Source: Bacteroidota bacterium (GTDB lineage: Bacteria > Bacteroidota > Bacteroidia > B-17B0 > Aurantibacillaceae). From it: DNA of 64,000 nucleotides. The stretch spans positions 124,001-188,000 of the forward strand of contig JAJNDK010000002.1 in the NCBI GenBank assembly GCA_021156365.1. The letters run 5' to 3'. The notes beneath the pieces are model-generated. The model saw only the letters and a list, made by a program, of their open reading frames with translations. It was not told the origin of the DNA and ran no database searches. Every line of letters begins with the position of its first letter. The stretch's first letter is position 1. Both the position numbers and the translations under genes were made by a program. Shown here one piece after another: positions 1-64,000 of this stretch.

Positions 1-351
1 CGACAAACCGAAGCCTTGCATTTGAAAGACCTCAGCATACTTGAAAAAGATTGTGTGATCTCACTTGGAGGTGGCACTCCCTGTTTTTATAATAATATGG
101 ATATCGTACGCCGGACCGGTTTTTCCATTTATATAAAAGCCAACGAAAAAATATTGCTGAACCGCCTCGAAAATGCCCGGTCGAAACGGCCCCTGTTTTG
201 GGGACTTACTCAAAAAGAGATCGAACAAAAACTTATAAAGCTGATCGAAACCCGGAGTCCCTATTATGAAAAAGCTGAGTTAACAGTAAATGCAGCCAAC
301 CTGAATGAAAAAGAGATCGTTGTGCTGATCCGCAGGCATCAGGCTTCATAG
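1..351 (+). CDS. aroK: Shikimate kinase, C-terminal part (cut by window start)
   Basis: Catalyses ATP-dependent phosphorylation of shikimate to shikimate 3-phosphate in chorismate synthesis, in the cytoplasm. The frame is open from base 1, so the start and the P-loop lie outside the window; about 116 residues remain. Visible are the glycine-rich shikimate-binding stretch SLGGGTPC and the lid-like segment NARSKRPLFWGL, whose arginine-arginine-proline pattern is typical of the family. The stop overlaps the last 13 bases of the convergent nadD gene. The family call is fairly safe; only the N-terminus cannot be judged. Confidence 0.88.
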   Translation, partial: RQTEALHLKDLSILEKDCVISLGGGTPCFYNNMDIVRRTGFSIYIKANEKILLNRLENARSKRPLFWGLTQKEIEQKLIKLIETRSPYYEKAELTVNAANLNEKEIVVLIRRHQAS

Positions 352-911
352 AAATGCATTTCTTCGATATACTTCCACACTGCTTTCGGTAAAAAATAGC
401 CGGGCTTTTTATTCTCTTTTATGGTATTCCGTATAAAAGAAGAAGAAATTTCCATCACAGGAGCATCCGTTTGCCTTACGGAAGGATGTGCCGCCAGCTT
501 TCCGCCATCAAAGCCAGGCCGGGGATAGATCAGTAGCTTATACCGGGCAAGGATCTCCTCGTAGTTCTTCCATTTATGAAAGGTTTGCAGGTTGTCCGAT
601 CCCATGATCAGTGCAAATTTCTTCCGGGGATATTTTTCCTTCAGGTAGGCCAGTGTATTCACCGTATACGATGGCTGAGGCAGGTTAAATTCGATATCAC
701 TGGCTTTCATACGCGGATCGTCATCGATAGCGAGATTCACCATATGCAGGCGTTGACGGTAATTGAGCAGGGAAGCTTTTTCTTTCAGTGGATTGTGTGG
801 CGATACAACAAACCACAATTCTTTGAGCCCTTCATATTCCAGCATGTAATTAGCCAGCACCATATGGCCGATATGTACGGGATTAAACGAACCAAAGAAT
901 AATCCAACCAT
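339..911 (-). CDS. nadD: Nicotinate-nucleotide adenylyltransferase
   Basis: Transfers AMP from ATP to nicotinate mononucleotide, giving deamido-NAD in NAD synthesis. The protein opens with LFFGSFNPVHIGHM, which carries the HxGH nucleotidyltransferase motif, and ends with the ISSSFIRN signature. I chose the ATG at 911 because the glycine-rich strand begins right after it and it lies one base past the stop of the upstream protease gene. The frame extends 15 codons further, but that would overlap the protease gene and add an unconserved tail. At about 190 residues the length is normal. It is probably co-transcribed with the S41 protease. Confidence 0.93.
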   Translation of the reverse strand: MVGLFFGSFNPVHIGHMVLANYMLEYEGLKELWFVVSPHNPLKEKASLLNYRQRLHMVNLAIDDDPRMKASDIEFNLPQPSYTVNTLAYLKEKYPRKKFALIMGSDNLQTFHKWKNYEEILARYKLLIYPRPGFDGGKLAAHPSVRQTDAPVMEISSSFIRNTIKENKKPGYFLPKAVWKYIEEMHFYEA

Positions 912-912
912 G

Positions 913-2604
913 TTAGAATTTTTTGTTCTGATTAAAAGGCCTTGTCGGCTTTTCAATCTTCAATAGTATGGTTTTTATACGTTCATTATCTGCTGCAAGT
1001 TTCAGGGCTTCGGCAATTTCCGGATCATATTTTATACCTGCCTCCAGTCTGCCGCTCTCATAATGAAACCTGGAAACGATCTCCTGTTCCAATAATCGTT
1101 TTATTTCGGTCCTGAATTTATTGAAATCGTCCTTTTTGCTTTCCTGCATCTTACTCTTCAGGGCTTCATACTGCATTTTGATATCGTCGAATTGTTTGTC
1201 CTTTTCTGCGCTTTTTTTCAGCTCGTCCAGGTCGTGTTCCGTTTCTGTTTCATACGAATAGTCCTTTTGTTTTGCATAAGCCACGAAGTCTTCGTATTCT
1301 TTATCGGTAAGGGAAAAATCGCGGGGTGTGGAACGGAGTGTCCCATTCTTCAAAACGAACATATTTGCGTATTCAAAAATATGGTTTTTGATCAAAAGCG
1401 TATAAGCGATGTTACTCATGCTTTCGTTGGGGATCTGCACATCCGGCATAATACCTGCTCCATCATACACGATCCGGCCGCCTTTGGTCTTAAAAGCGGT
1501 CGTGAGCGAATCCGGAACTTTCAATACACTGCCATCCTGCTCCTTGTTTGAATAATCCAGGGCCTGGATGCATCTCCCGCTTGGGATGTAATACTTGGCA
1601 ACGGTTACTTTCATTGCAGAATTGTAGGAAAGATTACGTGTTTGCTGCACCAGTCCTTTGCCATAAGTACGTTCCCCGATGATCACCGCACGATCCAGGT
1701 CCTGCAAGGCGCCGGAAACAACCTCCGAAGCCGAGGCAGAATTCCTGTCTACCAACACTACTAGTGGAATAGCGAGGTCCTGCGGATTATTAACTCCTTT
1801 GAAGGTAGCATCCCATTCTTTTATCTTTCCTTTGGTAGTAGCCACGATCTGGCCTTTCTCCGTAAAAAGATTTACAATATCCACCGCCTGCTGAAGCAAT
1901 CCACCGCCGTTTCCGCGAAGGTCGAGTACAATGGATTTGCAGTTCTTCTCCGTTTTCATTTTCAGGAAAGCTTCCTTCACTTCCTTCGCTGCTTCCTGTG
2001 TGAAGCCGGTAAGCTTGATATATCCCACTTCATTGTTCAGCATTCCGGAATAAGGAACATCCTTTACTTTGATCTCCTCGCGAATGATCGTAAGATCGAC
2101 CGTTTTGCTGTCTCCGTAATGTTGTACAGTAAGCTTTACAGAAGAGCCGGGTTGTCCCTTCAGGTATTTGCTGATGTCTTCTGATTTTTTTGTGTCGATC
2201 TTAGTGCCGTTCACCGCTACGATAATATCACCTGCTTTGATCCCTGCTTTTTGTGCAGGTGATCCTTCATAGGGTTCGGTAATGACCATTTTGTTGTCAA
2301 TTTCCCGAACAGCAGCGCCGATACCTGCATACTGACCAGTGGTCATGAATTTATATTCCTCTATGTCCGATTCCGGGTAATAAACGGTATATGGATCGAG
2401 TGATTCCAGCATAGCATCGATGCCTTTTTTCATCAGATCGCCCGGCTTGGTCTCGTCTACATAATAGATGTTGAGCTCACGATAGAGCGTAGCAAAAATA
2501 TCAAGGTTCTTGGATACTTCGAAATAGTCTTCCGTGAAGGAAGAGCCAATGAAGCCCGCACATACCGAAGTAAATATAACGAGAGAGATCTTTAGTTTAC
2601 GCAT
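913..2604 (-). CDS. S41 family C-terminal processing peptidase
   Basis: Periplasmic serine protease of the CtpA/Prc type. An N-terminal hydrophobic segment (about residues 5-22) is a signal peptide or anchor. A PDZ domain follows (about 92-175, with GIGAAVR and SPAQKAGIKAGDIIVAVNG), then the S41 core with the GNGGG turn (about 231) and the Ser-Lys dyad in RNSASASE (about 288-294) and TYGKG (Lys about 316). The C-terminal 150 residues are charged and helical. Known relatives trim C-termini of envelope proteins; the substrate here is unknown. It lies just upstream of nadD on the same strand, and a TAnnTTTG-like element sits about 25 bases before its start. Confidence 0.92.
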   Translation of the reverse strand: MRKLKISLVIFTSVCAGFIGSSFTEDYFEVSKNLDIFATLYRELNIYYVDETKPGDLMKKGIDAMLESLDPYTVYYPESDIEEYKFMTTGQYAGIGAAVREIDNKMVITEPYEGSPAQKAGIKAGDIIVAVNGTKIDTKKSEDISKYLKGQPGSSVKLTVQHYGDSKTVDLTIIREEIKVKDVPYSGMLNNEVGYIKLTGFTQEAAKEVKEAFLKMKTEKNCKSIVLDLRGNGGGLLQQAVDIVNLFTEKGQIVATTKGKIKEWDATFKGVNNPQDLAIPLVVLVDRNSASASEVVSGALQDLDRAVIIGERTYGKGLVQQTRNLSYNSAMKVTVAKYYIPSGRCIQALDYSNKEQDGSVLKVPDSLTTAFKTKGGRIVYDGAGIMPDVQIPNESMSNIAYTLLIKNHIFEYANMFVLKNGTLRSTPRDFSLTDKEYEDFVAYAKQKDYSYETETEHDLDELKKSAEKDKQFDDIKMQYEALKSKMQESKKDDFNKFRTEIKRLLEQEIVSRFHYESGRLEAGIKYDPEIAEALKLAADNERIKTILLKIEKPTRPFNQNKKF

Positions 2605-2628
2605 GCAGGTAAATTTTAACGCTACCTA

Positions 2629-2636
2629 CAAATATA
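2629..2636 (-). promoter_or_regulatory. Candidate -7 element for the S41 protease-nadD unit
   Basis: Reads TATATTTG on the minus strand, a match to the Bacteroidota TAnnTTTG -7 consensus, 24 bases before the protease ATG. No clear TTTG -33 box is visible at 19-21 bases, so confidence is limited. Confidence 0.4.
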
Positions 2637-2802
2637 AGCGAAAAAACAGATGTTAAATGGAATATTACACGAGCGGGAGCGTTAAAGGAGGTTAATTTGA
2701 AACCAATCATTTTAGAATTAATCGCTTCGTCGGATAGATATTCAGTAAACAACTTTCGTCGGTCTACTATTCTTATACTACGAACAAAAATTATCCTCTT
2801 TT

Positions 2803-2836
2803 CAAAAAAACAAAACCGCTCTTTCGGAGCGGTTCT
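2803..2836 (-). terminator. Intrinsic terminator after mreB
   Basis: An 8-bp stem (AACCGCTC and GAGCGGTT) encloses a 5-base loop. On the minus strand it is followed by TTTTG and a run of seven T. It lies directly after the mreB stop, so the purH-mreB transcript probably ends here. Confidence 0.85.
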
Positions 2837-2839
2837 TTA

Positions 2840-3862
2840 TTATTTTATCAGGAACGGGAACTTGTGAATATTCTTCAGTGCGATCCCGGTTCCGCGGGCT
2901 ACTGCACGAAGCGGATCTTCGGCAATGTGAACCGGCAGTTTTGTTTTCATGGAAATACGTTTGTCGAGGCCACGCAGCAAAGAGCCACCACCCGCCAGGT
3001 AAATACCGGTACGGTAGATATCGGCAGATAATTCCGGTGGTGTCATCTCCAGGGCATTCAGGATCGCTTCTTCGATCTTGGCAATGGATTTATCGAGCGC
3101 ATGTGCGATCTCTACATAGGATACATGGATTTCTTTCGGGATACCGGTCATCAGATCCCGTCCGTGTACGGCATAATCAGCAGGGGGATTATCCAGCTCC
3201 GTTAGTGCGGCACCTACTTCGATCTTCACACGCTCTGCCGAACGCTCACCGATCAGGATATTATGCTGGCGGCGCATGTATTCTTCAATATTGGAAGTGA
3301 AATCATCACCCGCGATACGGATGGATTTATCACACACGATACCGCCAAGGGCAATAACGGCGATCTCGGATGTACCACCACCGATATCAATGATCATATT
3401 TCCCATTGGCTCTTCCACATCGATACCCATACCGATAGCTGCGGCCATTGGCTCATGGATCATATATACTTCTTTTGCACCGGCATGCTCGGCACTGTCA
3501 CGTACCGCACGTTTCTCCACCTCTGTGATCCCGGAAGGGATACAGATCACCATCCGCAGCGAAGGAGAAAACATTCGTTTGCCCGGGTTGATCATTTTGA
3601 TCATCCCTTTGATCATTTCTTCAGCCGCCTGGAAATCCGCGATCACTCCATCTTTCAGGGGACGGATCGTTTTTATGTTCTCATGCGTTTTTCCGTGCAT
3701 CTGCTGGGCCTGCTTACCCACTGCGATCACCTTACCCGTAGAGCGGTCGACCGCTACAATGGAAGGTTCATCTACCACCACTTTATCGTTGTGGATAATT
3801 ACAGTATTTGCAGTCCCCAAATCGAGTGCTATTTCCTGGGTTAAAAAGTCGAAAAGTCCCAT
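2840..3862 (-). CDS. mreB: Rod shape-determining protein MreB
   Basis: Actin-like ATPase that polymerises under the inner membrane and guides lateral wall synthesis. The N-terminal MGLFDFLTQEIALDLGTANT carries the phosphate-1 loop. DIGGGTSEIAV is the phosphate-2 loop (about residues 160-170) and LAGGGSLLRGL the adenosine motif (about 288-298). At 340 residues it is full length. It starts 22 bases after purH on the same strand and is probably co-transcribed. The usual downstream mreC, mreD, pbp2 and rodA genes are absent: a terminator follows at once and the next gene is a protease. Confidence 0.96.
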   Translation of the reverse strand: MGLFDFLTQEIALDLGTANTVIIHNDKVVVDEPSIVAVDRSTGKVIAVGKQAQQMHGKTHENIKTIRPLKDGVIADFQAAEEMIKGMIKMINPGKRMFSPSLRMVICIPSGITEVEKRAVRDSAEHAGAKEVYMIHEPMAAAIGMGIDVEEPMGNMIIDIGGGTSEIAVIALGGIVCDKSIRIAGDDFTSNIEEYMRRQHNILIGERSAERVKIEVGAALTELDNPPADYAVHGRDLMTGIPKEIHVSYVEIAHALDKSIAKIEEAILNALEMTPPELSADIYRTGIYLAGGGSLLRGLDKRISMKTKLPVHIAEDPLRAVARGTGIALKNIHKFPFLIK

Positions 3863-3884
3863 GTTTTGTGTGAGTTAAATATAA

Positions 3885-5411
3885 TTAATGTTTAAAATGC
3901 CTTGTTCCTGTAAATACCATCGATACACCGTTTGCATTGCAATATTCGATACTGTCTTTATCCTTGATAGATCCGCCCGGTTGAATAACCGCTGTGATCC
4001 CCGCATTCTTCGCCAGTTCCACACAATCGGGGAAAGGGAAAAAGGCATCACTCGCCATTACTGCACCCTGCAGATCAAATCCGAAATTCTTCGCTTTTTC
4101 CACGGCTTGTTTCAGTGCATCCACGCGTGAGGTCTGTCCTGTTCCGCTTGCGATCAGTGTATTGTTCTTTGCAAATACAATCGTGTTCGATTTGGTGTGT
4201 TTCACAAGTTTGTTGGCAAAAAGCAGATCCTTTACCTCATCGGCCGAAGGAGCTGTTGTAGTAACTGTCGTAAGGTCGGCAGCTGTTTCCGTTTTTGCAT
4301 CCTTGTCCTGTTCAATAATTCCATTCAACAAGGTGCGAACTGATGTCATTGGTAAAGCTACCTGTTTTTGAACAAGAATAATGCGATTTACTTTTGTTTT
4401 AAGTATTGTTAACGCTGCTTCATCATAGGCAGGCGCAATGATCACTTCGAAAAACAGTTTGTTGATCTCTTCGGCTGTTGCTGCATCCACCTTTGCATTG
4501 GTGATGAGTATTCCGCCGAAAGCGGAGGTAGGATCACAGGCCAGCGCTACTTTCCATGCATCCAGCACCGTGGAGCGGGAGGCTACACCGCAGGCATTGT
4601 TATGTTTCAGGATGGCAAACGTAGTATCGGTGAAATCAGCGATCAGGGAAACGGCTGCATCTACATCCAGCAGGTTGTTGTAGGATAATTCCTTCCCGTG
4701 CAGCTTATCGAACAGATCGTTCATCTTTCCGTAGAAAACCCCTTTCTGATGCGGATTCTCGCCATAGCGCAAAGGATAACTTTCGTTTTCGGTGATCCGA
4801 AGCAAAGGTAACTGCTCGGTTTGGTTGAAATAATTAAAAATAGCAGAGTCGTAATGGCTGCTCATGGCAAATGCCTTCGCAGCAAAACGCTTACGATCGG
4901 AAAGCCCCGAAGAACCCTGTTTTTCTTCCAATAAACCCAGTAGCGAAGAATAATCGTTACGGGAAGAAACAATGATCACATCGTTAAAATTCTTCGCTGC
5001 AGCACGGATCAGGGAAATGCCCCCGATATCTATTTTTTCGATAATATCTTCTTCGGAAGCGCCTTTGGCAAGGGTTTCTTCGAAAGGATAGAGATCAACG
5101 ATCACCAGGTCGATAGTGGGGATCTCGTGTTTTTCCATTTGGGCCACATCGCTTTCCAGCTCACGTCTTCCAAGGATCCCTCCGAAAATTTTAGGATGCA
5201 GGGTCTTTACTCTGCCGCCTAATATCTCCGGGAACGAGGTAAGGCTTTCTACTGCAACAACAGGCACACTAAGGTTTTCAATAAAGGTCTGGGTACCGCC
5301 TGTGCTGTATAAAACAACACCTAAGTCATGCAGTTTTTTGATCACGGGTTCCAGGTTGTCTTTGTAAAACACCGAGATCAAGGCACTTTTTATTTTTTTT
5401 GTTCCGCTCAT
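3885..5411 (-). CDS. purH: Bifunctional AICAR transformylase / IMP cyclohydrolase
   Basis: Performs the last two steps of purine synthesis: formylation of AICAR and ring closure to IMP. The N-terminal MGS-like cyclohydrolase domain (about residues 1-150) starts KKIKSALISV and contains the STGGT loop and HPKIFGGIL. The C-terminal transformylase domain has the catalytic KHNNACG motif (about residue 270) and ends with the usual GTRHFKH. I prefer the ATG at 5411, giving MSGTKKIK, over the in-frame TTG at 5426 or ATG at 5420, because a -7 promoter element occupies 5424-5431. It is the first gene of a purH-mreB unit. Confidence 0.95.
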   Translation of the reverse strand: MSGTKKIKSALISVFYKDNLEPVIKKLHDLGVVLYSTGGTQTFIENLSVPVVAVESLTSFPEILGGRVKTLHPKIFGGILGRRELESDVAQMEKHEIPTIDLVIVDLYPFEETLAKGASEEDIIEKIDIGGISLIRAAAKNFNDVIIVSSRNDYSSLLGLLEEKQGSSGLSDRKRFAAKAFAMSSHYDSAIFNYFNQTEQLPLLRITENESYPLRYGENPHQKGVFYGKMNDLFDKLHGKELSYNNLLDVDAAVSLIADFTDTTFAILKHNNACGVASRSTVLDAWKVALACDPTSAFGGILITNAKVDAATAEEINKLFFEVIIAPAYDEAALTILKTKVNRIILVQKQVALPMTSVRTLLNGIIEQDKDAKTETAADLTTVTTTAPSADEVKDLLFANKLVKHTKSNTIVFAKNNTLIASGTGQTSRVDALKQAVEKAKNFGFDLQGAVMASDAFFPFPDCVELAKNAGITAVIQPGGSIKDKDSIEYCNANGVSMVFTGTRHFKH

Positions 5412-5423
5412 AAAATTCATCCG

Positions 5424-5431
5424 CAAAATTA
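5424..5431 (-). promoter_or_regulatory. Candidate -7 promoter element of purH-mreB
   Basis: Reads TAATTTTG on the minus strand, matching TAnnTTTG, 12 bases upstream of the chosen ATG. It argues against the upstream TTG start, which would overlap it. Confidence 0.5.
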
Positions 5432-5537
5432 ATCAAATAAAGCAGCGTAAAGCCTCTATTATCAAATTGTTGAAAAAACTTTGTGCCTCATCGCTTACCT
5501 CACATAAGGCCTCATACATCCGTTGCGGTTCCCTGTG

Positions 5538-5789
5538 CACTTTTGCCCGGGGCTTATACACTTCAATCCGGGGGTTGAACACTTTTGTCCAGGGGTTATG
5601 CAACCCGATCCAAGGCTCCCACACTTTTGTCCAAGGGTTATGCACCCTGATCCAAGACTTCCACACTTTTGTCCAGGGGTTATGCACCCCGATCCAAGAC
5701 TTCCACACTTTTGTCCAGGGGCTATGCACCCTGATCCAAGGCTCCCACACTTTTGTCCAAGAGCTATGCACCCTGATCCAGGTCTTATA
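5538..5789. repeat. Tandem array of twelve 21-bp units (six 42-bp pairs)
   Basis: Twelve consecutive 21-base units fill this stretch exactly. Odd units read CACTTTTGTCCAGGGG plus TTATG or variants; even units after the first pair read CACCCTGATCCAAG plus a CTTCCA or CTCCCA end. The first pair is more diverged. Because 21 is a multiple of three and the unit lacks stops, long frames stay open on both strands; the plus-strand ones would encode heptapeptides such as HFCPGVM-HPDPRLP. No start, signal or conserved domain supports a real protein, so I treat it as a non-coding array. It separates the purH promoter from the next gene. The bases around it (5432-5537 and 5790-5874) hold nothing I recognise apart from weak, degenerate traces of the unit on the left. 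Confidence 0.9.
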
Positions 5790-5874
5790 CGTGGTTTTTT
5801 TCCATTAATTTAACGAATTAAATATATTAAAAAGAGTGGCTTCCCTTATCTTAGTTCTTTAAAATTATTCTACC

Positions 5875-6519
5875 ATGAAAAAGTTGCTTTTTGGATTTGC
5901 CCTGCTCCTTGGATTAAGCCTTGTATGGCTGGGTTTCGACAACGGAAGTAAGAAGAAAGTAAAGGTGTCGGAAGATTATTCCTGGCTCAAAGAAGGCGAT
6001 ATCCTTTTCCAGGACATGGGCGGGGATTTCGGCGAAGCGATAAAGCTGGCTACAAAATCCAAATTCAGCCATTGCGGGATGGTTATGAAAATGGGTGGTG
6101 AAATGATGGTATATGAAGCGGTAGGCCCTGTAAAATTCACTTCCCTGAAAGAATGGATCTCTCATGGCATCAATAAATCCTTTACGGTAAAACGGTTGAT
6201 CGATCAGAAAAAACTGACTACGGAAGTAACCGATGGCTGGAAAAAACAGGCCCGCAGCTATAGTGGGAAGGCCTACGATCATGTATTCGGATGGAGCGAC
6301 GATAAGATCTACTGCTCCGAGCTGGTTTGGAAAATGTATAAAAACGGCATGGGAACAGAGCTCTCCAGCCCTAAAAAACTGAAGGATTTTGACCTGAGCC
6401 ACGCTCTCGTAAAACAGCAGCTTGCGCTCCGTTATGGCAGCAATATCCCCTATGAAGAAAATGTGGTATCACCGCAGGACCTATTCGATTCCAAGCTGTT
6501 AGAGGAAGTCAAAAAATAG
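5875..6519 (+). CDS. YiiX/YebB-like NlpC/P60 cysteine hydrolase, membrane-anchored
   Basis: Member of the circularly permuted papain-like YiiX family, thought to act on amide or lipid-ester bonds; the substrate is unknown. Residues 4-22 form a hydrophobic signal or anchor. The core starts at LKEGDILFQDMGG (about 40), with the catalytic-type histidine in KFSHCGMV (about 65) and the cysteine in IYCSELVWKMY (about 145), in the permuted order expected for the family. Length (214 residues) is normal. It stands alone between the 21-bp repeat array and an AT-rich hairpin. Confidence 0.82.
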   Translation: MKKLLFGFALLLGLSLVWLGFDNGSKKKVKVSEDYSWLKEGDILFQDMGGDFGEAIKLATKSKFSHCGMVMKMGGEMMVYEAVGPVKFTSLKEWISHGINKSFTVKRLIDQKKLTTEVTDGWKKQARSYSGKAYDHVFGWSDDKIYCSELVWKMYKNGMGTELSSPKKLKDFDLSHALVKQQLALRYGSNIPYEENVVSPQDLFDSKLLEEVKK

Positions 6520-6550
6520 CATAAACTAATTATGCCTGCCGAATAAAAGG

Positions 6551-6579
6551 AAAATAGTATATTCGCTGACTATTTTTTT
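6551..6579 (+). terminator. AT-rich hairpin, possible terminator of the YiiX-like gene
   Basis: AAAATAGT pairs with ACTATTTT across a 10-base loop and is followed by three more T. The stem is weak because it is AT-rich. It lies 31 bases after the stop and just before the next GTG start. Confidence 0.5.
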
Positions 6580-6584
6580 ACAGG

Positions 6585-7502
6585 GTGGCTAATTGGAAAA
6601 TAAAACTTGTGGTACAAAAGGGTATTTCGTTTTTACCGGCAAGTCATAAAATAAATTATCTTTTTCAAAAGTACGTTACAAAGGGCGTTATCTTATCCGA
6701 CGAGTATTTCTTCGACCGGTTGGGGCATGGAGTTTTTCATGCCAAAGCGTATCAAAAATTCAGGAAACAAATTCCCGATTCTACCCTGGAGCTGGGTACC
6801 GGCTGGTATCCCGTGGTTCCGATCGCTATGTTCATGCTGGGCACAAACAATGTGGTAACCATCGATATCACCCCGCTCTGCGACAAAAGCAAACTGCTCA
6901 CCACTATCCAAAAAATGGTGGATGCCATCTCGAAAAACCAGGTAGATCCGGTTTTCCTGCAGCAGGCCGAAAGGATCGAAGTGCTGAAAAAACTGGCAGT
7001 TGAAGGGGTCTCTATGAGCATGGAAGAGCTCCTGAAACAATTACACATCACCTATCTGAAAACAGATGCACGTGCCCTGCCGCATGCCAACCAAACCTTT
7101 GACCTTATTCATTCCAACAATACCTACGAACATATCTACGAACCGATCCTGAAAGATATCATTAAGGAGTTTAAACGGGTTCAGAAAAACGATGGGCTGC
7201 AATCGCATTTCATTGATATGAGCGATCACTTTGCGCATGCGGATACCTCTATTACGATATACAATTACCTGCAATACTCCGAGAAAAAATGGCTGCGTAT
7301 GGATAATTCTGTGCAGCCACAGAACCGGATGCGCATCAATCAATACCGTGATCTGTACAAAAAAGGAGGATTACATATCCTCCAGGAAGAGCTAAGACCG
7401 GGCGATGCAAAAGCACTGGAACTAGTGAAGCTGGAAGAACCTTATCGCTCTTTTGCAAAAGAAGATATACTGCCGAGTCATGGCTATGTTGTTTCTGAAT
7501 AA
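6585..7502 (+). CDS. Class I SAM-dependent methyltransferase
   Basis: Probable small-molecule or lipid methyltransferase; substrate unknown. A Rossmann-type SAM site is visible: the motif I strand TLELGTGWYP (about residues 65-75), the acidic strand VTIDITPL (about 90), KTDARALP (about 155) and the motif IV-like FDLIHSNNTYEHI (about 168-180). The start is a GTG, since no ATG lies close upstream in frame and the amphipathic N-terminus begins right there. The last codons and stop belong to a 39-base stretch repeated about 160 bases downstream. It has no obvious operon partner. Confidence 0.75.
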   Translation: MANWKIKLVVQKGISFLPASHKINYLFQKYVTKGVILSDEYFFDRLGHGVFHAKAYQKFRKQIPDSTLELGTGWYPVVPIAMFMLGTNNVVTIDITPLCDKSKLLTTIQKMVDAISKNQVDPVFLQQAERIEVLKKLAVEGVSMSMEELLKQLHITYLKTDARALPHANQTFDLIHSNNTYEHIYEPILKDIIKEFKRVQKNDGLQSHFIDMSDHFAHADTSITIYNYLQYSEKKWLRMDNSVQPQNRMRINQYRDLYKKGGLHILQEELRPGDAKALELVKLEEPYRSFAKEDILPSHGYVVSE

Positions 7503-7634
7503 TGGTGGCTTCGGGGGTTCTGCCAGTAAGAGTCTCGATACGATCTGACACTGTAAAATGACAACAGCGTTTTTCAGCATGAAAAGTATTCAACTTAAGA
7601 TCAGATTCAGATCACTCGACTTGACAGACCGGTA

Positions 7635-7673
7635 AGTGATGGTTATCTTGTTTCTGAGTAATGGTGGCTTCGG
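7635..7673 (+). repeat. Second copy of the 3' end of the methyltransferase gene
   Basis: This 39-base segment matches 7476-7514 at 35 of 39 positions. In frame it encodes SDGYLVSE then TAA, against SHGYVVSE then TAA at the true gene end. It looks like the remnant of an old partial duplication. The rest of 7503-7702 holds no feature I recognise. Confidence 0.75.
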
Positions 7674-7702
7674 AAAAACTTAAGAAGATAGAAACGGCCT
7701 GA

Positions 7703-8560
7703 TTAAAACCCGTATCCCTTGTAATTTTTGGTGAATTCCTCATCTTCGATAACAGGATCGAGCTGGAGATTGAAATAGTCATACTGTTCGAACAAGCCTT
7801 CATTGTCGTAGATCCTGGTGCCTACAGGTAGAAAATTCTGCTTATCGATGAACAGTGTTACGCTCTTGGCATAAGCGGTGGGTACTTTTATTACCTGACC
7901 TGGTTTTACATCCTTATAACCATCCACTTTTTTGTTGTTCTCCAGGATCATCTGCTCTGCCACATGCAGCTTACGGGCAATGGTGACCAATGTTTCGCCT
8001 TTTAGCACAGTATAGTCGACATATTTAAAATCCGGATTACTGATCGTGATCTTATAGCAGCTTTTGCCGTTCAGGATCTCCTCTCCTTCCAGCTTAAAAT
8101 ATTTATCGAATTCGATACTTGCTTTCAGAATATTGGAAACAATGATCTTTCCGAAATAATCAAAACCCATTTCGTTGATCGTGTGATGTTGCCCTTCCCG
8201 CATCAGGCTTCCCATAGGATCCAGGTTCAGGTTTACATACGGGAACGAATTCGGTTTCACCAATGCATCTCCTTTATTCGTGCCCTGCACCCACAGCACT
8301 TCAATGCCATTGGTGGATAAATAGAGCTTGCGGGGAACCCTTTTGAGTTTTACGGAAGACTGAAAATGATTGAATTTCCCTTTGGTGCGCTCTACGATCT
8401 TCAGGTTGTATTTAAGTGTCTTTACGTCGTTGATCGCATTGATCATCTTGATCATCACTTCTTTACAGCTCAGCGTTGTGTTATTGCCCTTTGTGCCGAA
8501 AGCCGGCAATATGCCAAAGCATAACAATAATACAACATATGAGTAACCTTTGATTTTCAC
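7703..8560 (-). CDS. DUF1571-like secreted protein with embedded LysM domain (paralogue 1)
   Basis: Secreted protein of unknown function. Residues 1-22 form a signal peptide ending near FGTKG. The body resembles DUF1571-type proteins (LNLDPMGSLMREGQHHTI and EMGFDYFGKI at about 110-140). A LysM-like carbohydrate-binding segment, YTVLKGETLVTIARKL to VKPGQVIKVP, lies inside the domain at about 182-228, before the closing LFIDKQNFLPVGTRIYD strand. LysM suggests peptidoglycan binding. It starts 15 bases after its paralogue's stop, so the two form an operon. The function is inferred only from domains. Confidence 0.72.
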   Translation of the reverse strand: MKIKGYSYVVLLLCFGILPAFGTKGNNTTLSCKEVMIKMINAINDVKTLKYNLKIVERTKGKFNHFQSSVKLKRVPRKLYLSTNGIEVLWVQGTNKGDALVKPNSFPYVNLNLDPMGSLMREGQHHTINEMGFDYFGKIIVSNILKASIEFDKYFKLEGEEILNGKSCYKITISNPDFKYVDYTVLKGETLVTIARKLHVAEQMILENNKKVDGYKDVKPGQVIKVPTAYAKSVTLFIDKQNFLPVGTRIYDNEGLFEQYDYFNLQLDPVIEDEEFTKNYKGYGF

Positions 8561-8575
8561 GGCGCGAAGATAGTA

Positions 8576-9457
8576 CTAATCTTTATAAAATTTCCCAAAG
8601 TCGTCTGAAGTGAACTTTAAATTCGTTTTAACGTTCAGGTATTCATAGCTTTCGTACAGGCCGGCCTCATCGTATATGGTAATGGTAACAGGTAGCAACG
8701 TAGCCTCATCTATATAGATGTTGATCCGTTTGCAGTAATTGCTCGGTATTTTCAATTGTTTCCCTTCTTTCATAGTACCGTAAAAGCCATCCAGGCCATT
8801 CTTCAGGCGGATTTGGTACTCACTTACATTAAATTTTGATGCCAGGCTGGCCACCGTTTCTTTCTTTCTCGTTACGTAGTCAATATAATGAAAATCAGGG
8901 TCTTCGAACACCAAACCGATGCAGGGTTTTGCACTGATCGTTTTTTTTCCGATGAATTTCAGGTTTTGGCTGATGTGCATCTTGTCTTTGAGCAAGGCAA
9001 ATGTAATGGTGTGGGCGAAATAATCGAAACCCAGCTCATGAATGGTATAGTGTTGATTCTTGCGCATCATACTGCCATAGGGATCGAGCGAAACAGTGGA
9101 GTTTAAAAGTGCTTTTGCTTTCACCAAAGCCTTATTTTCATTGGCTCCCGCGACATACATCACCGAAATTTTCTTTTTTTCGTTCCGGAAATAAAGCGCT
9201 TTGGGGTGCATGTTGAGCTTTACCGAAGATTCGGCCGTGAGGTATTCCCCATTTTCCACTCTTTCCAGGGCTTTCAGCTCGAACTGGTAGGATCTGATCT
9301 TTTTAATAGAATCCAGCATCGCGATGATCACCTTCAGTGGTTGGTTATTTTCCGTGTCCCGATCCCGGTCATTTTTGAAGCTATACGAACCCAGTAGAAT
9401 AATCAGGCCCAGGAAAATCCCTGCAAGTCTGTATACTTGTTGCTTTCGGCCTTTCAT
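8576..9457 (-). CDS. DUF1571-like secreted protein with embedded LysM-like segment (paralogue 2)
   Basis: Upstream tandem paralogue of the next gene. The N-terminus has a hydrophobic segment (about residues 10-25). Shared landmarks are SLDPYGSMMRKNQHYTI, ELGFDYFAHTI, a LysM-like run (VTRKKETVASLASKF to GKQLKIP) and LLPVTITIYDEAGLYESYEYL. The LysM-like part is less canonical than in the partner. Gene order and the 15-base spacing suggest co-expression from the promoter just upstream. Role unknown; a periplasmic or envelope location is inferred. Confidence 0.7.
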   Translation of the reverse strand: MKGRKQQVYRLAGIFLGLIILLGSYSFKNDRDRDTENNQPLKVIIAMLDSIKKIRSYQFELKALERVENGEYLTAESSVKLNMHPKALYFRNEKKKISVMYVAGANENKALVKAKALLNSTVSLDPYGSMMRKNQHYTIHELGFDYFAHTITFALLKDKMHISQNLKFIGKKTISAKPCIGLVFEDPDFHYIDYVTRKKETVASLASKFNVSEYQIRLKNGLDGFYGTMKEGKQLKIPSNYCKRINIYIDEATLLPVTITIYDEAGLYESYEYLNVKTNLKFTSDDFGKFYKD

Positions 9458-9476
9458 CGTTCCTTTGTGTCTTGTG

Positions 9477-9484
9477 CAAAATTA
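9477..9484 (-). promoter_or_regulatory. Candidate -7 element for the DUF1571/LysM pair
   Basis: TAATTTTG on the minus strand, 19 bases before the start of the upstream paralogue. It fits TAnnTTTG; no matching -33 box was found. Confidence 0.4.
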
Positions 9485-9572
9485 CCAATTTATTATTCAT
9501 TTTAATTTGGTAATTTCCAGTAATTTAAGATTATTGCAATTTTTGGCTTTCTTCCCCAAGCAATCATTTTAG

Positions 9573-9580
9573 TACATTCG
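9573..9580 (+). promoter_or_regulatory. Candidate -7 element for the HU-SPOR gene
   Basis: TACATTCG, a TAnnTTcG variant, 16 bases before the ATG. The -33 region is not recognisable. Confidence 0.35.
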
Positions 9581-9596
9581 TTACCCGCTTTTTGCA

Positions 9597-10664
9597 ATGG
9601 ACCAAAGAATAAGCATATATATAAGTGAGCTGCTCTACCGGAACGAATGTGTGATCATTCCCCGTTTCGGAGGTTTTGTGGCGCGCCATGTGCCTGCAAA
9701 AATTTCCGGTGACGGCACTTTGCTGTCCCCTCCTTCCAAATCGCTGCTTTTTAACCGCAACCTGCAAAACAACGACGGGCTCCTGGTGAATTTCATCATG
9801 GAGAAAGAAAACATGGGATATGAAGAAGCGAACAAACGCTGCCTTACCTTCTCCGAATCCTGCGAGCAGCAATTGTTTTCTGCAGGACGACTGGAGCTGA
9901 ACGAGCTGGGTGTGTTTTTTACGGATGCCGAAAAAAATGTTCAATTCGAACCGCAAACCAACGTAAATCACCTGATAGAAGCATTCGGGCTTTTTCCGCT
10001 TACGATAAACCCTCTTCCTGTGGAGCACACGGAGAAGATCATTGACCTGAAAGACAGAAAAGCGCCGCAAACCGATCCCGATAGCTATCGGGAAAACCGT
10101 CAGAAATATATGCGTATTGCCGCCATTGCTATCACTGTGCCTCTGTTGGCGGTAGGTGTTGTGGCTTCGTTTTCCAACACAAAACTGAAAAACTCTTTTA
10201 GTGCGGCTTTTGGGTTCGGTGCAAAGAAAACATACGAAAGCAAAATATATACAGACCGTTCCTATCACTTTGCTCCCAATGCTGCTGCCGATATCATTAC
10301 AGACGCCAACGGATATGCAGGTGTGAAATTCACAGCCAACTCCAACGACTATATTATTGTAAATGTAAGCGACACAGTGAGCGCCGATAAAACAGCCGTG
10401 AAGAAAGCCGTTCATCAGTATACAAAAAATACGATCGCGAACGGTAAATATAAAATTGTAGTCGGCTGCTTTTCGATCGAGGAAAATGCCCAGCGTCTTA
10501 TCAACACCCTTCACAACCGCAATATACATGCGGCGCTGGCCGGTACAAACAAAAAAGGCCTGCATGTGGTAAGCGTAGGAGCCAGCAACAATATAGATGA
10601 AGCACGTCAGCTGCTTCAGCAGGTTCGTCAGAATTATCCAAACGCCTGGCTGATGAACGAGTAA
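9597..10664 (+). CDS. HU-like (CCDC81-type) plus SPOR domain membrane protein
   Basis: Found across Bacteroidota; probably binds peptidoglycan through SPOR and may sit at the division site. The N-terminal ~130 residues form an HU/CCDC81-like fold (ISELLYRNECVIIPRFGGFVA, then RLELNELGVFF). A charged linker follows, then one membrane helix (about 179-197, IAAIAITVPLLAVGVVASF) and a C-terminal SPOR domain (YKIVVGCFSIEENAQRLINTL to VVSVGA, about 282-345). The linker codons at 10077-10092 are an exact copy of the dispersed palindrome CCCGATAGCTATCGGG. Whether the HU-like domain binds DNA is unknown. Confidence 0.85.
   Translation: MDQRISIYISELLYRNECVIIPRFGGFVARHVPAKISGDGTLLSPPSKSLLFNRNLQNNDGLLVNFIMEKENMGYEEANKRCLTFSESCEQQLFSAGRLELNELGVFFTDAEKNVQFEPQTNVNHLIEAFGLFPLTINPLPVEHTEKIIDLKDRKAPQTDPDSYRENRQKYMRIAAIAITVPLLAVGVVASFSNTKLKNSFSAAFGFGAKKTYESKIYTDRSYHFAPNAAADIITDANGYAGVKFTANSNDYIIVNVSDTVSADKTAVKKAVHQYTKNTIANGKYKIVVGCFSIEENAQRLINTLHNRNIHAALAGTNKKGLHVVSVGASNNIDEARQLLQQVRQNYPNAWLMNE
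10077..10092. repeat. Palindrome CCCGATAGCTATCGGG, copy 1 (inside a gene)
   Basis: A perfect 16-base palindrome lying in frame in the linker of the HU-SPOR gene, where it contributes the residues PDSYR. Other copies are at 33441, 38297 (one mismatch) and 44227. Confidence 0.9.
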
Positions 10665-10741
10665 TCGTTGCATTTTGTTCTTCTTGTTTATAATCCATCT
10701 TCCGGTTTTATTGAATCCCTAAAAATTTCTATCTTCATCCT

Positions 10742-11383
10742 ATGGAATTCATTGATGAAAGGCTTACCGAATATTGTCTTCAGTTCAGCGGGGAAGAAGA
10801 TGAAGTGCTGAAAGAACTGCAAAGGGAAACGCATCTCAAGGTTATGTCGCCACGGATGCTGAGCGGACACCTTCAGGGATCGTGGCTTTCCTTCCTTTCA
10901 CACCTGGTTCAACCGGAACTGATCCTCGAGATCGGAACTTACACAGGTTATTCTGCCATTTGTCTTGCCAAAGGATTAAAAGAGAAAGGGAAGCTCATCA
11001 CGATCGATGTTAATGAAGAAACAGAATCCATTGCCCGGAAATATTTTGCCAAAAGCGGATTCGAAGATAAAATTGATTTCCGGCTTGGAGATGCCGGAAC
11101 GATTATTCCAGGTATCCATGAAACGCTTGACCTGGTTTTTATAGATGCCGATAAAAGAAATTATTCCCGCTACTATGATCTCATAATAGATAAGGTCCGC
11201 AGTGGCGGTGTTATTATTGCCGACAATGTGCTTTGGAGCGGGAAAATACTTGATCTCCAAAAAAACAAAGATGCAGACACATTGGCCATTCATTCATTCA
11301 ATGAAAAGGTAAAGAGTGATCAGCGGGTAGAGAAACTGCTTTTGCCATTACGGGACGGACTTTTTGTAATACGAAAAAAATAA
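10742..11383 (+). CDS. O-methyltransferase (caffeoyl-CoA / TrmR-like family)
   Basis: SAM-dependent O-methyltransferase of the class I cation-dependent family. Motif I is LILEIGTYTGYSAICLA (about residues 60-76), followed by LITIDVNEE, the metal-binding LVFIDADKRNY (about 135-145) and IIADNVLWSG (about 160). Length (213 residues) is typical. Members act on catechol-like metabolites or on tRNA uridine (TrmR); I cannot tell which. It is the first of four closely spaced genes with ComF, msrC and the Ig-like lipoprotein. Confidence 0.85.
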   Translation: MEFIDERLTEYCLQFSGEEDEVLKELQRETHLKVMSPRMLSGHLQGSWLSFLSHLVQPELILEIGTYTGYSAICLAKGLKEKGKLITIDVNEETESIARKYFAKSGFEDKIDFRLGDAGTIIPGIHETLDLVFIDADKRNYSRYYDLIIDKVRSGGVIIADNVLWSGKILDLQKNKDADTLAIHSFNEKVKSDQRVEKLLLPLRDGLFVIRKK

Positions 11384-11398
11384 CACAAACCGGGAGAC

Positions 11399-12082
11399 AT
11401 GCTGGATGACCTCGTATCTCTTTTTTACCCCAAAACCTGCGCCGCCTGCAGCAATTCTTTGTTGAAGCACGAAGAGGTGATCTGCAATCAATGTTATATT
11501 GCGTTGCCTAAAAGTAATTTTCATAAAGATCCCGGCAATCCCCTGGCAAAAGTCCTTGAGGGACGGTTTCCTTTTGTGAATGCTACGGGTTATTACCTGT
11601 TTCGTAAAAAAAGCAAGGTGCAGAATCTCCTGCACGAGCTTAAATACAAAAACAACCCGGAAGCAGGTATTGTTGCCGGTGCCTGGTTCGGTGCAGAGCT
11701 CGCCGGAACACCTGATTTTTCGCAATGCGATTTTTTGCTTCCGGTTCCATTACATCCCAAACGATTGAGACAAAGAGGATACAACCAGAGTGAAAAGATC
11801 GCGCTCGGCATGAGTGAACAGCTGAACATCCCTCTCAGCGAAGACCTGCTGTACCGGAAAGTGGCCACCAACACCCAGACCAAAAAAGACAAAGGCGATC
11901 GATGGGCCAACGTGGAAAACATCTTTGATGTTAAAGATCACAAAAAGTATGAAGGAAAAATGATCCTGCTGGTAGACGATGTGATCACTACAGGGGCAAC
12001 GATAGAGGCTTGTGCAAGGAGCCTTCAGCAGATCGGCGGAGTGCGGATCTGTATTGCAGCACTGGCTTTTGCCGGCGAATGA
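11399..12082 (+). CDS. ComF family phosphoribosyltransferase-like protein
   Basis: Resembles ComF/GntX proteins linked to DNA uptake or use. An N-terminal zinc-ribbon-like cysteine set (CAACSNSLL and ICNQC, about residues 15-38) precedes a phosphoribosyltransferase fold with HPKRLRQRGYNQSE (about 118-132) and the PRPP-binding LLVDDVITTGAT (about 190-201). Length (227) is normal. It starts 15 bases after the O-methyltransferase stop, so it is probably in the same operon. Confidence 0.9.
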   Translation: MLDDLVSLFYPKTCAACSNSLLKHEEVICNQCYIALPKSNFHKDPGNPLAKVLEGRFPFVNATGYYLFRKKSKVQNLLHELKYKNNPEAGIVAGAWFGAELAGTPDFSQCDFLLPVPLHPKRLRQRGYNQSEKIALGMSEQLNIPLSEDLLYRKVATNTQTKKDKGDRWANVENIFDVKDHKKYEGKMILLVDDVITTGATIEACARSLQQIGGVRICIAALAFAGE

Positions 12083-12098
12083 TTTGTAAAAATTATAG

Positions 12099-12106
12099 TA
12101 CTTTTG
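12099..12106 (+). promoter_or_regulatory. Candidate internal -7 element before msrC
   Basis: TACTTTTG matches TAnnTTTG but ends only 4 bases before the ATG. If active, the transcript would be leaderless or nearly so. No -33 box at the expected distance. Confidence 0.3.
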
Positions 12107-12110
12107 TTTT

Positions 12111-12593
12111 ATGTCTGAAACGATACATATTAGCGGTGCTACCAAAGAGGAGAAATATCTTTCGCTTGTTCCGCAGATAAAAGCGTTGGTGGAGGGAGAA
12201 ACAGATCTTATTGCCAATCTTGCCAACATTACAGCTGCTCTCAAATACGGAATGGATTTTTTCTGGGTTGGATTTTACCTCGTAAAAAACGATGAGCTGG
12301 TATTAGGTCCGTTCCAGGGAACAGTGGCCTGCACACGTATAAAGAATGGAAAAGGTGTATGCGGGACTTCGATGCAGAAAAAAGAAACCATTATCGTGGA
12401 CGATGTAGATACCTTTCCCGGGCACATTGCCTGCAGCTCTGCTTCCAAATCGGAGATAGTGGTCCCGGTATTCAATACAAAGAATGAGTTGGTAGCTGTT
12501 TTGGATGTGGACGATGACAAATACGCTACATTTGATAAAACAGATCAGCTGCATCTCGAAGAGATCTGTAAAATAGCAGGTGAACTATTATAA
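12111..12593 (+). CDS. msrC: Free methionine-(R)-sulfoxide reductase (GAF domain)
   Basis: Reduces free methionine-R-sulfoxide, protecting against oxidative damage in the cytoplasm. The whole protein is one GAF domain with the three cysteines expected of the family: GTVACTRI (about residue 66), GKGVCGTSM (about 80) and FPGHIACSSASKSEIVVPVF (about 110). These blocks align well with what I know of E. coli YebR. Length (160) is typical. It sits 28 bases after comF and one base before the next gene. Confidence 0.93.
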   Translation: MSETIHISGATKEEKYLSLVPQIKALVEGETDLIANLANITAALKYGMDFFWVGFYLVKNDELVLGPFQGTVACTRIKNGKGVCGTSMQKKETIIVDDVDTFPGHIACSSASKSEIVVPVFNTKNELVAVLDVDDDKYATFDKTDQLHLEEICKIAGELL

Positions 12594-12594
12594 T

Positions 12595-14232
12595 ATGAGA
12601 CTGTTTCTATTATTTATACTTTCATTGCTGATCAGTTCCTGTGCACAGATCGTTCCGTTGAGCGGTGGTACAATAGACCAGGCAGCTCCTAAATTACTTA
12701 TCGAGAATCCTGCCAACGGATCGCTTAATTTTTCGGGGAACATCATTATCATCAAATTTGACGAATACATCCAACTGAAAGATCTGTTCAACCAACTTAT
12801 TATTACACCTCAACTCAAAAAGCAACCCGACATAGAAGCCAGCGGAAAGATCCTTACCGTTAAATTTGACGAGCAACTGAAGGAGAACACCACCTATACC
12901 TTGTTTTTTGGTAATTCGATCTGCGATATAACGGAAGGGAACCCGGTTGCGAATTATGAATACACTTTCAGTACAGGCAACTATATCGATAGCCTGAAGA
13001 TCAGCGGAACCCTGAAAGATGCATATACCGGTTTCCCGGTGAAGGATGCCTGGGGTATGCTTTATTTTGATGCGGCAGACAGCAGCATCTATACATCCAA
13101 ACCGGATTATCTTGCCAGGTCCAACGAGAAAGGTGAATTCACCATACGTGGATTGAAGCAGGGAAGCTATAAGCTGATCGCATTGGTTGACAAGAACAAA
13201 AACTACCTGTATGATAATGGTGAGCAGATGGGTTTTGCAGATACACTGATCACTGTGCCGGTGAATGACACCGTTGCATTGTCATTGAATATGTTCACGG
13301 AACGAAGCTCGAGGGCTTTTCTAAAAAAAACAGATCATCCCTCCCCTGAAAAAGTCATCCTTACATTCAATACCCCTCCGGACAGCATCAACTCCATTCG
13401 TATTTATACTCCGCAGGGAAGTTCCGTTACTTCTTATTCCTATAAGATGTCCGGCCTCCGGGATTCTGTTTTTCTGAATTTCAGCAATACGGATGAGGAC
13501 AGTATATATATAAAGGTAAACTACAATGCCGGTCAGGAGGATTCTGCCCTTGTTACCTTCCTGAGCAAAAAACAGCTAAACGAACAGTTTGATCGGAAAC
13601 GGTTACCCCTGGAACTTATGTCGCCCTATAAGAACAGTTCCAGTCTTCCTTATTATATACCTCATTATAAAGTATACAGCAGCTTCAATATAAAACAAAC
13701 CGATAAGGCCTTGCTCCTGCTGAAAGAGAACGGTAAGGCGGTGGATAGCTCCAGGATAAAGATCAGCATGGGAAATCCGGACAGTATATATATATCGTAT
13801 AAATGGAAAGAAGAAAGTGAATACGATCTGTATCTGCTGAAAGGCTTTGCAAGTGATATGCAAGAACGCAGCAACGATTCATTGCATTTTGCATTTAAAA
13901 CAAGCGATAAAAGTGATTATGGATCATTAAAAGTAAATCTTAGCGGACTAAGACCGGGTAATTATATGCTTCAGCTTATTAATTCAGCTTATAAGGTCAT
14001 TTATGAGAGAAGGCTCCTGATTTTATCCGATGAAGCACAGGAAATTGTTTTTTCGGATGTTTTACCTGATACATACAGATTGCGTGTAGTCTCAGACACC
14101 AATAAAGACAATGCTTTCACGCCAGGTAACTATCTTCGTAAGCAACATGCGGAAGAGGTTTTTATATCCGATCAGACTATAAAAATTATCAGCGATTGGG
14201 ATAATGAGCTTAAATGGGAAATAAAAAAGTAG
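12595..14232 (+). CDS. Ig-like domain lipoprotein
   Basis: Probable outer-membrane or periplasmic lipoprotein of unknown role, widespread in Bacteroidota. The start at 12595 gives MRLFLLFILSLLISSC, a signal with a lipobox cysteine at residue 16; it follows the msrC stop by one base. An Ig-like (Big_5-type) domain comes next (IENPANGS to TYTLFFGNSI, about 30-120), then a carboxypeptidase-regulatory-like fold (EFTIRGLKQGSYKLIALVD). Two EF-hand-like loops, DKNKNYLYDNGE and DTNKDNAFTPG, may bind calcium. Last gene of the four-gene run. Confidence 0.78.
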   Translation: MRLFLLFILSLLISSCAQIVPLSGGTIDQAAPKLLIENPANGSLNFSGNIIIIKFDEYIQLKDLFNQLIITPQLKKQPDIEASGKILTVKFDEQLKENTTYTLFFGNSICDITEGNPVANYEYTFSTGNYIDSLKISGTLKDAYTGFPVKDAWGMLYFDAADSSIYTSKPDYLARSNEKGEFTIRGLKQGSYKLIALVDKNKNYLYDNGEQMGFADTLITVPVNDTVALSLNMFTERSSRAFLKKTDHPSPEKVILTFNTPPDSINSIRIYTPQGSSVTSYSYKMSGLRDSVFLNFSNTDEDSIYIKVNYNAGQEDSALVTFLSKKQLNEQFDRKRLPLELMSPYKNSSSLPYYIPHYKVYSSFNIKQTDKALLLLKENGKAVDSSRIKISMGNPDSIYISYKWKEESEYDLYLLKGFASDMQERSNDSLHFAFKTSDKSDYGSLKVNLSGLRPGNYMLQLINSAYKVIYERRLLILSDEAQEIVFSDVLPDTYRLRVVSDTNKDNAFTPGNYLRKQHAEEVFISDQTIKIISDWDNELKWEIKK

Positions 14233-14514
14233 TCCCCTGAAATTATTTTTTGTCCCTGTTTGGATGTTCCGGCCTGATGAGCAAATTGAAAAGAAAGATG
14301 CAACGAAAAACATTGAAGCTTTGAACGTCTTTATTCATCAATGATTCAGAGCATCTTATTTTTTATTTTACTATTTATTGATCATCCAATAAAACATCAA
14401 ACAGAGGTTATCGACATTCTTAACAAAAAGCTGTTAATAAAATAATTCATCTTTTATTTATGAACATCAAATAATTTTTGTTACTTCGTATTAACAATTC
14501 AAAAAACAAAAACC

Positions 14515-14661
14515 ATGGCAAAGAAAGCAGTAAAAAAAGCAGCTCCAAAAAAAGCAGCTAAAAAAGCAACAAAAAAAGCAGCTCCGAAAAAAGCAGCTAA
14601 AAAAGCTACTAAAAAAGCAGCTCCGAAAAAAGCAGCTAAGAAAGCAGCTAAGAAAAAGTAA
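14515..14661 (+). CDS. Lysine/alanine-rich histone H1-like (Hc1-like) small protein
   Basis: A 48-residue protein made almost only of lysine and alanine with three prolines: MAKKAVKKAAPKKAAKKATK and then two further KKAAPKKAA(T)KK-type repeats, ending KKK. It resembles the tail of eukaryotic histone H1 and chlamydial Hc1, so nucleic-acid binding by charge is inferred. The gene has its own strong terminator starting 7 bases after the stop, supporting a real transcript. Internal DNA repetition (GCAGCTCC-AAAAAA-GCAGC blocks) makes its length prone to change by slippage. The 282 bases before it (14233-14514) are AT-rich and hold no other gene I can see. Confidence 0.82.
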   Translation: MAKKAVKKAAPKKAAKKATKKAAPKKAAKKATKKAAPKKAAKKAAKKK

Positions 14662-14667
14662 TAAAAG

Positions 14668-14690
14668 GTCCCGCTCAGCGGGACTTTTTA
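14668..14690 (+). terminator. Intrinsic terminator of the H1-like gene
   Basis: A 7-bp GC stem (GTCCCGC and GCGGGAC) with the loop TCA, flanked by AAAAG on the left and TTTTTA on the right. Confidence 0.9.
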
Positions 14691-14779
14691 TTTTATCTCT
14701 TTTTGTCTATTGCCAATTGAATTGTTTTCCCTTCCAAATAAAATTTCCCGCCCGCCTTACCCATTCCTAATCCTTTTAT

Positions 14780-14787
14780 TATATTTG
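14780..14787 (+). promoter_or_regulatory. Candidate -7 element for the 173-residue lipoprotein
   Basis: TATATTTG matches TAnnTTTG, 67 bases before the ATG. No -33 box seen. Confidence 0.35.
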
Positions 14788-14854
14788 TTCTGTAATTAAA
14801 GTGCCTAATACACTTTAATACATACTATTAAGATCAAATTTAAAACCCTAAAAC

Positions 14855-15376
14855 ATGAAGCATATATTACTTGCATCAGCCCTGTTTGTTTCCTTATTGT
14901 TTATTTCCTGCGGAGGATCCAAAGACCAGGAAGCATTGGTTGCTCCAAAAGGCATGCGTTACTTTGATATCAGCAAAACAGGTATGAACCTGAATGTACT
15001 CATCCCCGATTCCACCAAAGGTACCCTCGATACCGTACTTCAATCCTGGGGAGCTTACGAAATAAAAGTAGGCAACAACTTCCAGGTATCTGTTTTGGAA
15101 GATGGCGGAGATGCAGCCACGAAAAAAGCTGATAATGCCAATGATGATGTCAATAAGGTAAAGGGAGACTATATTATTAATGAGCCAAACACCCTAATGT
15201 GGGAATCAGGCGTGGCCGACCTTTCGGAATTTCACTTCTTCCATTCCGCAAAGATCGGCGAGCGTACCTATGTATTTGAAGATATAAAGGGCGATCCATT
15301 CACGAAAGAAGATATTCAGCAGATGCTGGATGCATGCAAACAGGCAAAAGAGATCGTAAAAGAGAAAAAAGACTAA
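14855..15376 (+). CDS. Lipoprotein of unknown function
   Basis: I do not recognise a family. The first 19 residues form a lipoprotein signal (LLFISCGGS), with the lipidated cysteine at about residue 19. The mature part is hydrophilic, about 154 residues, without repeats or catalytic motifs; it contains YFDISKTGMNLNVLIP and a lysine-rich C-terminus. It is a single-gene unit: a candidate promoter lies upstream and a clear terminator downstream. Envelope location is inferred from the lipobox only. Confidence 0.7.
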   Translation: MKHILLASALFVSLLFISCGGSKDQEALVAPKGMRYFDISKTGMNLNVLIPDSTKGTLDTVLQSWGAYEIKVGNNFQVSVLEDGGDAATKKADNANDDVNKVKGDYIINEPNTLMWESGVADLSEFHFFHSAKIGERTYVFEDIKGDPFTKEDIQQMLDACKQAKEIVKEKKD

Positions 15377-15403
15377 GCAAACACACATTTTAAATAAACA
15401 ACG

Positions 15404-15437
15404 AACCCCGGACACAGGCCTGGGGTTTTCTTTTTAT
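15404..15437 (+). terminator. Intrinsic terminator of the lipoprotein gene
   Basis: AACCCC pairs with GGGGTT, with part of the 12-base inner segment able to extend the stem, followed by TTCTTTTT. Confidence 0.8.
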
Positions 15438-15496
15438 TATACCCGCATCTATAATAAAACTCTATACTGGGTCAAAATAAATGCATATTTCTCTTA

Positions 15497-15678
15497 TCAG
15501 TGCTTCCCGTAACCAACCAGGAGAAATATTCCAATCATGATAGAAATAATAGCTAACGCTATGCCCCGTACTATCATAACATAATTGGTTTCCTTTTTAC
15601 GGATAGCTCTTATTATTTGATAATAGCCAAAGCACAAACCTAAATGATCAGTACAATTCCTCCTGACGTATTCTTCAT
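15497..15678 (-). pseudogene. Small two-helix membrane protein gene with a single-base frameshift
   Basis: On the minus strand the ATG at 15678 opens MKNTSGGIVLII and then hits TAG. Moving to the next frame at that point continues LGLCFGYYQIIRAIRKKE, then a second hydrophobic helix (IVRGIALAIISIMIGIFLL) and ends VGYGKH with TGA at 15497. Adding one T in the ATTTAGG run restores a 60-residue protein with two membrane segments and a basic loop. So it is either a recently broken gene or a sequence error. I do not recognise the family. The rest of 15377-15748 holds only the flanking terminators. Confidence 0.65.
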
Positions 15679-15693
15679 AATACTAAAATAAAC

Positions 15694-15733
15694 AAAAAGC
15701 CCCTCCTGACGATACTGTCAGGAAGGGCTTTCT
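15694..15733 (-). terminator. Intrinsic terminator of typA
   Basis: A long stem of AAAGCCC plus CCTGAC pairing with GTCAGG plus GGGCTTT, with T-runs on both sides, so it could work in both directions. Its core CCTGACGATACTGTCAGG recurs with one change in the terminator at 52159. Confidence 0.88.
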
Positions 15734-15748
15734 TTATTCTTCAAAAGC

Positions 15749-17563
15749 TTAAGCTACTGTTTGCTTTTGTACACGTTTACGCTCATTCTCGTCCAGGATC
15801 ACCTTACGGATGCGCAGGTGGTTCGGAGTGATCTCTACGTACTCATCGTTTGCAATGTACTCCATAGACTCTTCTAATGAGAATTTAATAGGAGGCGCGA
15901 TACGCATTTTCTCATCTGTACCGCTTGCACGCATATTGGTCAGTTTTTTCTCACCACATAAGTTCACTACGAGGTCATCAGGGCGGATATGCTCACCGAT
16001 CACCATTCCAGGGTAGATCTCTTCACCGGCTGCAATAAAGAATTTGCCGCGATCGTGCAATTTATCGATGCTGTATGCAACTGCCACACCTTTTTCCTTG
16101 CTGATCATCACACCTGCGATACGTTGCGCAATATGGCCCTTCCATGGCTCATACGCTTTAAAACGATGGGCCATAATAGCCTCACCTGCCGTAGCTGTCA
16201 AAATATTATTACGCAAGCCAATGATTCCACGTGCAGGGATCTCGAACTCCATATGGATAAGATCACCTTTTGGTTGCATCACCAGCATGTCTCCTTTACG
16301 TTGAGAAACGAGATCAATAACTTTACTTGATACTTCTTCAGGACAATCAATAGTTAAAACCTCCATTGGCTCACATTTCACGCCGTCAATTTCTTTAATG
16401 ATAACCTGTGGCTGACCGATCTGTAATTCATAGCCCTCACGGCGCATGGTTTCGATCAATACGGATAAATGGAGAATACCACGACCATACACCAGGTACG
16501 AATCAGGGGATGCTGTTTCTTCCACACGCAAAGCAAGGTTTTTCTCCAGCTCTTTCATTAAACGGTCGCGCAAATGGCGTGATGTTACATATTTACCATC
16601 CTTACCAAAGAAAGGTGAGTTGTTGATGGTAAACAACATATTCATGGTCGGTTCATCAATAGAAATAACCGGCAATCCTTCCGGAGCTTCAAAATCAGCA
16701 ACGGTATCACCGATCTCGAATCCTTCGATCCCTGTAAATGCACAAATGTCGCCGGCAATAACTTCCGTAACTTTTGTTTTTCCTAACCCATCAAATATAA
16801 AAAGATCTTTAATTCTTGATTTTACAATGCTACCGTTGCGTTTTACAACACTCACCGGCATGTTTTCTTTTACTTTACCTCTGTATACACGACCGATCGC
16901 GATACGACCGATAAAAGAGGAATAATCCAAAGAGGTGATCTGTAACTGAAGGCTTCCTTCACGGATTGGCGCTTCAGGGATCTTTGCAATTATTGTATCC
17001 AGCAAATAAGTGATATCTTCAGTTGGCGTTTTCCAATCCGGGCCCATCCAGCCTTGTTTGGAAGAACCATACACCGTAGGGAAGTCCAATTGATCTTCGG
17101 TTGCATTCAGATTGAAGAACAGATCGAATACCTGGTCATGCACCTCATCCGGCTTGCAATTCGGTTTATCTACCTTATTGATCACGAGGATGGCTTTTTT
17201 GCCCTGGGAGATCGCTTTTTGGGTAACGAAACGTGTTTGTGGCATCGGTCCTTCGAAGGCATCCACCAAAAGGATCACACCGTCAGCCATATTCAATACA
17301 CGCTCTACCTCACCGCCGAAATCCGCGTGACCAGGGGTATCAATAATGTTAATTTTGTGTCCTTTGTACATAACAGCAACGTTTTTGGCGAGGATAGTAA
17401 TCCCGCGCTCACGCTCCAGGTCATTGTTATCAAGGATAAGTTCGCCTGTTTCCTGGTTCTCACGAAACAATTTACAGGTATGAAGAATTTTGTCGACCAG
17501 GGTAGTTTTCCCGTGATCAACGTGGGCAATGATCGCAACATTGCGAATAGAAGTAATAGACAT
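15749..17563 (-). CDS. typA: Translational GTPase TypA/BipA
   Basis: Ribosome-associated GTPase of the EF-G family, important for 50S assembly and growth under stress. The start at 17563 ([20 protein letters not shown]) is preferred; a further 41 in-frame codons upstream are not conserved in type and overlap a -7 promoter motif. The GTPase signatures are [31 protein letters not shown] and NKVDK. EF-G-like domains III and V follow, then the TypA C-terminal domain with [13 protein letters not shown]. At about 604 residues the length is typical. Monocistronic, with its own terminator. Confidence 0.96.
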
Positions 17564-17582
17564 GATTGATTTTTTACGGGTG

Positions 17583-17590
17583 CAAAGATA
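17583..17590 (-). promoter_or_regulatory. Candidate -7 promoter element of typA
   Basis: TATCTTTG on the minus strand, an exact TAnnTTTG match, 19 bases upstream of the chosen ATG. The -33 box is unclear. Confidence 0.5.
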
Positions 17591-17662
17591 CGAATAGATT
17601 TTAGAATGTTTTATATTTATGCCGTTCAAAAAGAAAAGCCATGAACAAACATAATAATTCGA

Positions 17663-17670
17663 TAAATTTG
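17663..17670 (+). promoter_or_regulatory. Candidate -7 element for the gene at 17695
   Basis: TAAATTTG matches TAnnTTTG and lies 24 bases before the ATG; it is divergent from the typA element. Confidence 0.45.
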
Positions 17671-17694
17671 CCCTCATAAACGACAAAAACTCAA

Positions 17695-19071
17695 ATGAGC
17701 CAACTTCACCTCTTTTTATCGGCCATGGATGACGCTTCCCTGAACCAGTTAGAAGACCTGAATCTGCGTGGAAAGGAAAAAGAGATCCTGGATTACACCC
17801 TTCGTTTCCGCCACAAGGAGTTTCCGGACAGTGATACGGTAGCCGAAAAGCTGAAAGTGAGCAAAACGCATTTATATAAGCTCAATTCGGTCATTCTTAG
17901 TAAATGTTTTTGCTTGTTTTTCAAAAATGATGTTTTTGCGTTGCTGGATCATTTAAAGCAAAAAGGCCTGTTGGTACTGATGCGGTCGGAAGCCAAAACA
18001 GCCGAACAATCCTTCATTAAAAAAGCATCTGCAACTGAACGAGAGCAGTTTTACCTCCGGCTTTTTCATTTGTTCATTGATGTGCCCTATAAGTTCTTCG
18101 ACAAAAAAACAGTGAGAACCTACGGAGAAAAATACCTGGCCAATAAAGCGGGGAAAACCCTGTCCGATCAGCTGTATGTAGAACACCACATCCTGTTTGC
18201 CGATTGCAACCGCTGTGCGGCACTGAAAAATCCGATAAAAACATTCGGTACCAGCGAACAGGAATTGCTCAAAAAAGAAAAGGAGCTGGAAGGCAGCCAA
18301 CATTACCTGGCACAGTATTACCTGTACCGCACCCTTATCAGCTTTTATACCTGGTACCAGAAGAATCCGGAGCATATCAAGCCCTACCTCAAAAAATGTA
18401 TTGCTCTGAAAGAAGAGATCCGGTATTTCTTCCCTGTCGACATCGGGCAATTCCTGAACCTGCTGTATGCTGATCGCCTGTTTGCAGAACAGAATATTGA
18501 AGAAGCTTATGCCATTTTTAAAAAGGAATTTGAAAAAGGCGTAAAGCAAAACATGTACGGGTATCACTCCCATTGCGAACAATACAGCTTATTATGCATT
18601 CTCAAAGGCGAAACGGAGGAGGCAAAGCAATTGCTCGACAAGGTGTTTTCTCCGCTTATCGAACTGAAAGCAGACATACTGGCTACCCGTGGCTGTCTCA
18701 GCTTTGCCAAACTGTATTTATCGCAAAATGATTTTAAGCTGGCTATGCAGTATATCCAGACGGGAATGAGCATCAACGAAAAAACCACGTACCTGCCATT
18801 TGAGCTGCAGCTTCGTCTTCTCGAAACGATCTGCTTTTACCGGAAAAAAGACTATTTGTTCGGGGAACGACTGGCCGCAAGGAATCTGAAATTTGTGCTG
18901 GCGCAGAATGATAAACCGCTACTGGCTGATTATATCGAGCTTTTCCGGATCATCATCCAGTTCTGTAAAGTGCATTTGAAAGGGAAAAAGATAGCAGAGA
19001 CCGACCGGGAAGAGCTATTGAAATACGATCAGAAATACCTCAACATCTATTGCGGTCTGTTAGCTTTGTAG
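17695..19071 (+). CDS. Unknown helical-repeat protein
   Basis: I do not recognise this 458-residue protein. It has no signal peptide and no membrane segment, so it is probably cytoplasmic. An N-terminal region resembles a helix-turn-helix (DSDTVAEKLKVSKTHLYKLN, about residues 44-63). The rest is all-helical with TPR-like pairs, for example QNIEEAYAIFKKEFEKG (about 266) and NDFKLAMQYIQTGMSI (about 344). Cysteines and aromatics are frequent but no catalytic pattern is clear. It stands alone, divergent from typA and convergent with batC. A regulatory or scaffold role is possible. Confidence 0.6.
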   Translation: MSQLHLFLSAMDDASLNQLEDLNLRGKEKEILDYTLRFRHKEFPDSDTVAEKLKVSKTHLYKLNSVILSKCFCLFFKNDVFALLDHLKQKGLLVLMRSEAKTAEQSFIKKASATEREQFYLRLFHLFIDVPYKFFDKKTVRTYGEKYLANKAGKTLSDQLYVEHHILFADCNRCAALKNPIKTFGTSEQELLKKEKELEGSQHYLAQYYLYRTLISFYTWYQKNPEHIKPYLKKCIALKEEIRYFFPVDIGQFLNLLYADRLFAEQNIEEAYAIFKKEFEKGVKQNMYGYHSHCEQYSLLCILKGETEEAKQLLDKVFSPLIELKADILATRGCLSFAKLYLSQNDFKLAMQYIQTGMSINEKTTYLPFELQLRLLETICFYRKKDYLFGERLAARNLKFVLAQNDKPLLADYIELFRIIIQFCKVHLKGKKIAETDREELLKYDQKYLNIYCGLLAL

Positions 19072-19084
19072 AAGATGATGCCGA

Positions 19085-19783
19085 TTACCAATCCTTTTCC
19101 GGGTTCGTACGATCATTCTTATCTCCTTTGATCTTACGTTTTCCGGCGATCTTCTTCTCATTGTTCTTTAGGGCATCCAGCATCCGTTGGGCTTCTTCTT
19201 TGCTCATTTGTCCCTGCTGAGGCTGCTGTTGTCCCTGGTCCTTTTTATTGTCGCCACCCTTCTTCTCCTCCTTTTTATCTTCTTCTTTTTGATCCTGCTT
19301 GTCTTTGTTCTGCTGTTCCTTCTTTTGCTGCTCCTGGAGCTTTCTCAGCGCATAGGCCAGATTGTAACGGGTACTGTCGTCTTTGGAATTGATCTTCAGT
19401 GAATTTTTATACGCAGAGATCGCTCCCTCATAATTCTTTTGTTTCAGGTACGAATTACCGAGGTTATGGAACACCGTTGTCAGTGTATCCTTATTATTGG
19501 TGCCTCTTACTACATTCTCATACTGTTGGGAGGCTTCACTGAATTTACCCTGTTTGTAATAGGCATTCCCGAGATTATACTCCGCTTTCAGGTAGCCTTG
19601 CTTTTCTTTCAGTGAGTTCAGGTAATTCTTTTCCGCATCGGCATACTTTCCTTTGGAATACTTTGAATTTCCAGAGCGAAGTAGTCCTTTCTCCGTCTGA
19701 GCGTTTGCTATCATGCCCAGGCAGCACAGCAGGAAAGTCAGTGACTTAAACTGCAGGAACGAATATAGATCCGGTTTTTTCAT
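19085..19783 (-). CDS. batC: BatC-like TPR protein
   Basis: Secreted or envelope TPR protein of the Bacteroides aerotolerance (Bat) locus. The ATG at 19783 forms an ATGA overlap with the batB stop and gives a signal-like segment ending IANAQ. Two to three TPR units follow: AEYNLGNAYYKQGKFSEASQQYE, FHNLGNSYLKQKNYEGAISAYK and RYNLAYAL (about 65-150). The C-terminal third is a low-complexity run rich in K, E, Q and D. TPR proteins of this locus are thought to support complex assembly with BatA and BatB. It is the last gene of this operon here. Confidence 0.85.
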   Translation of the reverse strand: MKKPDLYSFLQFKSLTFLLCCLGMIANAQTEKGLLRSGNSKYSKGKYADAEKNYLNSLKEKQGYLKAEYNLGNAYYKQGKFSEASQQYENVVRGTNNKDTLTTVFHNLGNSYLKQKNYEGAISAYKNSLKINSKDDSTRYNLAYALRKLQEQQKKEQQNKDKQDQKEEDKKEEKKGGDNKKDQGQQQPQQGQMSKEEAQRMLDALKNNEKKIAGKRKIKGDKNDRTNPEKDW

Positions 19784-20811
19784 TTGCCAAACAGGTTTAG
19801 TTTTTTCCACCATTCACTCTTGCGCTCATTTATAAAAAACTCGACCAGCAATAAAAGGGCGGCAAAGTAGACGAACCAGATATACTGGTCATCATAATCC
19901 GTGTACATTTTCGATTCGATCTGCTTTTTCTCCAGTTGCTTCAGCTTGTCCATTATAGCGCCAAGTCCCACATCTGCATTGTTCGCTTTTGCATATGCTC
20001 CGTTGCCTGCCGATGCGATGTCCATCAATAGCTTTTCATTCAGCTTTGTCACAACTGTTGTGCCGGCTTTGTCTTTCCGGAAGCCTTGTTTCTTTCCATC
20101 CTGGTACAAAGGAATGGGAACACCCGAAGACGAGCCTACCCCGATGGTATTGATGATCACTCCCTGGGTGGCGGCTTCTTCTGCAGCTTTTATAGCGCCT
20201 TCCTCATGATCCTCACCATCAGTGATAATGATGATGGATTTGTTCTTTCCTATATCCTTTCCAAACGATTCCATGGAAAGCTCGATGGCATCTGTTACAT
20301 TGGTACCCTGCACGGGAACAATTCCGGGATTTATAGAACCTAAAAATAATTTCGCTGCATTGTAATCCGCTGTGATCGGTAATTGTACATAGGCCTCTCC
20401 CGCAAAAACAATGATCCCCAATCTGTCGCCTTCTAATTTATCAATGAATTTCTCCAGTGCCTGCTTTGCCCTTTCGAGGCGATTGGGCGCAAGGTCTTCT
20501 GCCAGCATGGAGTTGGAAACATCCAGGCATACCATAATATCGCCACCCTCGCGTTTTACTTCCTGCATTTTCGATCCGGTTTGCAGGTTGATGATCGCAA
20601 AGATGAGAGAACACATAGCCAGCGTCCAGATCGTGAATTTAGCGATCCGTTTGTCGAGAGAAACATTCGGTGTCATTCTTTGCACCAGACTGTAATCCCC
20701 GAATTTTTTCAATAGTTTCTTACGTCTTTGCAGTACCAGTACAAAGATCGCAATAAGTACAGGCACTATTGCATAGGCCAGGAAAAATTCTTTATTTTCA
20801 AACCTGAACAT
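19780..20811 (-). CDS. batB: BatB-like von Willebrand A domain membrane protein
   Basis: Inner-membrane VWA protein of the Bat operon. An N-terminal helix pair (about residues 8-27 and 57-75) precedes the VWA domain, whose MIDAS motif is seen in MVCLDVSNSMLAEDLAPNRL (about 93-112), with GTNVTDAIELS (about 170) and ITDGEDHEEG (about 198) as further metal-site pieces. A C-terminal membrane helix (about 308-325) is followed by basic residues. It abuts batA (next base) and overlaps batC by 4 bases, so translation is probably coupled. Confidence 0.9.
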   Translation of the reverse strand: MFRFENKEFFLAYAIVPVLIAIFVLVLQRRKKLLKKFGDYSLVQRMTPNVSLDKRIAKFTIWTLAMCSLIFAIINLQTGSKMQEVKREGGDIMVCLDVSNSMLAEDLAPNRLERAKQALEKFIDKLEGDRLGIIVFAGEAYVQLPITADYNAAKLFLGSINPGIVPVQGTNVTDAIELSMESFGKDIGKNKSIIIITDGEDHEEGAIKAAEEAATQGVIINTIGVGSSSGVPIPLYQDGKKQGFRKDKAGTTVVTKLNEKLLMDIASAGNGAYAKANNADVGLGAIMDKLKQLEKKQIESKMYTDYDDQYIWFVYFAALLLLVEFFINERKSEWWKKLNLFGK

Positions 20812-21819
20812 TTATGGTACCGTTTTAAATAGTGTATTCCTTAATATAAATTCCAGCAACAATGCGATGGCTGCTACACAGGCAAAGAAGAAAAACCGTT
20901 CTGCCTTATTACTGAAGCTCTGTTCATTGATAACCGTTTTTTCCATCTTATCGATCTCACCGTATACTTTCTTCAGGCTCTTGTTGTCTGTTGCACGGAA
21001 ATACCTTCCCCCGGTCATGTCGGAGATCTTCGTCATTACATCCTCGTCGATCTCCACGTCGATATAATCGAATTCGATGTGTCCGTTCGGGTAGATGTAA
21101 ACGGGTGTATACGCTTTTCCTCTTGTTCCCACACCGATCGTATAAATGCGGACACCGAATGTTTTGGCGATCTCACCTGCTGTAAGCGGCGCTATCTCTC
21201 CCACATTGCTCACGCCGTCGGACAATAAAATAACTACTTTGCTTTTCGCTTTACTGTCTTTGATACGTGCTACGGCATCGGCAAGTCCCACACCAATAGC
21301 AGTTCCATCTGCGAGCTGACCGGTTTTAACTTCGGCGATAATGTTTTTGAGGATCGCATGATCGGTGGTAAGCGGACATTGCGTAAAGGCCTCACCACTA
21401 AAGATCACCAGGCCCATCCGGTCATTCGGTCGCGAATCAATGAATTCCTGCGCTACTTCTTTGGCAGCTTCGAGGCGGTTCGGATCAAAATCTTTTGCGA
21501 GCATCGAATGGCTCACGTCCATACACAACACAATATCGATCCCTTCTGCTTTTACATCTTTCCAGCTGGTGCGAGATTGCGGGCGGGCAAAAATGCAAAT
21601 GATGGCGGAGAATGCGATCAGGCGCAAAGCGAATAAGGAATGGCGGAGATGCACTCTTAAAGATGTCTGCACCTTACCGAGGCTATGGAGTGAAGAGAAG
21701 CTGAATTCGCCTTCCTGATCCCTGTTGCGCCATATATACCAGGCAATAAGCACAGGGAAGATCAGGAAAAGCCAGAATGCATCCTTATTGGTAAACGTTA
21801 TATCTTCAAAAAAACTCAC
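20812..21819 (-). CDS. batA: BatA-like von Willebrand A domain membrane protein
   Basis: Paralogue of the adjacent batB and probably its partner. Two N-terminal helices (about residues 13-30 and 60-78) come before the VWA domain with the MIDAS motif VLCMDVSHSMLAKDFDPNRL (about 95-114), GTAIGVGLADA and LLSDGVSNVGE. A membrane helix lies near the C-terminus (about 310-327). It overlaps the upstream gene by 4 bases. The locus is tied to oxygen tolerance in Bacteroides and to stress elsewhere; the mechanism is not settled. Confidence 0.9.
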   Translation of the reverse strand: MSFFEDITFTNKDAFWLFLIFPVLIAWYIWRNRDQEGEFSFSSLHSLGKVQTSLRVHLRHSLFALRLIAFSAIICIFARPQSRTSWKDVKAEGIDIVLCMDVSHSMLAKDFDPNRLEAAKEVAQEFIDSRPNDRMGLVIFSGEAFTQCPLTTDHAILKNIIAEVKTGQLADGTAIGVGLADAVARIKDSKAKSKVVILLSDGVSNVGEIAPLTAGEIAKTFGVRIYTIGVGTRGKAYTPVYIYPNGHIEFDYIDVEIDEDVMTKISDMTGGRYFRATDNKSLKKVYGEIDKMEKTVINEQSFSNKAERFFFFACVAAIALLLEFILRNTLFKTVP

Positions 21820-22808
21820 GGCTGCGTCGTATTAAACTGTGAATTTTCCGGTGTGATCTCTTCTCTCAGGGTTCCTTTCACAAACTCGAATGCATTGTTC
21901 AGTGTCATTTCATTCTCTACATCTATCGGAAGAGCCTTTGCAAATTTCACCATGTCGGCCAGGCGAAGGATCTGCTGCAGGCGGTCTTTGCTCACGCTGT
22001 CGATCACCTGTGATTTCATTACCTGCATGATCTCCTCGGAAGTGAGTTCCATGGCCATTACGTCGTATCTGCCTTCTATGTATACACGCAATACGTCGGT
22101 AACAGCGGTGTAATATTCCTTTGTTTTTCCCTCCTGCCACAATTTCGCTTCACGGATCTTTTCCAGGTTTTGCAGGGCAGTGATATGCGGAGGGATCCTT
22201 GGTTTGCGGATCTCTTCTACCGGTTTTTGTTTCCTGCTTTTACTCACCCGGTAAATGATATAATACAGCAAGGCAAGTGCTGCAAGGATAGCCGCACCCC
22301 AATAAATATAGGGCAGGTATTCTTTCCAGTCGCTTGGCTCATCAAAAACGGGCTTGATATCTTTTATGGAAACTTCGCTGGTATCGGTAGGAATGGTCAT
22401 TACCTCCAGCGAAAGTGTTTGCGTGCTCACCGGCCGGGCAGTATCGTCGTTCACGATAAAATCAAAGGAAGGGATCGCCCACATCCCTGAATCAAAGGAC
22501 GTGACATAAATGGTCTGGTGCTGCTGAATGTTTTTCGGATCGTTCTTGTCAGGAATGGTTGTATCGATCTGCGATACATTCACCACTTCCACTTTCGAGG
22601 CAATCGAATCCCCAATAGCAGGCCACTTGATCTTTAACGTTTTCTTATCTCCTTTGTAATTGATGAACAGGTCGATCTTGGCCTGCTCTCCAATGCGGAT
22701 CTTACTGGTATCGATAAGCGCATACGCCTGCACTTCCTGCGCAAACGAGATCCTTTGCAGCAGGAGAAGGCACAGTAGTGAACAATATAGAAGGAAATTT
22801 TTTTTCAT
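21816..22808 (-). CDS. Bat-operon membrane protein of unknown function
   Basis: Signal peptide (residues 1-23, ending SFAQ), then a beta-rich periplasmic part (KIRIGEQAKIDLFINYKGDKK, about 38-58) that resembles the N-terminus of BatD-type proteins. One membrane helix (about 168-187, YWGAAILAALALLYYIIYRV) leads to a cytoplasmic helical domain with EYYTAVTDVLRVYIEGRYDVMAMELTSEE cut here to its ends, a pattern typical of the small protein between DUF58 and BatA. It follows the DUF58 gene at once and overlaps batA by 4 bases. Its exact role is unknown; it may feed periplasmic signals to the VWA pair. Confidence 0.75.
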   Translation of the reverse strand: MKKNFLLYCSLLCLLLLQRISFAQEVQAYALIDTSKIRIGEQAKIDLFINYKGDKKTLKIKWPAIGDSIASKVEVVNVSQIDTTIPDKNDPKNIQQHQTIYVTSFDSGMWAIPSFDFIVNDDTARPVSTQTLSLEVMTIPTDTSEVSIKDIKPVFDEPSDWKEYLPYIYWGAAILAALALLYYIIYRVSKSRKQKPVEEIRKPRIPPHITALQNLEKIREAKLWQEGKTKEYYTAVTDVLRVYIEGRYDVMAMELTSEEIMQVMKSQVIDSVSKDRLQQILRLADMVKFAKALPIDVENEMTLNNAFEFVKGTLREEITPENSQFNTTQP

Positions 22809-23675
22809 CTATCTGCGTTTGAACATGGTCATTAATGGCTGTATGTACGACTGATCGGTTCGCAGGCGAACATGATCAACGCCCGCCCGGTTAAATATCT
22901 CTTTTAATTTTTGCTCTTTCAGTATAGCATTGGCCCTCATCTTTTTTTGAAAGTCGGACCCTGATGTGTTTACCCATTTGATCTCACCGGTTTCAAAATC
23001 TTTCAGTTTCACGAGGCCGATCGGTGGAATTTCCTGTTCGCTTCTATCATATACTTCAAGCGCTACGAGGTCATGTTTTTTATTGGCGATCTTCAGTGCG
23101 TCGTTGAAATAATTGGTATCCATAAAATCGGAGATCAGAAAGGCAATGCTCTTTTTCTTGATCACATTGGTCAGATATTTCAAAGGAACAGCCAGATCCG
23201 TTTTTGTGTTTTCGGGTTCAAGGTTCACCAGTTCGCGAATGATACGCAGAATATGTGTTTTCCCTTTTTTCGGAGGGATGAATTTTTCGATCTTATCACT
23301 GAAAAAGATCACCCCTATTTTATCGTTGTTGGTGGAAGCCGAAAAAGCGATGACAGCGCACAATTCCGTTATCAGGTCCTTCTTTGTCTGTTTGTGTGTT
23401 CCGAACAAAGCAGAAGCGCTCACATCCACCATCAATACCACATTTAGCTCACGCTCCTCTTCAAACACTTTTACATACGGCGTATTAAAACGGGCCGTTA
23501 CGTTCCAGTCGATGGTGCGCACATCATCTCCAGGAGTGTATTCTCTTACCTCGCTAAAAGCCATACCCCTGCCCTTGAACGCGCTATGATACTCCCCCGA
23601 AAAAACCTGGGAAGACAAACCGCGTGTCTTGATCTCGATCTTGCGTACTTTTTTTAAAAGTGTCTGGGTATCCAT
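22809..23675 (-). CDS. DUF58 domain protein of the MoxR/Bat operon
   Basis: Cytoplasmic DUF58 protein (a VWA-like fold). Diagnostic segments are FKGRGMAFSEVREYTPGDDVRTIDW (in part, about residues 34-58), NVVLMVDVSASALFGT (about 78) and FLISDFMD (about 180). It has 288 residues, no signal peptide and no membrane helix. DUF58 genes almost always follow moxR, as here, and the pair probably acts as a chaperone-like module on the membrane VWA proteins downstream. A structured 82-base linker separates it from moxR. Confidence 0.9.
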   Translation of the reverse strand: MDTQTLLKKVRKIEIKTRGLSSQVFSGEYHSAFKGRGMAFSEVREYTPGDDVRTIDWNVTARFNTPYVKVFEEERELNVVLMVDVSASALFGTHKQTKKDLITELCAVIAFSASTNNDKIGVIFFSDKIEKFIPPKKGKTHILRIIRELVNLEPENTKTDLAVPLKYLTNVIKKKSIAFLISDFMDTNYFNDALKIANKKHDLVALEVYDRSEQEIPPIGLVKLKDFETGEIKWVNTSGSDFQKKMRANAILKEQKLKEIFNRAGVDHVRLRTDQSYIQPLMTMFKRR

Positions 23676-23698
23676 TAATGAATTAAGAATGTAGAATT

Positions 23699-23754
23699 AT
23701 GAATTAAAAATTATCAACGCAAATGAATTTTCATTCCGCATTTTTAATTTTCAT
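23699..23754. repeat. AT-rich inverted repeat between moxR and the DUF58 gene
   Basis: ATGAATTAAAAAT at 23699 is almost the reverse complement of ATTTTTAATTTTCAT at 23740. Between them AATGAATTTTCATT (23722) is itself a near-perfect palindrome. It could form an intra-operon hairpin affecting transcript ratios. Confidence 0.55.
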
Positions 23755-23757
23755 TTG

Positions 23758-24747
23758 CTACGGAACTTCTACTGTGTTCAGGATCTCGTTCACGATATGC
23801 TCTGTAGAGATATTCTCTGCTTCCGCTTCGTAAGTCAGGCCGATACGGTGACGAAGGATATCCATACACACAGCGCGCACATCTTCAGGGATCACATAGC
23901 CCCTGCGTCTGATGAATGCATATGCTTTGGCAGCCAGGGCCAGGTTGATACTTGCACGGGGCGATCCTCCGAAATTGATCAGCGGAGCAAATTTCTCCAG
24001 CTTGTGCTCTTTCGGAAAACGGGTGGCAAATACAATGTCAACAATATAGCGTTCGATCTTTTCATCCATGTAAACATCACGAACGATCTTGCGCGCTTCT
24101 ACAATGCTCTCAGGTGATAATACGGTATTCGGAGTTGGCATTCCTGCCGCAGAAATATTGCTTGCAATGATCTTTCTTTCTTCATCCTTGCTTGGGTAAC
24201 CGATCACTACTTTCAGCATGAAACGATCCACCTGTGCTTCCGGTAGCGGATAGGTTCCCTCCTGCTCCACCGGGTTCTGAGTAGCCAGTACCAGGAAGGG
24301 GTTTGGTAATTTGAATGTTTGTTCACCAATAGTTACCTGCTTTTCCTGCATGGCTTCGAGCAAGGCACTCTGCACTTTTGCCGGGGCACGGTTGATCTCA
24401 TCTGCCAAAACGAAATTGGCAAAGATCGGCCCTTTTTTAATGGTGAATTCTTCCCGTTTCTGATTATAGATCATTGTACCAACCAGATCGGCAGGTAAAA
24501 GATCGGGAGTAAACTGGATACGGCTGAATTGCCCGCCGATACACTTGCTCAGTGTATTGATAGCAAGGGTTTTTGCAAGGCCCGGAACACCTTCCAGTAG
24601 CACATGCCCGTTCGACAATAATCCGATAAGCAAACGCTCCACCATGTAACGTTGTCCGACAATTACTTTGTCCATCTCGTTAAAAAGCAGATCTACAAAT
24701 GCACTTTCTTTCTGGATACGTTCGTTGATTTCTCTAATGTCTGTCAT
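23758..24747 (-). CDS. MoxR family AAA+ ATPase
   Basis: AAA+ ATPase of the MoxR branch, a chaperone-like enzyme that helps fold or load VWA partners. Walker A is LEGVPGLAKT (about residues 53-62), Walker B is FVLADEINRAP (about 113-123), and the sensor region includes LATQNPVEQEGTYPLPEAQ and DRF. The C-terminal lid has GGSPRASINL. At 329 residues it is normal. First gene of the run moxR - DUF58 - membrane protein - batA - batB - batC. A TAAATTTG element lies 25 bases before the start. Confidence 0.94.
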   Translation of the reverse strand: MTDIREINERIQKESAFVDLLFNEMDKVIVGQRYMVERLLIGLLSNGHVLLEGVPGLAKTLAINTLSKCIGGQFSRIQFTPDLLPADLVGTMIYNQKREEFTIKKGPIFANFVLADEINRAPAKVQSALLEAMQEKQVTIGEQTFKLPNPFLVLATQNPVEQEGTYPLPEAQVDRFMLKVVIGYPSKDEERKIIASNISAAGMPTPNTVLSPESIVEARKIVRDVYMDEKIERYIVDIVFATRFPKEHKLEKFAPLINFGGSPRASINLALAAKAYAFIRRRGYVIPEDVRAVCMDILRHRIGLTYEAEAENISTEHIVNEILNTVEVP

Positions 24748-24772
24748 AATATGAGCCTTGTTTGATAGTGTG

Positions 24773-24780
24773 CAAATTTA
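24773..24780 (-). promoter_or_regulatory. Candidate -7 element of the moxR-bat operon
   Basis: TAAATTTG on the minus strand, an exact TAnnTTTG match, 25 bases upstream of the moxR ATG. The -33 box is not evident. Confidence 0.45.
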
Positions 24781-24934
24781 ACGTAGGCACACTTGTTAAG
24801 TTCGTTAAAATATGTTAACCCGCCACAATAAAATGCAAAGACGTTAAAATAGCTTAATCCGTTATCAATACAGGGGTTTGGAAGGTTTTTTCCCTCTTAA
24901 AATGCCCATCCGGACATTTTACATGGCAGCCGGT

Positions 24935-26194
24935 CTAACGGAAACGGAGGGCTTTGATAGGGGTGATCCGGGTGATCACGAGGGTGGGAAGCAGCATCAT
25001 AAGAAAACACACTACTATGGTACCAACATTTAAAAGCAGGACGTGAATAATATCAAAATTAACCGGAACAAAATCGATGTAATACACTTTCTTATCCAGT
25101 CGGATCCAATGAAAGTATTTTTGCAGCAGGCAAAGACCAATTCCAATCGTGTTTCCGGCAATGAGACCTTTTCCGATCAGGCGACTGGCCTGGTGCAGAA
25201 AAATAATGCGGATGCCGGCATTGGTGGATCCGAGGGCTTTCAGTAAACCGATCATATTGGTTCGTTCGAGGATCAGGATCAATAAAGCAGAGATCATATT
25301 GATAGCAGCAACAGCTATCATCAGTGAAATGATGATGATCGCATTGGAGTCCATCAGGTCCAGCCAGCTAAAGATCCCCGAATTGCTTTCCTTGATACTT
25401 TGCGCTGAATATTCATAGCCGATCACTTCATTCACTTCGTCGTTTACCTGGTCTATTTTCGAAAGGTCGCTTATTCCGATCTCGAAGCCACCTACCTGGT
25501 CGGGCGCCCAGTAATTCAGTCTGCGGATCTGGCGTATGTCTGCAAATACTGTTTTTGAATCCAGTTCTTCAAAGCCCGTATCATAAATGCCACATACCCT
25601 GAAATCACGTACCCTTTGTTCGTATTGCGTATAATTCACAGAGTCATCGGCTGGCTTCTTATTTATGAAATACACCAGCAGCTTATCATTTATTCCCACG
25701 TTCAGTTTATCTGCAATGCTTTGCGAGATCAGGATCTCTTTGGAGGACGCGCTGTCTGCAAAGTCAATTACTTTCCCGGCCTTCAGATTTTTTTGGAGGA
25801 AATCCCAATTGTAGCGCTTATCCACTCCTTTTACAACCACTCCTTCGTTATCCGTTTTCGTTCGGATAATTCCATTCTTGGTGGCAAACACCTGTATATA
25901 ATTAATATACGGTTGGCTGCGGAGGTCCAGGATAAAACCCTGGTTTTGGGCAATGGGCTGTGGCTCGAAAGACACATTATTATCCATTTTCACAATGCTG
26001 ATGTGCGAGCCGAATCCAATCACTTTGCTTTTGATCTCGTTTTGAAAGCCGGTGACGATGGCAAGGGTGATGATCATCACGGCGATGCCTAATGCAATGC
26101 CACCTACCGCGATCTTAACGATAGGACGGGCAATGCTTTTTTTTCCACCGGAGGATGCTGAAATTTTAGCGGATATGAAACTGTGAAAATTCAA
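24935..26194 (-). CDS. FtsX-like permease of the LolC/LolE type
   Basis: Inner-membrane subunit of an ABC exporter, probably for lipoprotein release or a MacB-like function. The order is an N-terminal helix (IVKIAVGGIALGIAVMIITLAIV, about residues 27-48), a large periplasmic domain, then three C-terminal helices (about 270-300, 330-345, 385-410) with the family motif LERTNMIGLLKALGSTNAGIR cut across the helix end. I prefer the TTG at 26194 (MNFHSFISAKIS) over the ATG at 26248, because a promoter -7 element lies between them. No ATPase partner is adjacent. Confidence 0.85.
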   Translation of the reverse strand: MNFHSFISAKISASSGGKKSIARPIVKIAVGGIALGIAVMIITLAIVTGFQNEIKSKVIGFGSHISIVKMDNNVSFEPQPIAQNQGFILDLRSQPYINYIQVFATKNGIIRTKTDNEGVVVKGVDKRYNWDFLQKNLKAGKVIDFADSASSKEILISQSIADKLNVGINDKLLVYFINKKPADDSVNYTQYEQRVRDFRVCGIYDTGFEELDSKTVFADIRQIRRLNYWAPDQVGGFEIGISDLSKIDQVNDEVNEVIGYEYSAQSIKESNSGIFSWLDLMDSNAIIIISLMIAVAAINMISALLILILERTNMIGLLKALGSTNAGIRIIFLHQASRLIGKGLIAGNTIGIGLCLLQKYFHWIRLDKKVYYIDFVPVNFDIIHVLLLNVGTIVVCFLMMLLPTLVITRITPIKALRFR

Positions 26195-26219
26195 AAATTG
26201 GAACTTTATTTGTATCTTA

Positions 26220-26248
26220 CAAAGGTAACAATAGGATGCAAGAGGCAA
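26220..26248 (-). promoter_or_regulatory. Promoter of the LolC/E-like permease gene
   Basis: On the minus strand TTG (26248-26246), then 18 bases, then TACCTTTG (26227-26220), a good Bacteroidota -33/-7 pair. It lies inside the longer possible frame and so supports the downstream TTG start. Confidence 0.5.
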
Positions 26249-26309
26249 TAGATTTTTTTGTACCGATCATGGATACGCCCTTGCGACCTTTGCAGAATTG
26301 AATTAAACA

Positions 26310-27497
26310 ATGAAGATAACCCTGACCACATTTGTCTTATTAATCGGGCTGATCAGTGCATCCGCGCAGGATCTCAAAGTATTTACCGACAAGGAAATTG
26401 CCATAGGCGCCAAACGTATAGATAAATACCTGCCACTGCTGCAGGGCAAAAATGTAGCCCTCGTTGCCAATATTACTTCGATGATCAACAATACGCACCT
26501 GGTGGATACCTTGCTGCAGCTGAAAGTGAACGTCAAAAAAATCTTTTCTCCGGAACATGGCTTCAGAGGTCTGGCAGATGCGGGAGAAAAGGTAGGGAAT
26601 CAAAAAGACAGCAAAACAGGACTGCCGATCATCTCTTTATACGGCAAACATAAAAAACCGACAAAAGAAGACCTCGCCGGGATCGATATAGTAGTATATG
26701 ATATGCAGGATGTGGGAGTGCGTTTTTATACCTATATCTCTACCATGAGCTATTGCATGGAGGCCTGTGCCGAAAACAACAAACCTTTTGTAGTGCTCGA
26801 CCGTCCCAACCCGAACGGGTATTATATCGACGGGCCGGTGCTGGATCCGAAATGGAAATCCTTCCTCGGGCTGCATCCGGTACCGCTTGTGTATGGCATG
26901 ACCTGCGGCGAATACGCTCAGATGGTGAACGGGGAAGGCTGGCTGGCAGAAGGAAAAAAATGTAATCTAACCGTTATTCCGCTGATCAATTATACACACC
27001 AGGTGTCGTATGAATTACCGGTGAAACCCTCTCCTAATTTGCCGAATATGACAGCCGTTTATTTATATCCTTCCTTAGGTTTGTTTGAAGGTACGATCAT
27101 GTCGGTGGGCAGAGGATCCGACTGGCCTTTCCAGGTGGTGGGGCATCCGGCCTTAAAAAATTACAAAATGACTTTTACGCCAAAACCTACTGCAGGCGCA
27201 AAAAATCCTAAATATGAAGGGCTGGAATGCAAGGGTTTTGATCTGCGGGTGTTTGGCGACGAGGTGATAAAAGTATCGCGGCAATTGTATCTTTTCTGGC
27301 TGATAGAAACGTATGCTGAATTGAAGCGCCCTGATTTTTTTGATGAGAATTTTAATTACCACGCCGGGAACGATCTTTTGCAAAAGCAGATCAAAGAAGG
27401 CAAAACGGAGGAAGAGATCCGGAAAAGCTGGAAAGCGGATATTGATAAATTTAAATTGGTTCGTAAGAAATACCTGCTTTATAAGGATTTTGAATGA
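26310..27497 (+). CDS. namZ: DUF1343 protein, NamZ-like exo-beta-N-acetylmuramidase
   Basis: Resembles B. subtilis NamZ (YbbC), which releases MurNAc from peptidoglycan fragments; a role in wall recycling is inferred. A signal peptide ends at SASAQ (residues 1-19). Core motifs are NVALVANITS, IFSPEHGFRG (about 80-90, with the acidic residue thought catalytic), DIVVYDMQDVGVRFYTYIST (about 130-149) and LDRPNPNGYYIDGPVLD (about 168-184). Length (395) fits the family. It is divergent from the permease gene; a shared bidirectional terminator lies downstream. Confidence 0.9.
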   Translation: MKITLTTFVLLIGLISASAQDLKVFTDKEIAIGAKRIDKYLPLLQGKNVALVANITSMINNTHLVDTLLQLKVNVKKIFSPEHGFRGLADAGEKVGNQKDSKTGLPIISLYGKHKKPTKEDLAGIDIVVYDMQDVGVRFYTYISTMSYCMEACAENNKPFVVLDRPNPNGYYIDGPVLDPKWKSFLGLHPVPLVYGMTCGEYAQMVNGEGWLAEGKKCNLTVIPLINYTHQVSYELPVKPSPNLPNMTAVYLYPSLGLFEGTIMSVGRGSDWPFQVVGHPALKNYKMTFTPKPTAGAKNPKYEGLECKGFDLRVFGDEVIKVSRQLYLFWLIETYAELKRPDFFDENFNYHAGNDLLQKQIKEGKTEEEIRKSWKADIDKFKLVRKKYLLYKDFE

Positions 27498-27510
27498 CAC
27501 GGGTTTTTTA

Positions 27511-27538
27511 GCCGCGGATTTGCACAGATTACGCAGAT
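27511..27538 (+). repeat. Dispersed ACAGATTACGCAGAT-type element
   Basis: Reads GCCGCGGATTTGCACAGATT followed by ACGCAGAT. Related sequence is found at 30691, 33486-33590 and 44118, always between genes or at a gene edge. Confidence 0.6.
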
Positions 27539-27612
27539 ATCGTCTAATAAAAGGAAAATACAGTTCCGTAAAATTAAAAAATCTGTGTGAACATTTATTG
27601 CTTTGCTTATAT

Positions 27613-27646
27613 AAAAAATCCCCGACCTAAGGCCGGGGATTTTTTT
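27613..27646. terminator. Bidirectional terminator between the namZ-like and plug-protein genes
   Basis: AAAAAATCCCCG pairs with CGGGGATTTTTT around a short loop, so poly-T follows on either strand. The two flanking genes converge on it. Confidence 0.92.
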
Positions 27647-27650
27647 GGTT

Positions 27651-28520
27651 TTAGTCTTGTGGTTGTACCTGTTGTTGTTTTTCTTTTTCTGCCTGCTTTT
27701 CTTTTTCTATTTCCTCTTCCCTTTTCTTTTTGGCAACTTCATACGCAGCATCTTCTTTTTGTTTCTTTACCTTTTCCTGGTATTTCCGGTTCCGGATATT
27801 CTGCTCGGCAATTCCGCTGAAATAATCCCTTGTGGTTATTACGATCACAGCTCCTGTTACATCTCCGTACTGAGCAGGAATACCACCCGTGATCACCGAC
27901 AGGTTCTGGATAGCCATCCCGGAAACATCTGTATCAGGGAAGGGCATCAGATCACCATCCACAAAGTATTTGGAAGCGCCAGGACGTGCACCGCGGGAAT
28001 ACAGCAAACCGTCATCTGTAACATATATGTCCGAAGAGATATTCGCGATCATTCCCTTCACATCACCTTTCGTTACTGCCATTTGGCTCAATTGCTCATG
28101 GTTCAGCTTATGCATGGTGATGTAATTTACATCCACAATGGGTTTTTCCCATTCTTTTGTGCTTACTACTTCCACTCCGGTGAGTGTATTCATTTCCAGA
28201 TCCACATCGACATAAGCTGTTTCTTCCTGGCCCACTTCTACGTTCGGGAAACGTAATGTTTTGTGGCCTACGTAAGTAACCAATACTTCGTAATTACCTG
28301 CCTGCAATTGCTTCAGGGAATATTTGCCATCCATATCCGTGGCCTCCTGTTTCATTATCATTCCTCCCTGCAGTACTTTTACGATAGCTCCCATAACAGG
28401 ATTGTGCTCATCATCAAGCACGATGCCTTTGATCTGTCCGTTGCTGTTTTGAGAAAATCCGAACAGGCCAAAGCTCATAAAGAAGAGGATACCTGCTATT
28501 TTGTTGATTGTTGTTTTCAT
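27651..28520 (-). CDS. Carboxypeptidase-regulatory plus TonB-plug protein without a barrel
   Basis: Signal peptide (residues 1-23, ending FGFSQ), then a carboxypeptidase-regulatory-like beta-sandwich (GQIKGIVLDDEHNPVMGAIVKV, about 29-50, to YVGHKTLRFPNV). A TonB-dependent receptor plug-like domain follows (VEVVSTKEW; RGARPGASKYFVDGD; IQNLSVITGGIPAQYGDVTGAVIVITTR, cut here). It stops at 289 residues with a charged K/E/Q helix instead of the 22-strand barrel. So it cannot be an ordinary receptor. It may be a soluble or periplasmic accessory; no SusD-like partner is adjacent. Confidence 0.82.
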   Translation of the reverse strand: MKTTINKIAGILFFMSFGLFGFSQNSNGQIKGIVLDDEHNPVMGAIVKVLQGGMIMKQEATDMDGKYSLKQLQAGNYEVLVTYVGHKTLRFPNVEVGQEETAYVDVDLEMNTLTGVEVVSTKEWEKPIVDVNYITMHKLNHEQLSQMAVTKGDVKGMIANISSDIYVTDDGLLYSRGARPGASKYFVDGDLMPFPDTDVSGMAIQNLSVITGGIPAQYGDVTGAVIVITTRDYFSGIAEQNIRNRKYQEKVKKQKEDAAYEVAKKKREEEIEKEKQAEKEKQQQVQPQD

Positions 28521-28726
28521 AATTTCTATTTTTAATTTATTTGTTTTTCTATTTCTTTAAGACCGGCTTTCTGCTAATAAGACGAAAGGAGAAACAGATT
28601 CCATAAATTATTTTTGACAATACATAAAATCTAAAAAAAGTTCCCTGATAACAATAAAGTGCAGCCGATCACGTTTTTTGGGAAATCACCCATTGTTTAT
28701 ATTTTAGAGCAAAATATCCCTGATCA

Positions 28727-29517
28727 ATGAAGTATTCTACCTTTTATACATCACCCTTTTTCCTTTTCGGCTGCCTGGTCTCAACAGGATACAGCTTTTA
28801 AGCTGCGGAAATTTTTTGGAAGTGCAGAGATGTATTCAGAAGCTGCTACCGGATTGCAGATCCGGCGTTTAAACGGGCCTACGTTCCGAACTTCAATTAT
28901 GATGCTGCAGAGCTCTCCGGCCTGAAACCAGAAGATATTATGATCCGAAAAATGACGCCTGGGGATCAGGACACGGATTTGGGGTATACGGAAATCTAAA
29001 GATCTATAAAGGGTTTCGCGTAAAATTCGGCCTTGAATACAATTGCTTTAAATATAAAACGAAAGCCATTGATACATTTTATGTACAATCCTATGGCAAT
29101 AATCCAAACGGTATTTACCCTTTGTTTATAGAGCTGCCCGTGAAAAAACACATTAATAATACCTCTATCAGGTATGAGCTCCGGTTTGTTTCCGTTCCGG
29201 TAAAGCTGCATTATTATTATCCGCTTAGCAAAAACCTGTTTCTGAATGCCGGTGCAGGTGTTACGCTAAACCATTGTTTCTACAAAGGAATACGGGTATC
29301 AACAACTGATATGCCGGTCTGGACCACTGAAACCAAAGATCGGCTCTCAAAAAACCTATCCTTTAATTTTTCGGTTGGGATCAATTATTTTATTACCCGG
29401 AAAGTGGGGATCTCATTCGATCCGTTCTTTAAAATCGACAGGAATTACGGTGACTTCTATTTCTCTTCAAAAGTGAAATATTACAGCCTGGGTGCTAAGG
29501 TCGGCCTGACTTTTTGA
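28727..29517 (+). pseudogene. Frameshifted outer-membrane beta-barrel gene, paralogue of the gene at 30813
   Basis: Reading across frames reconstructs a relative of the intact gene at 30813. Matching blocks are WSQQDTAFKLRKFFGS (versus WSQQDTAFRLKKFIGS), VPNFNYD (versus IPNYGYD), YGNLKIYKGFRVKFGLEY (versus YGNVRLYKGLRLKFGLGY), AIDTFYVQSY and RFVSVPVKLHYYYPLSKN. At least three frame changes occur in the first 250 bases; from about 28930 to the TGA at 29517 one frame stays open, with the barrel-like end VGLTF. The signal-like start at 28727 ends in a stop after 24 codons. A decayed gene duplicate is the best reading. Confidence 0.85.
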
Positions 29518-29531
29518 TCTTCCGGGATAAA

Positions 29532-30650
29532 TTATTCTTTATACATGAGTACGCCATCCTCTACTATGTATTCATCCGTATATAAACCCGTGTAATAAGC
29601 ATCCAGCCAGGTAAAAAACGAATCGAAGCCGGTATGAAGCGGCCCTTCTATTGTATCGTGCAGGAGCACCTGCCCCACTTCACCATCCGGACCGGGAGCC
29701 ATGTCAATGACCAAATGAGAGCCAAAACTATCCATTGCGAAAGGAACCCATTTCTCGTGCCACCAAACCTGTTGTATGGCCGGGTTTCCCCGGAGTTTGT
29801 GCAGAGCACCGTTAAATTTTCCTTCTGCATTCATTTTGTTCATAGACTGCCAAAAGTCTATGATACTTTTTACGGTTGAAGAATAATAAATTTTCAATTT
29901 GGGTTTCCGGTTTATCAGATCTATGGAAACTTTGAAGTCAGGCAGGAGCTCAAAACCCAGTGCTTTCTCCAGCTCATCACCAGCTTTCCGGTCTTTCGAC
30001 TTCACCGCTTTTCTAAGCACCTCTGCCTCGCTCACCCCTTGTTCCACATACCAATCCGCAACTTTGCCCCAGATCTCATACATTCGCTCCCCCACAACAG
30101 AAGTTGGTTTTCTTGAAGGATCCCTCAGCAGTTCTCGTACGGAAGCCACGATCCGTTCGCTGAAACCGGGGTTCATTTTTTCCAGCTCTGCTCCCTCCTT
30201 TTCAAACATAGGTATTAGGCTCAGTACTCTCCCTTTTTCATTTTTTTCATCCAGAAACTCCATCGACATGTAACTGCTGTCGATGATCATACAGCTCTTC
30301 ATTCCTTTAAACAAAGGTATTGTCAGGTGGTTATATACTTTTGTTGTATGGATCCTCTTTTCTTTTTCCAGCAGCTCAAAGATCTGCTTAAAAAACTCAC
30401 CGATCTCTTTCACGGTAGTTTTGGTAAGCTTACCCTTCACTTCCAGCCTGAACTCGATCGAATGTACTTTGGAAAGGTTTGAAAAACCCGCTGAGCAAAC
30501 TGCTGAGTCGAAAATCTCGTCTTCGGGCACCGGATCGTAAACGACCAGCTGAATTGCGTTTTTGTTTCCCGGATCCGTTTCAATAATAGTATCCGGTGTT
30601 CCGTAGAGATTTTTATATCCCTTCAGCAATGCTTTCAGTGTAGTACTCAT
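29532..30650 (-). CDS. Possible SUFU-like plus SMI1/KNR4-like two-domain protein
   Basis: Cytoplasmic, about 372 residues. The C-terminal third matches the SMI1/KNR4 fold: WWHEKWVPFAMDSFGSHLVIDM, then PGPDGEVGQV and FDSFFTWLDAY. The N-terminal half (IQLVVYDPVPEDEIFDSAVCSAGFS, cut, about residues 33-58) looks like a suppressor-of-fused-type domain, which is less certain. Both domain families are common as immunity proteins in polymorphic toxin systems, but no toxin gene is adjacent. I take the ATG at 30650; the GTG 16 codons upstream lies in a dispersed repeat. Confidence 0.65.
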   Translation of the reverse strand: MSTTLKALLKGYKNLYGTPDTIIETDPGNKNAIQLVVYDPVPEDEIFDSAVCSAGFSNLSKVHSIEFRLEVKGKLTKTTVKEIGEFFKQIFELLEKEKRIHTTKVYNHLTIPLFKGMKSCMIIDSSYMSMEFLDEKNEKGRVLSLIPMFEKEGAELEKMNPGFSERIVASVRELLRDPSRKPTSVVGERMYEIWGKVADWYVEQGVSEAEVLRKAVKSKDRKAGDELEKALGFELLPDFKVSIDLINRKPKLKIYYSSTVKSIIDFWQSMNKMNAEGKFNGALHKLRGNPAIQQVWWHEKWVPFAMDSFGSHLVIDMAPGPDGEVGQVLLHDTIEGPLHTGFDSFFTWLDAYYTGLYTDEYIVEDGVLMYKE

Positions 30651-30690
30651 AATGTAATAAGGATCGTGAAGGTACACATTTATCTTTTTT

Positions 30691-30706
30691 GCAGACACGG
30701 ATTTTT
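30691..30706 (+). repeat. Short copy of the dispersed GCAGACACGGATTT element
   Basis: GCAGACACGGATTTTT shares its first 14 bases with 33486 and most of them with 44118. It covers a possible GTG start of the minus-strand gene. Confidence 0.5.
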
Positions 30707-30812
30707 AGTCACTCTTATTCTTTAACGAAGAGCTCTATTCTTTTTAAACCAGAAATAGTTTTTTTGGTAAAACCGGTATTCTTTTTTATTTTTAGGGTAG
30801 ACCGCCCGACCT

Positions 30813-31568
30813 ATGAACCGATTTTCTCTTGTGTGCATCGCCCTTTTTTACTTTTCAACTGTGTGGTCTCAACAGGATACGGCTTTCAGGCTGAAAAAAT
30901 TTATCGGGAGCATAGAAGTTCATGCGGGAGTCAGCTTCTTTCAAAAAGACACTGTTCATATTCCTAATTACGGTTATGACCGCGCTGATGCGGGATTTCC
31001 GGATGACAAACGCTATTTCTACTCAAGAAACAGGACCCCCGGTAGTAACTATGGAGGCGCTATTTATGGCAATGTAAGGCTTTACAAAGGACTCCGCTTA
31101 AAGTTTGGTCTGGGTTATGAATCCTTTCAGTCGAAAACAGCTGTTATCGATACTTTTTATATTCAATCCTATGACTATAGTAGTAATAACTGGAGTTCAG
31201 GAATTTCATTTGTTGCATTGCCTGTAAAAAAACTTGTGCGGACCGTTCGTGTAAACTATGAAAGACATTTTGTTTCTCTTCCGCTTAAGTTGCATTATTA
31301 CTTCCCCATCAGAAAAAAGATATCCCTGAATGCAGGTTTGGGTCTTATCCTTGGCTTTGCCCCATATCAAAAGATTGAAGCGCGCAGTACGGATGGCTCG
31401 TACAATTATTCTACCCATACTACACCCAGTCTTGATGGTCTTATAGAGTTTTCGGTTGGTTCAAACTATTATATCTCAAAAAAACTAAGCCTGTCTTTTG
31501 ATCCATTCCTCAGGATAGGAGGCTTTACACTTTACACTGCCGGCGGTAGGATCGGTTTCAGTTTTTAG
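30813..31568 (+). CDS. Outer-membrane beta-barrel protein (PorT-like size class)
   Basis: A signal peptide ends at TVWSQ (residue 19-20). The mature ~230 residues alternate polar and hydrophobic positions, with aromatic girdles (GGAIYGNVRLYKGLRLKFGLGY) and paired strands such as RHFVSLPLKLHYYFPI and KKISLNAGLGLILGF. It ends in GGRIGFSF, a C-terminal phenylalanine strand typical of outer-membrane insertion. Function unknown. The decayed copy at 28727 shows the family has duplicated here. It is convergent with the TMEM175 gene, 11 bases apart. Confidence 0.78.
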   Translation: MNRFSLVCIALFYFSTVWSQQDTAFRLKKFIGSIEVHAGVSFFQKDTVHIPNYGYDRADAGFPDDKRYFYSRNRTPGSNYGGAIYGNVRLYKGLRLKFGLGYESFQSKTAVIDTFYIQSYDYSSNNWSSGISFVALPVKKLVRTVRVNYERHFVSLPLKLHYYFPIRKKISLNAGLGLILGFAPYQKIEARSTDGSYNYSTHTTPSLDGLIEFSVGSNYYISKKLSLSFDPFLRIGGFTLYTAGGRIGFSF

Positions 31569-31579
31569 TCAAAAAAAAA

Positions 31580-32164
31580 TCACTCTTCTTCCTCCTTAAA
31601 AATGATCTCAATTCTCTTATCCGGGATCAGCCAGATAAATGCAGCGAAAATATAGGCTATCGCAGCGATCCAGACGGATACCCAACAAGTGCAAATAGCA
31701 GTAATGTAGATCAGCGGCGACATCTTTCCCTTCAGGTCTTTACCGATTGCTTTAGAAAGAATAGAATCCGCTCCGTGTGTTTTTATGATCTGTTGTTGCA
31801 GTATGTAATACGCAATAGCTGACATCAATAAAATAATACCATACAAAGCCATCGGCATAGGCGTAAAATGGTTCTCGCCCATCCAACCCGTTGCAAACGG
31901 AATAAGGGACAACCAGAACAACAAATGAAGATTGGCCCACAAAATGCCTCCCGTTACTTTCTTCACGGTATGCATCATATGGTGATGGTTGTTCCAGTAT
32001 ATCCCGATATAGATAAAACTTAATACATAGCTCAGGAAAACAGGGATCAGGGGCAGCAGATCCTTTAGCTCATGACCATGCGGCACTTTTATTTCGAGTA
32101 TCATGATGGTGATAATGATCGCCAGAACACCATCACTGAATGCTTCTAACCTTCCTTTTTTCAT
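31580..32164 (-). CDS. TMEM175 family potassium channel (DUF1211)
   Basis: Membrane channel of the TMEM175 family, which in bacteria conducts potassium. The family motif RLEAFSDGVLAIIITIMILE is at residues 5-24, with the FSDG turn exact. About five to six helices follow (for example 41-58, 77-95, 104-122, 150-175). Length (194) is typical. An acidic tail ends EEEE. Single gene, downstream of a terminator belonging to the acyl-CoA dehydrogenase gene. Confidence 0.9.
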   Translation of the reverse strand: MKKGRLEAFSDGVLAIIITIMILEIKVPHGHELKDLLPLIPVFLSYVLSFIYIGIYWNNHHHMMHTVKKVTGGILWANLHLLFWLSLIPFATGWMGENHFTPMPMALYGIILLMSAIAYYILQQQIIKTHGADSILSKAIGKDLKGKMSPLIYITAICTCWVSVWIAAIAYIFAAFIWLIPDKRIEIIFKEEEE

Positions 32165-32189
32165 ACTATTCTTTTACGTGCTAAAATAA

Positions 32190-32217
32190 AAAACCCTTCC
32201 GCAAAACGAAAGGGTTC
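32190..32217 (-). terminator. Terminator of the glutaryl-CoA dehydrogenase gene
   Basis: AACCCTT and AAGGGTT form the stem, extended by CG pairs. On the minus strand TTTTTTA follows. Confidence 0.82.
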
Positions 32218-32239
32218 CTGTTAAATAGTTAAAAACTCA

Positions 32240-33424
32240 TTAACCGAATGCATTGAAACCTGTCACATCCATACCGGTGATCAGTAAATGAATATCGTGT
32301 GTTCCTTCGTAGGTAATTACTGACTCCAGATTCATCATGTGGCGCATAATAGGATACTCTCCGGTAATACCCATACCACCATGTATCTGGCGGGCTTCAC
32401 GTGCGATCTGCAATGCCATGTTCACGTTGTTGCGTTTTGCCATAGAGATCTGTTGCGGTGATGCACGGTGTTCGTTTTTCAGCTGGCCCAAACGATAGGT
32501 GAGCAACTGTGCTTTGGTGATCTCGGTGATCATCTCTGCTAATTTCTTTTGTGTAAGCTGGAATGCTCCGATAGGTTTGCCAAACTGAACACGCTCTTTG
32601 CTGTACCGCAGCGCGCTGTCATAACAATCCAATGCCGCACCGATAACACCCCAGGCGATACCGTAACGCGCACTGTTAAGACAACCCAAAGGACCTTTCA
32701 AACCTTTGATGTTCGGGAAAATATTTTCTTTCGGAACTTTTACATTATCAAAAACCAATTCGCCAGTAGCGCTCGCACGCAGACTCCATTTGCCATGTGT
32801 TTCAGGCGTTGTGAAACCCGGCATTCCGCGCTCAACAACCAGGCCCCTGATCTCGCCTGCTTCGTCTTTTGCCCACACCACTGCGATGTCTGCAAAAGGT
32901 GAATTGCTGATCCACATTTTTGCACCGTTCAGGATCACATTTTTTCCATCGCCTGCATCTTTGAAATTGGTAAGCATTCCGTTTGGGTTGGAACCATGAT
33001 CCGGTTCTGTTAAACCAAAACAGCCCATCAATTCACCGGTTGCCAGCTTTGGTAAATATTTTTTTCGTTGCTCTTCGCTTCCGTAAGTATAGATCGGGTA
33101 CATCACCAACGAGCTTTGAACAGATGCCGTGGAGCGCAAACCGCTGTCACCGCGTTCGATCTCCTGCATGATGATCCCGTAAGAGATCTGGTCCAGGCCC
33201 GGTCCGCCATACTCCGCAGGAATATACGGTCCGAAAGCGCCGATCTCAGCCAGGCCTTTGATCCAGTGTTTCGGGAATTCTGCCTTCTGAGCGTAATCTT
33301 CAACAGTAGGTGTAACTTCTTTTTTCACCCATGCACGGGCTGTTTCGCGGATCAGTTTGTGCTCATCGCTAAGCAACTCGTCCATTAAATAATAATCGTG
33401 GTGTTGATAGTTATCTGCTGCCAT
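32240..33424 (-). CDS. gcdH: Acyl-CoA dehydrogenase, glutaryl-CoA dehydrogenase type
   Basis: FAD enzyme, probably oxidising and decarboxylating glutaryl-CoA to crotonyl-CoA in lysine and tryptophan breakdown. Signatures are CFGLTEPDHGSNP (about residues 135-147), MWISNSPFADI (about 169), NSARYGIAWGVIGAA (about 247-261), RVQFGKPIGAFQLTQKKLA and the catalytic-glutamate segment TYEGTHDIH (about 375). The arginine in SARYGIAWG and this last block are closer to glutaryl-CoA dehydrogenases than to short-chain relatives. Length (394) is normal. The dispersed palindrome lies 17 bases before its start. Confidence 0.9.
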   Translation of the reverse strand: MAADNYQHHDYYLMDELLSDEHKLIRETARAWVKKEVTPTVEDYAQKAEFPKHWIKGLAEIGAFGPYIPAEYGGPGLDQISYGIIMQEIERGDSGLRSTASVQSSLVMYPIYTYGSEEQRKKYLPKLATGELMGCFGLTEPDHGSNPNGMLTNFKDAGDGKNVILNGAKMWISNSPFADIAVVWAKDEAGEIRGLVVERGMPGFTTPETHGKWSLRASATGELVFDNVKVPKENIFPNIKGLKGPLGCLNSARYGIAWGVIGAALDCYDSALRYSKERVQFGKPIGAFQLTQKKLAEMITEITKAQLLTYRLGQLKNEHRASPQQISMAKRNNVNMALQIAREARQIHGGMGITGEYPIMRHMMNLESVITYEGTHDIHLLITGMDVTGFNAFG

Positions 33425-33440
33425 AATTCGGTTTTTTAAT

Positions 33441-33456
33441 CCCGATAGCTATCGGG
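33441..33456. repeat. Palindrome CCCGATAGCTATCGGG, copy 2
   Basis: Exact 16-base palindrome in the leader region of the glutaryl-CoA dehydrogenase gene. Confidence 0.9.
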
Positions 33457-33485
33457 AGTGCAAATGTACGAAATTTGATTAAAAT

Positions 33486-33590
33486 GCAGACACGGATTTA
33501 GCTTCGCTGAGAAAAGTTCGCAGATAGCGCAGATATTTTTGCGCCTGTATTGTATTGTCTGCCACAGATGTACGCAGATTTCACAGATTT
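33486..33590. repeat. Cluster of ACAGATTACGCAGAT-type dispersed repeats
   Basis: Contains GCAGACACGGATTTA (33486), CGCAGATAGCGCAGATATTT (33519) and GCCACAGATGTACGCAGATT (33561) then TCACAGATTT. All resemble the element at 27511 and 44118. No gene is visible in 33457-33637. Confidence 0.65.
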
Positions 33591-33637
33591 GCTATCCGGA
33601 AGTTTTGTTGTCAAAGGGGATTTTCATAATTGGAAGA

Positions 33638-34153
33638 TCACTCCTTAAACCACCCCGCATACATCAGGTAATTATTCGCGATCCGGTCGATCTCACCGTG
33701 GATCAGCTCCTGGTTGATGTCCTTTACTTTTTTAGCAGGAATGCCGGCGTAGATGCTGCCGCTTTCCACCTTTGTATTCTCCAGCACTACCGCACCTGCT
33801 GCAATAATGGTATTGGAACCGATCTCCACATTGTCCATAACGATAGCTCCCATCCCGATGAGTACGTTATCATGAACCGTACATCCGTGAACAATGGCAT
33901 TGTGTCCCACCGAAACATTATTGCCCAGATGTACTTTTGTTTTTTCGTAGGTACAATGGATCACTGCACCATCCTGGATATTTACTTTGTTGCCCATGCG
34001 GATGGAATTCACGTCACCCCTTACTACAGCATTGAACCACACACTGCAGTTATCGCCCATCACCACATCGCCTACCACCGTACAGTTCTCGGCCAGGAAA
34101 CAATTCTCTCCCATCTTTGGTGAAATACCTTTTACCGGTTTTATTAATGCCAT
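33638..34153 (-). CDS. Gamma-class carbonic anhydrase family protein
   Basis: Left-handed beta-helix protein of the gamma-carbonic anhydrase/PaaY/YrdA group. Hexapeptide repeats run from about residue 12 to 150 (GENCFLAENCTVVGDVVMG and on). Candidate zinc histidines are in VIHCTYEKTKVHLG (about 65 and 74) and VGHNAIVHGC (about 83-89). Length (171) is typical. CO2 hydration is the family activity, though many members are inactive or bind other ligands. Nearby MeaB points to no common pathway. Confidence 0.88.
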   Translation of the reverse strand: MALIKPVKGISPKMGENCFLAENCTVVGDVVMGDNCSVWFNAVVRGDVNSIRMGNKVNIQDGAVIHCTYEKTKVHLGNNVSVGHNAIVHGCTVHDNVLIGMGAIVMDNVEIGSNTIIAAGAVVLENTKVESGSIYAGIPAKKVKDINQELIHGEIDRIANNYLMYAGWFKE

Positions 34154-34220
34154 ACCTTATTTTTTATTTCTGGTTTCGGGTTATGTGTTCTATTCTCAAT
34201 TATATGATACGTATCCTGCA

Positions 34221-35198
34221 CTATAACTTTTCTGTTATTTTTTTGACAGCTGAATATGCACTCAGTTTCCCTTGTAAAACAGCCTCTTCCAGTTCCCGGA
34301 TCAGCGTTGTCAAGCCAGGTTTTTGCAGAAGCAGTTGTTGTAATTGCTCGTTCAGTATTTTTTTAAATGCGAGATTATTCTGCTCGTTCCTCTTTTCACT
34401 GAAATATCCTTTTGTCTGCTGGTGCTCCACATATTTTTCGATCATCTGCCAGATCTCCGGGATACCGGTATTGTTGAGCGATGAACAAACCTTTACTTCC
34501 GGGATCCAACCCGATACATGCGGTGGCAGAAAATGCAGGGCGTTGGCATATTCTGCCCTTGCGCTTTTTGCCTTCTGTTCATTGGTGCCGTCGGCTTTGG
34601 TGATCGCAATTCCATCCGCCATTTCCATAATCCCACGTTTGATCCCCTGCAGCTCATCACCTGCACCAGCCAGCATCAGGAGTAAAAAGAAATCACAAAT
34701 CGTGCTTACTTCAGTTTCGCTTTGTCCTACTCCAACTGTTTCAATAATGATGGTATCAAATCCCGCCGCCTCACAGAGGAGTGTGGCTTCACGCGTTTTC
34801 CAGGTGAGGCCGCCCAGGCTCCCACCCGAAGCAGAAGGCCGGATGAAAGCATTTTTCTGAATGGATAATTGTTCCATCCGTGTTTTATCGCCCAATATAC
34901 TTCCCTTGCTGATATTGCTGCTCGGATCAATGGCAAGCACTGCAATTTTTTTTCCTTCCCCGATCAGGTACATCCCAAATGCCTCGATGAAGGTGCTTTT
35001 ACCCACACCCGGAACACCAGTGATACCAACACGTACGGAGTTTCCGGTCATCGGCAGGATAGCATCGATCAGTGCCTGTGCCAGTGCCTGGTGTGTTGTA
35101 TTCTTTGATTCAATAAGTGTGATCGCCTTACTCAAAACAGCAATATTCCCCTCCCGGAGACCATTTACATATTCACTTATAGAGAGAGGTACCGACAC
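34221..35198 (-). CDS. meaB: Methylmalonyl-CoA mutase-associated GTPase MeaB
   Basis: G3E-type GTPase that chaperones cobalamin loading and protects methylmalonyl-CoA mutase. The P-loop is GITGVPGVGKSTFIE (about residues 58-72), followed by LAIDPSSNISKGSILGDKTRM (cut; about 92-112), IIETVGVGQSE (about 150) and the ITKADG base-recognition motif (about 198). Length (325) is usual. The mutase genes are not in the window. It begins 2 bases after the stop of the DUF486 gene, so the two are probably co-transcribed. Confidence 0.95.
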   Translation of the reverse strand: MSVPLSISEYVNGLREGNIAVLSKAITLIESKNTTHQALAQALIDAILPMTGNSVRVGITGVPGVGKSTFIEAFGMYLIGEGKKIAVLAIDPSSNISKGSILGDKTRMEQLSIQKNAFIRPSASGGSLGGLTWKTREATLLCEAAGFDTIIIETVGVGQSETEVSTICDFFLLLMLAGAGDELQGIKRGIMEMADGIAITKADGTNEQKAKSARAEYANALHFLPPHVSGWIPEVKVCSSLNNTGIPEIWQMIEKYVEHQQTKGYFSEKRNEQNNLAFKKILNEQLQQLLLQKPGLTTLIRELEEAVLQGKLSAYSAVKKITEKL

Positions 35199-35200
35199 GC

Positions 35201-35569
35201 TTATTTTTTAAATACAAAATACACTGCTGCAATAATACACAAAAGCGCAGCAAAGTGGTTCCATTTGAGTGTTTCATCTTTAAACATAAAAAAAGAGAAC
35301 ACAACAAAAACCAGCAGTGAGATAACTTCCTGGATGATCTTCAACTGCATAAGGCTAAAGGGCCCACCACTGCTTATGTGACCAATGCGATTGGCTGGTA
35401 CCTGCAGGCAATACTCAAAAAAAGCGATCCCCCAGCTGAGTATGATGAAGAACAAAAGTCCTTTGCTTTCGAGAAGTTTATAGTCTTTGAATTTAAGATG
35501 CCCATACCAGGCAAATGTCATGAACAGGTTGGAACCGATCAGAAGAAGTATGGAATAGAGACCGCGCAT
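35201..35569 (-). CDS. DMT-superfamily DUF486 membrane protein
   Basis: Four-helix membrane protein of the DUF486 family, related to small drug/metabolite transporters; substrate unknown. Helices are at about residues 3-22, 37-56, 82-97 and 103-120. The family block HISSGGPFSLMQLKIIQEVI (about 64-83) is clear. Length (122) is normal. It lies 19 bases after the coiled-coil gene and 2 bases before meaB on the same strand. Confidence 0.88.
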   Translation of the reverse strand: MRGLYSILLLIGSNLFMTFAWYGHLKFKDYKLLESKGLLFFIILSWGIAFFEYCLQVPANRIGHISSGGPFSLMQLKIIQEVISLLVFVVFSFFMFKDETLKWNHFAALLCIIAAVYFVFKK

Positions 35570-35588
35570 TCTTCCGTGATTCAGGTGT

Positions 35589-36524
35589 TTAATCCAGGGT
35601 TAAGGTTGTCTGACCGATCACAGCGCCATCGGCAGTAATTTCGATCATATATTTACCAGGCAATAAAGGTGAGCTTCCTTCGCATACGGCGGTAACCCCT
35701 ATCTCTGCATTTGCATAATTGATATTGGTTTTCCCTGCATAGTATCCTGCAGAATTATTGAAAATAAAACGATAGTTATCATCGTAGCCTTTCGCCATTT
35801 CTTTTCCATCCGGAGTAATAATACGTACGTACACATCCTTTGGTCCGCTCTTCGCAATTTTGTTCTCACTCAGGTTAAAGGAAACTTTGATCAGATCTGC
35901 CCGTTTGGCTTTATTGGTTGGAACCTGCTTTTTTCCGCCAGACTTCAGGTTGACGCCCATTGCCGTAATGCTGTTGCTGGTAAGCATAGAGCCTTTGGTG
36001 ATCGTGGATTGCAGTTCTTCTTTGTCCCTGTTGAGCTGTGTGGTTTTGTCCTTCTCTTTGTTCAGCTGCCCTGTGATCTCTTTTTTCTCTACGATGAGTT
36101 TTTGGTTCAGCGTGTTCAATGAGTCAATGGTGTGAACATATCCTTTCATGATCTCGCGCAGCGTATCCGTTTCTTTTTTCAGCTTCGCGATGTAATAGGC
36201 ATCTCCTTTATGTTTTTCCGCTTCTTTGATCAGCTCTTCGATACGGGCTTTCTGCGCCTCGATCTCCGCCTGCATATTGGCATCGGTGGTTTGTAATGCC
36301 GCATATTCGTCTTTCAGCTTCAGGAGCTCATTCTGAACATTATCGCGCTCCACATAAACCGTTTTCACGATCTCCACCTGCTCGTTGGCACGTTTTTTCT
36401 CCTTGTCAAACATATAGAACAGGTAGCCATTTCCTCCCAATGAAAGGATCAACAATATCCAGGGGATGATGCCCCCCCTTTTTTTCTTCTTTTCTTCCTG
36501 TTGTGGTGTGTTTGAGCTTTCCAT
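35589..36524 (-). CDS. Membrane-anchored coiled-coil protein of unknown function
   Basis: Short basic cytoplasmic N-terminus (KKKKRGG), one membrane helix (about residues 19-37, IIPWILLILSLGGNGYLFYM), then a long coiled coil (about 42-175, rich in E, K and L) and a beta-rich C-terminal domain (about 200-311). The last strands, LLPGKYMIEITADGAVIGQTTLTL, resemble an Ig-like or carboxypeptidase-like sandwich. No enzyme motif is visible. It is divergent from porX and has a good promoter; a link with PorX or type IX secretion is only positional. First gene of a unit with DUF486 and meaB. Confidence 0.72.
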   Translation of the reverse strand: MESSNTPQQEEKKKKRGGIIPWILLILSLGGNGYLFYMFDKEKKRANEQVEIVKTVYVERDNVQNELLKLKDEYAALQTTDANMQAEIEAQKARIEELIKEAEKHKGDAYYIAKLKKETDTLREIMKGYVHTIDSLNTLNQKLIVEKKEITGQLNKEKDKTTQLNRDKEELQSTITKGSMLTSNSITAMGVNLKSGGKKQVPTNKAKRADLIKVSFNLSENKIAKSGPKDVYVRIITPDGKEMAKGYDDNYRFIFNNSAGYYAGKTNINYANAEIGVTAVCEGSSPLLPGKYMIEITADGAVIGQTTLTLD

Positions 36525-36549
36525 AATGCTTAGGGTACTTAATTAGCTA

Positions 36550-36578
36550 CAAAAGTATAAAATTAGCGATACCTCCAA
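36550..36578 (-). promoter_or_regulatory. Promoter of the coiled-coil gene - DUF486 - meaB unit
   Basis: Minus strand: TTG (36578-36576), 18 bases, TACTTTTG (36557-36550), then 25 bases to the ATG. A good -33/-7 pair. Confidence 0.52.
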
Positions 36579-36703
36579 GGTATAAAAAAAGCTAATTATA
36601 AAACGCCGGATGTTAGTAAGCATCGTTTTACACCAAAAAGCAGAATTGGGACCGGCCGGGAGAATTAGAGAATTTTAACCCTGTGCAAAGAATAAAACGG
36701 GTT

Positions 36704-36711
36704 TATTTTCG
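36704..36711 (+). promoter_or_regulatory. Candidate -7 element of porX
   Basis: TATTTTCG, a TAnnTTcG variant, 25 bases before the porX ATG. The -33 box is weak. Confidence 0.35.
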
Positions 36712-36736
36712 TTAATTAGCAGTTATAATCAGATTT

Positions 36737-38290
36737 ATGGAAAAACTACAACTTCTCTGGGCCGACGATGAGATCGAACTCCTGAAACCACATATTTTAT
36801 TCCTGGAACAAAAAGGATACGACGTAACGACTGCCAAAAGCGGTGACGAAGCATTGGAGATTATTAAAGAGCGGGATTTCGACGCTGTACTGCTGGACGA
36901 AAATATGCCGGGCTTATCGGGGCTGGAGACACTGAACCGTTTGAAAACCATAAAAACAGGCCTTCCTGTGATCATGATCACGAAAAGCGAAGAAGAATAT
37001 ATCATGGATGATGCCATCGGTTCCAAAATTGCCGATTATCTCATCAAGCCTGTAAATCCTAACCAGATCCTGCTTTCGCTGAAAAAAACGCTGGACAACA
37101 GGCGACTGGTGAGTGAGAAGACGAATACCGAATACCGGAAAGATTTCCAACAGATAGGGATGACGCTAAGCGACAATCTTTCGTTCCAGGAATGGAGCGA
37201 TGTATACAAAAAGATCATCTACTGGGACCTGGAACTCGACAAGGCTGCCGACAAAAGCATGCTGGATGTACTGAAAATGCAGAAAACCGATGCCAATACA
37301 CAGTTCTGCAAATTCGTGGAAAAAAACTATGTAGCCTGGCTCAACAATAAAGCGAACGATGCGCCGGTGATGTCGCATACCCTGTTCAAAAACCGGATCG
37401 CACCGGAGATCGACAAGTCAGCTTCTACCTTTGTACTGATGATCGATAACCTGCGCTTCGACCAATGGAAGGTGATCGAACCAGTGATCACGCAATATTT
37501 TAAAGTAGACACAGAAGAGATCTATTGCAGCATTCTGCCTACGGCCACCCAATATGCCCGGAACGCATTCTTTGCAGGTCTATTGCCGAGCGAGATCGAA
37601 AAACGCTACCCGAACCTCTGGATGAATGATGAAGAGGAAGGATTGAAAAATCAGCACGAAGAAGAATTCCTGAACGAACAGCTGAAACGTCTGGGCAAAA
37701 CAGTAAAAACGAGTTACAACAAGATCACGAATATAGCTGCCGGAAAACGACTGGCCGACAGCATCCCGAACCTGATGCAGAACAAGCTGAACGTGATCGT
37801 TTACAATTTTGTGGATATGCTCTCGCATGCGCGTACGGATATGGAAGTGATCCGCGAGCTGGCCGATGACGAGCCTGCTTACCGTTCCATCACTTTATCC
37901 TGGTTCGAACATTCACCGCTGTTCGATATGGTGAGGCAGATAGCAGAAAAGAAGGCGCGCCTGATCATCACCACTGATCACGGAACCGTGCACGTAAAAG
38001 AACCTTCGAAAGTAGTGGGCGATAAGAACGTGAATACAAATCTTCGTTACAAAACAGGAAAAACACTTGATTACAACAAAAAAGAAGTCTTCGAGATCCG
38101 TAATCCGCATGATGCATTCCTTCCGAAACAACATGTAAGCTCGGCCTATATTTTTGCGAAGGAGAATAAATTCTTTGCCTACCCGAACAATTACAATTAC
38201 TACGTGAATTATTACAAGAATACCTTTCAGCACGGAGGGGTGTCATTGGAGGAAATGCTGATACCTTATATTGCACTCAGCGCGAAGTAA
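36737..38290 (+). CDS. porX: PorX: response regulator with PglZ/alkaline phosphatase-like domain
   Basis: Regulator of type IX secretion and gliding in Bacteroidota. The N-terminal receiver (residues 1-120) has the acidic pair ADDE (10-12), the phospho-acceptor Asp54 in LLDENMPG and the K in YLIKPVNP. A helical linker leads to an alkaline-phosphatase-superfamily (PglZ) domain from about 220: MIDNLRFDQWK, the nucleophile region LPTATQYARNAFFAG (Thr271 probable) and the metal-site ITTDHGTVHV (about 415). Length (517) matches known PorX, which is reported to act as a phosphodiesterase and to signal from PorY. PorY is not in the window. Confidence 0.94.
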   Translation: MEKLQLLWADDEIELLKPHILFLEQKGYDVTTAKSGDEALEIIKERDFDAVLLDENMPGLSGLETLNRLKTIKTGLPVIMITKSEEEYIMDDAIGSKIADYLIKPVNPNQILLSLKKTLDNRRLVSEKTNTEYRKDFQQIGMTLSDNLSFQEWSDVYKKIIYWDLELDKAADKSMLDVLKMQKTDANTQFCKFVEKNYVAWLNNKANDAPVMSHTLFKNRIAPEIDKSASTFVLMIDNLRFDQWKVIEPVITQYFKVDTEEIYCSILPTATQYARNAFFAGLLPSEIEKRYPNLWMNDEEEGLKNQHEEEFLNEQLKRLGKTVKTSYNKITNIAAGKRLADSIPNLMQNKLNVIVYNFVDMLSHARTDMEVIRELADDEPAYRSITLSWFEHSPLFDMVRQIAEKKARLIITTDHGTVHVKEPSKVVGDKNVNTNLRYKTGKTLDYNKKEVFEIRNPHDAFLPKQHVSSAYIFAKENKFFAYPNNYNYYVNYYKNTFQHGGVSLEEMLIPYIALSAK

Positions 38291-38296
38291 TTATTT

Positions 38297-38312
38297 CCCG
38301 ATAGCTATCAGG
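38297..38312. repeat. Palindrome CCCGATAGCTATCAGG, diverged copy 3
   Basis: One mismatch to the dispersed 16-mer. It lies 7 bases after the porX stop, where it may act as a weak hairpin. Confidence 0.8.
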
Positions 38313-38352
38313 ATCGGATTTATTAGTATTTTCAGGCTATCAATTCTGAAAC

Positions 38353-39105
38353 ATGAGAAGCATACTATTCTGTATCCTGTGCCTGTCAGTATCCTGTGCA
38401 GGCTTTGGGCAAAGCAACAAACCGGAAGGCATCTGGGAGGAATATAAAAGGGAGATCGTGGGAGAAACGAATGCTGATGATTATAGTGTTAACATTTCCG
38501 GCATGCATCTATATCATGACTACCAGTTCTTTTCCAATTCAAGCTACAAGAATTATGGGAATACAGCTCATGTCATGTTCCATTTCCTGGATAAGGGCAC
38601 TTACGCTGTTAATGGCGACACTCTGAAGCTGAACGAGAGCGCTGATGACAAGAGTCACGCGCCCGAAGTATACATCGTTTCTTATCCGCAAGCCGGTGAG
38701 ATGGTATTAACGTCGGTATGCAAAGCAAACGAATTCGGATACATCCATTATTTTAAAAAGGCAAAGAAGGCCGTCAAATCCAAATATGCCAAAGAATATG
38801 GTCATCCTTCCCCTGCCGCTCTTCCCGGAGGACTTACCTATTTCATTCAAAAGAACATCAACGATTCCCTGCTTATGAACAACGCAAAAAACGGAGAATA
38901 TGATGTGGATCTGTTGCTATCCATAGATGAAACGGGCAAAGTAACCTCTGCTACTTATGTCAGAGAAGATAAGCACCCTTTGAAAGCCGAACTGAAAGAA
39001 GCCATTCGCCTGGTACGCATGATGCCTAAATGGATCCCGGCAACAGACGAGCGCAACCGGAAAGTGGAATCGAAACAACTGATCTCCATTTCTTTTGCCA
39101 GGTGA
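38353..39105 (+). CDS. Secreted protein with a TonB C-terminal-like domain
   Basis: A signal peptide ends at GFGQ (residue 19). The middle (about 20-135) is unrecognised. The C-terminal ~95 residues resemble a TonB_C domain as used in Bacteroidota proteins: LPGGLTYFIQKNI, YDVDLLLSIDETGKVTSATY, EAIRLVRMMPKWIPATD and the closing LISISF strand. There is no membrane anchor, so it is not a classical energy transducer. Role unknown. It is convergent with the TPR-SpoIIE gene. Confidence 0.68.
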   Translation: MRSILFCILCLSVSCAGFGQSNKPEGIWEEYKREIVGETNADDYSVNISGMHLYHDYQFFSNSSYKNYGNTAHVMFHFLDKGTYAVNGDTLKLNESADDKSHAPEVYIVSYPQAGEMVLTSVCKANEFGYIHYFKKAKKAVKSKYAKEYGHPSPAALPGGLTYFIQKNINDSLLMNNAKNGEYDVDLLLSIDETGKVTSATYVREDKHPLKAELKEAIRLVRMMPKWIPATDERNRKVESKQLISISFAR

Positions 39106-39145
39106 TCCTGCTGATCGGATTATTTTCAGAAACAAACTATAACAC

Positions 39146-41290
39146 TCAGACACGCACACCTATCACACATACATCATCGACCTGCTCCAGATTTCCTTTC
39201 CAATCGTTCAGTATCTTCTCCAGTTTTTCTTTTTGTTCCGATGCAGGTAAATGTGCAATAGCTATCAGTAATTCTTTCAATTGTTTGTACATAAATTTCT
39301 TTGCTTTTGGTCCGCCGAACTGATCGGGCATTCCATCGGTAAGCGTGTAGATCATATCTCCGGACTGCAATCCAACGGTGTGCTCGGTAAAAGGTAGCTG
39401 ATCCTTATCGTGTTTGCCTACAGGCATTTTGTCGGGAACAAACTCGAGTAAATTACCTTCGCGAACGATCCAGACAGGGTTGTTGGCAGCAGCGTATCGT
39501 AATTGCTTTTTGTTCTTGTCCAGTACAATAAGGCTACAATCCATGCCATCCTTTCCACCTTCCGGACTTCCATCTTTTTTCAGTCGTTCGATAATGGTTT
39601 TCCGTGTATCGTTCAGGATCTCTGCCGGGTCAGAATAATACTCGATGGCCCGTTCGAGGCTCGTAATATTGAGTAAGCTCATAATAGCGCCTGGTACTCC
39701 ATGTCCTGTACTATCCGCCGTACAAAGATAAAAAAGGTTTTGGGTGGCTGAGGCTCTCGAAGCCGCCCAGTAAAAATCACCACTCACTACATCCCTTGGC
39801 TGGAAGTAAACAAAATATTCCTTCAAATGCGCGTCCAGTAGTTCTTTTGAAGCAAGGAAACTCCGTTGTATCCTTTCAGCATAGTTTATCGAATCAGTGA
39901 TCTCCTTGTGCTTTTCTTCGATGATGTGCTTCTGCACACTCGTTTCTTTTTCTTTCAGCTCAATGATCTGTTTTTGTTTTTGAGTGATCCTGAACCGGTT
40001 GTACATGAACCCGGCAAACACGATCACCAGCACTAAACCGATGATGACTGCCGCAATAATACTGTTTTGCCTCCGGCTCTGTTCTTCGGATACAGCTGCC
40101 TGTTTATCCATAGCGCTTTTATGCGCGGCATCTGCCAGGGCCTGTTTTTTGTCGTATTCATACTGCATGGTTGCCTGCAGGCTTTGCTTCCGGATCTCTT
40201 CATTATCGATGCTATCCCGGTACAGGATAAACAATTTATGATGTTTAAATGCATCACTGAAATTTTTGGTAGCGCTGTCGAGCCGGGCCAGCCAATAATA
40301 ATTTTCTTTCAGAAGACTTTTGTTCCGTATCTGCAGTGAGATCGCCAGCGACTTATCCAGGTATTCACGTGCGGGTCCGTTTTTCTTTGCAAGTGCATAC
40401 AACGAGCCGATGTTGACCAAATTAAGTGCTGTACTGTTTTTGTCACCCAGCTCCTCTTTTGTTTTCAGGGCTCTGAAATAACAGTCAAGCGCTTTTGTAT
40501 TATCCTTCATTCTCCGATACACATTGCCAAGATTGCCCAGCCACAACGATACTGAATTTTTATTCTCCAATTCCTCGCTTAACTTAAGCGCCTGTTGAAA
40601 GTGATCAAGTGCCTTTTGATTATCGTTCTTTTTGTCATATACAAGACCTATTGAGCCGAGCCATGATGATTCGTGATCTTTATTGCCAAGCTCCCGCGCT
40701 GCCTTTAGCGCCTTTGAAAAATACTCCAGCGCCTTCGGATAATTGTCTTGCTTGAAATAAATGCTTCCAATAATTCCTGTATTGAGTTCAATGCCTGCCT
40801 TATCCTTCAGCTCTTCGTTTATTTTTAATGTTTTGAAATAATTTTCGAGCGCCTTTGCATAATCGCCCCGTTCCCGGTACACGGTACCGATATTCAGTAT
40901 GCTTTTGGCCATTCCCTGTTTGTCATTCAATTTTTCGCGAATGGTGGCGGCAGTTGTATAATGAAAAAGTGCCTCATCATACTTCCCGGTCAGGTAATTG
41001 ATGGAACCGAGAATATGGTTGGATTGTGCGATCCCTTTCTGCCAGCCCTTCACGTTTTTAATGGTGATCTTCTCTGCCAGGTCGAGCGCCTGCATGGATA
41101 AAATGCGTGCCGAATCGGGCTGGTTGAATAAGCGCATGGCAGCCAGATCGTTGAGCGCATTTACCTGGTTGGAGTCGCCGGATGCAGATCTAATGATGCG
41201 AATAAGCGAATCTGCTTTCCCCTGCGCGACAATCGCTACAGGTGCCAGCAGTATAGGGCACAAAAGGAGTAGAAACAGGGGCCTTTTCAT
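39146..41290 (-). CDS. TPR-SpoIIE phosphatase, membrane-bound
   Basis: Signal-transducing PP2C-type phosphatase. A signal peptide (1-22) leads to about seven periplasmic TPR units (residues 75-350; for example ILNIGTVYRERGDYAKALENY). A membrane helix (about 405-427) and a coiled coil (about 430-480) follow. The cytoplasmic SpoIIE/PP2C domain contains FQPRDVVSGDFYW, LCTADSTGHGVPGAIMSLL, IYTLTDGMPDQFGG and a closing DDVCVIGVRV, so the metal-binding aspartates are present. Such proteins are thought to sense through the TPRs and dephosphorylate an anti-anti-sigma or similar partner; none is adjacent. Confidence 0.92.
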   Translation of the reverse strand: MKRPLFLLLLCPILLAPVAIVAQGKADSLIRIIRSASGDSNQVNALNDLAAMRLFNQPDSARILSMQALDLAEKITIKNVKGWQKGIAQSNHILGSINYLTGKYDEALFHYTTAATIREKLNDKQGMAKSILNIGTVYRERGDYAKALENYFKTLKINEELKDKAGIELNTGIIGSIYFKQDNYPKALEYFSKALKAARELGNKDHESSWLGSIGLVYDKKNDNQKALDHFQQALKLSEELENKNSVSLWLGNLGNVYRRMKDNTKALDCYFRALKTKEELGDKNSTALNLVNIGSLYALAKKNGPAREYLDKSLAISLQIRNKSLLKENYYWLARLDSATKNFSDAFKHHKLFILYRDSIDNEEIRKQSLQATMQYEYDKKQALADAAHKSAMDKQAAVSEEQSRRQNSIIAAVIIGLVLVIVFAGFMYNRFRITQKQKQIIELKEKETSVQKHIIEEKHKEITDSINYAERIQRSFLASKELLDAHLKEYFVYFQPRDVVSGDFYWAASRASATQNLFYLCTADSTGHGVPGAIMSLLNITSLERAIEYYSDPAEILNDTRKTIIERLKKDGSPEGGKDGMDCSLIVLDKNKKQLRYAAANNPVWIVREGNLLEFVPDKMPVGKHDKDQLPFTEHTVGLQSGDMIYTLTDGMPDQFGGPKAKKFMYKQLKELLIAIAHLPASEQKEKLEKILNDWKGNLEQVDDVCVIGVRV

Positions 41291-41403
41291 AAATTAGCCG
41301 AAATATACGATTTTTTGGTCCCGGTAAGAGTTTAGCCGATCAATAAACCACTCATTACCAATGAATTAAAATAAAAGAGATAGAAATTAAAATGCGCTAA
41401 TTG

Positions 41404-41434
41404 TTTGCCAGTCAACATTTTCTTCGTATCTTCG
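41404..41434 (+). promoter_or_regulatory. Promoter of rpsF-rpsR-rplI
   Basis: TTTG at 41404-41407, 19 bases, then TATCTTCG at 41427-41434, with the rpsF ATG 22 bases later. This is the most complete Bacteroidota-type -33/-7 promoter in the window. Confidence 0.72.
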
Positions 41435-41455
41435 CCGTCCAAAATTTTTTATACA

Positions 41456-41845
41456 ATGAGTAAACATTATGAGACGGTCTTCATTTTAACTCCCGTTTTG
41501 TCTGATGATCAGGCAAAGGAGGCCGCAAAAAAATTCAAAAAAACGTTGACTGATGGTGGAGCTAAGATCGTTAACGAAGAAAACTGGGGATTGAAAAAAC
41601 TGGCATATCCAATCCAGAAAAAATCTACCGGATTCTATCATTTAGTAGAGTTCACGACTGACAGTAATACTGCAGTAGCTGAGCTGGAACTTGTTTTTAA
41701 ACGTGATGAGCGTTTATTACGTTTCTTAACTGTTGCTTTAGACAAACATTCTATTGCTTACAGCGAAAAACGCAGAAACAAACTAAAAGGTGTGGATACA
41801 GGCGACAACAGAAGACCTAACAAAAAGGAAAAGGCTGACGCTTAA
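41456..41845 (+). CDS. rpsF: 30S ribosomal protein S6
   Basis: Primary binder in the 30S platform, pairing with S18. The start at 41456 ([11 protein letters not shown]) is preferred over an upstream in-frame ATG at 41405 that would fall inside the promoter. The core shows [30 protein letters not shown] and FYHLVEF, then [13 protein letters not shown], as expected. The C-terminal ~20 residues are basic and unstructured. First gene of the S6-S18-L9 operon. Confidence 0.97.
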
Positions 41846-41875
41846 TCGTTTAACAAATTAAAAAAGATCTAAAAA

Positions 41876-42139
41876 ATGGCAAACGCAGAAATCAGATACT
41901 TAAACCCGCCAACCGCAGATACTAAAAAGAAAAAGTACTGCCGTTTCAAAAAAAGCGGTATCAAATACATTGATTACAAAGACGCAGACTTTTTATTGAA
42001 GTTCGTGAACGAGCAGGGAAAAATTCTTCCCCGTCGTTTAACTGGTACTTCTTTGAAATTTCAACGCAAAGTATCAACAGCAGTAAAAAGAGCACGTCAC
42101 CTGGCTTTAATGCCTTATGTAGCTGACGGATTAAAATAA
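41876..42139 (+). CDS. rpsR: 30S ribosomal protein S18
   Basis: Binds S6 and 16S rRNA in the 30S platform. Family landmarks are [20 protein letters not shown] (about residues 20-39), [20 protein letters not shown] and [14 protein letters not shown]. Length (87) is normal for Bacteroidota. One cysteine remains at the usual N-terminal position. It sits 30 bases after rpsF and 27 bases before rplI. Confidence 0.97.
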
Positions 42140-42166
42140 TCATTCATTTAATTAAGGTATTTACAA

Positions 42167-42613
42167 ATGGAAATCATATTAAAAACAGACATCAAAGGCT
42201 TAGGCTTTGCTGATGAGATCGTAAAAGTGAAAGCCGGATACGGTCGCAACTTTTTAATCCCGAAAGGGATGGCAACCGTAGCTACGGAAAGCAACAAAAA
42301 AATGTTGGCGGAGACCGTTAAGCAACGTTCTTTCAAAGAAGAAAAACTGCGTACACAGGCTTCTGCTAATGCAGCAAAACTGACGGATGTTTCCGTTACA
42401 GTTGGGGCAAAAGCAGGTGATTCCGGAAAGATCTTCGGATCTGTTACCAGCATCCAGCTGGCAGAAGCACTGAAAAAAGCAGGTTACGATGTGGAAAGAA
42501 AAAACATCGAGATCAAAGGCGATGCGATCAAAGCATTGGGATCCTATACTGCTAAAGTACGTTTATACAAAGACATCACTGCAGACGTGAAGTTTGAAGT
42601 GGTAGCTGAGTAA
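42167..42613 (+). CDS. rplI: 50S ribosomal protein L9
   Basis: Two-domain protein of the 50S L1-stalk base that limits frameshifting. The N-terminal domain has MEIILKTDIKGLGFADEIVK and the signature AGYGRNFLIPKGMA (about residues 24-37). A long helix joins it to the C-terminal domain (GKIFGSVTSIQLAEALKKAG, about 88-107). Length (148) is normal. The operon ends at a strong hairpin 22 bases downstream. Confidence 0.97.
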   Translation: MEIILKTDIKGLGFADEIVKVKAGYGRNFLIPKGMATVATESNKKMLAETVKQRSFKEEKLRTQASANAAKLTDVSVTVGAKAGDSGKIFGSVTSIQLAEALKKAGYDVERKNIEIKGDAIKALGSYTAKVRLYKDITADVKFEVVAE

Positions 42614-42634
42614 TAATTTAGCTTACTATAATTT

Positions 42635-42670
42635 AAAAACCCGTTCCTGAAAACAAGAACGGGTTTTTTT
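42635..42670 (+). terminator. Terminator of the rpsF operon
   Basis: AAAACCCGTTC pairs with GAACGGGTTTT, an 11-bp stem with a 10-base loop, and the T-run continues for four bases or so after it. Confidence 0.93.
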
Positions 42671-42801
42671 CATTTTTAGATGGTCACCCGGAAAATTGTT
42701 GTGTCCACCTCATTTTTTTGAACCTCCCGTTCTGCAATACTTATCTTTAGTCTGCCATCCCCGGTCCTTTTAAATTCCATTTGATTGATTATTTTTATCC
42801 T

Positions 42802-43395
42802 ATGAAATTAAAATTCATATTTCTATTGTTCACCGGGTTATTGGCTAAAGCCCAGCAAAACCCCGAGCTTGCCTTTTCCAAAAGTTATTCCTTCGAATAC
42901 GAAACCCAGTATGCGAAGGCTATCAATGCCATGCTGGAGCTGAATACGGAAAATTACCAGGTCAATCTTCGCTTAGGCTGGCTCTATTATCTGAGTAAAG
43001 ATTATACAAAGTCGGAGAGCTATTACAAAAAAGCGGTTTCCCTGGAACCAGCTTCCATTGAAGCCCGTTTCGGCCTTGTACTCCCGATGTCGGCCCTTGG
43101 CAACTGGAACAATGTGCTCGCGGTGTATCTCGAAATTGTAAAAACCGATCCTCACAATTCGATCGCCAACTACCGGATCGCCAGTATCTACTACAACCGC
43201 AAGGATTATGCGAATGCCGGTACTTATATTTCAAAGGTCATTAAAATGTATCCCTTCGATTATGACGGCAATCTGTTGAACGGAAAAATACTGGTCGCAC
43301 AAAACAAAGCTGCTGAAGCAAAAAAATTCCTGATCAAAGCGTTAGAATACAATCCACAGTCCGAAGAAGTGAAAACCCTGCTTAAAAAACTTTGA
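42802..43395 (+). CDS. Secreted TPR protein next to a LytTR regulator
   Basis: The start at 42802 gives MKLKFIFLLFTGLLAKAQ, a signal peptide cut near residue 18. Four TPR-like units fill the rest: QVNLRLGWLYYLSKDYTKSESYYKKA (cut; about 52-77), EARFGLVLPMSALGNWNNVL, IANYRIASIYYNRKDYANAG and DGNLLNGKILVAQNKAAEAK. Probably a periplasmic scaffold. It ends 10 bases before the LytTR regulator, so the two are co-transcribed; a role as sensor partner is inferred from position only. Confidence 0.75.
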   Translation: MKLKFIFLLFTGLLAKAQQNPELAFSKSYSFEYETQYAKAINAMLELNTENYQVNLRLGWLYYLSKDYTKSESYYKKAVSLEPASIEARFGLVLPMSALGNWNNVLAVYLEIVKTDPHNSIANYRIASIYYNRKDYANAGTYISKVIKMYPFDYDGNLLNGKILVAQNKAAEAKKFLIKALEYNPQSEEVKTLLKKL

Positions 43396-43405
43396 TCCTG
43401 CCCTT

Positions 43406-44095
43406 ATGAAATGCCTGATCGTTGATGATAATAAAATAGCCCGAAGCGTTCTGAAACATTTTCTGAGTGCGTTGGACTATGTAAGCCTTGCAGGCGACTG
43501 CGAAAGCGTGGCAGAGGCCGTAAATATCATGAGCAGGGAAAAGATCGATCTACTGCTGTTGGATGTGGAAATGCCCGGTATGAGCGGCTTTGATTTCCTG
43601 AACAGTTTTCCTGAACACCCAATGGTGATCCTTATAACAGCAAAGGCAGAATATGCCGTAAGCGCTTTTGATCACAATGTAGTCGATTTCCTGCTGAAGC
43701 CGGTGGCAGAACCCCGTTTCATCAAAGCCATTCAGCGGGCCTGGGAGATCTACAAAAGTGATGAACAAAACTTTGAAACGGAAAAGGACTTTTTTTTCAT
43801 TCGGGAGAAAGGTGTTTCTTCCCGGCTGATGATCTCCGACATATTGTATATCCAGGCCCTGGGTGATTACATTACCATTCACACCAGCGAAAAAAAAATC
43901 ACCATCCACTACTCCATTAGCGCTATCGAAAAAAAGCTTTCCCCTGCACGCTTCATGCGCGTTCACCGCTCGTATATTCTTGCACTCGATAAGATCGAAA
44001 CAGTGGAAGAAGGAACCGCTTTTGTATACCAGCAACCCATTCCCGTAGGTGATGCACATCGTTCCCAGCTGATGAAACGGCTTAACCTGCTGTAA
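43406..44095 (+). CDS. LytTR family response regulator (first)
   Basis: DNA-binding two-component regulator. The receiver domain (residues 1-118) shows MKCLIVDDNK, the phospho-acceptor Asp53 in LLLLDVEMPG and the K in FLLKPVAEP. The LytTR DNA-binding domain (about 128-229) shows FIREKGVSSRLMISDILYIQ, GDYITIHT, FMRVHRSYI and IPVGDAHRSQLMKRL. Length (229) is typical. No kinase is encoded in its own pair; the hybrid kinase 319 bases downstream is the nearest candidate partner. Confidence 0.92.
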   Translation: MKCLIVDDNKIARSVLKHFLSALDYVSLAGDCESVAEAVNIMSREKIDLLLLDVEMPGMSGFDFLNSFPEHPMVILITAKAEYAVSAFDHNVVDFLLKPVAEPRFIKAIQRAWEIYKSDEQNFETEKDFFFIREKGVSSRLMISDILYIQALGDYITIHTSEKKITIHYSISAIEKKLSPARFMRVHRSYILALDKIETVEEGTAFVYQQPIPVGDAHRSQLMKRLNLL

Positions 44096-44117
44096 AACAC
44101 AAAATACTCTCTCCTTT

Positions 44118-44148
44118 CAGACACGGATTCCACAGATTACGCAGATAT
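44118..44148 (+). repeat. Dispersed element with ACAGATTACGCAGAT
   Basis: Contains CAGACACGGATTC followed by CACAGATTACGCAGATAT, the clearest full copy of the element also seen at 27511, 30691 and 33486-33590. Confidence 0.65.
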
Positions 44149-44226
44149 AATTTAGCTCTAAATTTTCACTGATATCCGCGTTAATTAAACAATCGCTCCA
44201 TATCTGCGACATCGGCGAAATCCACT

Positions 44227-44242
44227 CCCGATAGCTATCGGG
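44227..44242. repeat. Palindrome CCCGATAGCTATCGGG, copy 4
   Basis: Exact 16-base palindrome in the spacer before the kinase operon. Confidence 0.9.
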
Positions 44243-44414
44243 ATGGTCAGCTAAAGGGTGCCGTTCTATAGGGATTCTTCATAAAATTTCGTTCCAGATT
44301 CAAGCCTTTTCGACCTGTTTTTCGGTCTGTTCAACAAAAACCCCGTTCCGGAGTCATCCTGGACCTTAATTTAGGTACGGATAATTGATTATTTTAGTCG
44401 GTCGGAACACTAAC

Positions 44415-46619
44415 ATGAACGCGAAATTAAAAGGACATACCAGGCTTATCATTATCACCAGTTCGCTGGCTACGATCCTATTGGTTCTTTTTATTGCGAT
44501 GAATGCCAACAGGTATATGTCCAGGATGTCGGAAAACAATACGAAGCTATACAACGCCTACCGTATCTCCGAGCTGATGAAATCGTTCAAAAGCAATATC
44601 AGCATCCTCGAAAACAAACAAAGAGGCTACCTCGTAACCGGGGATGGAAAATTCCTCGAAGAATACAAACTAAAAGAAACAGAGACTAAAACCTACCTGA
44701 AAAGCATGGAGAAATATTTTTCGGGTAAACCGGAAGAAGAATCTTTCTACAAGCTGAAGGAGCTTACCTACAAAAAACTGATGGAAGCCAAGGGCCTCGG
44801 TGGCCAAAGTACTATCGGTGTTCCGGGCAGTACTACAGAAACTGCAGGTACCGGGTTACAAACCATGAGCGACATCAACACCACCGTAGAAGCAATTAAC
44901 GAAAGTCTTTCGAAAACCACCAAGCAACTACTCAATAACAGTGTGGAATTTGTGGATGCATCCAAAAACTGGAGCTTGTTGGAAATTGCGATCGGTATCC
45001 TCATCGCACTTGCCGCCTCTGTTTTTTTGTTGAGAGACATCAACATCCGGAATAAGCTGGAAGAAGAGCTGCGCATCGCAAAGAAAAGAGCCGACGACAA
45101 CGCCCTGCTGAAAGAACAGTTTATGGCCAATATGAGCCACGAGATCCGCACGCCCATGAATGCCATTCTGGGATTTTCGGACCTGATGCAGAAGACCCGC
45201 CTGGATACAACACAGGGCGATTATATGCAGGCCATCAAAAAAAGCGGCAGCAATCTTTTGAACCTGATCAATGATATTCTTGATTTTTCGAAAATAGAAG
45301 CGGGACAGCTTTCCATAGAAAAAATTCCTTTCAGTGTGATAGAACTGCTGCAGACACTCCGGATTATGTTCGCTGAAAAAGCTGCTGCGAAAACGATCGG
45401 CTTTGAAGTGAAATACAATGAAAAGATGCCCCGCCTTGTGTTCGGAGATCCGACCCGCCTGAACCAGATCCTCGTAAACCTGGTAAACAATGCTATTAAG
45501 TTCACTTCCAAAGGAAATGTATCTCTAAGCTGCGAAATACGTTCCATTGAGCACGATATTGTACAACTGGTATTCCGTGTGAAAGATTCGGGGATTGGTA
45601 TTCCAAAAGATAAGCAGGAAAGTGTTTTTGAGCGTTTCAACCAGGGCAATAAAGAAACAACGCGGATGTACGGTGGCACCGGGCTCGGGCTTGCGATCGT
45701 AAAGAACCTGGTCGCCCTGCAGAACGGAACTATCCTATTAAAAAGTAAAGAAGGCGAAGGCTCGGAATTTATTGTTTCCCTGAGTTATCCCGTAGCCTAT
45801 GAATCCGAAGAAGCTCCTTCGACTGAATATAGTATCGGATTAAAAATACCAGGAAACAGATCGGTGCTGCTGACAGAAGACAATGAACTGAACCAGCAAC
45901 TGGCGACCAATTACCTGGAAGGTTTCGGACTGCAGGTAGAAATCGCAGAGAACGGGCAGATCGCACTCGAAAAAGCTTCCTTGAAAAAATACGATCTCAT
46001 CCTGATGGACATACAAATGCCGGTGATGGATGGATACATGGCTTCAAAAAAGATCAGGGAAGAATTGCGCTACGCTGGCCCCGTGATCGCAATGACTGCC
46101 CACAGCATAGCAGGTGAAAAAGAAAAATGCCTTAGCTTCGGTATGAATGATTATATCTCAAAACCTTTCAAAGAACGGGAGCTTTTCAATGTTATTGCGA
46201 AGCACATTTCTTCCGGTGATCCAACTGAAGTAAAAAAAGAAAACACAAGGTATTCTACCACTGATGAAAATGAAACCGTTGTAGATCACAACGAGCTGAT
46301 GCAGCTGGCACGTGGTAACCATACATTTCTAAAAGATATTTCCGAAACCTTTATCCAACAAAACAGGAACGATATAAAAATGATGGAAGAAGCCTTAGCT
46401 AAAGAAAATTTTGAGAGCATCCAATCCATTGCACACCGGATGAAAACATCCATGGGTTTTATGGGCATGCGAAAATTCCTGGGATTGCTGGATGAAGTGG
46501 AAATGGGTGCTGAAAAAAAAGTTACCATAGAAACACTGAGATCAGCTTTTGTGCAGCTGAAAGACATTTCACAAAAGGCCTGCATGGAATTCGAAGAACT
46601 TATTAAAACATTAGCATGA
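44415..46619 (+). CDS. Hybrid histidine kinase: CHASE3-like, HisKA, HATPase, receiver, HPt
   Basis: Membrane sensor kinase with an internal phosphorelay. The ATG at 44415 (MNAKLKGHTR) is preferred over a TTG 10 codons earlier. Domains: helix 1 (about residues 10-28), CHASE3-like helical sensor (KQRGYLVTGDGKFLEEYK, about 62-79), helix 2 (about 195-215), HisKA with His242 in MSHEIRTPMNAI, HATPase (LVNLVNNAIKFTSKG; MYGGTGLGLAIVKNL), receiver with Asp532 in LMDIQMPVMDG, and a C-terminal HPt with His674 in IAHRMKTSMGFM. Its TGA overlaps the next ATG (ATGA), so kinase and PqqD-like protein are coupled. First gene of the 7.7-kb operon. Confidence 0.94.
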   Translation: MNAKLKGHTRLIIITSSLATILLVLFIAMNANRYMSRMSENNTKLYNAYRISELMKSFKSNISILENKQRGYLVTGDGKFLEEYKLKETETKTYLKSMEKYFSGKPEEESFYKLKELTYKKLMEAKGLGGQSTIGVPGSTTETAGTGLQTMSDINTTVEAINESLSKTTKQLLNNSVEFVDASKNWSLLEIAIGILIALAASVFLLRDINIRNKLEEELRIAKKRADDNALLKEQFMANMSHEIRTPMNAILGFSDLMQKTRLDTTQGDYMQAIKKSGSNLLNLINDILDFSKIEAGQLSIEKIPFSVIELLQTLRIMFAEKAAAKTIGFEVKYNEKMPRLVFGDPTRLNQILVNLVNNAIKFTSKGNVSLSCEIRSIEHDIVQLVFRVKDSGIGIPKDKQESVFERFNQGNKETTRMYGGTGLGLAIVKNLVALQNGTILLKSKEGEGSEFIVSLSYPVAYESEEAPSTEYSIGLKIPGNRSVLLTEDNELNQQLATNYLEGFGLQVEIAENGQIALEKASLKKYDLILMDIQMPVMDGYMASKKIREELRYAGPVIAMTAHSIAGEKEKCLSFGMNDYISKPFKERELFNVIAKHISSGDPTEVKKENTRYSTTDENETVVDHNELMQLARGNHTFLKDISETFIQQNRNDIKMMEEALAKENFESIQSIAHRMKTSMGFMGMRKFLGLLDEVEMGAEKKVTIETLRSAFVQLKDISQKACMEFEELIKTLA

Positions 46620-46864
46620 AGATCAAAAAAAATATTGCCCTTAGCGACACCGGCTTCGTATTCGATCCTTCCACCGGAAATTCCTTTTCTGCCAATCCCA
46701 TTGGGATGGAGATCATCCGGCAGATCAGGGAAGGAAAAACACAGGAACAGATCGCCGAACATATATTAAAAACCTATCAGACAGATGCAGGTACATTCGA
46801 AAAAGACTATCACGATTTTTTGAATATGCTGAACCGTTTCAGGCTTACAGAGAATATTCAATGA
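46616..46864 (+). CDS. PqqD-like protein (RiPP recognition element)
   Basis: An 82-residue protein of the PqqD family, the wing-helix domains that bind leader peptides for modifying enzymes. Key positions: the strand pair around DTGFVFDPSTGNSFSANPIG (about residues 11-30), the helix GMEIIRQIREGKTQEQIAEHI (cut; about 30-50) and the closing DYHDFLNMLNRFRL. It overlaps both neighbours by 4 bases (ATGA), the kinase before and the ATP-grasp gene after. No separate precursor peptide gene is visible; the nearest leader-like sequence is the N-terminus of the decarboxylase at 47920. Confidence 0.85.
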   Translation: MKIKKNIALSDTGFVFDPSTGNSFSANPIGMEIIRQIREGKTQEQIAEHILKTYQTDAGTFEKDYHDFLNMLNRFRLTENIQ

Positions 46865-47910
46865 GCAAACCGAAATTACATATTGCAGTCACCGGCCTCA
46901 ATGCCATCGACAGTCCCGGGCCGGGAATAGCTGTGATACGGGCCTTAAAGGAAAGCCTTCTCTTTGATGCACGGATCATTGGTTTGTGTTATGAATCGCT
47001 GGAACCGGGTATTTATATGCATGAGCTGGTAGACAGAACCTACAAGCTACCACCACCTGCAGCAGGTAAGGATGCCCTGCTCAAAAGACTGGAGCAGATC
47101 CATAGCGAAGAACGCATTGATGTCATTATTCCGAATTTCGATGCAGAGCTTTTTAGCTTTATTCAACTGGCCGATCAGCTGAAAACAGCCATGAATATTC
47201 ATACTTTCCTTCCTACCACCGAACAATTTGAAGCAAGGCATAAAGTGAACCTGGCCGACTATGGAAAAAAACACGGGATCCTTGTTCCGGAAAGTAAAGT
47301 GATCTTTACGCTACACGAGCTATACCAGGCGCAGGATGTATTCAATTATCCGTTCGTTGTAAAGGGAAAATTCTATGACGCCTCTATTGTATACAATCGC
47401 GAACAGGCCACAGCAGCCTTCCACAAGATCAGCGCCAAATGGGGATTACCGATCATCCTGCAGGAATTTATTTCAGGAGAGGAAGTGAATGTGACAGCCA
47501 TAGGTGATGGAAAAGGAAATACGATCGGCGCCGTTCCGATGAAAAAACAATACATCACCGACAAGGGAAAAGCCTGGGCCGGTATCTCCATTGACGATAA
47601 TAAGCTGCTTGACATGACGCACACATTGATACAATCGACAAAATGGCGAGGCGGCATGGAACTGGAGATCGTAAAAACCGAAGAAGATGAATATTATCTT
47701 CTGGAGATCAATCCGCGTTTTCCTGCCTGGGTTTACCTGGCCGTAGGTTGCGGGCAGAATCATCCGGAAGCATTGGTACGGCTGGCGATGGGAGAAGAGG
47801 TGGAGACATGGTCAGCTTACGCTATCGGTAAATTATTTATTCGTTATTCCTACGATATGATCGTTAACCTGGACGAATTTGAAAAGATCTGCACTTTAGG
47901 AAAGCTTTAA
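46861..47910 (+). CDS. ATP-grasp ligase, CarB-like
   Basis: Probably forms an acyl-phosphate and joins a carboxylate to an amine or similar group; substrate unknown. The pre-ATP-grasp domain is at about residues 1-110 (IAVTGLNAIDSPGPGIAVIRAL). ATP-binding pieces are YPFVVKGKFYDASIV (about 161-175), LQEFISGEEVNV (about 200-211) and the metal-site LEIVKTEEDEYYLLEINPRF (about 273-292) with the final E-x-N-x-R set. Length (349) is short, as in peptide- or amino-acid-modifying members. It overlaps the PqqD-like gene by 4 bases and ends 9 bases before the decarboxylase. Confidence 0.88.
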   Translation: MSKPKLHIAVTGLNAIDSPGPGIAVIRALKESLLFDARIIGLCYESLEPGIYMHELVDRTYKLPPPAAGKDALLKRLEQIHSEERIDVIIPNFDAELFSFIQLADQLKTAMNIHTFLPTTEQFEARHKVNLADYGKKHGILVPESKVIFTLHELYQAQDVFNYPFVVKGKFYDASIVYNREQATAAFHKISAKWGLPIILQEFISGEEVNVTAIGDGKGNTIGAVPMKKQYITDKGKAWAGISIDDNKLLDMTHTLIQSTKWRGGMELEIVKTEEDEYYLLEINPRFPAWVYLAVGCGQNHPEALVRLAMGEEVETWSAYAIGKLFIRYSYDMIVNLDEFEKICTLGKL

Positions 47911-47919
47911 GATACATAT

Positions 47920-49278
47920 ATGAAAAAACTGCAATATGAAAGACCGGTGATCCAGAAGCTGAATACAGGGCTCACCAATAAGTTCGGCACCCGTACAGAA
48001 TCCGATCCTGTGACACATATCGATGACCTGGCGGTAGAAAAGCTGATCGCTCAATTCGGTTCCCCGCTTTTTGTGCTGTCCGAACAAACGATCCGCTCTG
48101 CATTCAGGGATGCTTCACGTGCATTTAAGAACCGGTATCCCAAAGTGCAATTTGCCTGGTCCTACAAAACAAATTACATCAGCGCCGTATGTAATGTATT
48201 TCACCAGGAAGGATCCTGGGCAGAAGTGGTTTCCGGCTTTGAATATGAAAAAGCGCTGGCAAACGGTGTTCCCGGCAACAAGATCATTTTCAACGGGCCG
48301 GATAAAAGTGAGAACGATCTGAAACAGGCGATCACCAACGATTCGCTTATCCACATCGATCATATGGACGAGCTGTATATGCTGAAAGACATTGCTGCAG
48401 CAGCCAATAAAAAACCACGTGTTGCCATCCGGGTAAATATGGATACGGGCATTTTTCCGGCATGGGATCGCTTTGGCTTTAACTATGAGAACGGTGAAGC
48501 GATGGAAGCAGTCAGTAAGATCTGCAACGACACGCAACTTTCACTGGTCGGATTACATTGCCACATTGGTACCTTCATGATGTCAACAAGCGCATACGGC
48601 ATTGCTGCAAAAAAACTTTCTGAATTTGCACTGAACATCCGGAAAAAATTCAACAGGAACATCGAATACATTGATATGGGCGGTGGCTTTGCTTCCAAAA
48701 ACACGCTGAAAGGATCTTTCTTACCAGGTACGGATGCTTCACCCACATTTGATCAATATGCAGAGGCCATTTGCGAATCACTTTTAAATGCAGGCTTCAC
48801 ACAGGAAAACCTGCCACTGCTGATCCTCGAAACAGGAAGAGCGCTGGTAGATGAAGCAGGCTACCTGTTAGGGTCCGTGATCTCCAACAAACGCCTGTCG
48901 GACGGAAGGCGCGCAACTATTATGGATTTTGGTGTGAACATTCTTTTCACCTCTTTCTGGTACGATCATAAGATCAGTCCCGCACAATCGTTCGGCAGTC
49001 ATCACGAAGATACTGTGCTCTATGGTCCGCTTTGTATGAACATCGATATGCTGCGTGAGAACATTCCTTTCCCCCCACTAAAAAAGAACGACAAAGTGGT
49101 GGTGCATACTGTAGGTGCATACAACATGACACAATGGATGCAATTTATTTCCATGCGTCCTGCCGTGGTAATGATCGGAACGGATGGCAAAGTAAATCTC
49201 ATCCGCCGCCGCGAAACCATCCAAAGCATCCAGCATGAAGAAGAGATGCCCCTTTACCTGAAAAATTTTAAACTCTAA
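47920..49278 (+). CDS. Fold-type III PLP decarboxylase with a leader-like N-terminal tail
   Basis: Relative of diaminopimelate and ornithine/arginine decarboxylases. The PLP lysine is Lys83 in WSYKTN. Further motifs: GLHCHIGT (about 212-219, the H-x-G-[ST] site), the phosphate loop DMGGGF (about 250), ETGRALV in place of EPGR (about 306), and GPLCMNID with Cys372, which replaces the usual C-[DE]-x-x-D site. The first ~23 residues, MKKLQYERPVIQKLNTGLTN, precede the barrel and resemble the leader of RiPP precursors (YxxP...L). The substrate amino acid is unknown. The 9-base gap to the ATP-grasp gene and the 3-base gap to the next gene indicate one operon. Confidence 0.88.
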   Translation: MKKLQYERPVIQKLNTGLTNKFGTRTESDPVTHIDDLAVEKLIAQFGSPLFVLSEQTIRSAFRDASRAFKNRYPKVQFAWSYKTNYISAVCNVFHQEGSWAEVVSGFEYEKALANGVPGNKIIFNGPDKSENDLKQAITNDSLIHIDHMDELYMLKDIAAAANKKPRVAIRVNMDTGIFPAWDRFGFNYENGEAMEAVSKICNDTQLSLVGLHCHIGTFMMSTSAYGIAAKKLSEFALNIRKKFNRNIEYIDMGGGFASKNTLKGSFLPGTDASPTFDQYAEAICESLLNAGFTQENLPLLILETGRALVDEAGYLLGSVISNKRLSDGRRATIMDFGVNILFTSFWYDHKISPAQSFGSHHEDTVLYGPLCMNIDMLRENIPFPPLKKNDKVVVHTVGAYNMTQWMQFISMRPAVVMIGTDGKVNLIRRRETIQSIQHEEEMPLYLKNFKL

Positions 49279-49281
49279 ACC

Positions 49282-51435
49282 TTGAACCAGGAACTACGGA
49301 AAATAAAAGACGGTTTGTTGTGCAGTTACGGACAGGTGTTCTTTTCGGACAATCCCTGGTTTGCTGGATTGCTGATTGCTGCTTCTCTTATCGATCCGCA
49401 GGTAGGGTTTTCCGGCATGCTGAGCGTTGTAGTTGCATTGCTTTTCGCTATGGTGGTCGGATTAAACAAAACAAGTATAAGTAAAGGCATCTACACGTAC
49501 AATGTATTGCTGACCGGTTTTGCTATGGGTGCGTATTTCGAATGTACCCTTCCTTTTATCGGCATCCTGTGTATGGCCTCACTACTCACTCTTTTTATCA
49601 GCGTGTGCCTGTCCGGACTGATGGCAAAATACAGGCTCCCTTTCCTGAGTCTTCCTTTTGTGTTAAGCGTTTGGATCCTTTTACTGAATACACGCAGCTT
49701 TGACGTTCAGGTGCTTTTGCCCAGGAATGTTTTTATACATGACAGCGGATGGAACAGCTTTGTGTTCTCTATCGATTTCTACCTGGAAAGTTTGAATCTT
49801 CCCGGTATACTTATTATTTACCTGAAGGCGATGGGCAGCATTTTCTTCCAGCACAGCCTCCTCGCTGGCATATTGATAACGATCGGTCTTCTCATCCATT
49901 CACGTATTACCTTCGCGCTTTCGTGGCTGGGTTTTGCTACAGGATTTTTATTTTTCCGGTATGTGCAAGGCAATATGATCAGCGCCGATTATGAAACGGT
50001 GAGCTTCAATTATATTTTCACAGCTATTGCGCTCGGTGGATTTTTTTACATTCCTTCCGCGGCCGGATTCCTACTGGTCCTTTTCTCTACATGCATTACA
50101 GGTCTCCTGATCACAGCTATTAATAAAATGACAGGCGTGTGGCTTCTTCCTGCTTATTCCCTGCCCTTTTCAGCTGCTACGATACTGCTCATCGCCGTGT
50201 TGAATAACCGGCTTACTTATAAATACCTGCACCCTGCTTTTTACCAGCAATATTCACCGGAGAAAAATCTATATGCTTTTCATATTTACATGGGGCGTTT
50301 CAGTAAAAATGTATTCACCGCCATTCAGCTTCCTTTTTTCGGTGAGTGGACGGTCTCCCAGGGCCATTCGGGAGCCATCACGCATAAAGATGATTTCCGG
50401 TATGCCTGGGATTTCGTAGTGACGGATGAACACAGTAAAACATTCCGGCTTCCGGGAAAAACCATTTCCGATTTTTATTGTTATGGTCTTCCCATCACCG
50501 CCCCTGCAGATGGACAGGTGGTAACGATCCTGAACGGGATCGACGACAATGCAGTGGGAGGAGTAAACCTGAACGAGAACTGGGGCAATAGCATTGTATT
50601 AAAACATTCCGAATTTTTGTACAGCAAGATCAGTCACATTAAAAACGATAGCTTCAAAGTGAAAGAAGGTGACCATGTGAAACGAGGCGACCTGATCGCT
50701 AACTGTGGCAATTCCGGTCGTTCGCCTGAGCCACATATTCACTTTCAGCTGCAGGAAAGCGCCTATATTGGTGCAGCTACCATCAGGTATCCACTTAGTC
50801 ATTATGTAGTGAAAACACCGGCTGGCAATGAGCACCGGTCGTTTGAGCATCCGAAAGAAAACGAGATCCTGTTCAGGCCAGTTGCCAATGCTGCGGTGAA
50901 AAAAGCATTTGAATTTATTCCAGGTATGAAATTTCGTTTCGAAACAGACCGATCCGGGATCAAATGTACAGAAAGCTGGGAAGTGATAACCGACAGCAGC
51001 AATGCGTCGTATATCTATTGCAGGGAAACCGGTTCTTCTGCCTGGTTTACTTATGATGATACGGTTTTCTATTTCACTTCCTTTTCAGGAGACAAAAAAT
51101 CCCTGCTCTTTTATTTTTACCTCGCAGCCTACAAGGTATTCTTTAGTCCCGAAGCATCGCTTGTTGTAAAAGATAGTTTACCGGCAGAACTGTTTTCCGG
51201 CAAGGCTAAAAAATGGTTGATGGATTTTATTTCACCTTTTTACATTTTTAAAGGCCCGGTATTTTCGTCACAATTCATTCATGATCCATTGGCGGAGCCC
51301 GGTTCTGTCACTATTGCTTCACGTGCGGGGATCAACGGGACAAGGATCTCTTTCGGGATCAGCCTGCAGGATAATAAATTGAATACACTAAAAGTCATGT
51401 TCAGCGATCAGTGCATATACGCACGATCTGTATAA
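49282..51435 (+). CDS. Urea-transporter-like membrane domain fused to an M23 peptidase
   Basis: Two-part protein of 717 residues. Residues about 20-315 hold eight to ten membrane helices with urea-transporter features (the long hydrophobic repeats and NVLLTGFAMGAYF near residue 74). A cytoplasmic or periplasmic M23-type domain follows from about 350: THKDDFRYAWDF (His368 and Asp378 as probable zinc ligands), APADGQVV, VKEGDHVKRGDLIANCGNSG and PHIHFQL (His484). The last ~170 residues are beta-rich and unrecognised. It starts with TTG, 3 bases after the decarboxylase stop. The transported solute may not be urea. Confidence 0.82.
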   Translation: MNQELRKIKDGLLCSYGQVFFSDNPWFAGLLIAASLIDPQVGFSGMLSVVVALLFAMVVGLNKTSISKGIYTYNVLLTGFAMGAYFECTLPFIGILCMASLLTLFISVCLSGLMAKYRLPFLSLPFVLSVWILLLNTRSFDVQVLLPRNVFIHDSGWNSFVFSIDFYLESLNLPGILIIYLKAMGSIFFQHSLLAGILITIGLLIHSRITFALSWLGFATGFLFFRYVQGNMISADYETVSFNYIFTAIALGGFFYIPSAAGFLLVLFSTCITGLLITAINKMTGVWLLPAYSLPFSAATILLIAVLNNRLTYKYLHPAFYQQYSPEKNLYAFHIYMGRFSKNVFTAIQLPFFGEWTVSQGHSGAITHKDDFRYAWDFVVTDEHSKTFRLPGKTISDFYCYGLPITAPADGQVVTILNGIDDNAVGGVNLNENWGNSIVLKHSEFLYSKISHIKNDSFKVKEGDHVKRGDLIANCGNSGRSPEPHIHFQLQESAYIGAATIRYPLSHYVVKTPAGNEHRSFEHPKENEILFRPVANAAVKKAFEFIPGMKFRFETDRSGIKCTESWEVITDSSNASYIYCRETGSSAWFTYDDTVFYFTSFSGDKKSLLFYFYLAAYKVFFSPEASLVVKDSLPAELFSGKAKKWLMDFISPFYIFKGPVFSSQFIHDPLAEPGSVTIASRAGINGTRISFGISLQDNKLNTLKVMFSDQCIYARSV

Positions 51436-51457
51436 TCAATACCTAAACTACTGTCCT

Positions 51458-52153
51458 ATGATAAAAGCAATAGCCATCGACGACGAACTGATCGCGACAA
51501 AAGTGATCGAAAATTTCTGCAAGGAGATCGACTTTATCGAACTGGAAAAAACATTCAATGAATCGAAAGAAGGATTAAAGTACCTCAACAAATTCCCTGT
51601 CGATCTTGTGTTCCTCGATATTGAAATGCCTGGTCTCAATGGTATTGAACTGTATAAAAAACTGAAGCAGGATACATTAGTGATCTTTATTACTTCCCGT
51701 GCTGATTATGCAGTGGAAGGCTTTAACCTGCAGGCAACAGATTACCTTGTGAAACCATTTACCTTCGAGCGTTTTGTACAAGCAGTGAAAAGGGCGAATG
51801 AGCTGCTGAATTTCCAGTCGCAAAAACCGGGTGCAGACAACAAACATATTTTTATACGTGCCGATTTCAGTTTGGTGAAGATCGCCCTCGATGATATTGA
51901 TTATATCGAAGGCCTGGATGACTACCTCCGCATCCACCTGCACAATCAGAAAAGCCTGATAGCACGAATGACACTTAAAAAAATGCTGGAAAAACTTCCA
52001 GGTGCTGATTTCTTGCGGATCCATCGTTCCTTTATTATTCCACTCAAAAAGATAGAGCGCATCAAAACAAGAGTGATCACTGTGGTGGGCAAAGAGCTGC
52101 CGGTAGGTCAAAGCTATGAGGAAGAAGTAGCGAAAGTGCTAAGCTCTAAATAA
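51458..52153 (+). CDS. LytTR family response regulator (second)
   Basis: Two-component regulator closing the operon. The receiver (residues 1-118) has AIAIDDE, the phospho-acceptor Asp54 in LVFLDIEMPG and K in YLVKPFTFE. The LytTR domain (about 130-231) has FIRADFSLVKIALDDIDYIE, DDYLRIHL, FLRIHRSFIIPL and LPVGQSYEEEV. It is similar in layout to the regulator at 43406. It lies 22 bases after the transporter-peptidase gene and 5 bases before a strong terminator, so the hybrid kinase at the operon head is its probable partner. Confidence 0.93.
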   Translation: MIKAIAIDDELIATKVIENFCKEIDFIELEKTFNESKEGLKYLNKFPVDLVFLDIEMPGLNGIELYKKLKQDTLVIFITSRADYAVEGFNLQATDYLVKPFTFERFVQAVKRANELLNFQSQKPGADNKHIFIRADFSLVKIALDDIDYIEGLDDYLRIHLHNQKSLIARMTLKKMLEKLPGADFLRIHRSFIIPLKKIERIKTRVITVVGKELPVGQSYEEEVAKVLSSK

Positions 52154-52158
52154 CATGA

Positions 52159-52192
52159 AAAAGCCCCCTGACGATCCTGTCAGGGGGCTTTT
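52159..52192 (+). terminator. Strong terminator of the kinase-decarboxylase-LytTR operon
   Basis: A 14-bp stem (AAAAGCCCCCTGAC with GTCAGGGGGCTTTT) and a 6-base loop. The core CCTGACGATCCTGTCAGG differs by one base from the typA terminator core at 15705. Confidence 0.95.
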
Positions 52193-52268
52193 CATTAACT
52201 AAACAAAAGGTAATTAGTTCATAGGAGTGTTTGTTCGCTGCGGTGATATTCACCGCGACGATAATAGA

Positions 52269-53282
52269 TTATTTTATCGGCATATAGATCCTTGTTTGCC
52301 ATTTAGCTGTATCCTTTTCAGTCATTGGGTCGGTGAGATATTCTTCCCAGCTGTATCCTGCTGGTTCCATTTTATTTTCGCCTAAGTAGTTGTACATAGC
52401 TTCATAAGTTGGCTGCATTTTTTCATAGGCTCCGTAATAATCATAGATCAATGATTTCTGTGCATTGTATTTGCCATATGTTATTTTCGGGTTTTTGGTT
52501 TTCTTTACTTCAGCAGTAACAGGAATTCCAGCAGAGAATACATAAAATCCTTTATTCTCATCGAAACGGATGGTTACAGCAAACGGAGCGCCTGCCTGAT
52601 CAACCTTCTGAGCTTTCATTTCCTTTTGAATATCCCCATAGATCGTTCCGTACTTCATACCGATCTGATCCACTGCGCAGGAATCTGTCATTGTCAGGCA
52701 CATCATTTCTGCTGATTCAGCTACTGTATAATTTGCTGTGGAAGCTGCTTTTGCAGGCTCTGCAAGCGCCAATTTCTCAATTCCTTCAAGGCCGCCTTCG
52801 AAATCCGGTCCCATCATACCTTCCATGAAAAGACCCATGATCCGCATCATGAAAGGAAATTCCATTTTCATAGACCATACTACCTCGGTGCCTTTGTCTT
52901 TTTCAAATAACTTGAAAGCAACCGGGTTCGGAGGGTAATCGGCAAAAATAAGATCCATGTATATAGAATCAGTGCCGAACACTTCAGTGATCACCATTTT
53001 CCCTTCTCCCATATCTTTATTTCCTTTCCAGGTATACCATGCCCCTTTTCCAGCTGCAGGCTCCGCTGAATAGGTATACACTGCATTCGGATCCAGCTTG
53101 GCCCAGGTCATCCATTTAGGCCATTGTTGCAAAACGTTGATCTTTTCAAAAGCAGTTTCTTTTGAAACAGGCATTACACGGCTACGGCTGAATACAACTG
53201 TTCCGGGCAGGAATGCAGAAACAACCAGCCACAGGAACACCAGTATCCCAAGGACAATTCCAATTCGTTTTAAAATTTTCAT
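52269..53282 (-). CDS. SRPBCC plus GyrI-like effector-binding membrane protein
   Basis: The ATG at 53282 gives MKILKRIGIVLGILVFLWLV, an anchor helix; 11 further codons upstream overlap the promoter motifs. An SRPBCC/polyketide-cyclase-like domain spans about residues 30-175 (ETAFEKINVLQQWPKWMTWA, then KMEFPFMMRI). A GyrI/AraC-type effector-binding domain follows (about 185-337: GTIYGDIQKEM, RIYMPIK end). Such fusions are common in Bacteroidota and may bind hydrophobic ligands. The gene lies alone between two terminators. Confidence 0.85.
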   Translation of the reverse strand: MKILKRIGIVLGILVFLWLVVSAFLPGTVVFSRSRVMPVSKETAFEKINVLQQWPKWMTWAKLDPNAVYTYSAEPAAGKGAWYTWKGNKDMGEGKMVITEVFGTDSIYMDLIFADYPPNPVAFKLFEKDKGTEVVWSMKMEFPFMMRIMGLFMEGMMGPDFEGGLEGIEKLALAEPAKAASTANYTVAESAEMMCLTMTDSCAVDQIGMKYGTIYGDIQKEMKAQKVDQAGAPFAVTIRFDENKGFYVFSAGIPVTAEVKKTKNPKITYGKYNAQKSLIYDYYGAYEKMQPTYEAMYNYLGENKMEPAGYSWEEYLTDPMTEKDTAKWQTRIYMPIK

Positions 53283-53304
53283 GTGTTTGTTTTTTAATTT
53301 ACAG

Positions 53305-53320
53305 CGAAAATACAAATTTA
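53305..53320 (-). promoter_or_regulatory. Two overlapping candidate -7 elements for the SRPBCC gene
   Basis: On the minus strand TAAATTTG (53320-53313) is followed at once by TATTTTCG (53312-53305). Both fit the Bacteroidota -7 pattern; which is used is unclear. Confidence 0.42.
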
Positions 53321-53389
53321 GACTATTATACAGGCATTATCATTTAGTAAACGTTACAAAAAAGTACGGCCGGGCGCTATACAAAACAT

Positions 53390-53426
53390 AAAACCCCTCC
53401 TGAGCTCAACACTCGGAAGGGGTTTT
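53390..53426 (-). terminator. Terminator of the large adhesin-like gene
   Basis: AAAACCCCT pairs with AGGGGTTTT, a bulged A separates two more CC/GG pairs, and a T-rich stretch follows on the minus strand. It lies 20 bases after the stop. Confidence 0.9.
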
Positions 53427-53445
53427 CTATAAAGAAGACCGGACC

Positions 53446-56400
53446 TTACCTAACCAATGTTACATGCCCCACTTTATTGATCTTTTCATCCGAATAGGTT
53501 TCGGCAGTTACTTTAAATATATACACATCTTCCTGCACGCCATGTCCTTTGTATCTTCCGTCCCATGCTGTTTCCAGGTCCTTGGCTTCGAACAGTTTCA
53601 ATCCCCAGCGATCGAACACATAGATCGTGATCTTTTTGATCCCGAAACCTTTCGGCTGCCATCCTTCATTCACATGATCGCCGTTAGGACTGAAGGCAGT
53701 AGGTATATACAGACCGTATTCCTGCGAAACGAAGATCGTTACTGTATCTGAGTTCAAACAACCGAACTCATTTGCTGCAGTGAGGATATAGGTGGTCGTA
53801 TTGGTTGGTGTAGCTACCGGCGTAAGACAATTATAACAATTGAGCGTTGTTGTACTGAATTCTGTCCATATGAAATCCGGAGAGTTGCTATATCCGAAAA
53901 GGATCGCTTCGTCTTCCACGTCGATCGTTGTATCCATACCTGCATACACCACCGGAGGAGGATTTACCACAATAGTTACCATATCCGTTGCAGGACAAAG
54001 TCCGCCTGTATAGGAAGTTGTTACGGTATACACTGTTGTGGCAAAAGGAGCGGCACTGCTGAATGCAAGATTCGGATTGGATAATCCGGCAACAGGAAGC
54101 CATGCAAATGTATTTCCCCCTGTAGCTACGAGATTAGCATGCTCACCGAGACAGATCGTATCATTGATCCCGGCATCTGCTATAATCGTCGGAAGTACCG
54201 TGATCGTAACCGTAGCCGGTTGAGGGCAACTATTGATAGGTAATACCGTGTAAACAGTTGTAAACTGTGGAGACACATTCATACTTGAGTTATCCGGATT
54301 CAAAGGTGTAATGGTACCTCCTGCAGGTGTGGAACCCCATGGTTGATAAGTAGCCGCACCGCTTGCATTTATCTGAATAGTTTCTCCTGCACAGATCGTG
54401 GCACTTACAGGTGTTAAGGTTATAACCGGAGCTGTCGTTACAGCAATAGTGATAGTGCCTGTTCCGGGGCAGGTAGCAGTTTGCCCTGTGACCGTATACG
54501 TGGTGTTAGCGACCGGAGTAGCTATCACCGAAGTTCCGCTTGAACTGCTGAGCGTGGCAGGAGGTGCCCATGTATAATTGCTGCCTCCGCTGGCTGTAAG
54601 CGTGGTATTGGCTCCTACACAAACAGTAGGATCCACAGCAGTGATCGTAAGTGTAGGTGCTGCCTGAACCGTAACGGTTACAGTAGTATCGCCTGTACAG
54701 CCACTCTGAGCGCCATTCACCGTATACGTTGTTGTAACTGTCGGACTTGCTGTCACATTTGCACCCGACGTAGAACTGAGACCGGTAGCCGGTGTCCAGG
54801 TATAGGTAGCAGCACCGCTTGCGTTAATAGCTGCAGAACCACCCACACAGATCGGTGTCGGTGTATTGGTGATAACAGATAAGTTATTCGCCACCGTGAT
54901 CGTAACAGTAGTATCGCCCGTACAACCACCTGTTGCACCATTCACTGTATAGGTAATGGTTGCAGGAGGAGTAGAAGTAACATTGGGACCGGTGGTTGCA
55001 CTCAAGTTCGTTGCCGGTGTCCATGTATAGGTAGTAGCGCCGGAAGCGGTAAGGTTCACGGGTGTATTCGGACAGGTAGTAGCGCTGGAAGGTGTCACAG
55101 ATACCACGAGGTTGTTTGCAACATTGACGGTGACAGTTGTATCACCCGTACAGGTTCCCTGCGTGCCGGTGACCGTATATGTTATCGTAGCTGCAGGCGT
55201 GGATGTAACCGTTGCTCCCGTAGTTGCACTCAGGTCGGTTCCCGGGCTCCAGGTGTAAGTAGTAGCGCCGGAAGCTGTTAATATTACAGGTGTATTAGGG
55301 CATGTAGTCGCGTTAGGTGGTGTTACGGAAATCACCAACGCCGTAGCTACTGTTACAGTTACTGTGGTATCACCAGTACAACCACCGTTTGCACCTGATA
55401 CCGTATAAGTGGTAGTAGTTGCCGGTGAAGCTGTCACAGTGTTTGTAGTTGTTCCACTGAGTCCCGTGCCGGGGCTCCAGGTATAAGTAGTAGCGCCTGA
55501 TGCAGTAAGAAGCACCGAGCCTCCCGGGCATATAGTGGGAGCAGGAGGTGTAACATCAACTACAAGGTTATTCGAAACTGTTATAGTAACAGTGGTATCG
55601 CCCGTACAACCACCCGTTGCACCTGACACGGTATACGTGATCGTGGCTGCAGGTGTGGACGTAACGTTGGCACCCGTAGTAGCACTCAGGTCGGTAGCCG
55701 GACTCCAGGTATACGTTGTAGCTCCTGAAGCCGTTAAATTCACCGGTGTGTTCGGACATACAGTACTTGAAGGTGAAACATTCACCACGAGGTTGTTCGA
55801 TACAGTTATGGTAACAGTGGTATCGCCCGTACAACCGCCTGTTGCACCTGTTACAGTGTAAGTGATCGTAGATCCGGGTGTAGATACAACATTCGGCCCG
55901 CTCGTAACATCCAGATCTGTTCCCGGGCTCCAGGTATAGGTAGTAGCGCCTGAAGCCGTTAAATTCACCGGTGTGTTCGGACATACAGTACTGGAAGGTG
56001 AAACATTCACCACGAGGTTGTTCGATATAGTTACAGTAACAGTGGTGTCTCCCGTACAGGTACCGCTTGTTCCCGTTACTGTATATGTAGTAGTAGCTGC
56101 AGGGGTAGCAGTAACTGTTGAGCCGGTTGTTCCGCTCAGTCCGGCTGCATTAGCCCAGGTATATGTAGTTGCACCGCTTGCTGTAAGGTTCACCGAAGCA
56201 CCCGGACATATTGTTGCTGCGGGAGGATTCACAGAAACCGTTACAATCGGGTTCACTGTCACTGTTACACTTTGTACAGTGAAACACAAAGGATCAGCGG
56301 GGGTTTCCACCCGGATAAAATAAGTACCCGATGCAGAAACAGTAGAAGATGGCAATGGGTTCACATCACCCGTGGCATCTGCATTCGTAGCATGATAAGT

Positions 56401-58137
56401 GACAATATTCGCACCTGTTCCTGAAACAGTGGATGCAAGATTAAGTGTGGCAGGTGCACAAATAGCAGCAGGTGGAGTTACCGTGAATGCAGGTGGAACA
56501 CAGGCCGCACAAGGAGTTACCGTGATCGGAACTGTTTGTACATGTGTAGGGCAGGCCGGATTGGGAGTAGACACCGTTAAGCTATAAGTTGTAGAAGCTG
56601 CAGGACAAACAGTCGGTGTAAGTGTGGTTGAACCTGTCATAGCTGTAGTTGGAGACCAGGTATAGGTTACAGGGCCTAATATAGCAGGGTCATCAAAGCT
56701 GATGCTCCAGCCGGTAAGACTTCCCGCACCAAAAGCAAAACCGCCTGGCCCGTCAAATGTAAGCGTCCATACTCCATTCGGATTACAACCGTTCAAACCT
56801 GACATCGGCTGATTAGGAGCCCAGGTACCTCCATTGGGAAACGTTCCACCAAAGGCAGAACCACCTACGGGAACAAAAGTTGTATTGCTATATCCGCCTG
56901 TAGCAGATCCTGCCGGTACAAGAATGATATCGCAGCCACCGGGAGCCGTCAATGTTACTGAAAAACCACTTGTATTCAGGTTACACTGTTGTCCGTTGGG
57001 AACCGTTGCGCCATTGCAGGGACATGTCCCGGTACCAAATGGCGGAGGCGGTGAAAAGCAGAGCTGCGTTCCTGAAAAATTAAATCCGTTGATAACGACT
57101 TGTGTAATGGTTCCATTGGCTATGCTGGTGGTATTCAATCCCTGTACATTTATATTTACACTTGCATCTCCACCTGTCACTACTTCAAATTCATTGTTCT
57201 CAAAAGTAGGTGTGGTATGCGGGCTGATTTCCTGCTGAGCAGTTGCAGTGATAGTAGCACAGTCGCCCGGGCAAAGTGTAGTAGGTGAAGCGCTCGCAGT
57301 CACTGAATACACAGGTGCAATAACATTGATCGTAACGGTTTCCGTACACACTACGCCCGCTCCGGTAGTAAGCTGGGCAGTGTAGGTAGTGGTAGTGGTA
57401 GGAGCAACAGGCGTAGGGTTCGGTCCTCCCGGATTTCCAACACCATAGCTGTATCCATCGTGCAGCCATACAAGCTGTCCGTTCACATCATTCTGGTAGA
57501 TCTGCACATTATCAATACCCCAGTGGTCAAAGTCAGCGCCCGAATCGGCATCCTGGAACCACTGGAACATGGTATTGGAGGTAATAGCCGCAGCCGGAAT
57601 AGCAAAACACCAATTGTTCCAATTGACAAACTGCGGATCATTCCCGCCATTCGGATCGAAATAATGGATATCGGTCCAGGTAGCGCCACCATTGGTTGAA
57701 TACTGCAGGTAAATTCCTTCATCCGGTTCATCTGGCCCCTCGCAAGGTGCAGCATCTCCCTGTTCTGCAAATAACATATCGAAACAGATGGTTACACCGG
57801 CGGTAGCCGAAGACAGATTATACGGGCTGGATATCAGCGCCCGTGGCACAGCGGTATTATTGTCCATCCAGGCATGCGGAGTACCATCTACCCCGCCCGG
57901 AGAACAAGGGTTCGAAAAATTAACCGCACCCGGCGTGCCGCTCCAGCCTGCACCAAAACTACCGGAATTGAAATTTTCGTTCAGCATCACCGTACCCGAC
58001 GACTGACCGAAGGCTGACAGTGTAGCCGACTGTCCGCAGGTGATGGTATACTGCGTTGCTGACGTATTTACACTACATTGCCCGAAGACAAATGCATACG
58101 AAAACAGTGCTGGAAAAAGAAGTAAGAGTCTTTTCAT
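53446..58137 (-). CDS. Large secreted repeat protein with type B type IX sorting domain
   Basis: A 1563-residue surface or secreted adhesin-like protein. Signal peptide 1-20 (FVFGQ). A jelly-roll-like domain follows (about 45-215; NENFNSGSFGAGWSG, FDHWGIDNVQIYQND), then a proprotein-convertase-P-like domain (about 310-500; GLNGCNPNGVWTLTFDGPGG). About eleven Ig/PKD-like repeats of ~75 residues come next, with cores like CPNTPVNLTASGATTYTWSP and CTGDTTVTITV. The last ~85 residues are a gliding-motility-type C-terminal domain (PTAFSPNGDHVNEGWQPKG, VFDRWG, GRYKGHGVQEDVY, GHVTLVR). Export by type IX secretion is inferred. Its start overlaps the 58134 gene by 4 bases. Confidence 0.92.
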   Translation of the reverse strand: MKRLLLLFPALFSYAFVFGQCSVNTSATQYTITCGQSATLSAFGQSSGTVMLNENFNSGSFGAGWSGTPGAVNFSNPCSPGGVDGTPHAWMDNNTAVPRALISSPYNLSSATAGVTICFDMLFAEQGDAAPCEGPDEPDEGIYLQYSTNGGATWTDIHYFDPNGGNDPQFVNWNNWCFAIPAAAITSNTMFQWFQDADSGADFDHWGIDNVQIYQNDVNGQLVWLHDGYSYGVGNPGGPNPTPVAPTTTTTYTAQLTTGAGVVCTETVTINVIAPVYSVTASASPTTLCPGDCATITATAQQEISPHTTPTFENNEFEVVTGGDASVNINVQGLNTTSIANGTITQVVINGFNFSGTQLCFSPPPPFGTGTCPCNGATVPNGQQCNLNTSGFSVTLTAPGGCDIILVPAGSATGGYSNTTFVPVGGSAFGGTFPNGGTWAPNQPMSGLNGCNPNGVWTLTFDGPGGFAFGAGSLTGWSISFDDPAILGPVTYTWSPTTAMTGSTTLTPTVCPAASTTYSLTVSTPNPACPTHVQTVPITVTPCAACVPPAFTVTPPAAICAPATLNLASTVSGTGANIVTYHATNADATGDVNPLPSSTVSASGTYFIRVETPADPLCFTVQSVTVTVNPIVTVSVNPPAATICPGASVNLTASGATTYTWANAAGLSGTTGSTVTATPAATTTYTVTGTSGTCTGDTTVTVTISNNLVVNVSPSSTVCPNTPVNLTASGATTYTWSPGTDLDVTSGPNVVSTPGSTITYTVTGATGGCTGDTTVTITVSNNLVVNVSPSSTVCPNTPVNLTASGATTYTWSPATDLSATTGANVTSTPAATITYTVSGATGGCTGDTTVTITVSNNLVVDVTPPAPTICPGGSVLLTASGATTYTWSPGTGLSGTTTNTVTASPATTTTYTVSGANGGCTGDTTVTVTVATALVISVTPPNATTCPNTPVILTASGATTYTWSPGTDLSATTGATVTSTPAATITYTVTGTQGTCTGDTTVTVNVANNLVVSVTPSSATTCPNTPVNLTASGATTYTWTPATNLSATTGPNVTSTPPATITYTVNGATGGCTGDTTVTITVANNLSVITNTPTPICVGGSAAINASGAATYTWTPATGLSSTSGANVTASPTVTTTYTVNGAQSGCTGDTTVTVTVQAAPTLTITAVDPTVCVGANTTLTASGGSNYTWAPPATLSSSSGTSVIATPVANTTYTVTGQTATCPGTGTITIAVTTAPVITLTPVSATICAGETIQINASGAATYQPWGSTPAGGTITPLNPDNSSMNVSPQFTTVYTVLPINSCPQPATVTITVLPTIIADAGINDTICLGEHANLVATGGNTFAWLPVAGLSNPNLAFSSAAPFATTVYTVTTSYTGGLCPATDMVTIVVNPPPVVYAGMDTTIDVEDEAILFGYSNSPDFIWTEFSTTTLNCYNCLTPVATPTNTTTYILTAANEFGCLNSDTVTIFVSQEYGLYIPTAFSPNGDHVNEGWQPKGFGIKKITIYVFDRWGLKLFEAKDLETAWDGRYKGHGVQEDVYIFKVTAETYSDEKINKVGHVTLVR
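54690..56230. repeat. Tandem ~225-bp repeats inside the adhesin gene
   Basis: About seven copies encode the most alike Ig-like repeats. Long blocks, for example GTAGTATCGCCCGTACAACC and CGGTGTGTTCGGACATACAG, return almost unchanged between copies near 55600, 55830 and 55990. This suggests recent amplification or ongoing recombination. Confidence 0.8.
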
Positions 58138-58607
58138 TGTACAATTGTTTCAATGTTCGTTAGTTCAAAACTATCAAGGGTTTTGGTAATCGTGCTTTTG
58201 AGGTCTTTGGAAAAGATGTAATAGGTTTTGTCCTTGTTCTCCTCCGAAAATTCTTTGGATTGATGAGCAGAAAGCTCCAGGGTGAACTTTTTATCGGTCT
58301 TATCACAACCGTAGCAAACACCGTTGTACACCATTTTTCTGCCGAACGAAATCTTCAGATTTCCTGTCGTGCGATTGGTGTACCGAAAAATAACACGCTC
58401 ATGATTGGTTGTGTTTCCCTGAGAAGTATACACGATATGGCAGGATTCGATCAGCACTTTTGAGTCCTCGTACTCGGTCTTCCAGGCCTTTTCACCTGTA
58501 ACAGAATAGGATTTGCCGATCAGGGGATCTTTACGATCCGAAGCTCCGGTAGCATATGTTGTGAACATACCCAGGAGCGATACAAAAATAATAAGAGCTG
58601 ATTTCAT
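58134..58607 (-). CDS. Small secreted protein coupled to the adhesin gene
   Basis: I do not recognise a family. A signal peptide (about residues 1-21, TTYATG) is followed by ~136 hydrophilic residues with three cysteines (SCHIV, then GVCYGC at about 97-102, a CxxC). The tail is rich in K, E and T. Its stop overlaps the adhesin ATG (ATGA), so the two are translated together. It might help export or attach the adhesin, but only the coupling supports that. Confidence 0.62.
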   Translation of the reverse strand: MKSALIIFVSLLGMFTTYATGASDRKDPLIGKSYSVTGEKAWKTEYEDSKVLIESCHIVYTSQGNTTNHERVIFRYTNRTTGNLKISFGRKMVYNGVCYGCDKTDKKFTLELSAHQSKEFSEENKDKTYYIFSKDLKSTITKTLDSFELTNIETIVQ

Positions 58608-58722
58608 TGCTGTTCAATGTTTTAAGTTCTGAACAGTCTAAACTAAAGCATTTAGCTCTCAAAAAAAAAGCTGTATTGGTTTCCGTTCTAAGACGAAGCT
58701 AAACCGGTTTAGGTATTTTCTT

Positions 58723-59487
58723 TTATGCAAATCCCCGGATCTTATAGACCAGGTAACCTGTTATTTCGTGGATCAGCAGGGTAAATTCCTGGAGCGCTTC
58801 CACTGTGGGAATTAGCAGGTGATCCAGCTCAAATTTGCGCGGGCCACTATACCGGTCTGTGGTATAAGGCCGGAGATTGGTGATCCCCACTTTTTCGAAA
58901 CAGGCGATACTTCTCCGCATATGGAAAGCAGAAGTGACAAACAGGAGATCAGATTTCACCTGCAGGCTGTCCAGCAGTTTTTTTGTGTTCACCGCATTCT
59001 CGTGGGTATTCCGCGATTCGTTCTCAATAATGATCAATGAATCGGCAATCCCTATTTTGACCAGGAATTTTTTGAGGATGGCTGCTTCTTTTTCTTCCGG
59101 ATAATTGATACTGCCCGAACCACCTGTAATAATGATCTTTTCCACCTGCCCGGTCCTCAGCAATCCTATGGTTTGCCAGATCCTGTCGGAGGAACCTGCA
59201 AACTTCGGCTGATCCAGTCTTGCATCATAGCTGATCATGCCTCCCAATACTACTGCATATTTATAATGCTCCACCGGTTTCAGATCGGCGCTGGTATATT
59301 CCCAGGCTCGCATACATTCGTCCGACAGAAAGGAATTGGTAAAAAAATAGAGCGTGCACAAACCGACTATGAAAAGCTTTCTTTTACGTGTTTCGATCTT
59401 CGTTCGCCAGCTCCAGATAAAAAGAGTAAAGATCCATACAAGCGGAGAGAGCAAAAAAACGAGTATTTTGGAGAAGATGAAAAACAT
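58723..59487 (-). CDS. YdcF/ElyC-like DUF218 membrane protein
   Basis: Two N-terminal helices (about residues 5-25 and 38-55) anchor a DUF218 domain. Family motifs are YAVVLGGMISYD (about 78-89), IIITGGSGSINYPEEKEA (about 118-135), ENESRNTHENAVNT (about 155-168) and LFVTSAFHMRRSIACFEKVG (about 180-199). E. coli ElyC is linked to envelope polymer synthesis at low temperature; the chemistry is unknown. Length (254) fits. Single gene, divergent from bshA. Confidence 0.88.
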   Translation of the reverse strand: MFFIFSKILVFLLSPLVWIFTLFIWSWRTKIETRKRKLFIVGLCTLYFFTNSFLSDECMRAWEYTSADLKPVEHYKYAVVLGGMISYDARLDQPKFAGSSDRIWQTIGLLRTGQVEKIIITGGSGSINYPEEKEAAILKKFLVKIGIADSLIIIENESRNTHENAVNTKKLLDSLQVKSDLLFVTSAFHMRRSIACFEKVGITNLRPYTTDRYSGPRKFELDHLLIPTVEALQEFTLLIHEITGYLVYKIRGFA

Positions 59488-59631
59488 AACCGGGCAAAGA
59501 TACGCCTATCATTGAGAATTGAAAACCAAAAATCCGGAGGCGGGATCTGTGCCTGAAAATTACGAAAATCTTCCTGTTTAAAACTTCCTTGGTTCTTTCC
59601 GTATGGTGGCAGATATATGGCCGGCGAAGAT

Positions 59632-59639
59632 TATCTTTG
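59632..59639 (+). promoter_or_regulatory. Candidate -7 element of bshA
   Basis: TATCTTTG, an exact TAnnTTTG match, 38 bases before the ATG. Confidence 0.45.
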
Positions 59640-59677
59640 TATGTACATTTATCAATACTTACACTACTTAATTATAC

Positions 59678-60829
59678 ATGAAAATAGGCATTGTTTGTTA
59701 TCCCACATTTGGAGGAAGCGGCGTTGTGGCAACGGAGTTAGGAAAAGCGCTTGCCATGAAAGGACATAAGGTCCATTTTATTTCCTACTCACAACCTTTC
59801 CGGTTGAATTATTTCAATGAGAATTTGTTTTACCACGAAGTAAGTGTTTCCAATTATCCTTTGTTTGAATACCAGCCCTACGAATCGGCGCTTGCCAGCA
59901 AATTGGTGGATGTAGCCAAACACGAAGGACTGGACCTGCTGCATGTGCATTATGCGATCCCGCATGCTTCTGCCGCATTGATGGCCAAACAGATATTGGC
60001 CAAACAAGGCTACAACATTCCTTTTATCACCACACTGCACGGAACCGATATCACGCTGGTAGGAAGAGATGCATCATTCGAGCCGGTGATCCGTTTCTCC
60101 ATTGAGGAAAGCGATGCCGTAACAGCCGTTTCGGAAAGTCTGCGCCAGGACACTTATAATATATTCAAAACCGATAAAGCCATCGAGGTCATTCCTAACT
60201 TTATCAATATAGAAGAATACAATGGCATTTGCGACAATCACAAATGTCAGCGCCATCATTATGCTTCCAATGGCGAAAAGATCATGATCCACGTTTCCAA
60301 CTTCCGGGCGGTGAAACGGGTGGAAGATGTATTGAGGGTATTTGATAAAGTGCGCAAAAAAGTTCCTTCCAAGCTCATACTTGTGGGGGATGGCCCGGAA
60401 AGAGCGAATATCGAAAAGCTCTGCCGTGAGCTGGATACCTGCAAGGATATCCATTCGCTTGGAAAGATCGTGGATCCGAAAGAGATCCTCAGCATCGGCG
60501 ATCTGTTCATTCTCCCTTCGGAAACAGAAAGTTTCGGTCTGGCAGCACTCGAAGCAATGGCCATGAAAATGCCAGTGATCAGCACCAACACAGGAGGCTT
60601 ACCGGAAGTGAATGAAGAAGGCATTACCGGTTTCCTGAGCAATGTAGGAGATGTGGATCACATGGCGGCCAATGCCATTAAGCTGTTAAGCAACAATGCA
60701 CTGCTGGCTCAATTCAAAAAACAGGCTTATGAAAAGGCTCTGACTTTTGATATACAGAATATTTTACCGCGCTACGAGATCTTATACAACACGGTGATCC
60801 GCGCCACTAAAAAAGTAGTACTAAGCTGA
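59678..60829 (+). CDS. bshA: N-acetyl-alpha-D-glucosaminyl L-malate synthase BshA
   Basis: GT4 glycosyltransferase, first step of bacillithiol synthesis: joins UDP-GlcNAc and L-malate. The N-terminal KIGIVCYPTFGGSGVVATEL and LLHVHYAIPHASAALMAKQI (cut to ends) are close to known BshA. LHGTDITLVG and the nucleotide-binding SETESFGLAALEAMAMKMPV (about residues 279-298) are present. Length (383) is usual. bshB and bshC are not in the window. Followed 9 bases later by an M23 peptidase gene, probably co-transcribed. Confidence 0.95.
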   Translation: MKIGIVCYPTFGGSGVVATELGKALAMKGHKVHFISYSQPFRLNYFNENLFYHEVSVSNYPLFEYQPYESALASKLVDVAKHEGLDLLHVHYAIPHASAALMAKQILAKQGYNIPFITTLHGTDITLVGRDASFEPVIRFSIEESDAVTAVSESLRQDTYNIFKTDKAIEVIPNFINIEEYNGICDNHKCQRHHYASNGEKIMIHVSNFRAVKRVEDVLRVFDKVRKKVPSKLILVGDGPERANIEKLCRELDTCKDIHSLGKIVDPKEILSIGDLFILPSETESFGLAALEAMAMKMPVISTNTGGLPEVNEEGITGFLSNVGDVDHMAANAIKLLSNNALLAQFKKQAYEKALTFDIQNILPRYEILYNTVIRATKKVVLS

Positions 60830-60838
60830 GTTATCCGA

Positions 60839-62533
60839 ATGAAAGTATCCCTGCCTTGCTTCTTACTTTTTATTGTATCGCTGGTGAGCGGCCTGCTCCC
60901 CGCACAGACAGATTTTCGTTTGCCCCTGGAGAAGATCACTGCTACCGGTAATTTTTGTGAGATCCGCCCCGGTCACTTTCATGCGGGCCTCGACTTACGC
61001 ACCGACAGTAAAAAAAACTTACCGATCTATGCAATTGCCGATGGATACATCTCGCGCATCAAGATTTCTACCTATGGTTACGGACATGTGATCTACATTA
61101 CACATCCGGGAGGATACGTAAGTGTGTACGCACATCAGCATCATTTTTCAGACAAGCTGGAAAAGTATATGCGTAAAAAACAGGAGGCAGAAGAGACCTT
61201 CGAGCTGGAAGCCTTTCCTGCAAAAGATGAATTGCCCATAAAGAAAAGTGAGATCATCGGGTACACCGGGAATACCGGCAGCTCGCAGGCACCGCATTTG
61301 CATTTCGAGATCCGCGATGAAAAAACGGAAACCGCATTGAATCCCTTCAAATATTTTAATCTCACGGACAGTGTTGCACCCGGAATTGAAGGCATTTATT
61401 TTTTTGACACCAACGATCTTAATGCAACACCGGTCATTGAAAAGAAAAAAATCACGGAAGCCGCTACTGTTACAAAAACAAAAAAAGGAGAACCAAAATC
61501 AGAAAGCATCGCCCTGAAAGATACGTTCCTGTTGCCCGAATGTTCGGGCTTTGGTTTTTCGGCATATGACCGTCATATCAAAAACGGGAATAAAAATCAG
61601 ATCTATTCGGCCACTTTGTTCCTTGATAACAAGATCTATTATAAACATACCTACGACACCATGGGCTTTGATGAGTCAAGGTATATTCACTGTTTTACGG
61701 ATCTCAGCAAAGAATACAAAGCAGACCGTATTCAGAAATGTTTCCTCAACAAAAATGAGTTCCTCGGTATCTTCAGCGATGTAAGCAATAACGGTGAGCT
61801 GTTTCTGAAAGATACAAGCGTTCATAAACTACAGCTGATCTGCGAAGACGCGATGGGAAACAAACAAAGCATTTCGTTCTGCATCAAACGAAAAAAAGAC
61901 CTTGCATTACCGGAAATAAAAAAATACAAATACGATTGCCTGAAAGAACTGGTTTTCCAGGATGAAGACATGAAGCTGGTTTTCCCGGAACGTTGTTTTT
62001 TCAATGACTTCAATCTCTTCTATACAAAGAGTAAAAAACCTGCCGACCGGCATTCTGTTTATGTATTCGGTGTGAAAACATCCATGTTCCTTCCCTGCTC
62101 TGTTTACCTGAAGCTGCGGCCTACCCCTGTAGATACCTCCAAGCTTTGTATCATCGAAGCTACTACTGGAACCTATTGCGGAGGACAGATAAAAGATGGT
62201 TTTCTGTTTGCCACACCCCGCATGCTGGGAAGCTTTCTCATCAGCCAGGACACGGTGGCTCCTACCATCAAACCGTTGCAAAATCTCACCAAAAACAAAG
62301 ATGTATCCAAATTAACAAAGCTTGATTTTAAGATCGAAGACAAGCTGAGCGGGATCGGTAAATTCAAAGTGTTCATCAACGACAAATGGTATTACAGCAC
62401 ACACGAGAGCAAAGAGCATAAGATCACTTATACCTTTGATGAAGCCACACCCAAAGGTGAGCTGGCATTTGTTTTGAAAGTGTGGGATAAGAAAAACAAC
62501 CTGACGGAATACAAGGCACAGATAAGCCGTTAA
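60839..62533 (+). CDS. M23 family metallopeptidase, secreted
   Basis: A signal peptide ends near LPAQ (residue 22). The M23 domain follows at once: RPGHFHAGLDLRT (about 41-53; zinc His and Asp), PIYAIADGYISRIK, YGYGHVIYITHPGGYVSVYAH (cut) and PHLHFEIRDEK (about 153-163). So all zinc ligands (H..D, H-x-H) are present. The long C-terminal part (about 200-564) is beta-rich with two Ig-like regions and is common in Bacteroidota homologues. Cuts peptidoglycan cross-bridges by family. Probably an operon with bshA. Confidence 0.9.
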   Translation: MKVSLPCFLLFIVSLVSGLLPAQTDFRLPLEKITATGNFCEIRPGHFHAGLDLRTDSKKNLPIYAIADGYISRIKISTYGYGHVIYITHPGGYVSVYAHQHHFSDKLEKYMRKKQEAEETFELEAFPAKDELPIKKSEIIGYTGNTGSSQAPHLHFEIRDEKTETALNPFKYFNLTDSVAPGIEGIYFFDTNDLNATPVIEKKKITEAATVTKTKKGEPKSESIALKDTFLLPECSGFGFSAYDRHIKNGNKNQIYSATLFLDNKIYYKHTYDTMGFDESRYIHCFTDLSKEYKADRIQKCFLNKNEFLGIFSDVSNNGELFLKDTSVHKLQLICEDAMGNKQSISFCIKRKKDLALPEIKKYKYDCLKELVFQDEDMKLVFPERCFFNDFNLFYTKSKKPADRHSVYVFGVKTSMFLPCSVYLKLRPTPVDTSKLCIIEATTGTYCGGQIKDGFLFATPRMLGSFLISQDTVAPTIKPLQNLTKNKDVSKLTKLDFKIEDKLSGIGKFKVFINDKWYYSTHESKEHKITYTFDEATPKGELAFVLKVWDKKNNLTEYKAQISR

Positions 62534-62616
62534 GCCGGAATAATTTGGCCTCTTTTCGTTTGTTTTATCAAAAGCTTTTCCCGTAATTAGCAGCCAATTC
62601 ATTTAAAATCAAACAT

Positions 62617-64000
62617 ATGAAAAAACTATACTTTTCTTTGTTAATGCTTGTTGCTGGTATTGCTGCGAAAGCGCAGTATACTTCTACAACGCTTGTAACA
62701 GGCCTTAATTACCCGGTTGCATTTGCCGTAGCCCCGGATGGGCGTTTCTTTATCACTCAAAAAGGAGGAAATGCTGCTGGGTCCTGTGCCAATGGCTTTA
62801 TTCGTGTGTTTTCTTCCACAGGAACATCGCTCGGAACATTCTATGATCTCACCGATTCTGTACAATGTGATTTTGAGCGTGGATTATTGGGTATTGAGCT
62901 CGATCCGAATTTCGCTACCAATCATTATGTATATGCATATTATAATCACAATTATGCCGGGGATGAAAGGATCCGGATCGTACGTTTCACGGAAGCTGCC
63001 AATGTGGGAACCAATCCTACACTGATCGTAGATCTGGATGTTTCCAATAGCATTGCCGGAAATCACGTGGGTGGTAACCTGCATTTCAGGCCATCGCAAC
63101 CCGATAAGATCTATTTTACCATTGGGGATCTGGCGTACCAGCAATCCAACCCGACACTTAATTATGCCAATAAGCTGACGAATCCATATGGAAAGATACT
63201 GCGTGTCAATTCGGATGGAACTGTACCAACAGATAATCCGTACTATGACGACGGTAACCCGCTTGCAACAAACTGCGACTGGATCTGGAGCTATGGCCAC
63301 CGCAACCCCTTTGATTTTTGTTTTAGCCCTGTAAGCGATTCGATGTATTGCTCCGAAAATGGTCTGAATACCTGGGACGAGGCCAATATTATCCACAAAG
63401 GCGCTTTTTATGGCTGGGCCAATTGCGAAGGAAATTATGCAAACGGTTCTACTACCACTCCCTGCTCCGCTCCGGGTGCCGTGAATCCTATTATTGACTG
63501 GGGAACACCTTTGCCTGCAGTAACCGGAATAGTCTATTATTCAAGTCCTGTATGGGCGGCTATAGATAATCATCTGATCGTAGCAGATAACGATTTTGGG
63601 AGAATATATGACTGTACACTGGGTAACGCACCTTTTTATGATATTGTGACAAGTAAAACAACAATGGGCGATCTTACTACCACCGGCGGTCTTACCACAT
63701 TGCGTCAAAGCAGCGACGGATGCATCTTCGCTATGAAAGGCGGATATACCACCAACGGGCAGATCTACAAAGTATGTCCTGTCGGGATCGGTATGGCAGA
63801 GAATACTACTATAGCCAATAGCCTGTTAGTATATCCGAACCCGGGAAGCAGCGTATTGAATATTGAAACCACTGCGACTGATATCACAACTATTAAAACA
63901 GAACTGGTTGATATCAGCGGACGGATCGTATACAGCAGTGAATCGCTGAAAACAAACAAAGGCAAAAATAAGATCACCGTAGACCTTGTAGCAAATAAGA
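62617..64000 (+). CDS. Secreted PQQ-dependent sugar dehydrogenase-like protein with type A sorting domain (cut by window end)
   Basis: 461 codons are present and the frame is open at the last base. A signal peptide ends at AAKAQ (residue 19). The beta-propeller resembles soluble aldose sugar dehydrogenases: LNYPVAFAVAPDGRFFITQK (cut), RGLLGIELDPNF, GGNLHFRP, WSYGHRNPFDFCFSP and YGWANCEGNY. From about residue 402 it changes to NSLLVYPNPGSSVLNIET and DISGRIVYSS, a type IX type A C-terminal domain. Cell-surface or secreted sugar oxidation is inferred; PQQ genes are not in the window. It starts 83 bases after the M23 gene stop. Confidence 0.88.
   Translation, partial: MKKLYFSLLMLVAGIAAKAQYTSTTLVTGLNYPVAFAVAPDGRFFITQKGGNAAGSCANGFIRVFSSTGTSLGTFYDLTDSVQCDFERGLLGIELDPNFATNHYVYAYYNHNYAGDERIRIVRFTEAANVGTNPTLIVDLDVSNSIAGNHVGGNLHFRPSQPDKIYFTIGDLAYQQSNPTLNYANKLTNPYGKILRVNSDGTVPTDNPYYDDGNPLATNCDWIWSYGHRNPFDFCFSPVSDSMYCSENGLNTWDEANIIHKGAFYGWANCEGNYANGSTTTPCSAPGAVNPIIDWGTPLPAVTGIVYYSSPVWAAIDNHLIVADNDFGRIYDCTLGNAPFYDIVTSKTTMGDLTTTGGLTTLRQSSDGCIFAMKGGYTTNGQIYKVCPVGIGMAENTTIANSLLVYPNPGSSVLNIETTATDITTIKTELVDISGRIVYSSESLKTNKGKNKITVDLVANK

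Follow-up and report, generated by a model that had tools for sequence, protein, structure and literature searches.

A conserved Bacteroidota gene cassette that may make a decarboxylated amide and move it across the envelope

The window is a stretch of 64,000 nucleotides from a Bacteroidota bacterium (NCBI GenBank assembly GCA_021156365.1, contig JAJNDK010000002.1, positions 124,001 to 188,000 of the forward strand), and positions are counted from its first letter. Six genes that an earlier note had read as one head-to-tail run were all confirmed by coordinates and Pfam matches, on the plus strand and in the order given there. The first is a hybrid histidine kinase (44415..46619; Pfam CHASE3, HisKA, HATPase, REC, and Hpt), for which an alternative TTG start at 44385 is also listed. 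It is followed by a PqqD-like small protein (46616..46864; PF05402, 2.2e-10), an ATP-grasp protein whose family points to amide ligase activity (46861..47910; PF15632, ATPgrasp_Ter, and PF02655, ATP-grasp_3), and a PLP decarboxylase with both Pfam domains of the alanine-racemase-fold class (47920..49278; PF02784, Orn_Arg_deC_N, and the C-terminal PF00278). The fifth gene starts at a TTG and encodes a fusion of a urea transporter (UT) domain and an M23 peptidase domain (49282..51435; PF03253, 5.6e-53, and PF01551, 8.3e-15). The sixth is a LytTR response regulator (LytTR 2; 51458..52153; REC and LytTR). The kinase/PqqD and PqqD/ATP-grasp junctions are ATGA overlaps and the later gaps are 9, 3, and 22 bases, as had been described.

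At the right end of the run, the 15-pair hairpin that had been called a strong terminator is real (52158..52193, strand not assigned). Its T tract was scored on the minus strand, with TTTTC on the plus strand, so the hairpin may serve a convergent gene as much as the operon. At the left end, the unit does not stop at the kinase: a periplasmic TPR protein (42781..43395, plus strand; TPR families) and another LytTR response regulator (LytTR 1; 43406..44095, plus strand; REC and LytTR) lie upstream and belong to the same neighbourhood in relatives. The likely true start of the TPR gene is the ATG at 42802, which precedes a hydrophobic N-terminus.

Comparison with relatives shows that the conserved unit is composed of the PqqD-like protein, the ATP-grasp protein, the PLP decarboxylase, the UT/M23 fusion, a TPR outer-membrane barrel, and the periplasmic TPR protein. 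This is not the six-gene set of the window, whose operon holds only part of the cassette; the barrel and the TPR protein are core genes that the earlier gene list missed. The barrel gene is absent from the window, and a TPR/barrel pair sits on another contig of the genome. Among 88 loci, which include the locus of the genome's own LysA-like paralogue (L002), gene clusters were counted for the ATP-grasp protein in 85, UT/M23 in 72, the TPR protein in 66, and the kinase and LytTR in 9 each. The ATP-grasp gene is immediately 5' of the decarboxylase gene in 87 of 87 loci (the L084 copy, at a contig end, has only 46 residues). PqqD is present in 85 of the 87, both misses being contig ends, and in 20 of 20 further loci; these PqqD counts are from tblastn, as ORF picking undercounted PqqD and also missed some other genes, among them the L209 and L217 decarboxylases. 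This retained adjacency indicates clustering beyond chance. Cassette order is kept among loci with channel identity as low as ~35%, and the median core junctions are -14, 21, 8, -14.5, and -4 bases. The expectation that all six window genes would stay together thus stood for the ATP-grasp, decarboxylase, PqqD, and UT/M23 genes, and with it the link between ligase, decarboxylase, and membrane channel; two of the six, the kinase and LytTR genes, are scattered in relatives.

Of 395 sampled genomes of the class, 75 have the decarboxylase, with full-length matches 59-75% identical to that of the window, and UT/M23 is also found in 72 of these. In the other three, the decarboxylase is on the minus strand and ~400 bases or less from a contig end, past which the next gene would run. 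UT/M23 itself was counted in 85 genomes of the sample, of which two (G160 and G399) match the M23 part only; in another genome count, 3 of 24 (G020, G073, and G086) are short weak matches. Within the family, ATP-grasp was found in exactly those 7 of 87 genomes that have the decarboxylase. At L050 and L058 the enzyme trio is separate from UT/M23, which is elsewhere in both genomes, and at L032 UT/M23 is absent from the genome at E 1e-20. At one locus the position of UT/M23 is taken by a gene that, by eye, resembles a multicopper oxidase. Besides the six core genes and an AraC regulator, no cluster occurs in more than 10 of the 88 loci; AraC-type regulators were seen near the cassette in 29, ECF sigma factors in 10, and LTXXQ/Metal_resist-like proteins in 8.

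The kinase and LytTR genes form a lineage-specific control layer outside the core. A unit with both as core members was rejected on their counts. A LytTR gene is also upstream in 2 of the 20 further loci (L131 and L138), and LytTR 1 is also present in the family loci L140 and L141. LytTR 2 follows the barrel gene in near relatives (L009, L010, L011, L013, L014, L016, L140, and L141) and UT/M23 here. The sensor half of the kinase is 68-72% identical to kinases that adjoin systems with an alternative enzyme set, described below as type B (L168, L170, L172, and L201); judged by this identity, the same sensor kinase adjoins both types. PADLOC matches are weak and confined to the kinase, and a defence system was rejected.

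The window carries the type A enzymes: PqqD-like protein, ATP-grasp protein, and alanine-racemase-fold decarboxylase. The PqqD domain is present by score (41.1 bits; cut-off 23.4), and the structure matched by the ATP-grasp protein is 2pn1 (7.2e-7). The nearest solved structure to the decarboxylase is 7kh2, N-citrylornithine decarboxylase (5.4e-58). At least 95% of 88 rows, L002 included, share the PLP lysine K83 and the C-x3-D motif (C372 and D376). Lysine biosynthesis was rejected: the decarboxylase scores 232.8 bits against the LysA model TIGR01048 (cut-off 297.9), whereas a separate LysA-like gene in the same genome passes with 398.7 bits. This argues against diaminopimelate, the substrate considered in the earlier note. 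In PMC7857480, FigC residues R290, Y331, M355, and Y383 are modelled near the amide, and H357 and R387 bind citrate. With numbering offset by hand, the first four are retained as R307, Y348, M373, and Y401, whereas I375 and Q405, each kept in 95% or more of the same rows, take the place of the citrate binders. By sequence, the amide side of the pocket is kept and the citrate side altered.

The likeness to rhizoferrin synthesis by FslC/FigC extends to the fold and to a logic of ligation followed by decarboxylation (PMC7857480). The cassette differs in having an ATP-grasp protein for the NIS synthetase and envelope channels for the MFS exporter. The decarboxylase also falls below the cut-off of the FslC model NF041039 (233.4 bits; cut-off 500). 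In butirosin biosynthesis, BtrI is an acyl carrier protein and BtrJ is the ATP-grasp enzyme. The BtrI/BtrJ/BtrK set likewise combines a small protein, an ATP-grasp enzyme, and an alanine-racemase-fold decarboxylase whose substrate is a tethered amino acid (BtrK: PMC8503589). Unlike that set, the cassette has a PqqD-like small protein and envelope channels.

The AlphaFold model of the UT/M23 fusion has a pLDDT of 87.0. Residues 1-338 adopt the fold of urea transporters such as UT-B and dvUT (best UT structure Z 37.9, 313 residues, rmsd 2.8), the M23 part matches M23/LytM structures (Z up to 14.6), and a further C-terminal domain spans about residues 505-717. Unlike UT-B and dvUT, the channel carries these fused domains and falls below the yut cut-off (125.3 bits; cut-off 274.6). 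The dvUT pore Gln and Glu, which we take to be Q24 and E187, were aligned by eye. At the Gln position, 51 of the 58 type A rows keep Gln. None of the 15 strict type B rows does (14 have Leu and one a gap), and this strict set leaves out L192, L196, L197, and L199. At the Glu187 position, all 58 type A rows have Ala, Ser, Gly, or Tyr and all 15 strict type B rows have Gly or Ala, so that the pore Glu occurs in 0 of the 73 rows in this by-eye alignment. The best reading of these substitutions is an altered pore, which may serve a solute other than urea.

The M23 residues H368, D377, H452, H485, and H487, presumably the zinc ligands and catalytic histidines, are present in 77 of 77 sequences. UT proteins have an N-in/C-in topology, and a cytoplasmic M23 domain would be unusual. 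Charge bias points M23 to the cytoplasm in 77 of 77 sequences, with loop segments that were picked after viewing the window sequence and on the basis of this topology. The stretch between channel and M23 has a top 19-residue hydropathy of 0.81, versus 1.06-2.50 for the channel helices, one control helix being without a value. The M23 domain is thus predicted on the cytoplasmic side. The earlier note had called it a wall peptidase; its active site is intact, yet both the charge bias and the topology of UT proteins speak rather for the cytoplasm.

The TPR gene is usually last in the cassette and lies upstream in this window; an N-terminal hydrophobic stretch is found in 65 of 69 members. The barrel, in a model of the L012 protein, has 14 strands and its own N-terminal TPR domain. 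Its best structure matches are the CymD/TodX/FadL/CymA/OmpG channels (Z about 18-20). It differs from FadL, TodX, CymA, and OmpG in the N-terminal TPR helices, at an identity of about 5-11%. The barrel fold is also shared with FadL-like proteins from the BAM and type 9 secretion complexes of Bacteroidota (9n2d, 9hjm, 9hiv, 6h3i, and 8gl6; Z 16.4-17.9); it could therefore serve as something other than a product channel. Unlike in those complexes, no core cassette gene is a BAM or type 9 component. BcsC and PelB are among the matches as well. These exopolysaccharide exporters also place TPRs before a barrel and have a periplasmic TPR partner. Unlike them, the cassette has a 14-strand barrel and no polysaccharide synthase among its six core genes, and clusters other than AraC are each in at most 10 of the 88 loci.

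In type B systems, the fusion, TPR protein, and barrel are kept with a VOC protein, a fold-type-I Orn/Lys/Arg decarboxylase, and another ATP-grasp protein instead of the type A enzymes. UT/M23 adjoins the VOC and decarboxylase genes in 14 loci, and the second ATP-grasp gene is next in the 12 whose contig extends that far. The type B small protein has no significant Pfam match by itself and is called VOC because a PF00903-matching relative is 55-60% identical in the best hits. The type A PqqD, ATP-grasp, and decarboxylase proteins match nothing in 22 type B pieces at E 1e-4, so the role of PqqD is not general. Type B channels form one clade (SH-aLRT 100), and both decarboxylases occur together in 0 of 395 genomes (E 1e-100; P = 0.001, uncorrected for kinship). 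Exchange of enzymes on a shared channel, together with this exclusion, makes "ligate, decarboxylate, transport" look like a constrained logic. The type B decarboxylase aligns nearly end to end with the Rv2531c-type enzyme 9n0o (E 4e-236). The reaction of Rv2531c is not established in the available part of the review PMC12910592.

The product of the cassette may be a small decarboxylated amide that is carried across the envelope. The window would then hold a type A copy of a transenvelope cassette, in which a basic amino acid in amide linkage loses its carboxyl group and travels via the UT pore, the TPR protein, and the barrel. We hold this main reading tentatively, at a probability of about 0.38. 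First, an amide would be formed on an amino acid by the ATP-grasp enzyme, for which the PqqD-like protein may serve as partner or carrier. The decarboxylase would remove the carboxyl from the conjugate and not from the free amino acid, as its pocket and its N-citrylornithine decarboxylase relative suggest. The decarboxylated amide would reach the UT channel, where M23 may cut an amide at the cytoplasmic pore mouth. The product would leave through the altered pore, the periplasmic TPR protein, and the 14-strand TPR-barrel, an outward direction put on predicted structures. The kinase and LytTR proteins would act as lineage-level control. A bolder generalization, which we consider rather doubtful, is that exchangeable protect-and-decarboxylate modules with unrelated decarboxylase folds feed one apparatus, made up of a UT-derived pore with an M23 amidase on its cytoplasmic side, a bridging TPR protein, and a TPR-barrel, and that the decarboxylated amino-acid amide released by it serves as a signal or a public good.

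Literature searches of open-licence papers found no description of the cassette or of the type B context, in line with the earlier note, which could name no known pathway with this gene set; the available parts of two RiPP papers (PMC10352776 and PMC10373908) do not treat it. About one-fifth of the sampled class genomes carry the cassette, counted by the type A decarboxylase. Two enzyme sets on one channel apparatus are a built-in test of product identity. If the main reading holds, the UT fold gains a role beyond urea; the type B branch places Rv2531c-type decarboxylases in a genomic context.

The main rival reverses the direction. A peptide, a guanidino compound, or an amide would enter through the barrel, TPR, and UT proteins and be cut by M23 on the cytoplasmic side. 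Conjugation by the ATP-grasp enzyme would trap it ahead of decarboxylation, much as happens in gamma-glutamylation routes. Transport by UT proteins is passive and requires trapping of this kind, and the best barrel matches include the FadL/TodX uptake channels. Loci of type B enzyme relatives look catabolic: of nine, six have a GABA-type transaminase and a CN hydrolase, six a C45 hydrolase, and four an aldehyde dehydrogenase; in Roseobacter ponti the relatives lie beside ABC binding proteins. However, CN-hydrolase and C45-hydrolase queries match nothing among the type A and B locus proteins at E 1e-8, the sole match to the transaminase query is the BioA-like gene of L146, and the sole match to the aldehyde-dehydrogenase query is in L046, on the opposite strand. 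Catabolic uptake is possible, if on the unlikely side. Maturation of a RiPP-like product is improbable. Here PqqD would bind a leader or carrier peptide, as with butirosin or LysW-type carriers, the ATP-grasp enzyme would add an amino acid, the tethered residue would be decarboxylated, and M23 would release it. PqqD family membership is consistent with this, as are the peptidase fold and predicted cytoplasmic side of M23 and the decarboxylase-fold relatives MccE and BtrK, which act on tethered or conjugated substrates. Against it, a precursor gene would hardly fit within the core cassette, whose junctions are mostly overlapping or short, and type B pieces have no PqqD.

Export of a metal-regulated siderophore or metallophore, an N-acyl diamine chelator of the rhizoferrin type, is very improbable. 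The nearest decarboxylase, the AraC-type, ECF sigma, and LTXXQ/Metal_resist-like neighbours, and the multicopper-oxidase-like replacement would suit it, but the FigC citrate-binding residues are replaced and no accessory cluster beyond AraC is common. The least probable is the proposal of the earlier note, in which a periplasmic M23 domain cuts the wall, a fragment or diaminopimelate is decarboxylated and ligated, and the kinase and LytTR sense the product. The intact M23 motif and the adjoining regulators agree with such recycling or sensing; the predicted cytoplasmic M23, the LysA result, and the rarity of both regulator clusters argue against it.

Genes similar to those of the type B enzymes were also found on a Roseobacter plasmid. 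In a plasmid search with UT/M23, no place covers 80% of the query, and the best 15 of 65 match part of it only, up to 45%.

The type A cassette is composed of genes for a PqqD-like protein, an ATP-grasp enzyme, a PLP decarboxylase of the alanine-racemase fold, a urea-transporter-fold channel fused to an M23 zinc-hydrolase domain (UT/M23), an outer-membrane barrel protein with TPR, and a TPR protein, most commonly in that order. A decarboxylase scan of the genome collection gave at least 583 relatives, and the best 80 of these at least 583 loci were used. As labelled in their records, 76 of the 80 belong to Bacteroidetes/Bacteroidota or groups inside it, and the others to Ignavibacteria (2), Melainabacteria (1), and an uncultured bacterium (1). 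Together with the window and six loci from its family they make up 87 decarboxylase loci, excluding the LysA-like locus of the window's own genome (L002).

ATP-grasp is immediately upstream of the decarboxylase in 87/87 loci, including L084, where a contig end leaves only 46 residues. PqqD is present in 85/87, and the two misses (L035 and L084) start at contig ends. UT/M23 follows the decarboxylase in 82/87, in some cases shortened by contig or locus ends. It is missing from L029 and L074, which both end at a contig end, and from L050 and L058, whose genomes carry it elsewhere. L032 has only a weak 54-residue match at the locus and none in the genome at E 1e-20. Following the enzyme trio there (L032:6243-8576), a 575-residue multicopper-oxidase-like protein and a redoxin-like protein, both named by eye, take the place of UT/M23. 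Clustering of ORFs from 88 loci, window and L002 included (the six family loci are too short to show flanks), counted ATP-grasp in 85, PqqD in 75 (an undercount), UT/M23 in 72, barrel in 66, and TPR in 66. Twenty extra loci, chosen mostly for lower identity inside the class, all contain PqqD, ATP-grasp, decarboxylase, and UT/M23, with the barrel in 19 and TPR in 18; L134 ends at a contig end and L125 has no recognised TPR gene. Junctions inside the cassette are overlapping or short in most cases.

An earlier note had described a six-gene operon in the window, running from a kinase to a LytTR regulator and ending at a strong terminator. Gene prediction and family search place all six genes where it had put them, on the same strand, and the tight spacing holds, with two ATGA overlaps followed by gaps of 9, 3, and 22 bases. 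At 52158-52193 there is a hairpin of 15 pairs, but with its T tract scored on the minus strand. The operon is real and interesting, but lineage-specific regulators had been taken for its core, as kinase and LytTR are each clustered in 9/88 loci, and two core genes, barrel and TPR, had been missed. To the left of the operon, the same neighbourhood also includes genes for a TPR protein (42781-43395) and another LytTR regulator (43406-44095). The order in near relatives (L009, L010, L011, L013, L014, and L016; also L140 and L141) is TPR, (LytTR), kinase, PqqD, ATP-grasp, decarboxylase, UT/M23, barrel, LytTR, with small variations. The barrel gene is absent between UT/M23 and LytTR of the window; across its six frames, a barrel profile matched only weakly and at two places, both outside this interval. 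Genes for a tandem-TPR protein and a barrel protein lie on another contig of the window's genome; this barrel protein shares 44% identity with the one in the cassette of genome G049. This second-site pair occupies L146:3600-6132, and its TPR protein has two repeats of the cassette-TPR family. To the right of the operon, where G+C rises to about 0.50, 53446-58137 encodes a repetitive protein of 1563 residues whose N-terminus is signal-like.

Within the family, only 7/87 genomes encode the decarboxylase (E 1e-60), and the same seven encode the ATP-grasp (E 1e-20). Identity to the window decarboxylase is 67-76% within the family and 59-75% for full-length matches from other families. This patchy spread and the overlapping identity ranges would fit horizontal transfer or repeated loss. 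In the class sample of 395 genomes, 75 have the type A decarboxylase (E 1e-100), 85 have UT/M23 (E 1e-30; two matched by the M23 part only), and 72 have both. Three genomes (G182, G339, and G346) have the decarboxylase but no UT/M23 match; in each, the gene lies about 400 bases or less from a contig end and is oriented so that the next gene would fall beyond it.

A real UT/M23 is present in 21 family genomes (24 matches minus three short ones); 14 of these have neither the decarboxylase nor the ATP-grasp of type A. Where the layout is readable, it is that of type B, with UT/M23, TPR, and barrel divergent from a VOC-like protein, a decarboxylase, and an ATP-grasp; the readable loci come from ten of the 14, all except G028 (stops at a contig end), G029 (UT contig), G081, and G082. 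The type B decarboxylase is a fold-type-I Orn/Lys/Arg enzyme (PF01276) of about 913 residues, and the 488-residue ATP-grasp scores above the NF005096 cut-off (725.4 vs 684 bits). VOC and type B decarboxylase adjoin UT/M23 at 14 loci from two families, one with G009, G033, G036, G042, G071, G076, G079, G080, G083, and G084, the other with G184, G300, G390, and G447. The ATP-grasp is next in line in all 12 whose contig is long enough. In 22 type B pieces, queries with PqqD and the type A ATP-grasp and decarboxylase had no match at E 1e-4. No genome of the 395 has both decarboxylases (type A 75, type B 31; P = 0.0011, uncorrected for kinship). Of the genomes that carry UT/M23 but no type A decarboxylase match, eight encode a type B decarboxylase of close identity (77-84%). 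G383 shows part of a type A gene at a contig edge, G332 encodes a less similar type B enzyme on another contig, and neither was found in G289 (68% complete). In a midpoint-rooted tree, the type B UT/M23 proteins branch as a single clade (SH-aLRT 100) next to the type A groups. Kinases adjoining four type B systems share 68-72% identity with the sensor half of the window kinase, and those adjoining type A systems share 43-72%. Taken together, the layout, the decarboxylase non-overlap, the clade, and the kinase likeness suggest that both types serve a single function with exchanged enzymes.

Among solved structures, the type A decarboxylase is closest to the N-citrylornithine decarboxylase FigC/FslC. 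With FigC residues from section 7 of PMC7857480 and numbering offset by hand from the PLP lysine, R290, Y331, M355, Y383, and T327 are retained, whereas the citrate-binding H357 and R387 are replaced by Ile375 and Gln405, and T330 by Trp347. Section 12 of PMC8503589 names same-fold relatives with conjugated substrates (citryl-ornithine, citryl-diaminopropionate, O-citrylserine, MccE, and BtrK). The simplest reading is that the substrate would be a conjugate with a different acyl group.

In the UT/M23 model (pLDDT 87.0), residues 1-338 match UT structures (Z up to 37.9) and residues from about 336 to 523 match M23/LytM domains (Z up to 14.6). Glu187 and Gln24 are pore residues of dvUT. By-eye alignment never places Glu at the position of the former; at the latter, Gln is found in 51/58 type A sequences and Leu in 14/15 strict type B sequences. 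Urea transporters have an N-in topology, from which loops were assigned, with segments picked after viewing the window sequence. Type A averages are 9.0 K+R per 68 inside residues vs 3.2 per 81 outside residues, and the inside-positive bias agrees in 58/58 type A and 19/19 other sequences. The stretch joining channel to M23 reaches a highest 19-residue hydropathy of 0.81 (77 sequences); channel helices average 1.06 to 2.50. Because of this loop bias and low hydropathy, the M23 domain is predicted to be cytoplasmic. The barrel model (L012 protein, pLDDT 89.5) shows helices at the N-terminus and 14 long strands, with CymD, TodX, FadL, CymA, and OmpG as best matches. It also matches FadL-like proteins of Bacteroidota BAM and type 9 secretion complexes (Z 16-18). 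A hydrophobic N-terminus is found in 65/69 TPR and 64/66 barrel proteins.

The cassette looks like a transenvelope amide system, of which a search of open-licence papers found no description. Export is slightly preferred over uptake and catabolism, at a tentative probability of about 0.38. The uptake reading, itself unlikely, draws on distant type B relatives. Their decarboxylases (54-63%) occur in 23 of the 395 genomes, 21 without a UT/M23 match. At nine such loci, the decarboxylase (9/9; cut in L217) is joined by the same ATP-grasp (8/9), a GABA-type transaminase and CN hydrolase (6/9), a C45 hydrolase (6/9), an aldehyde dehydrogenase (4/9), and a VOC protein (4/9). A Roseobacter plasmid carries CN hydrolase, decarboxylase, "biotin carboxylase", and C45 peptidase, and a Cupriavidus plasmid has the same four genes (tblastn). 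These neighbours point to amide chemistry and likewise back catabolism; the firmer catabolic context (6/9 loci) lowered export from 0.40 and made uptake a little less improbable than before. CN-hydrolase and C45 queries had no match among proteins of type A or B loci, and aldehyde dehydrogenase is found in one type A locus (L046), on the opposite strand.

Operons of GABA-type transaminase, CN hydrolase, Rv2531c-like decarboxylase, and ATP-grasp are seen in L209, L210, L212, L213, L214, and L215, and the same kind in L211, L216, L203, and L205, some with VOC protein, C45 hydrolase, or aldehyde dehydrogenase. They possibly represent an uncharacterised basic-amino-acid pathway.

Genes upstream of PqqD vary. 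An ECF sigma factor, a small membrane protein (possible anti-sigma), and an LTXXQ/Metal_resist-like protein are found in L022, L023, L024, L028, L036, L038, and L085, pointing to envelope or metal stress control. An AraC-type regulator with an HMA-domain-like N-terminal half (by eye) is present in 29/88 loci (L012, L015, L018, and 26 more). A GNAT acetyltransferase is immediately upstream in 6/88 (L068, L073, L077, L078, L082, and L088) and likewise in L122, L124, L126, and L133. Shared record prefixes indicate that the cassette enzymes are duplicated in two metagenome-assembled genomes (L010 with L074; L021 with L034).
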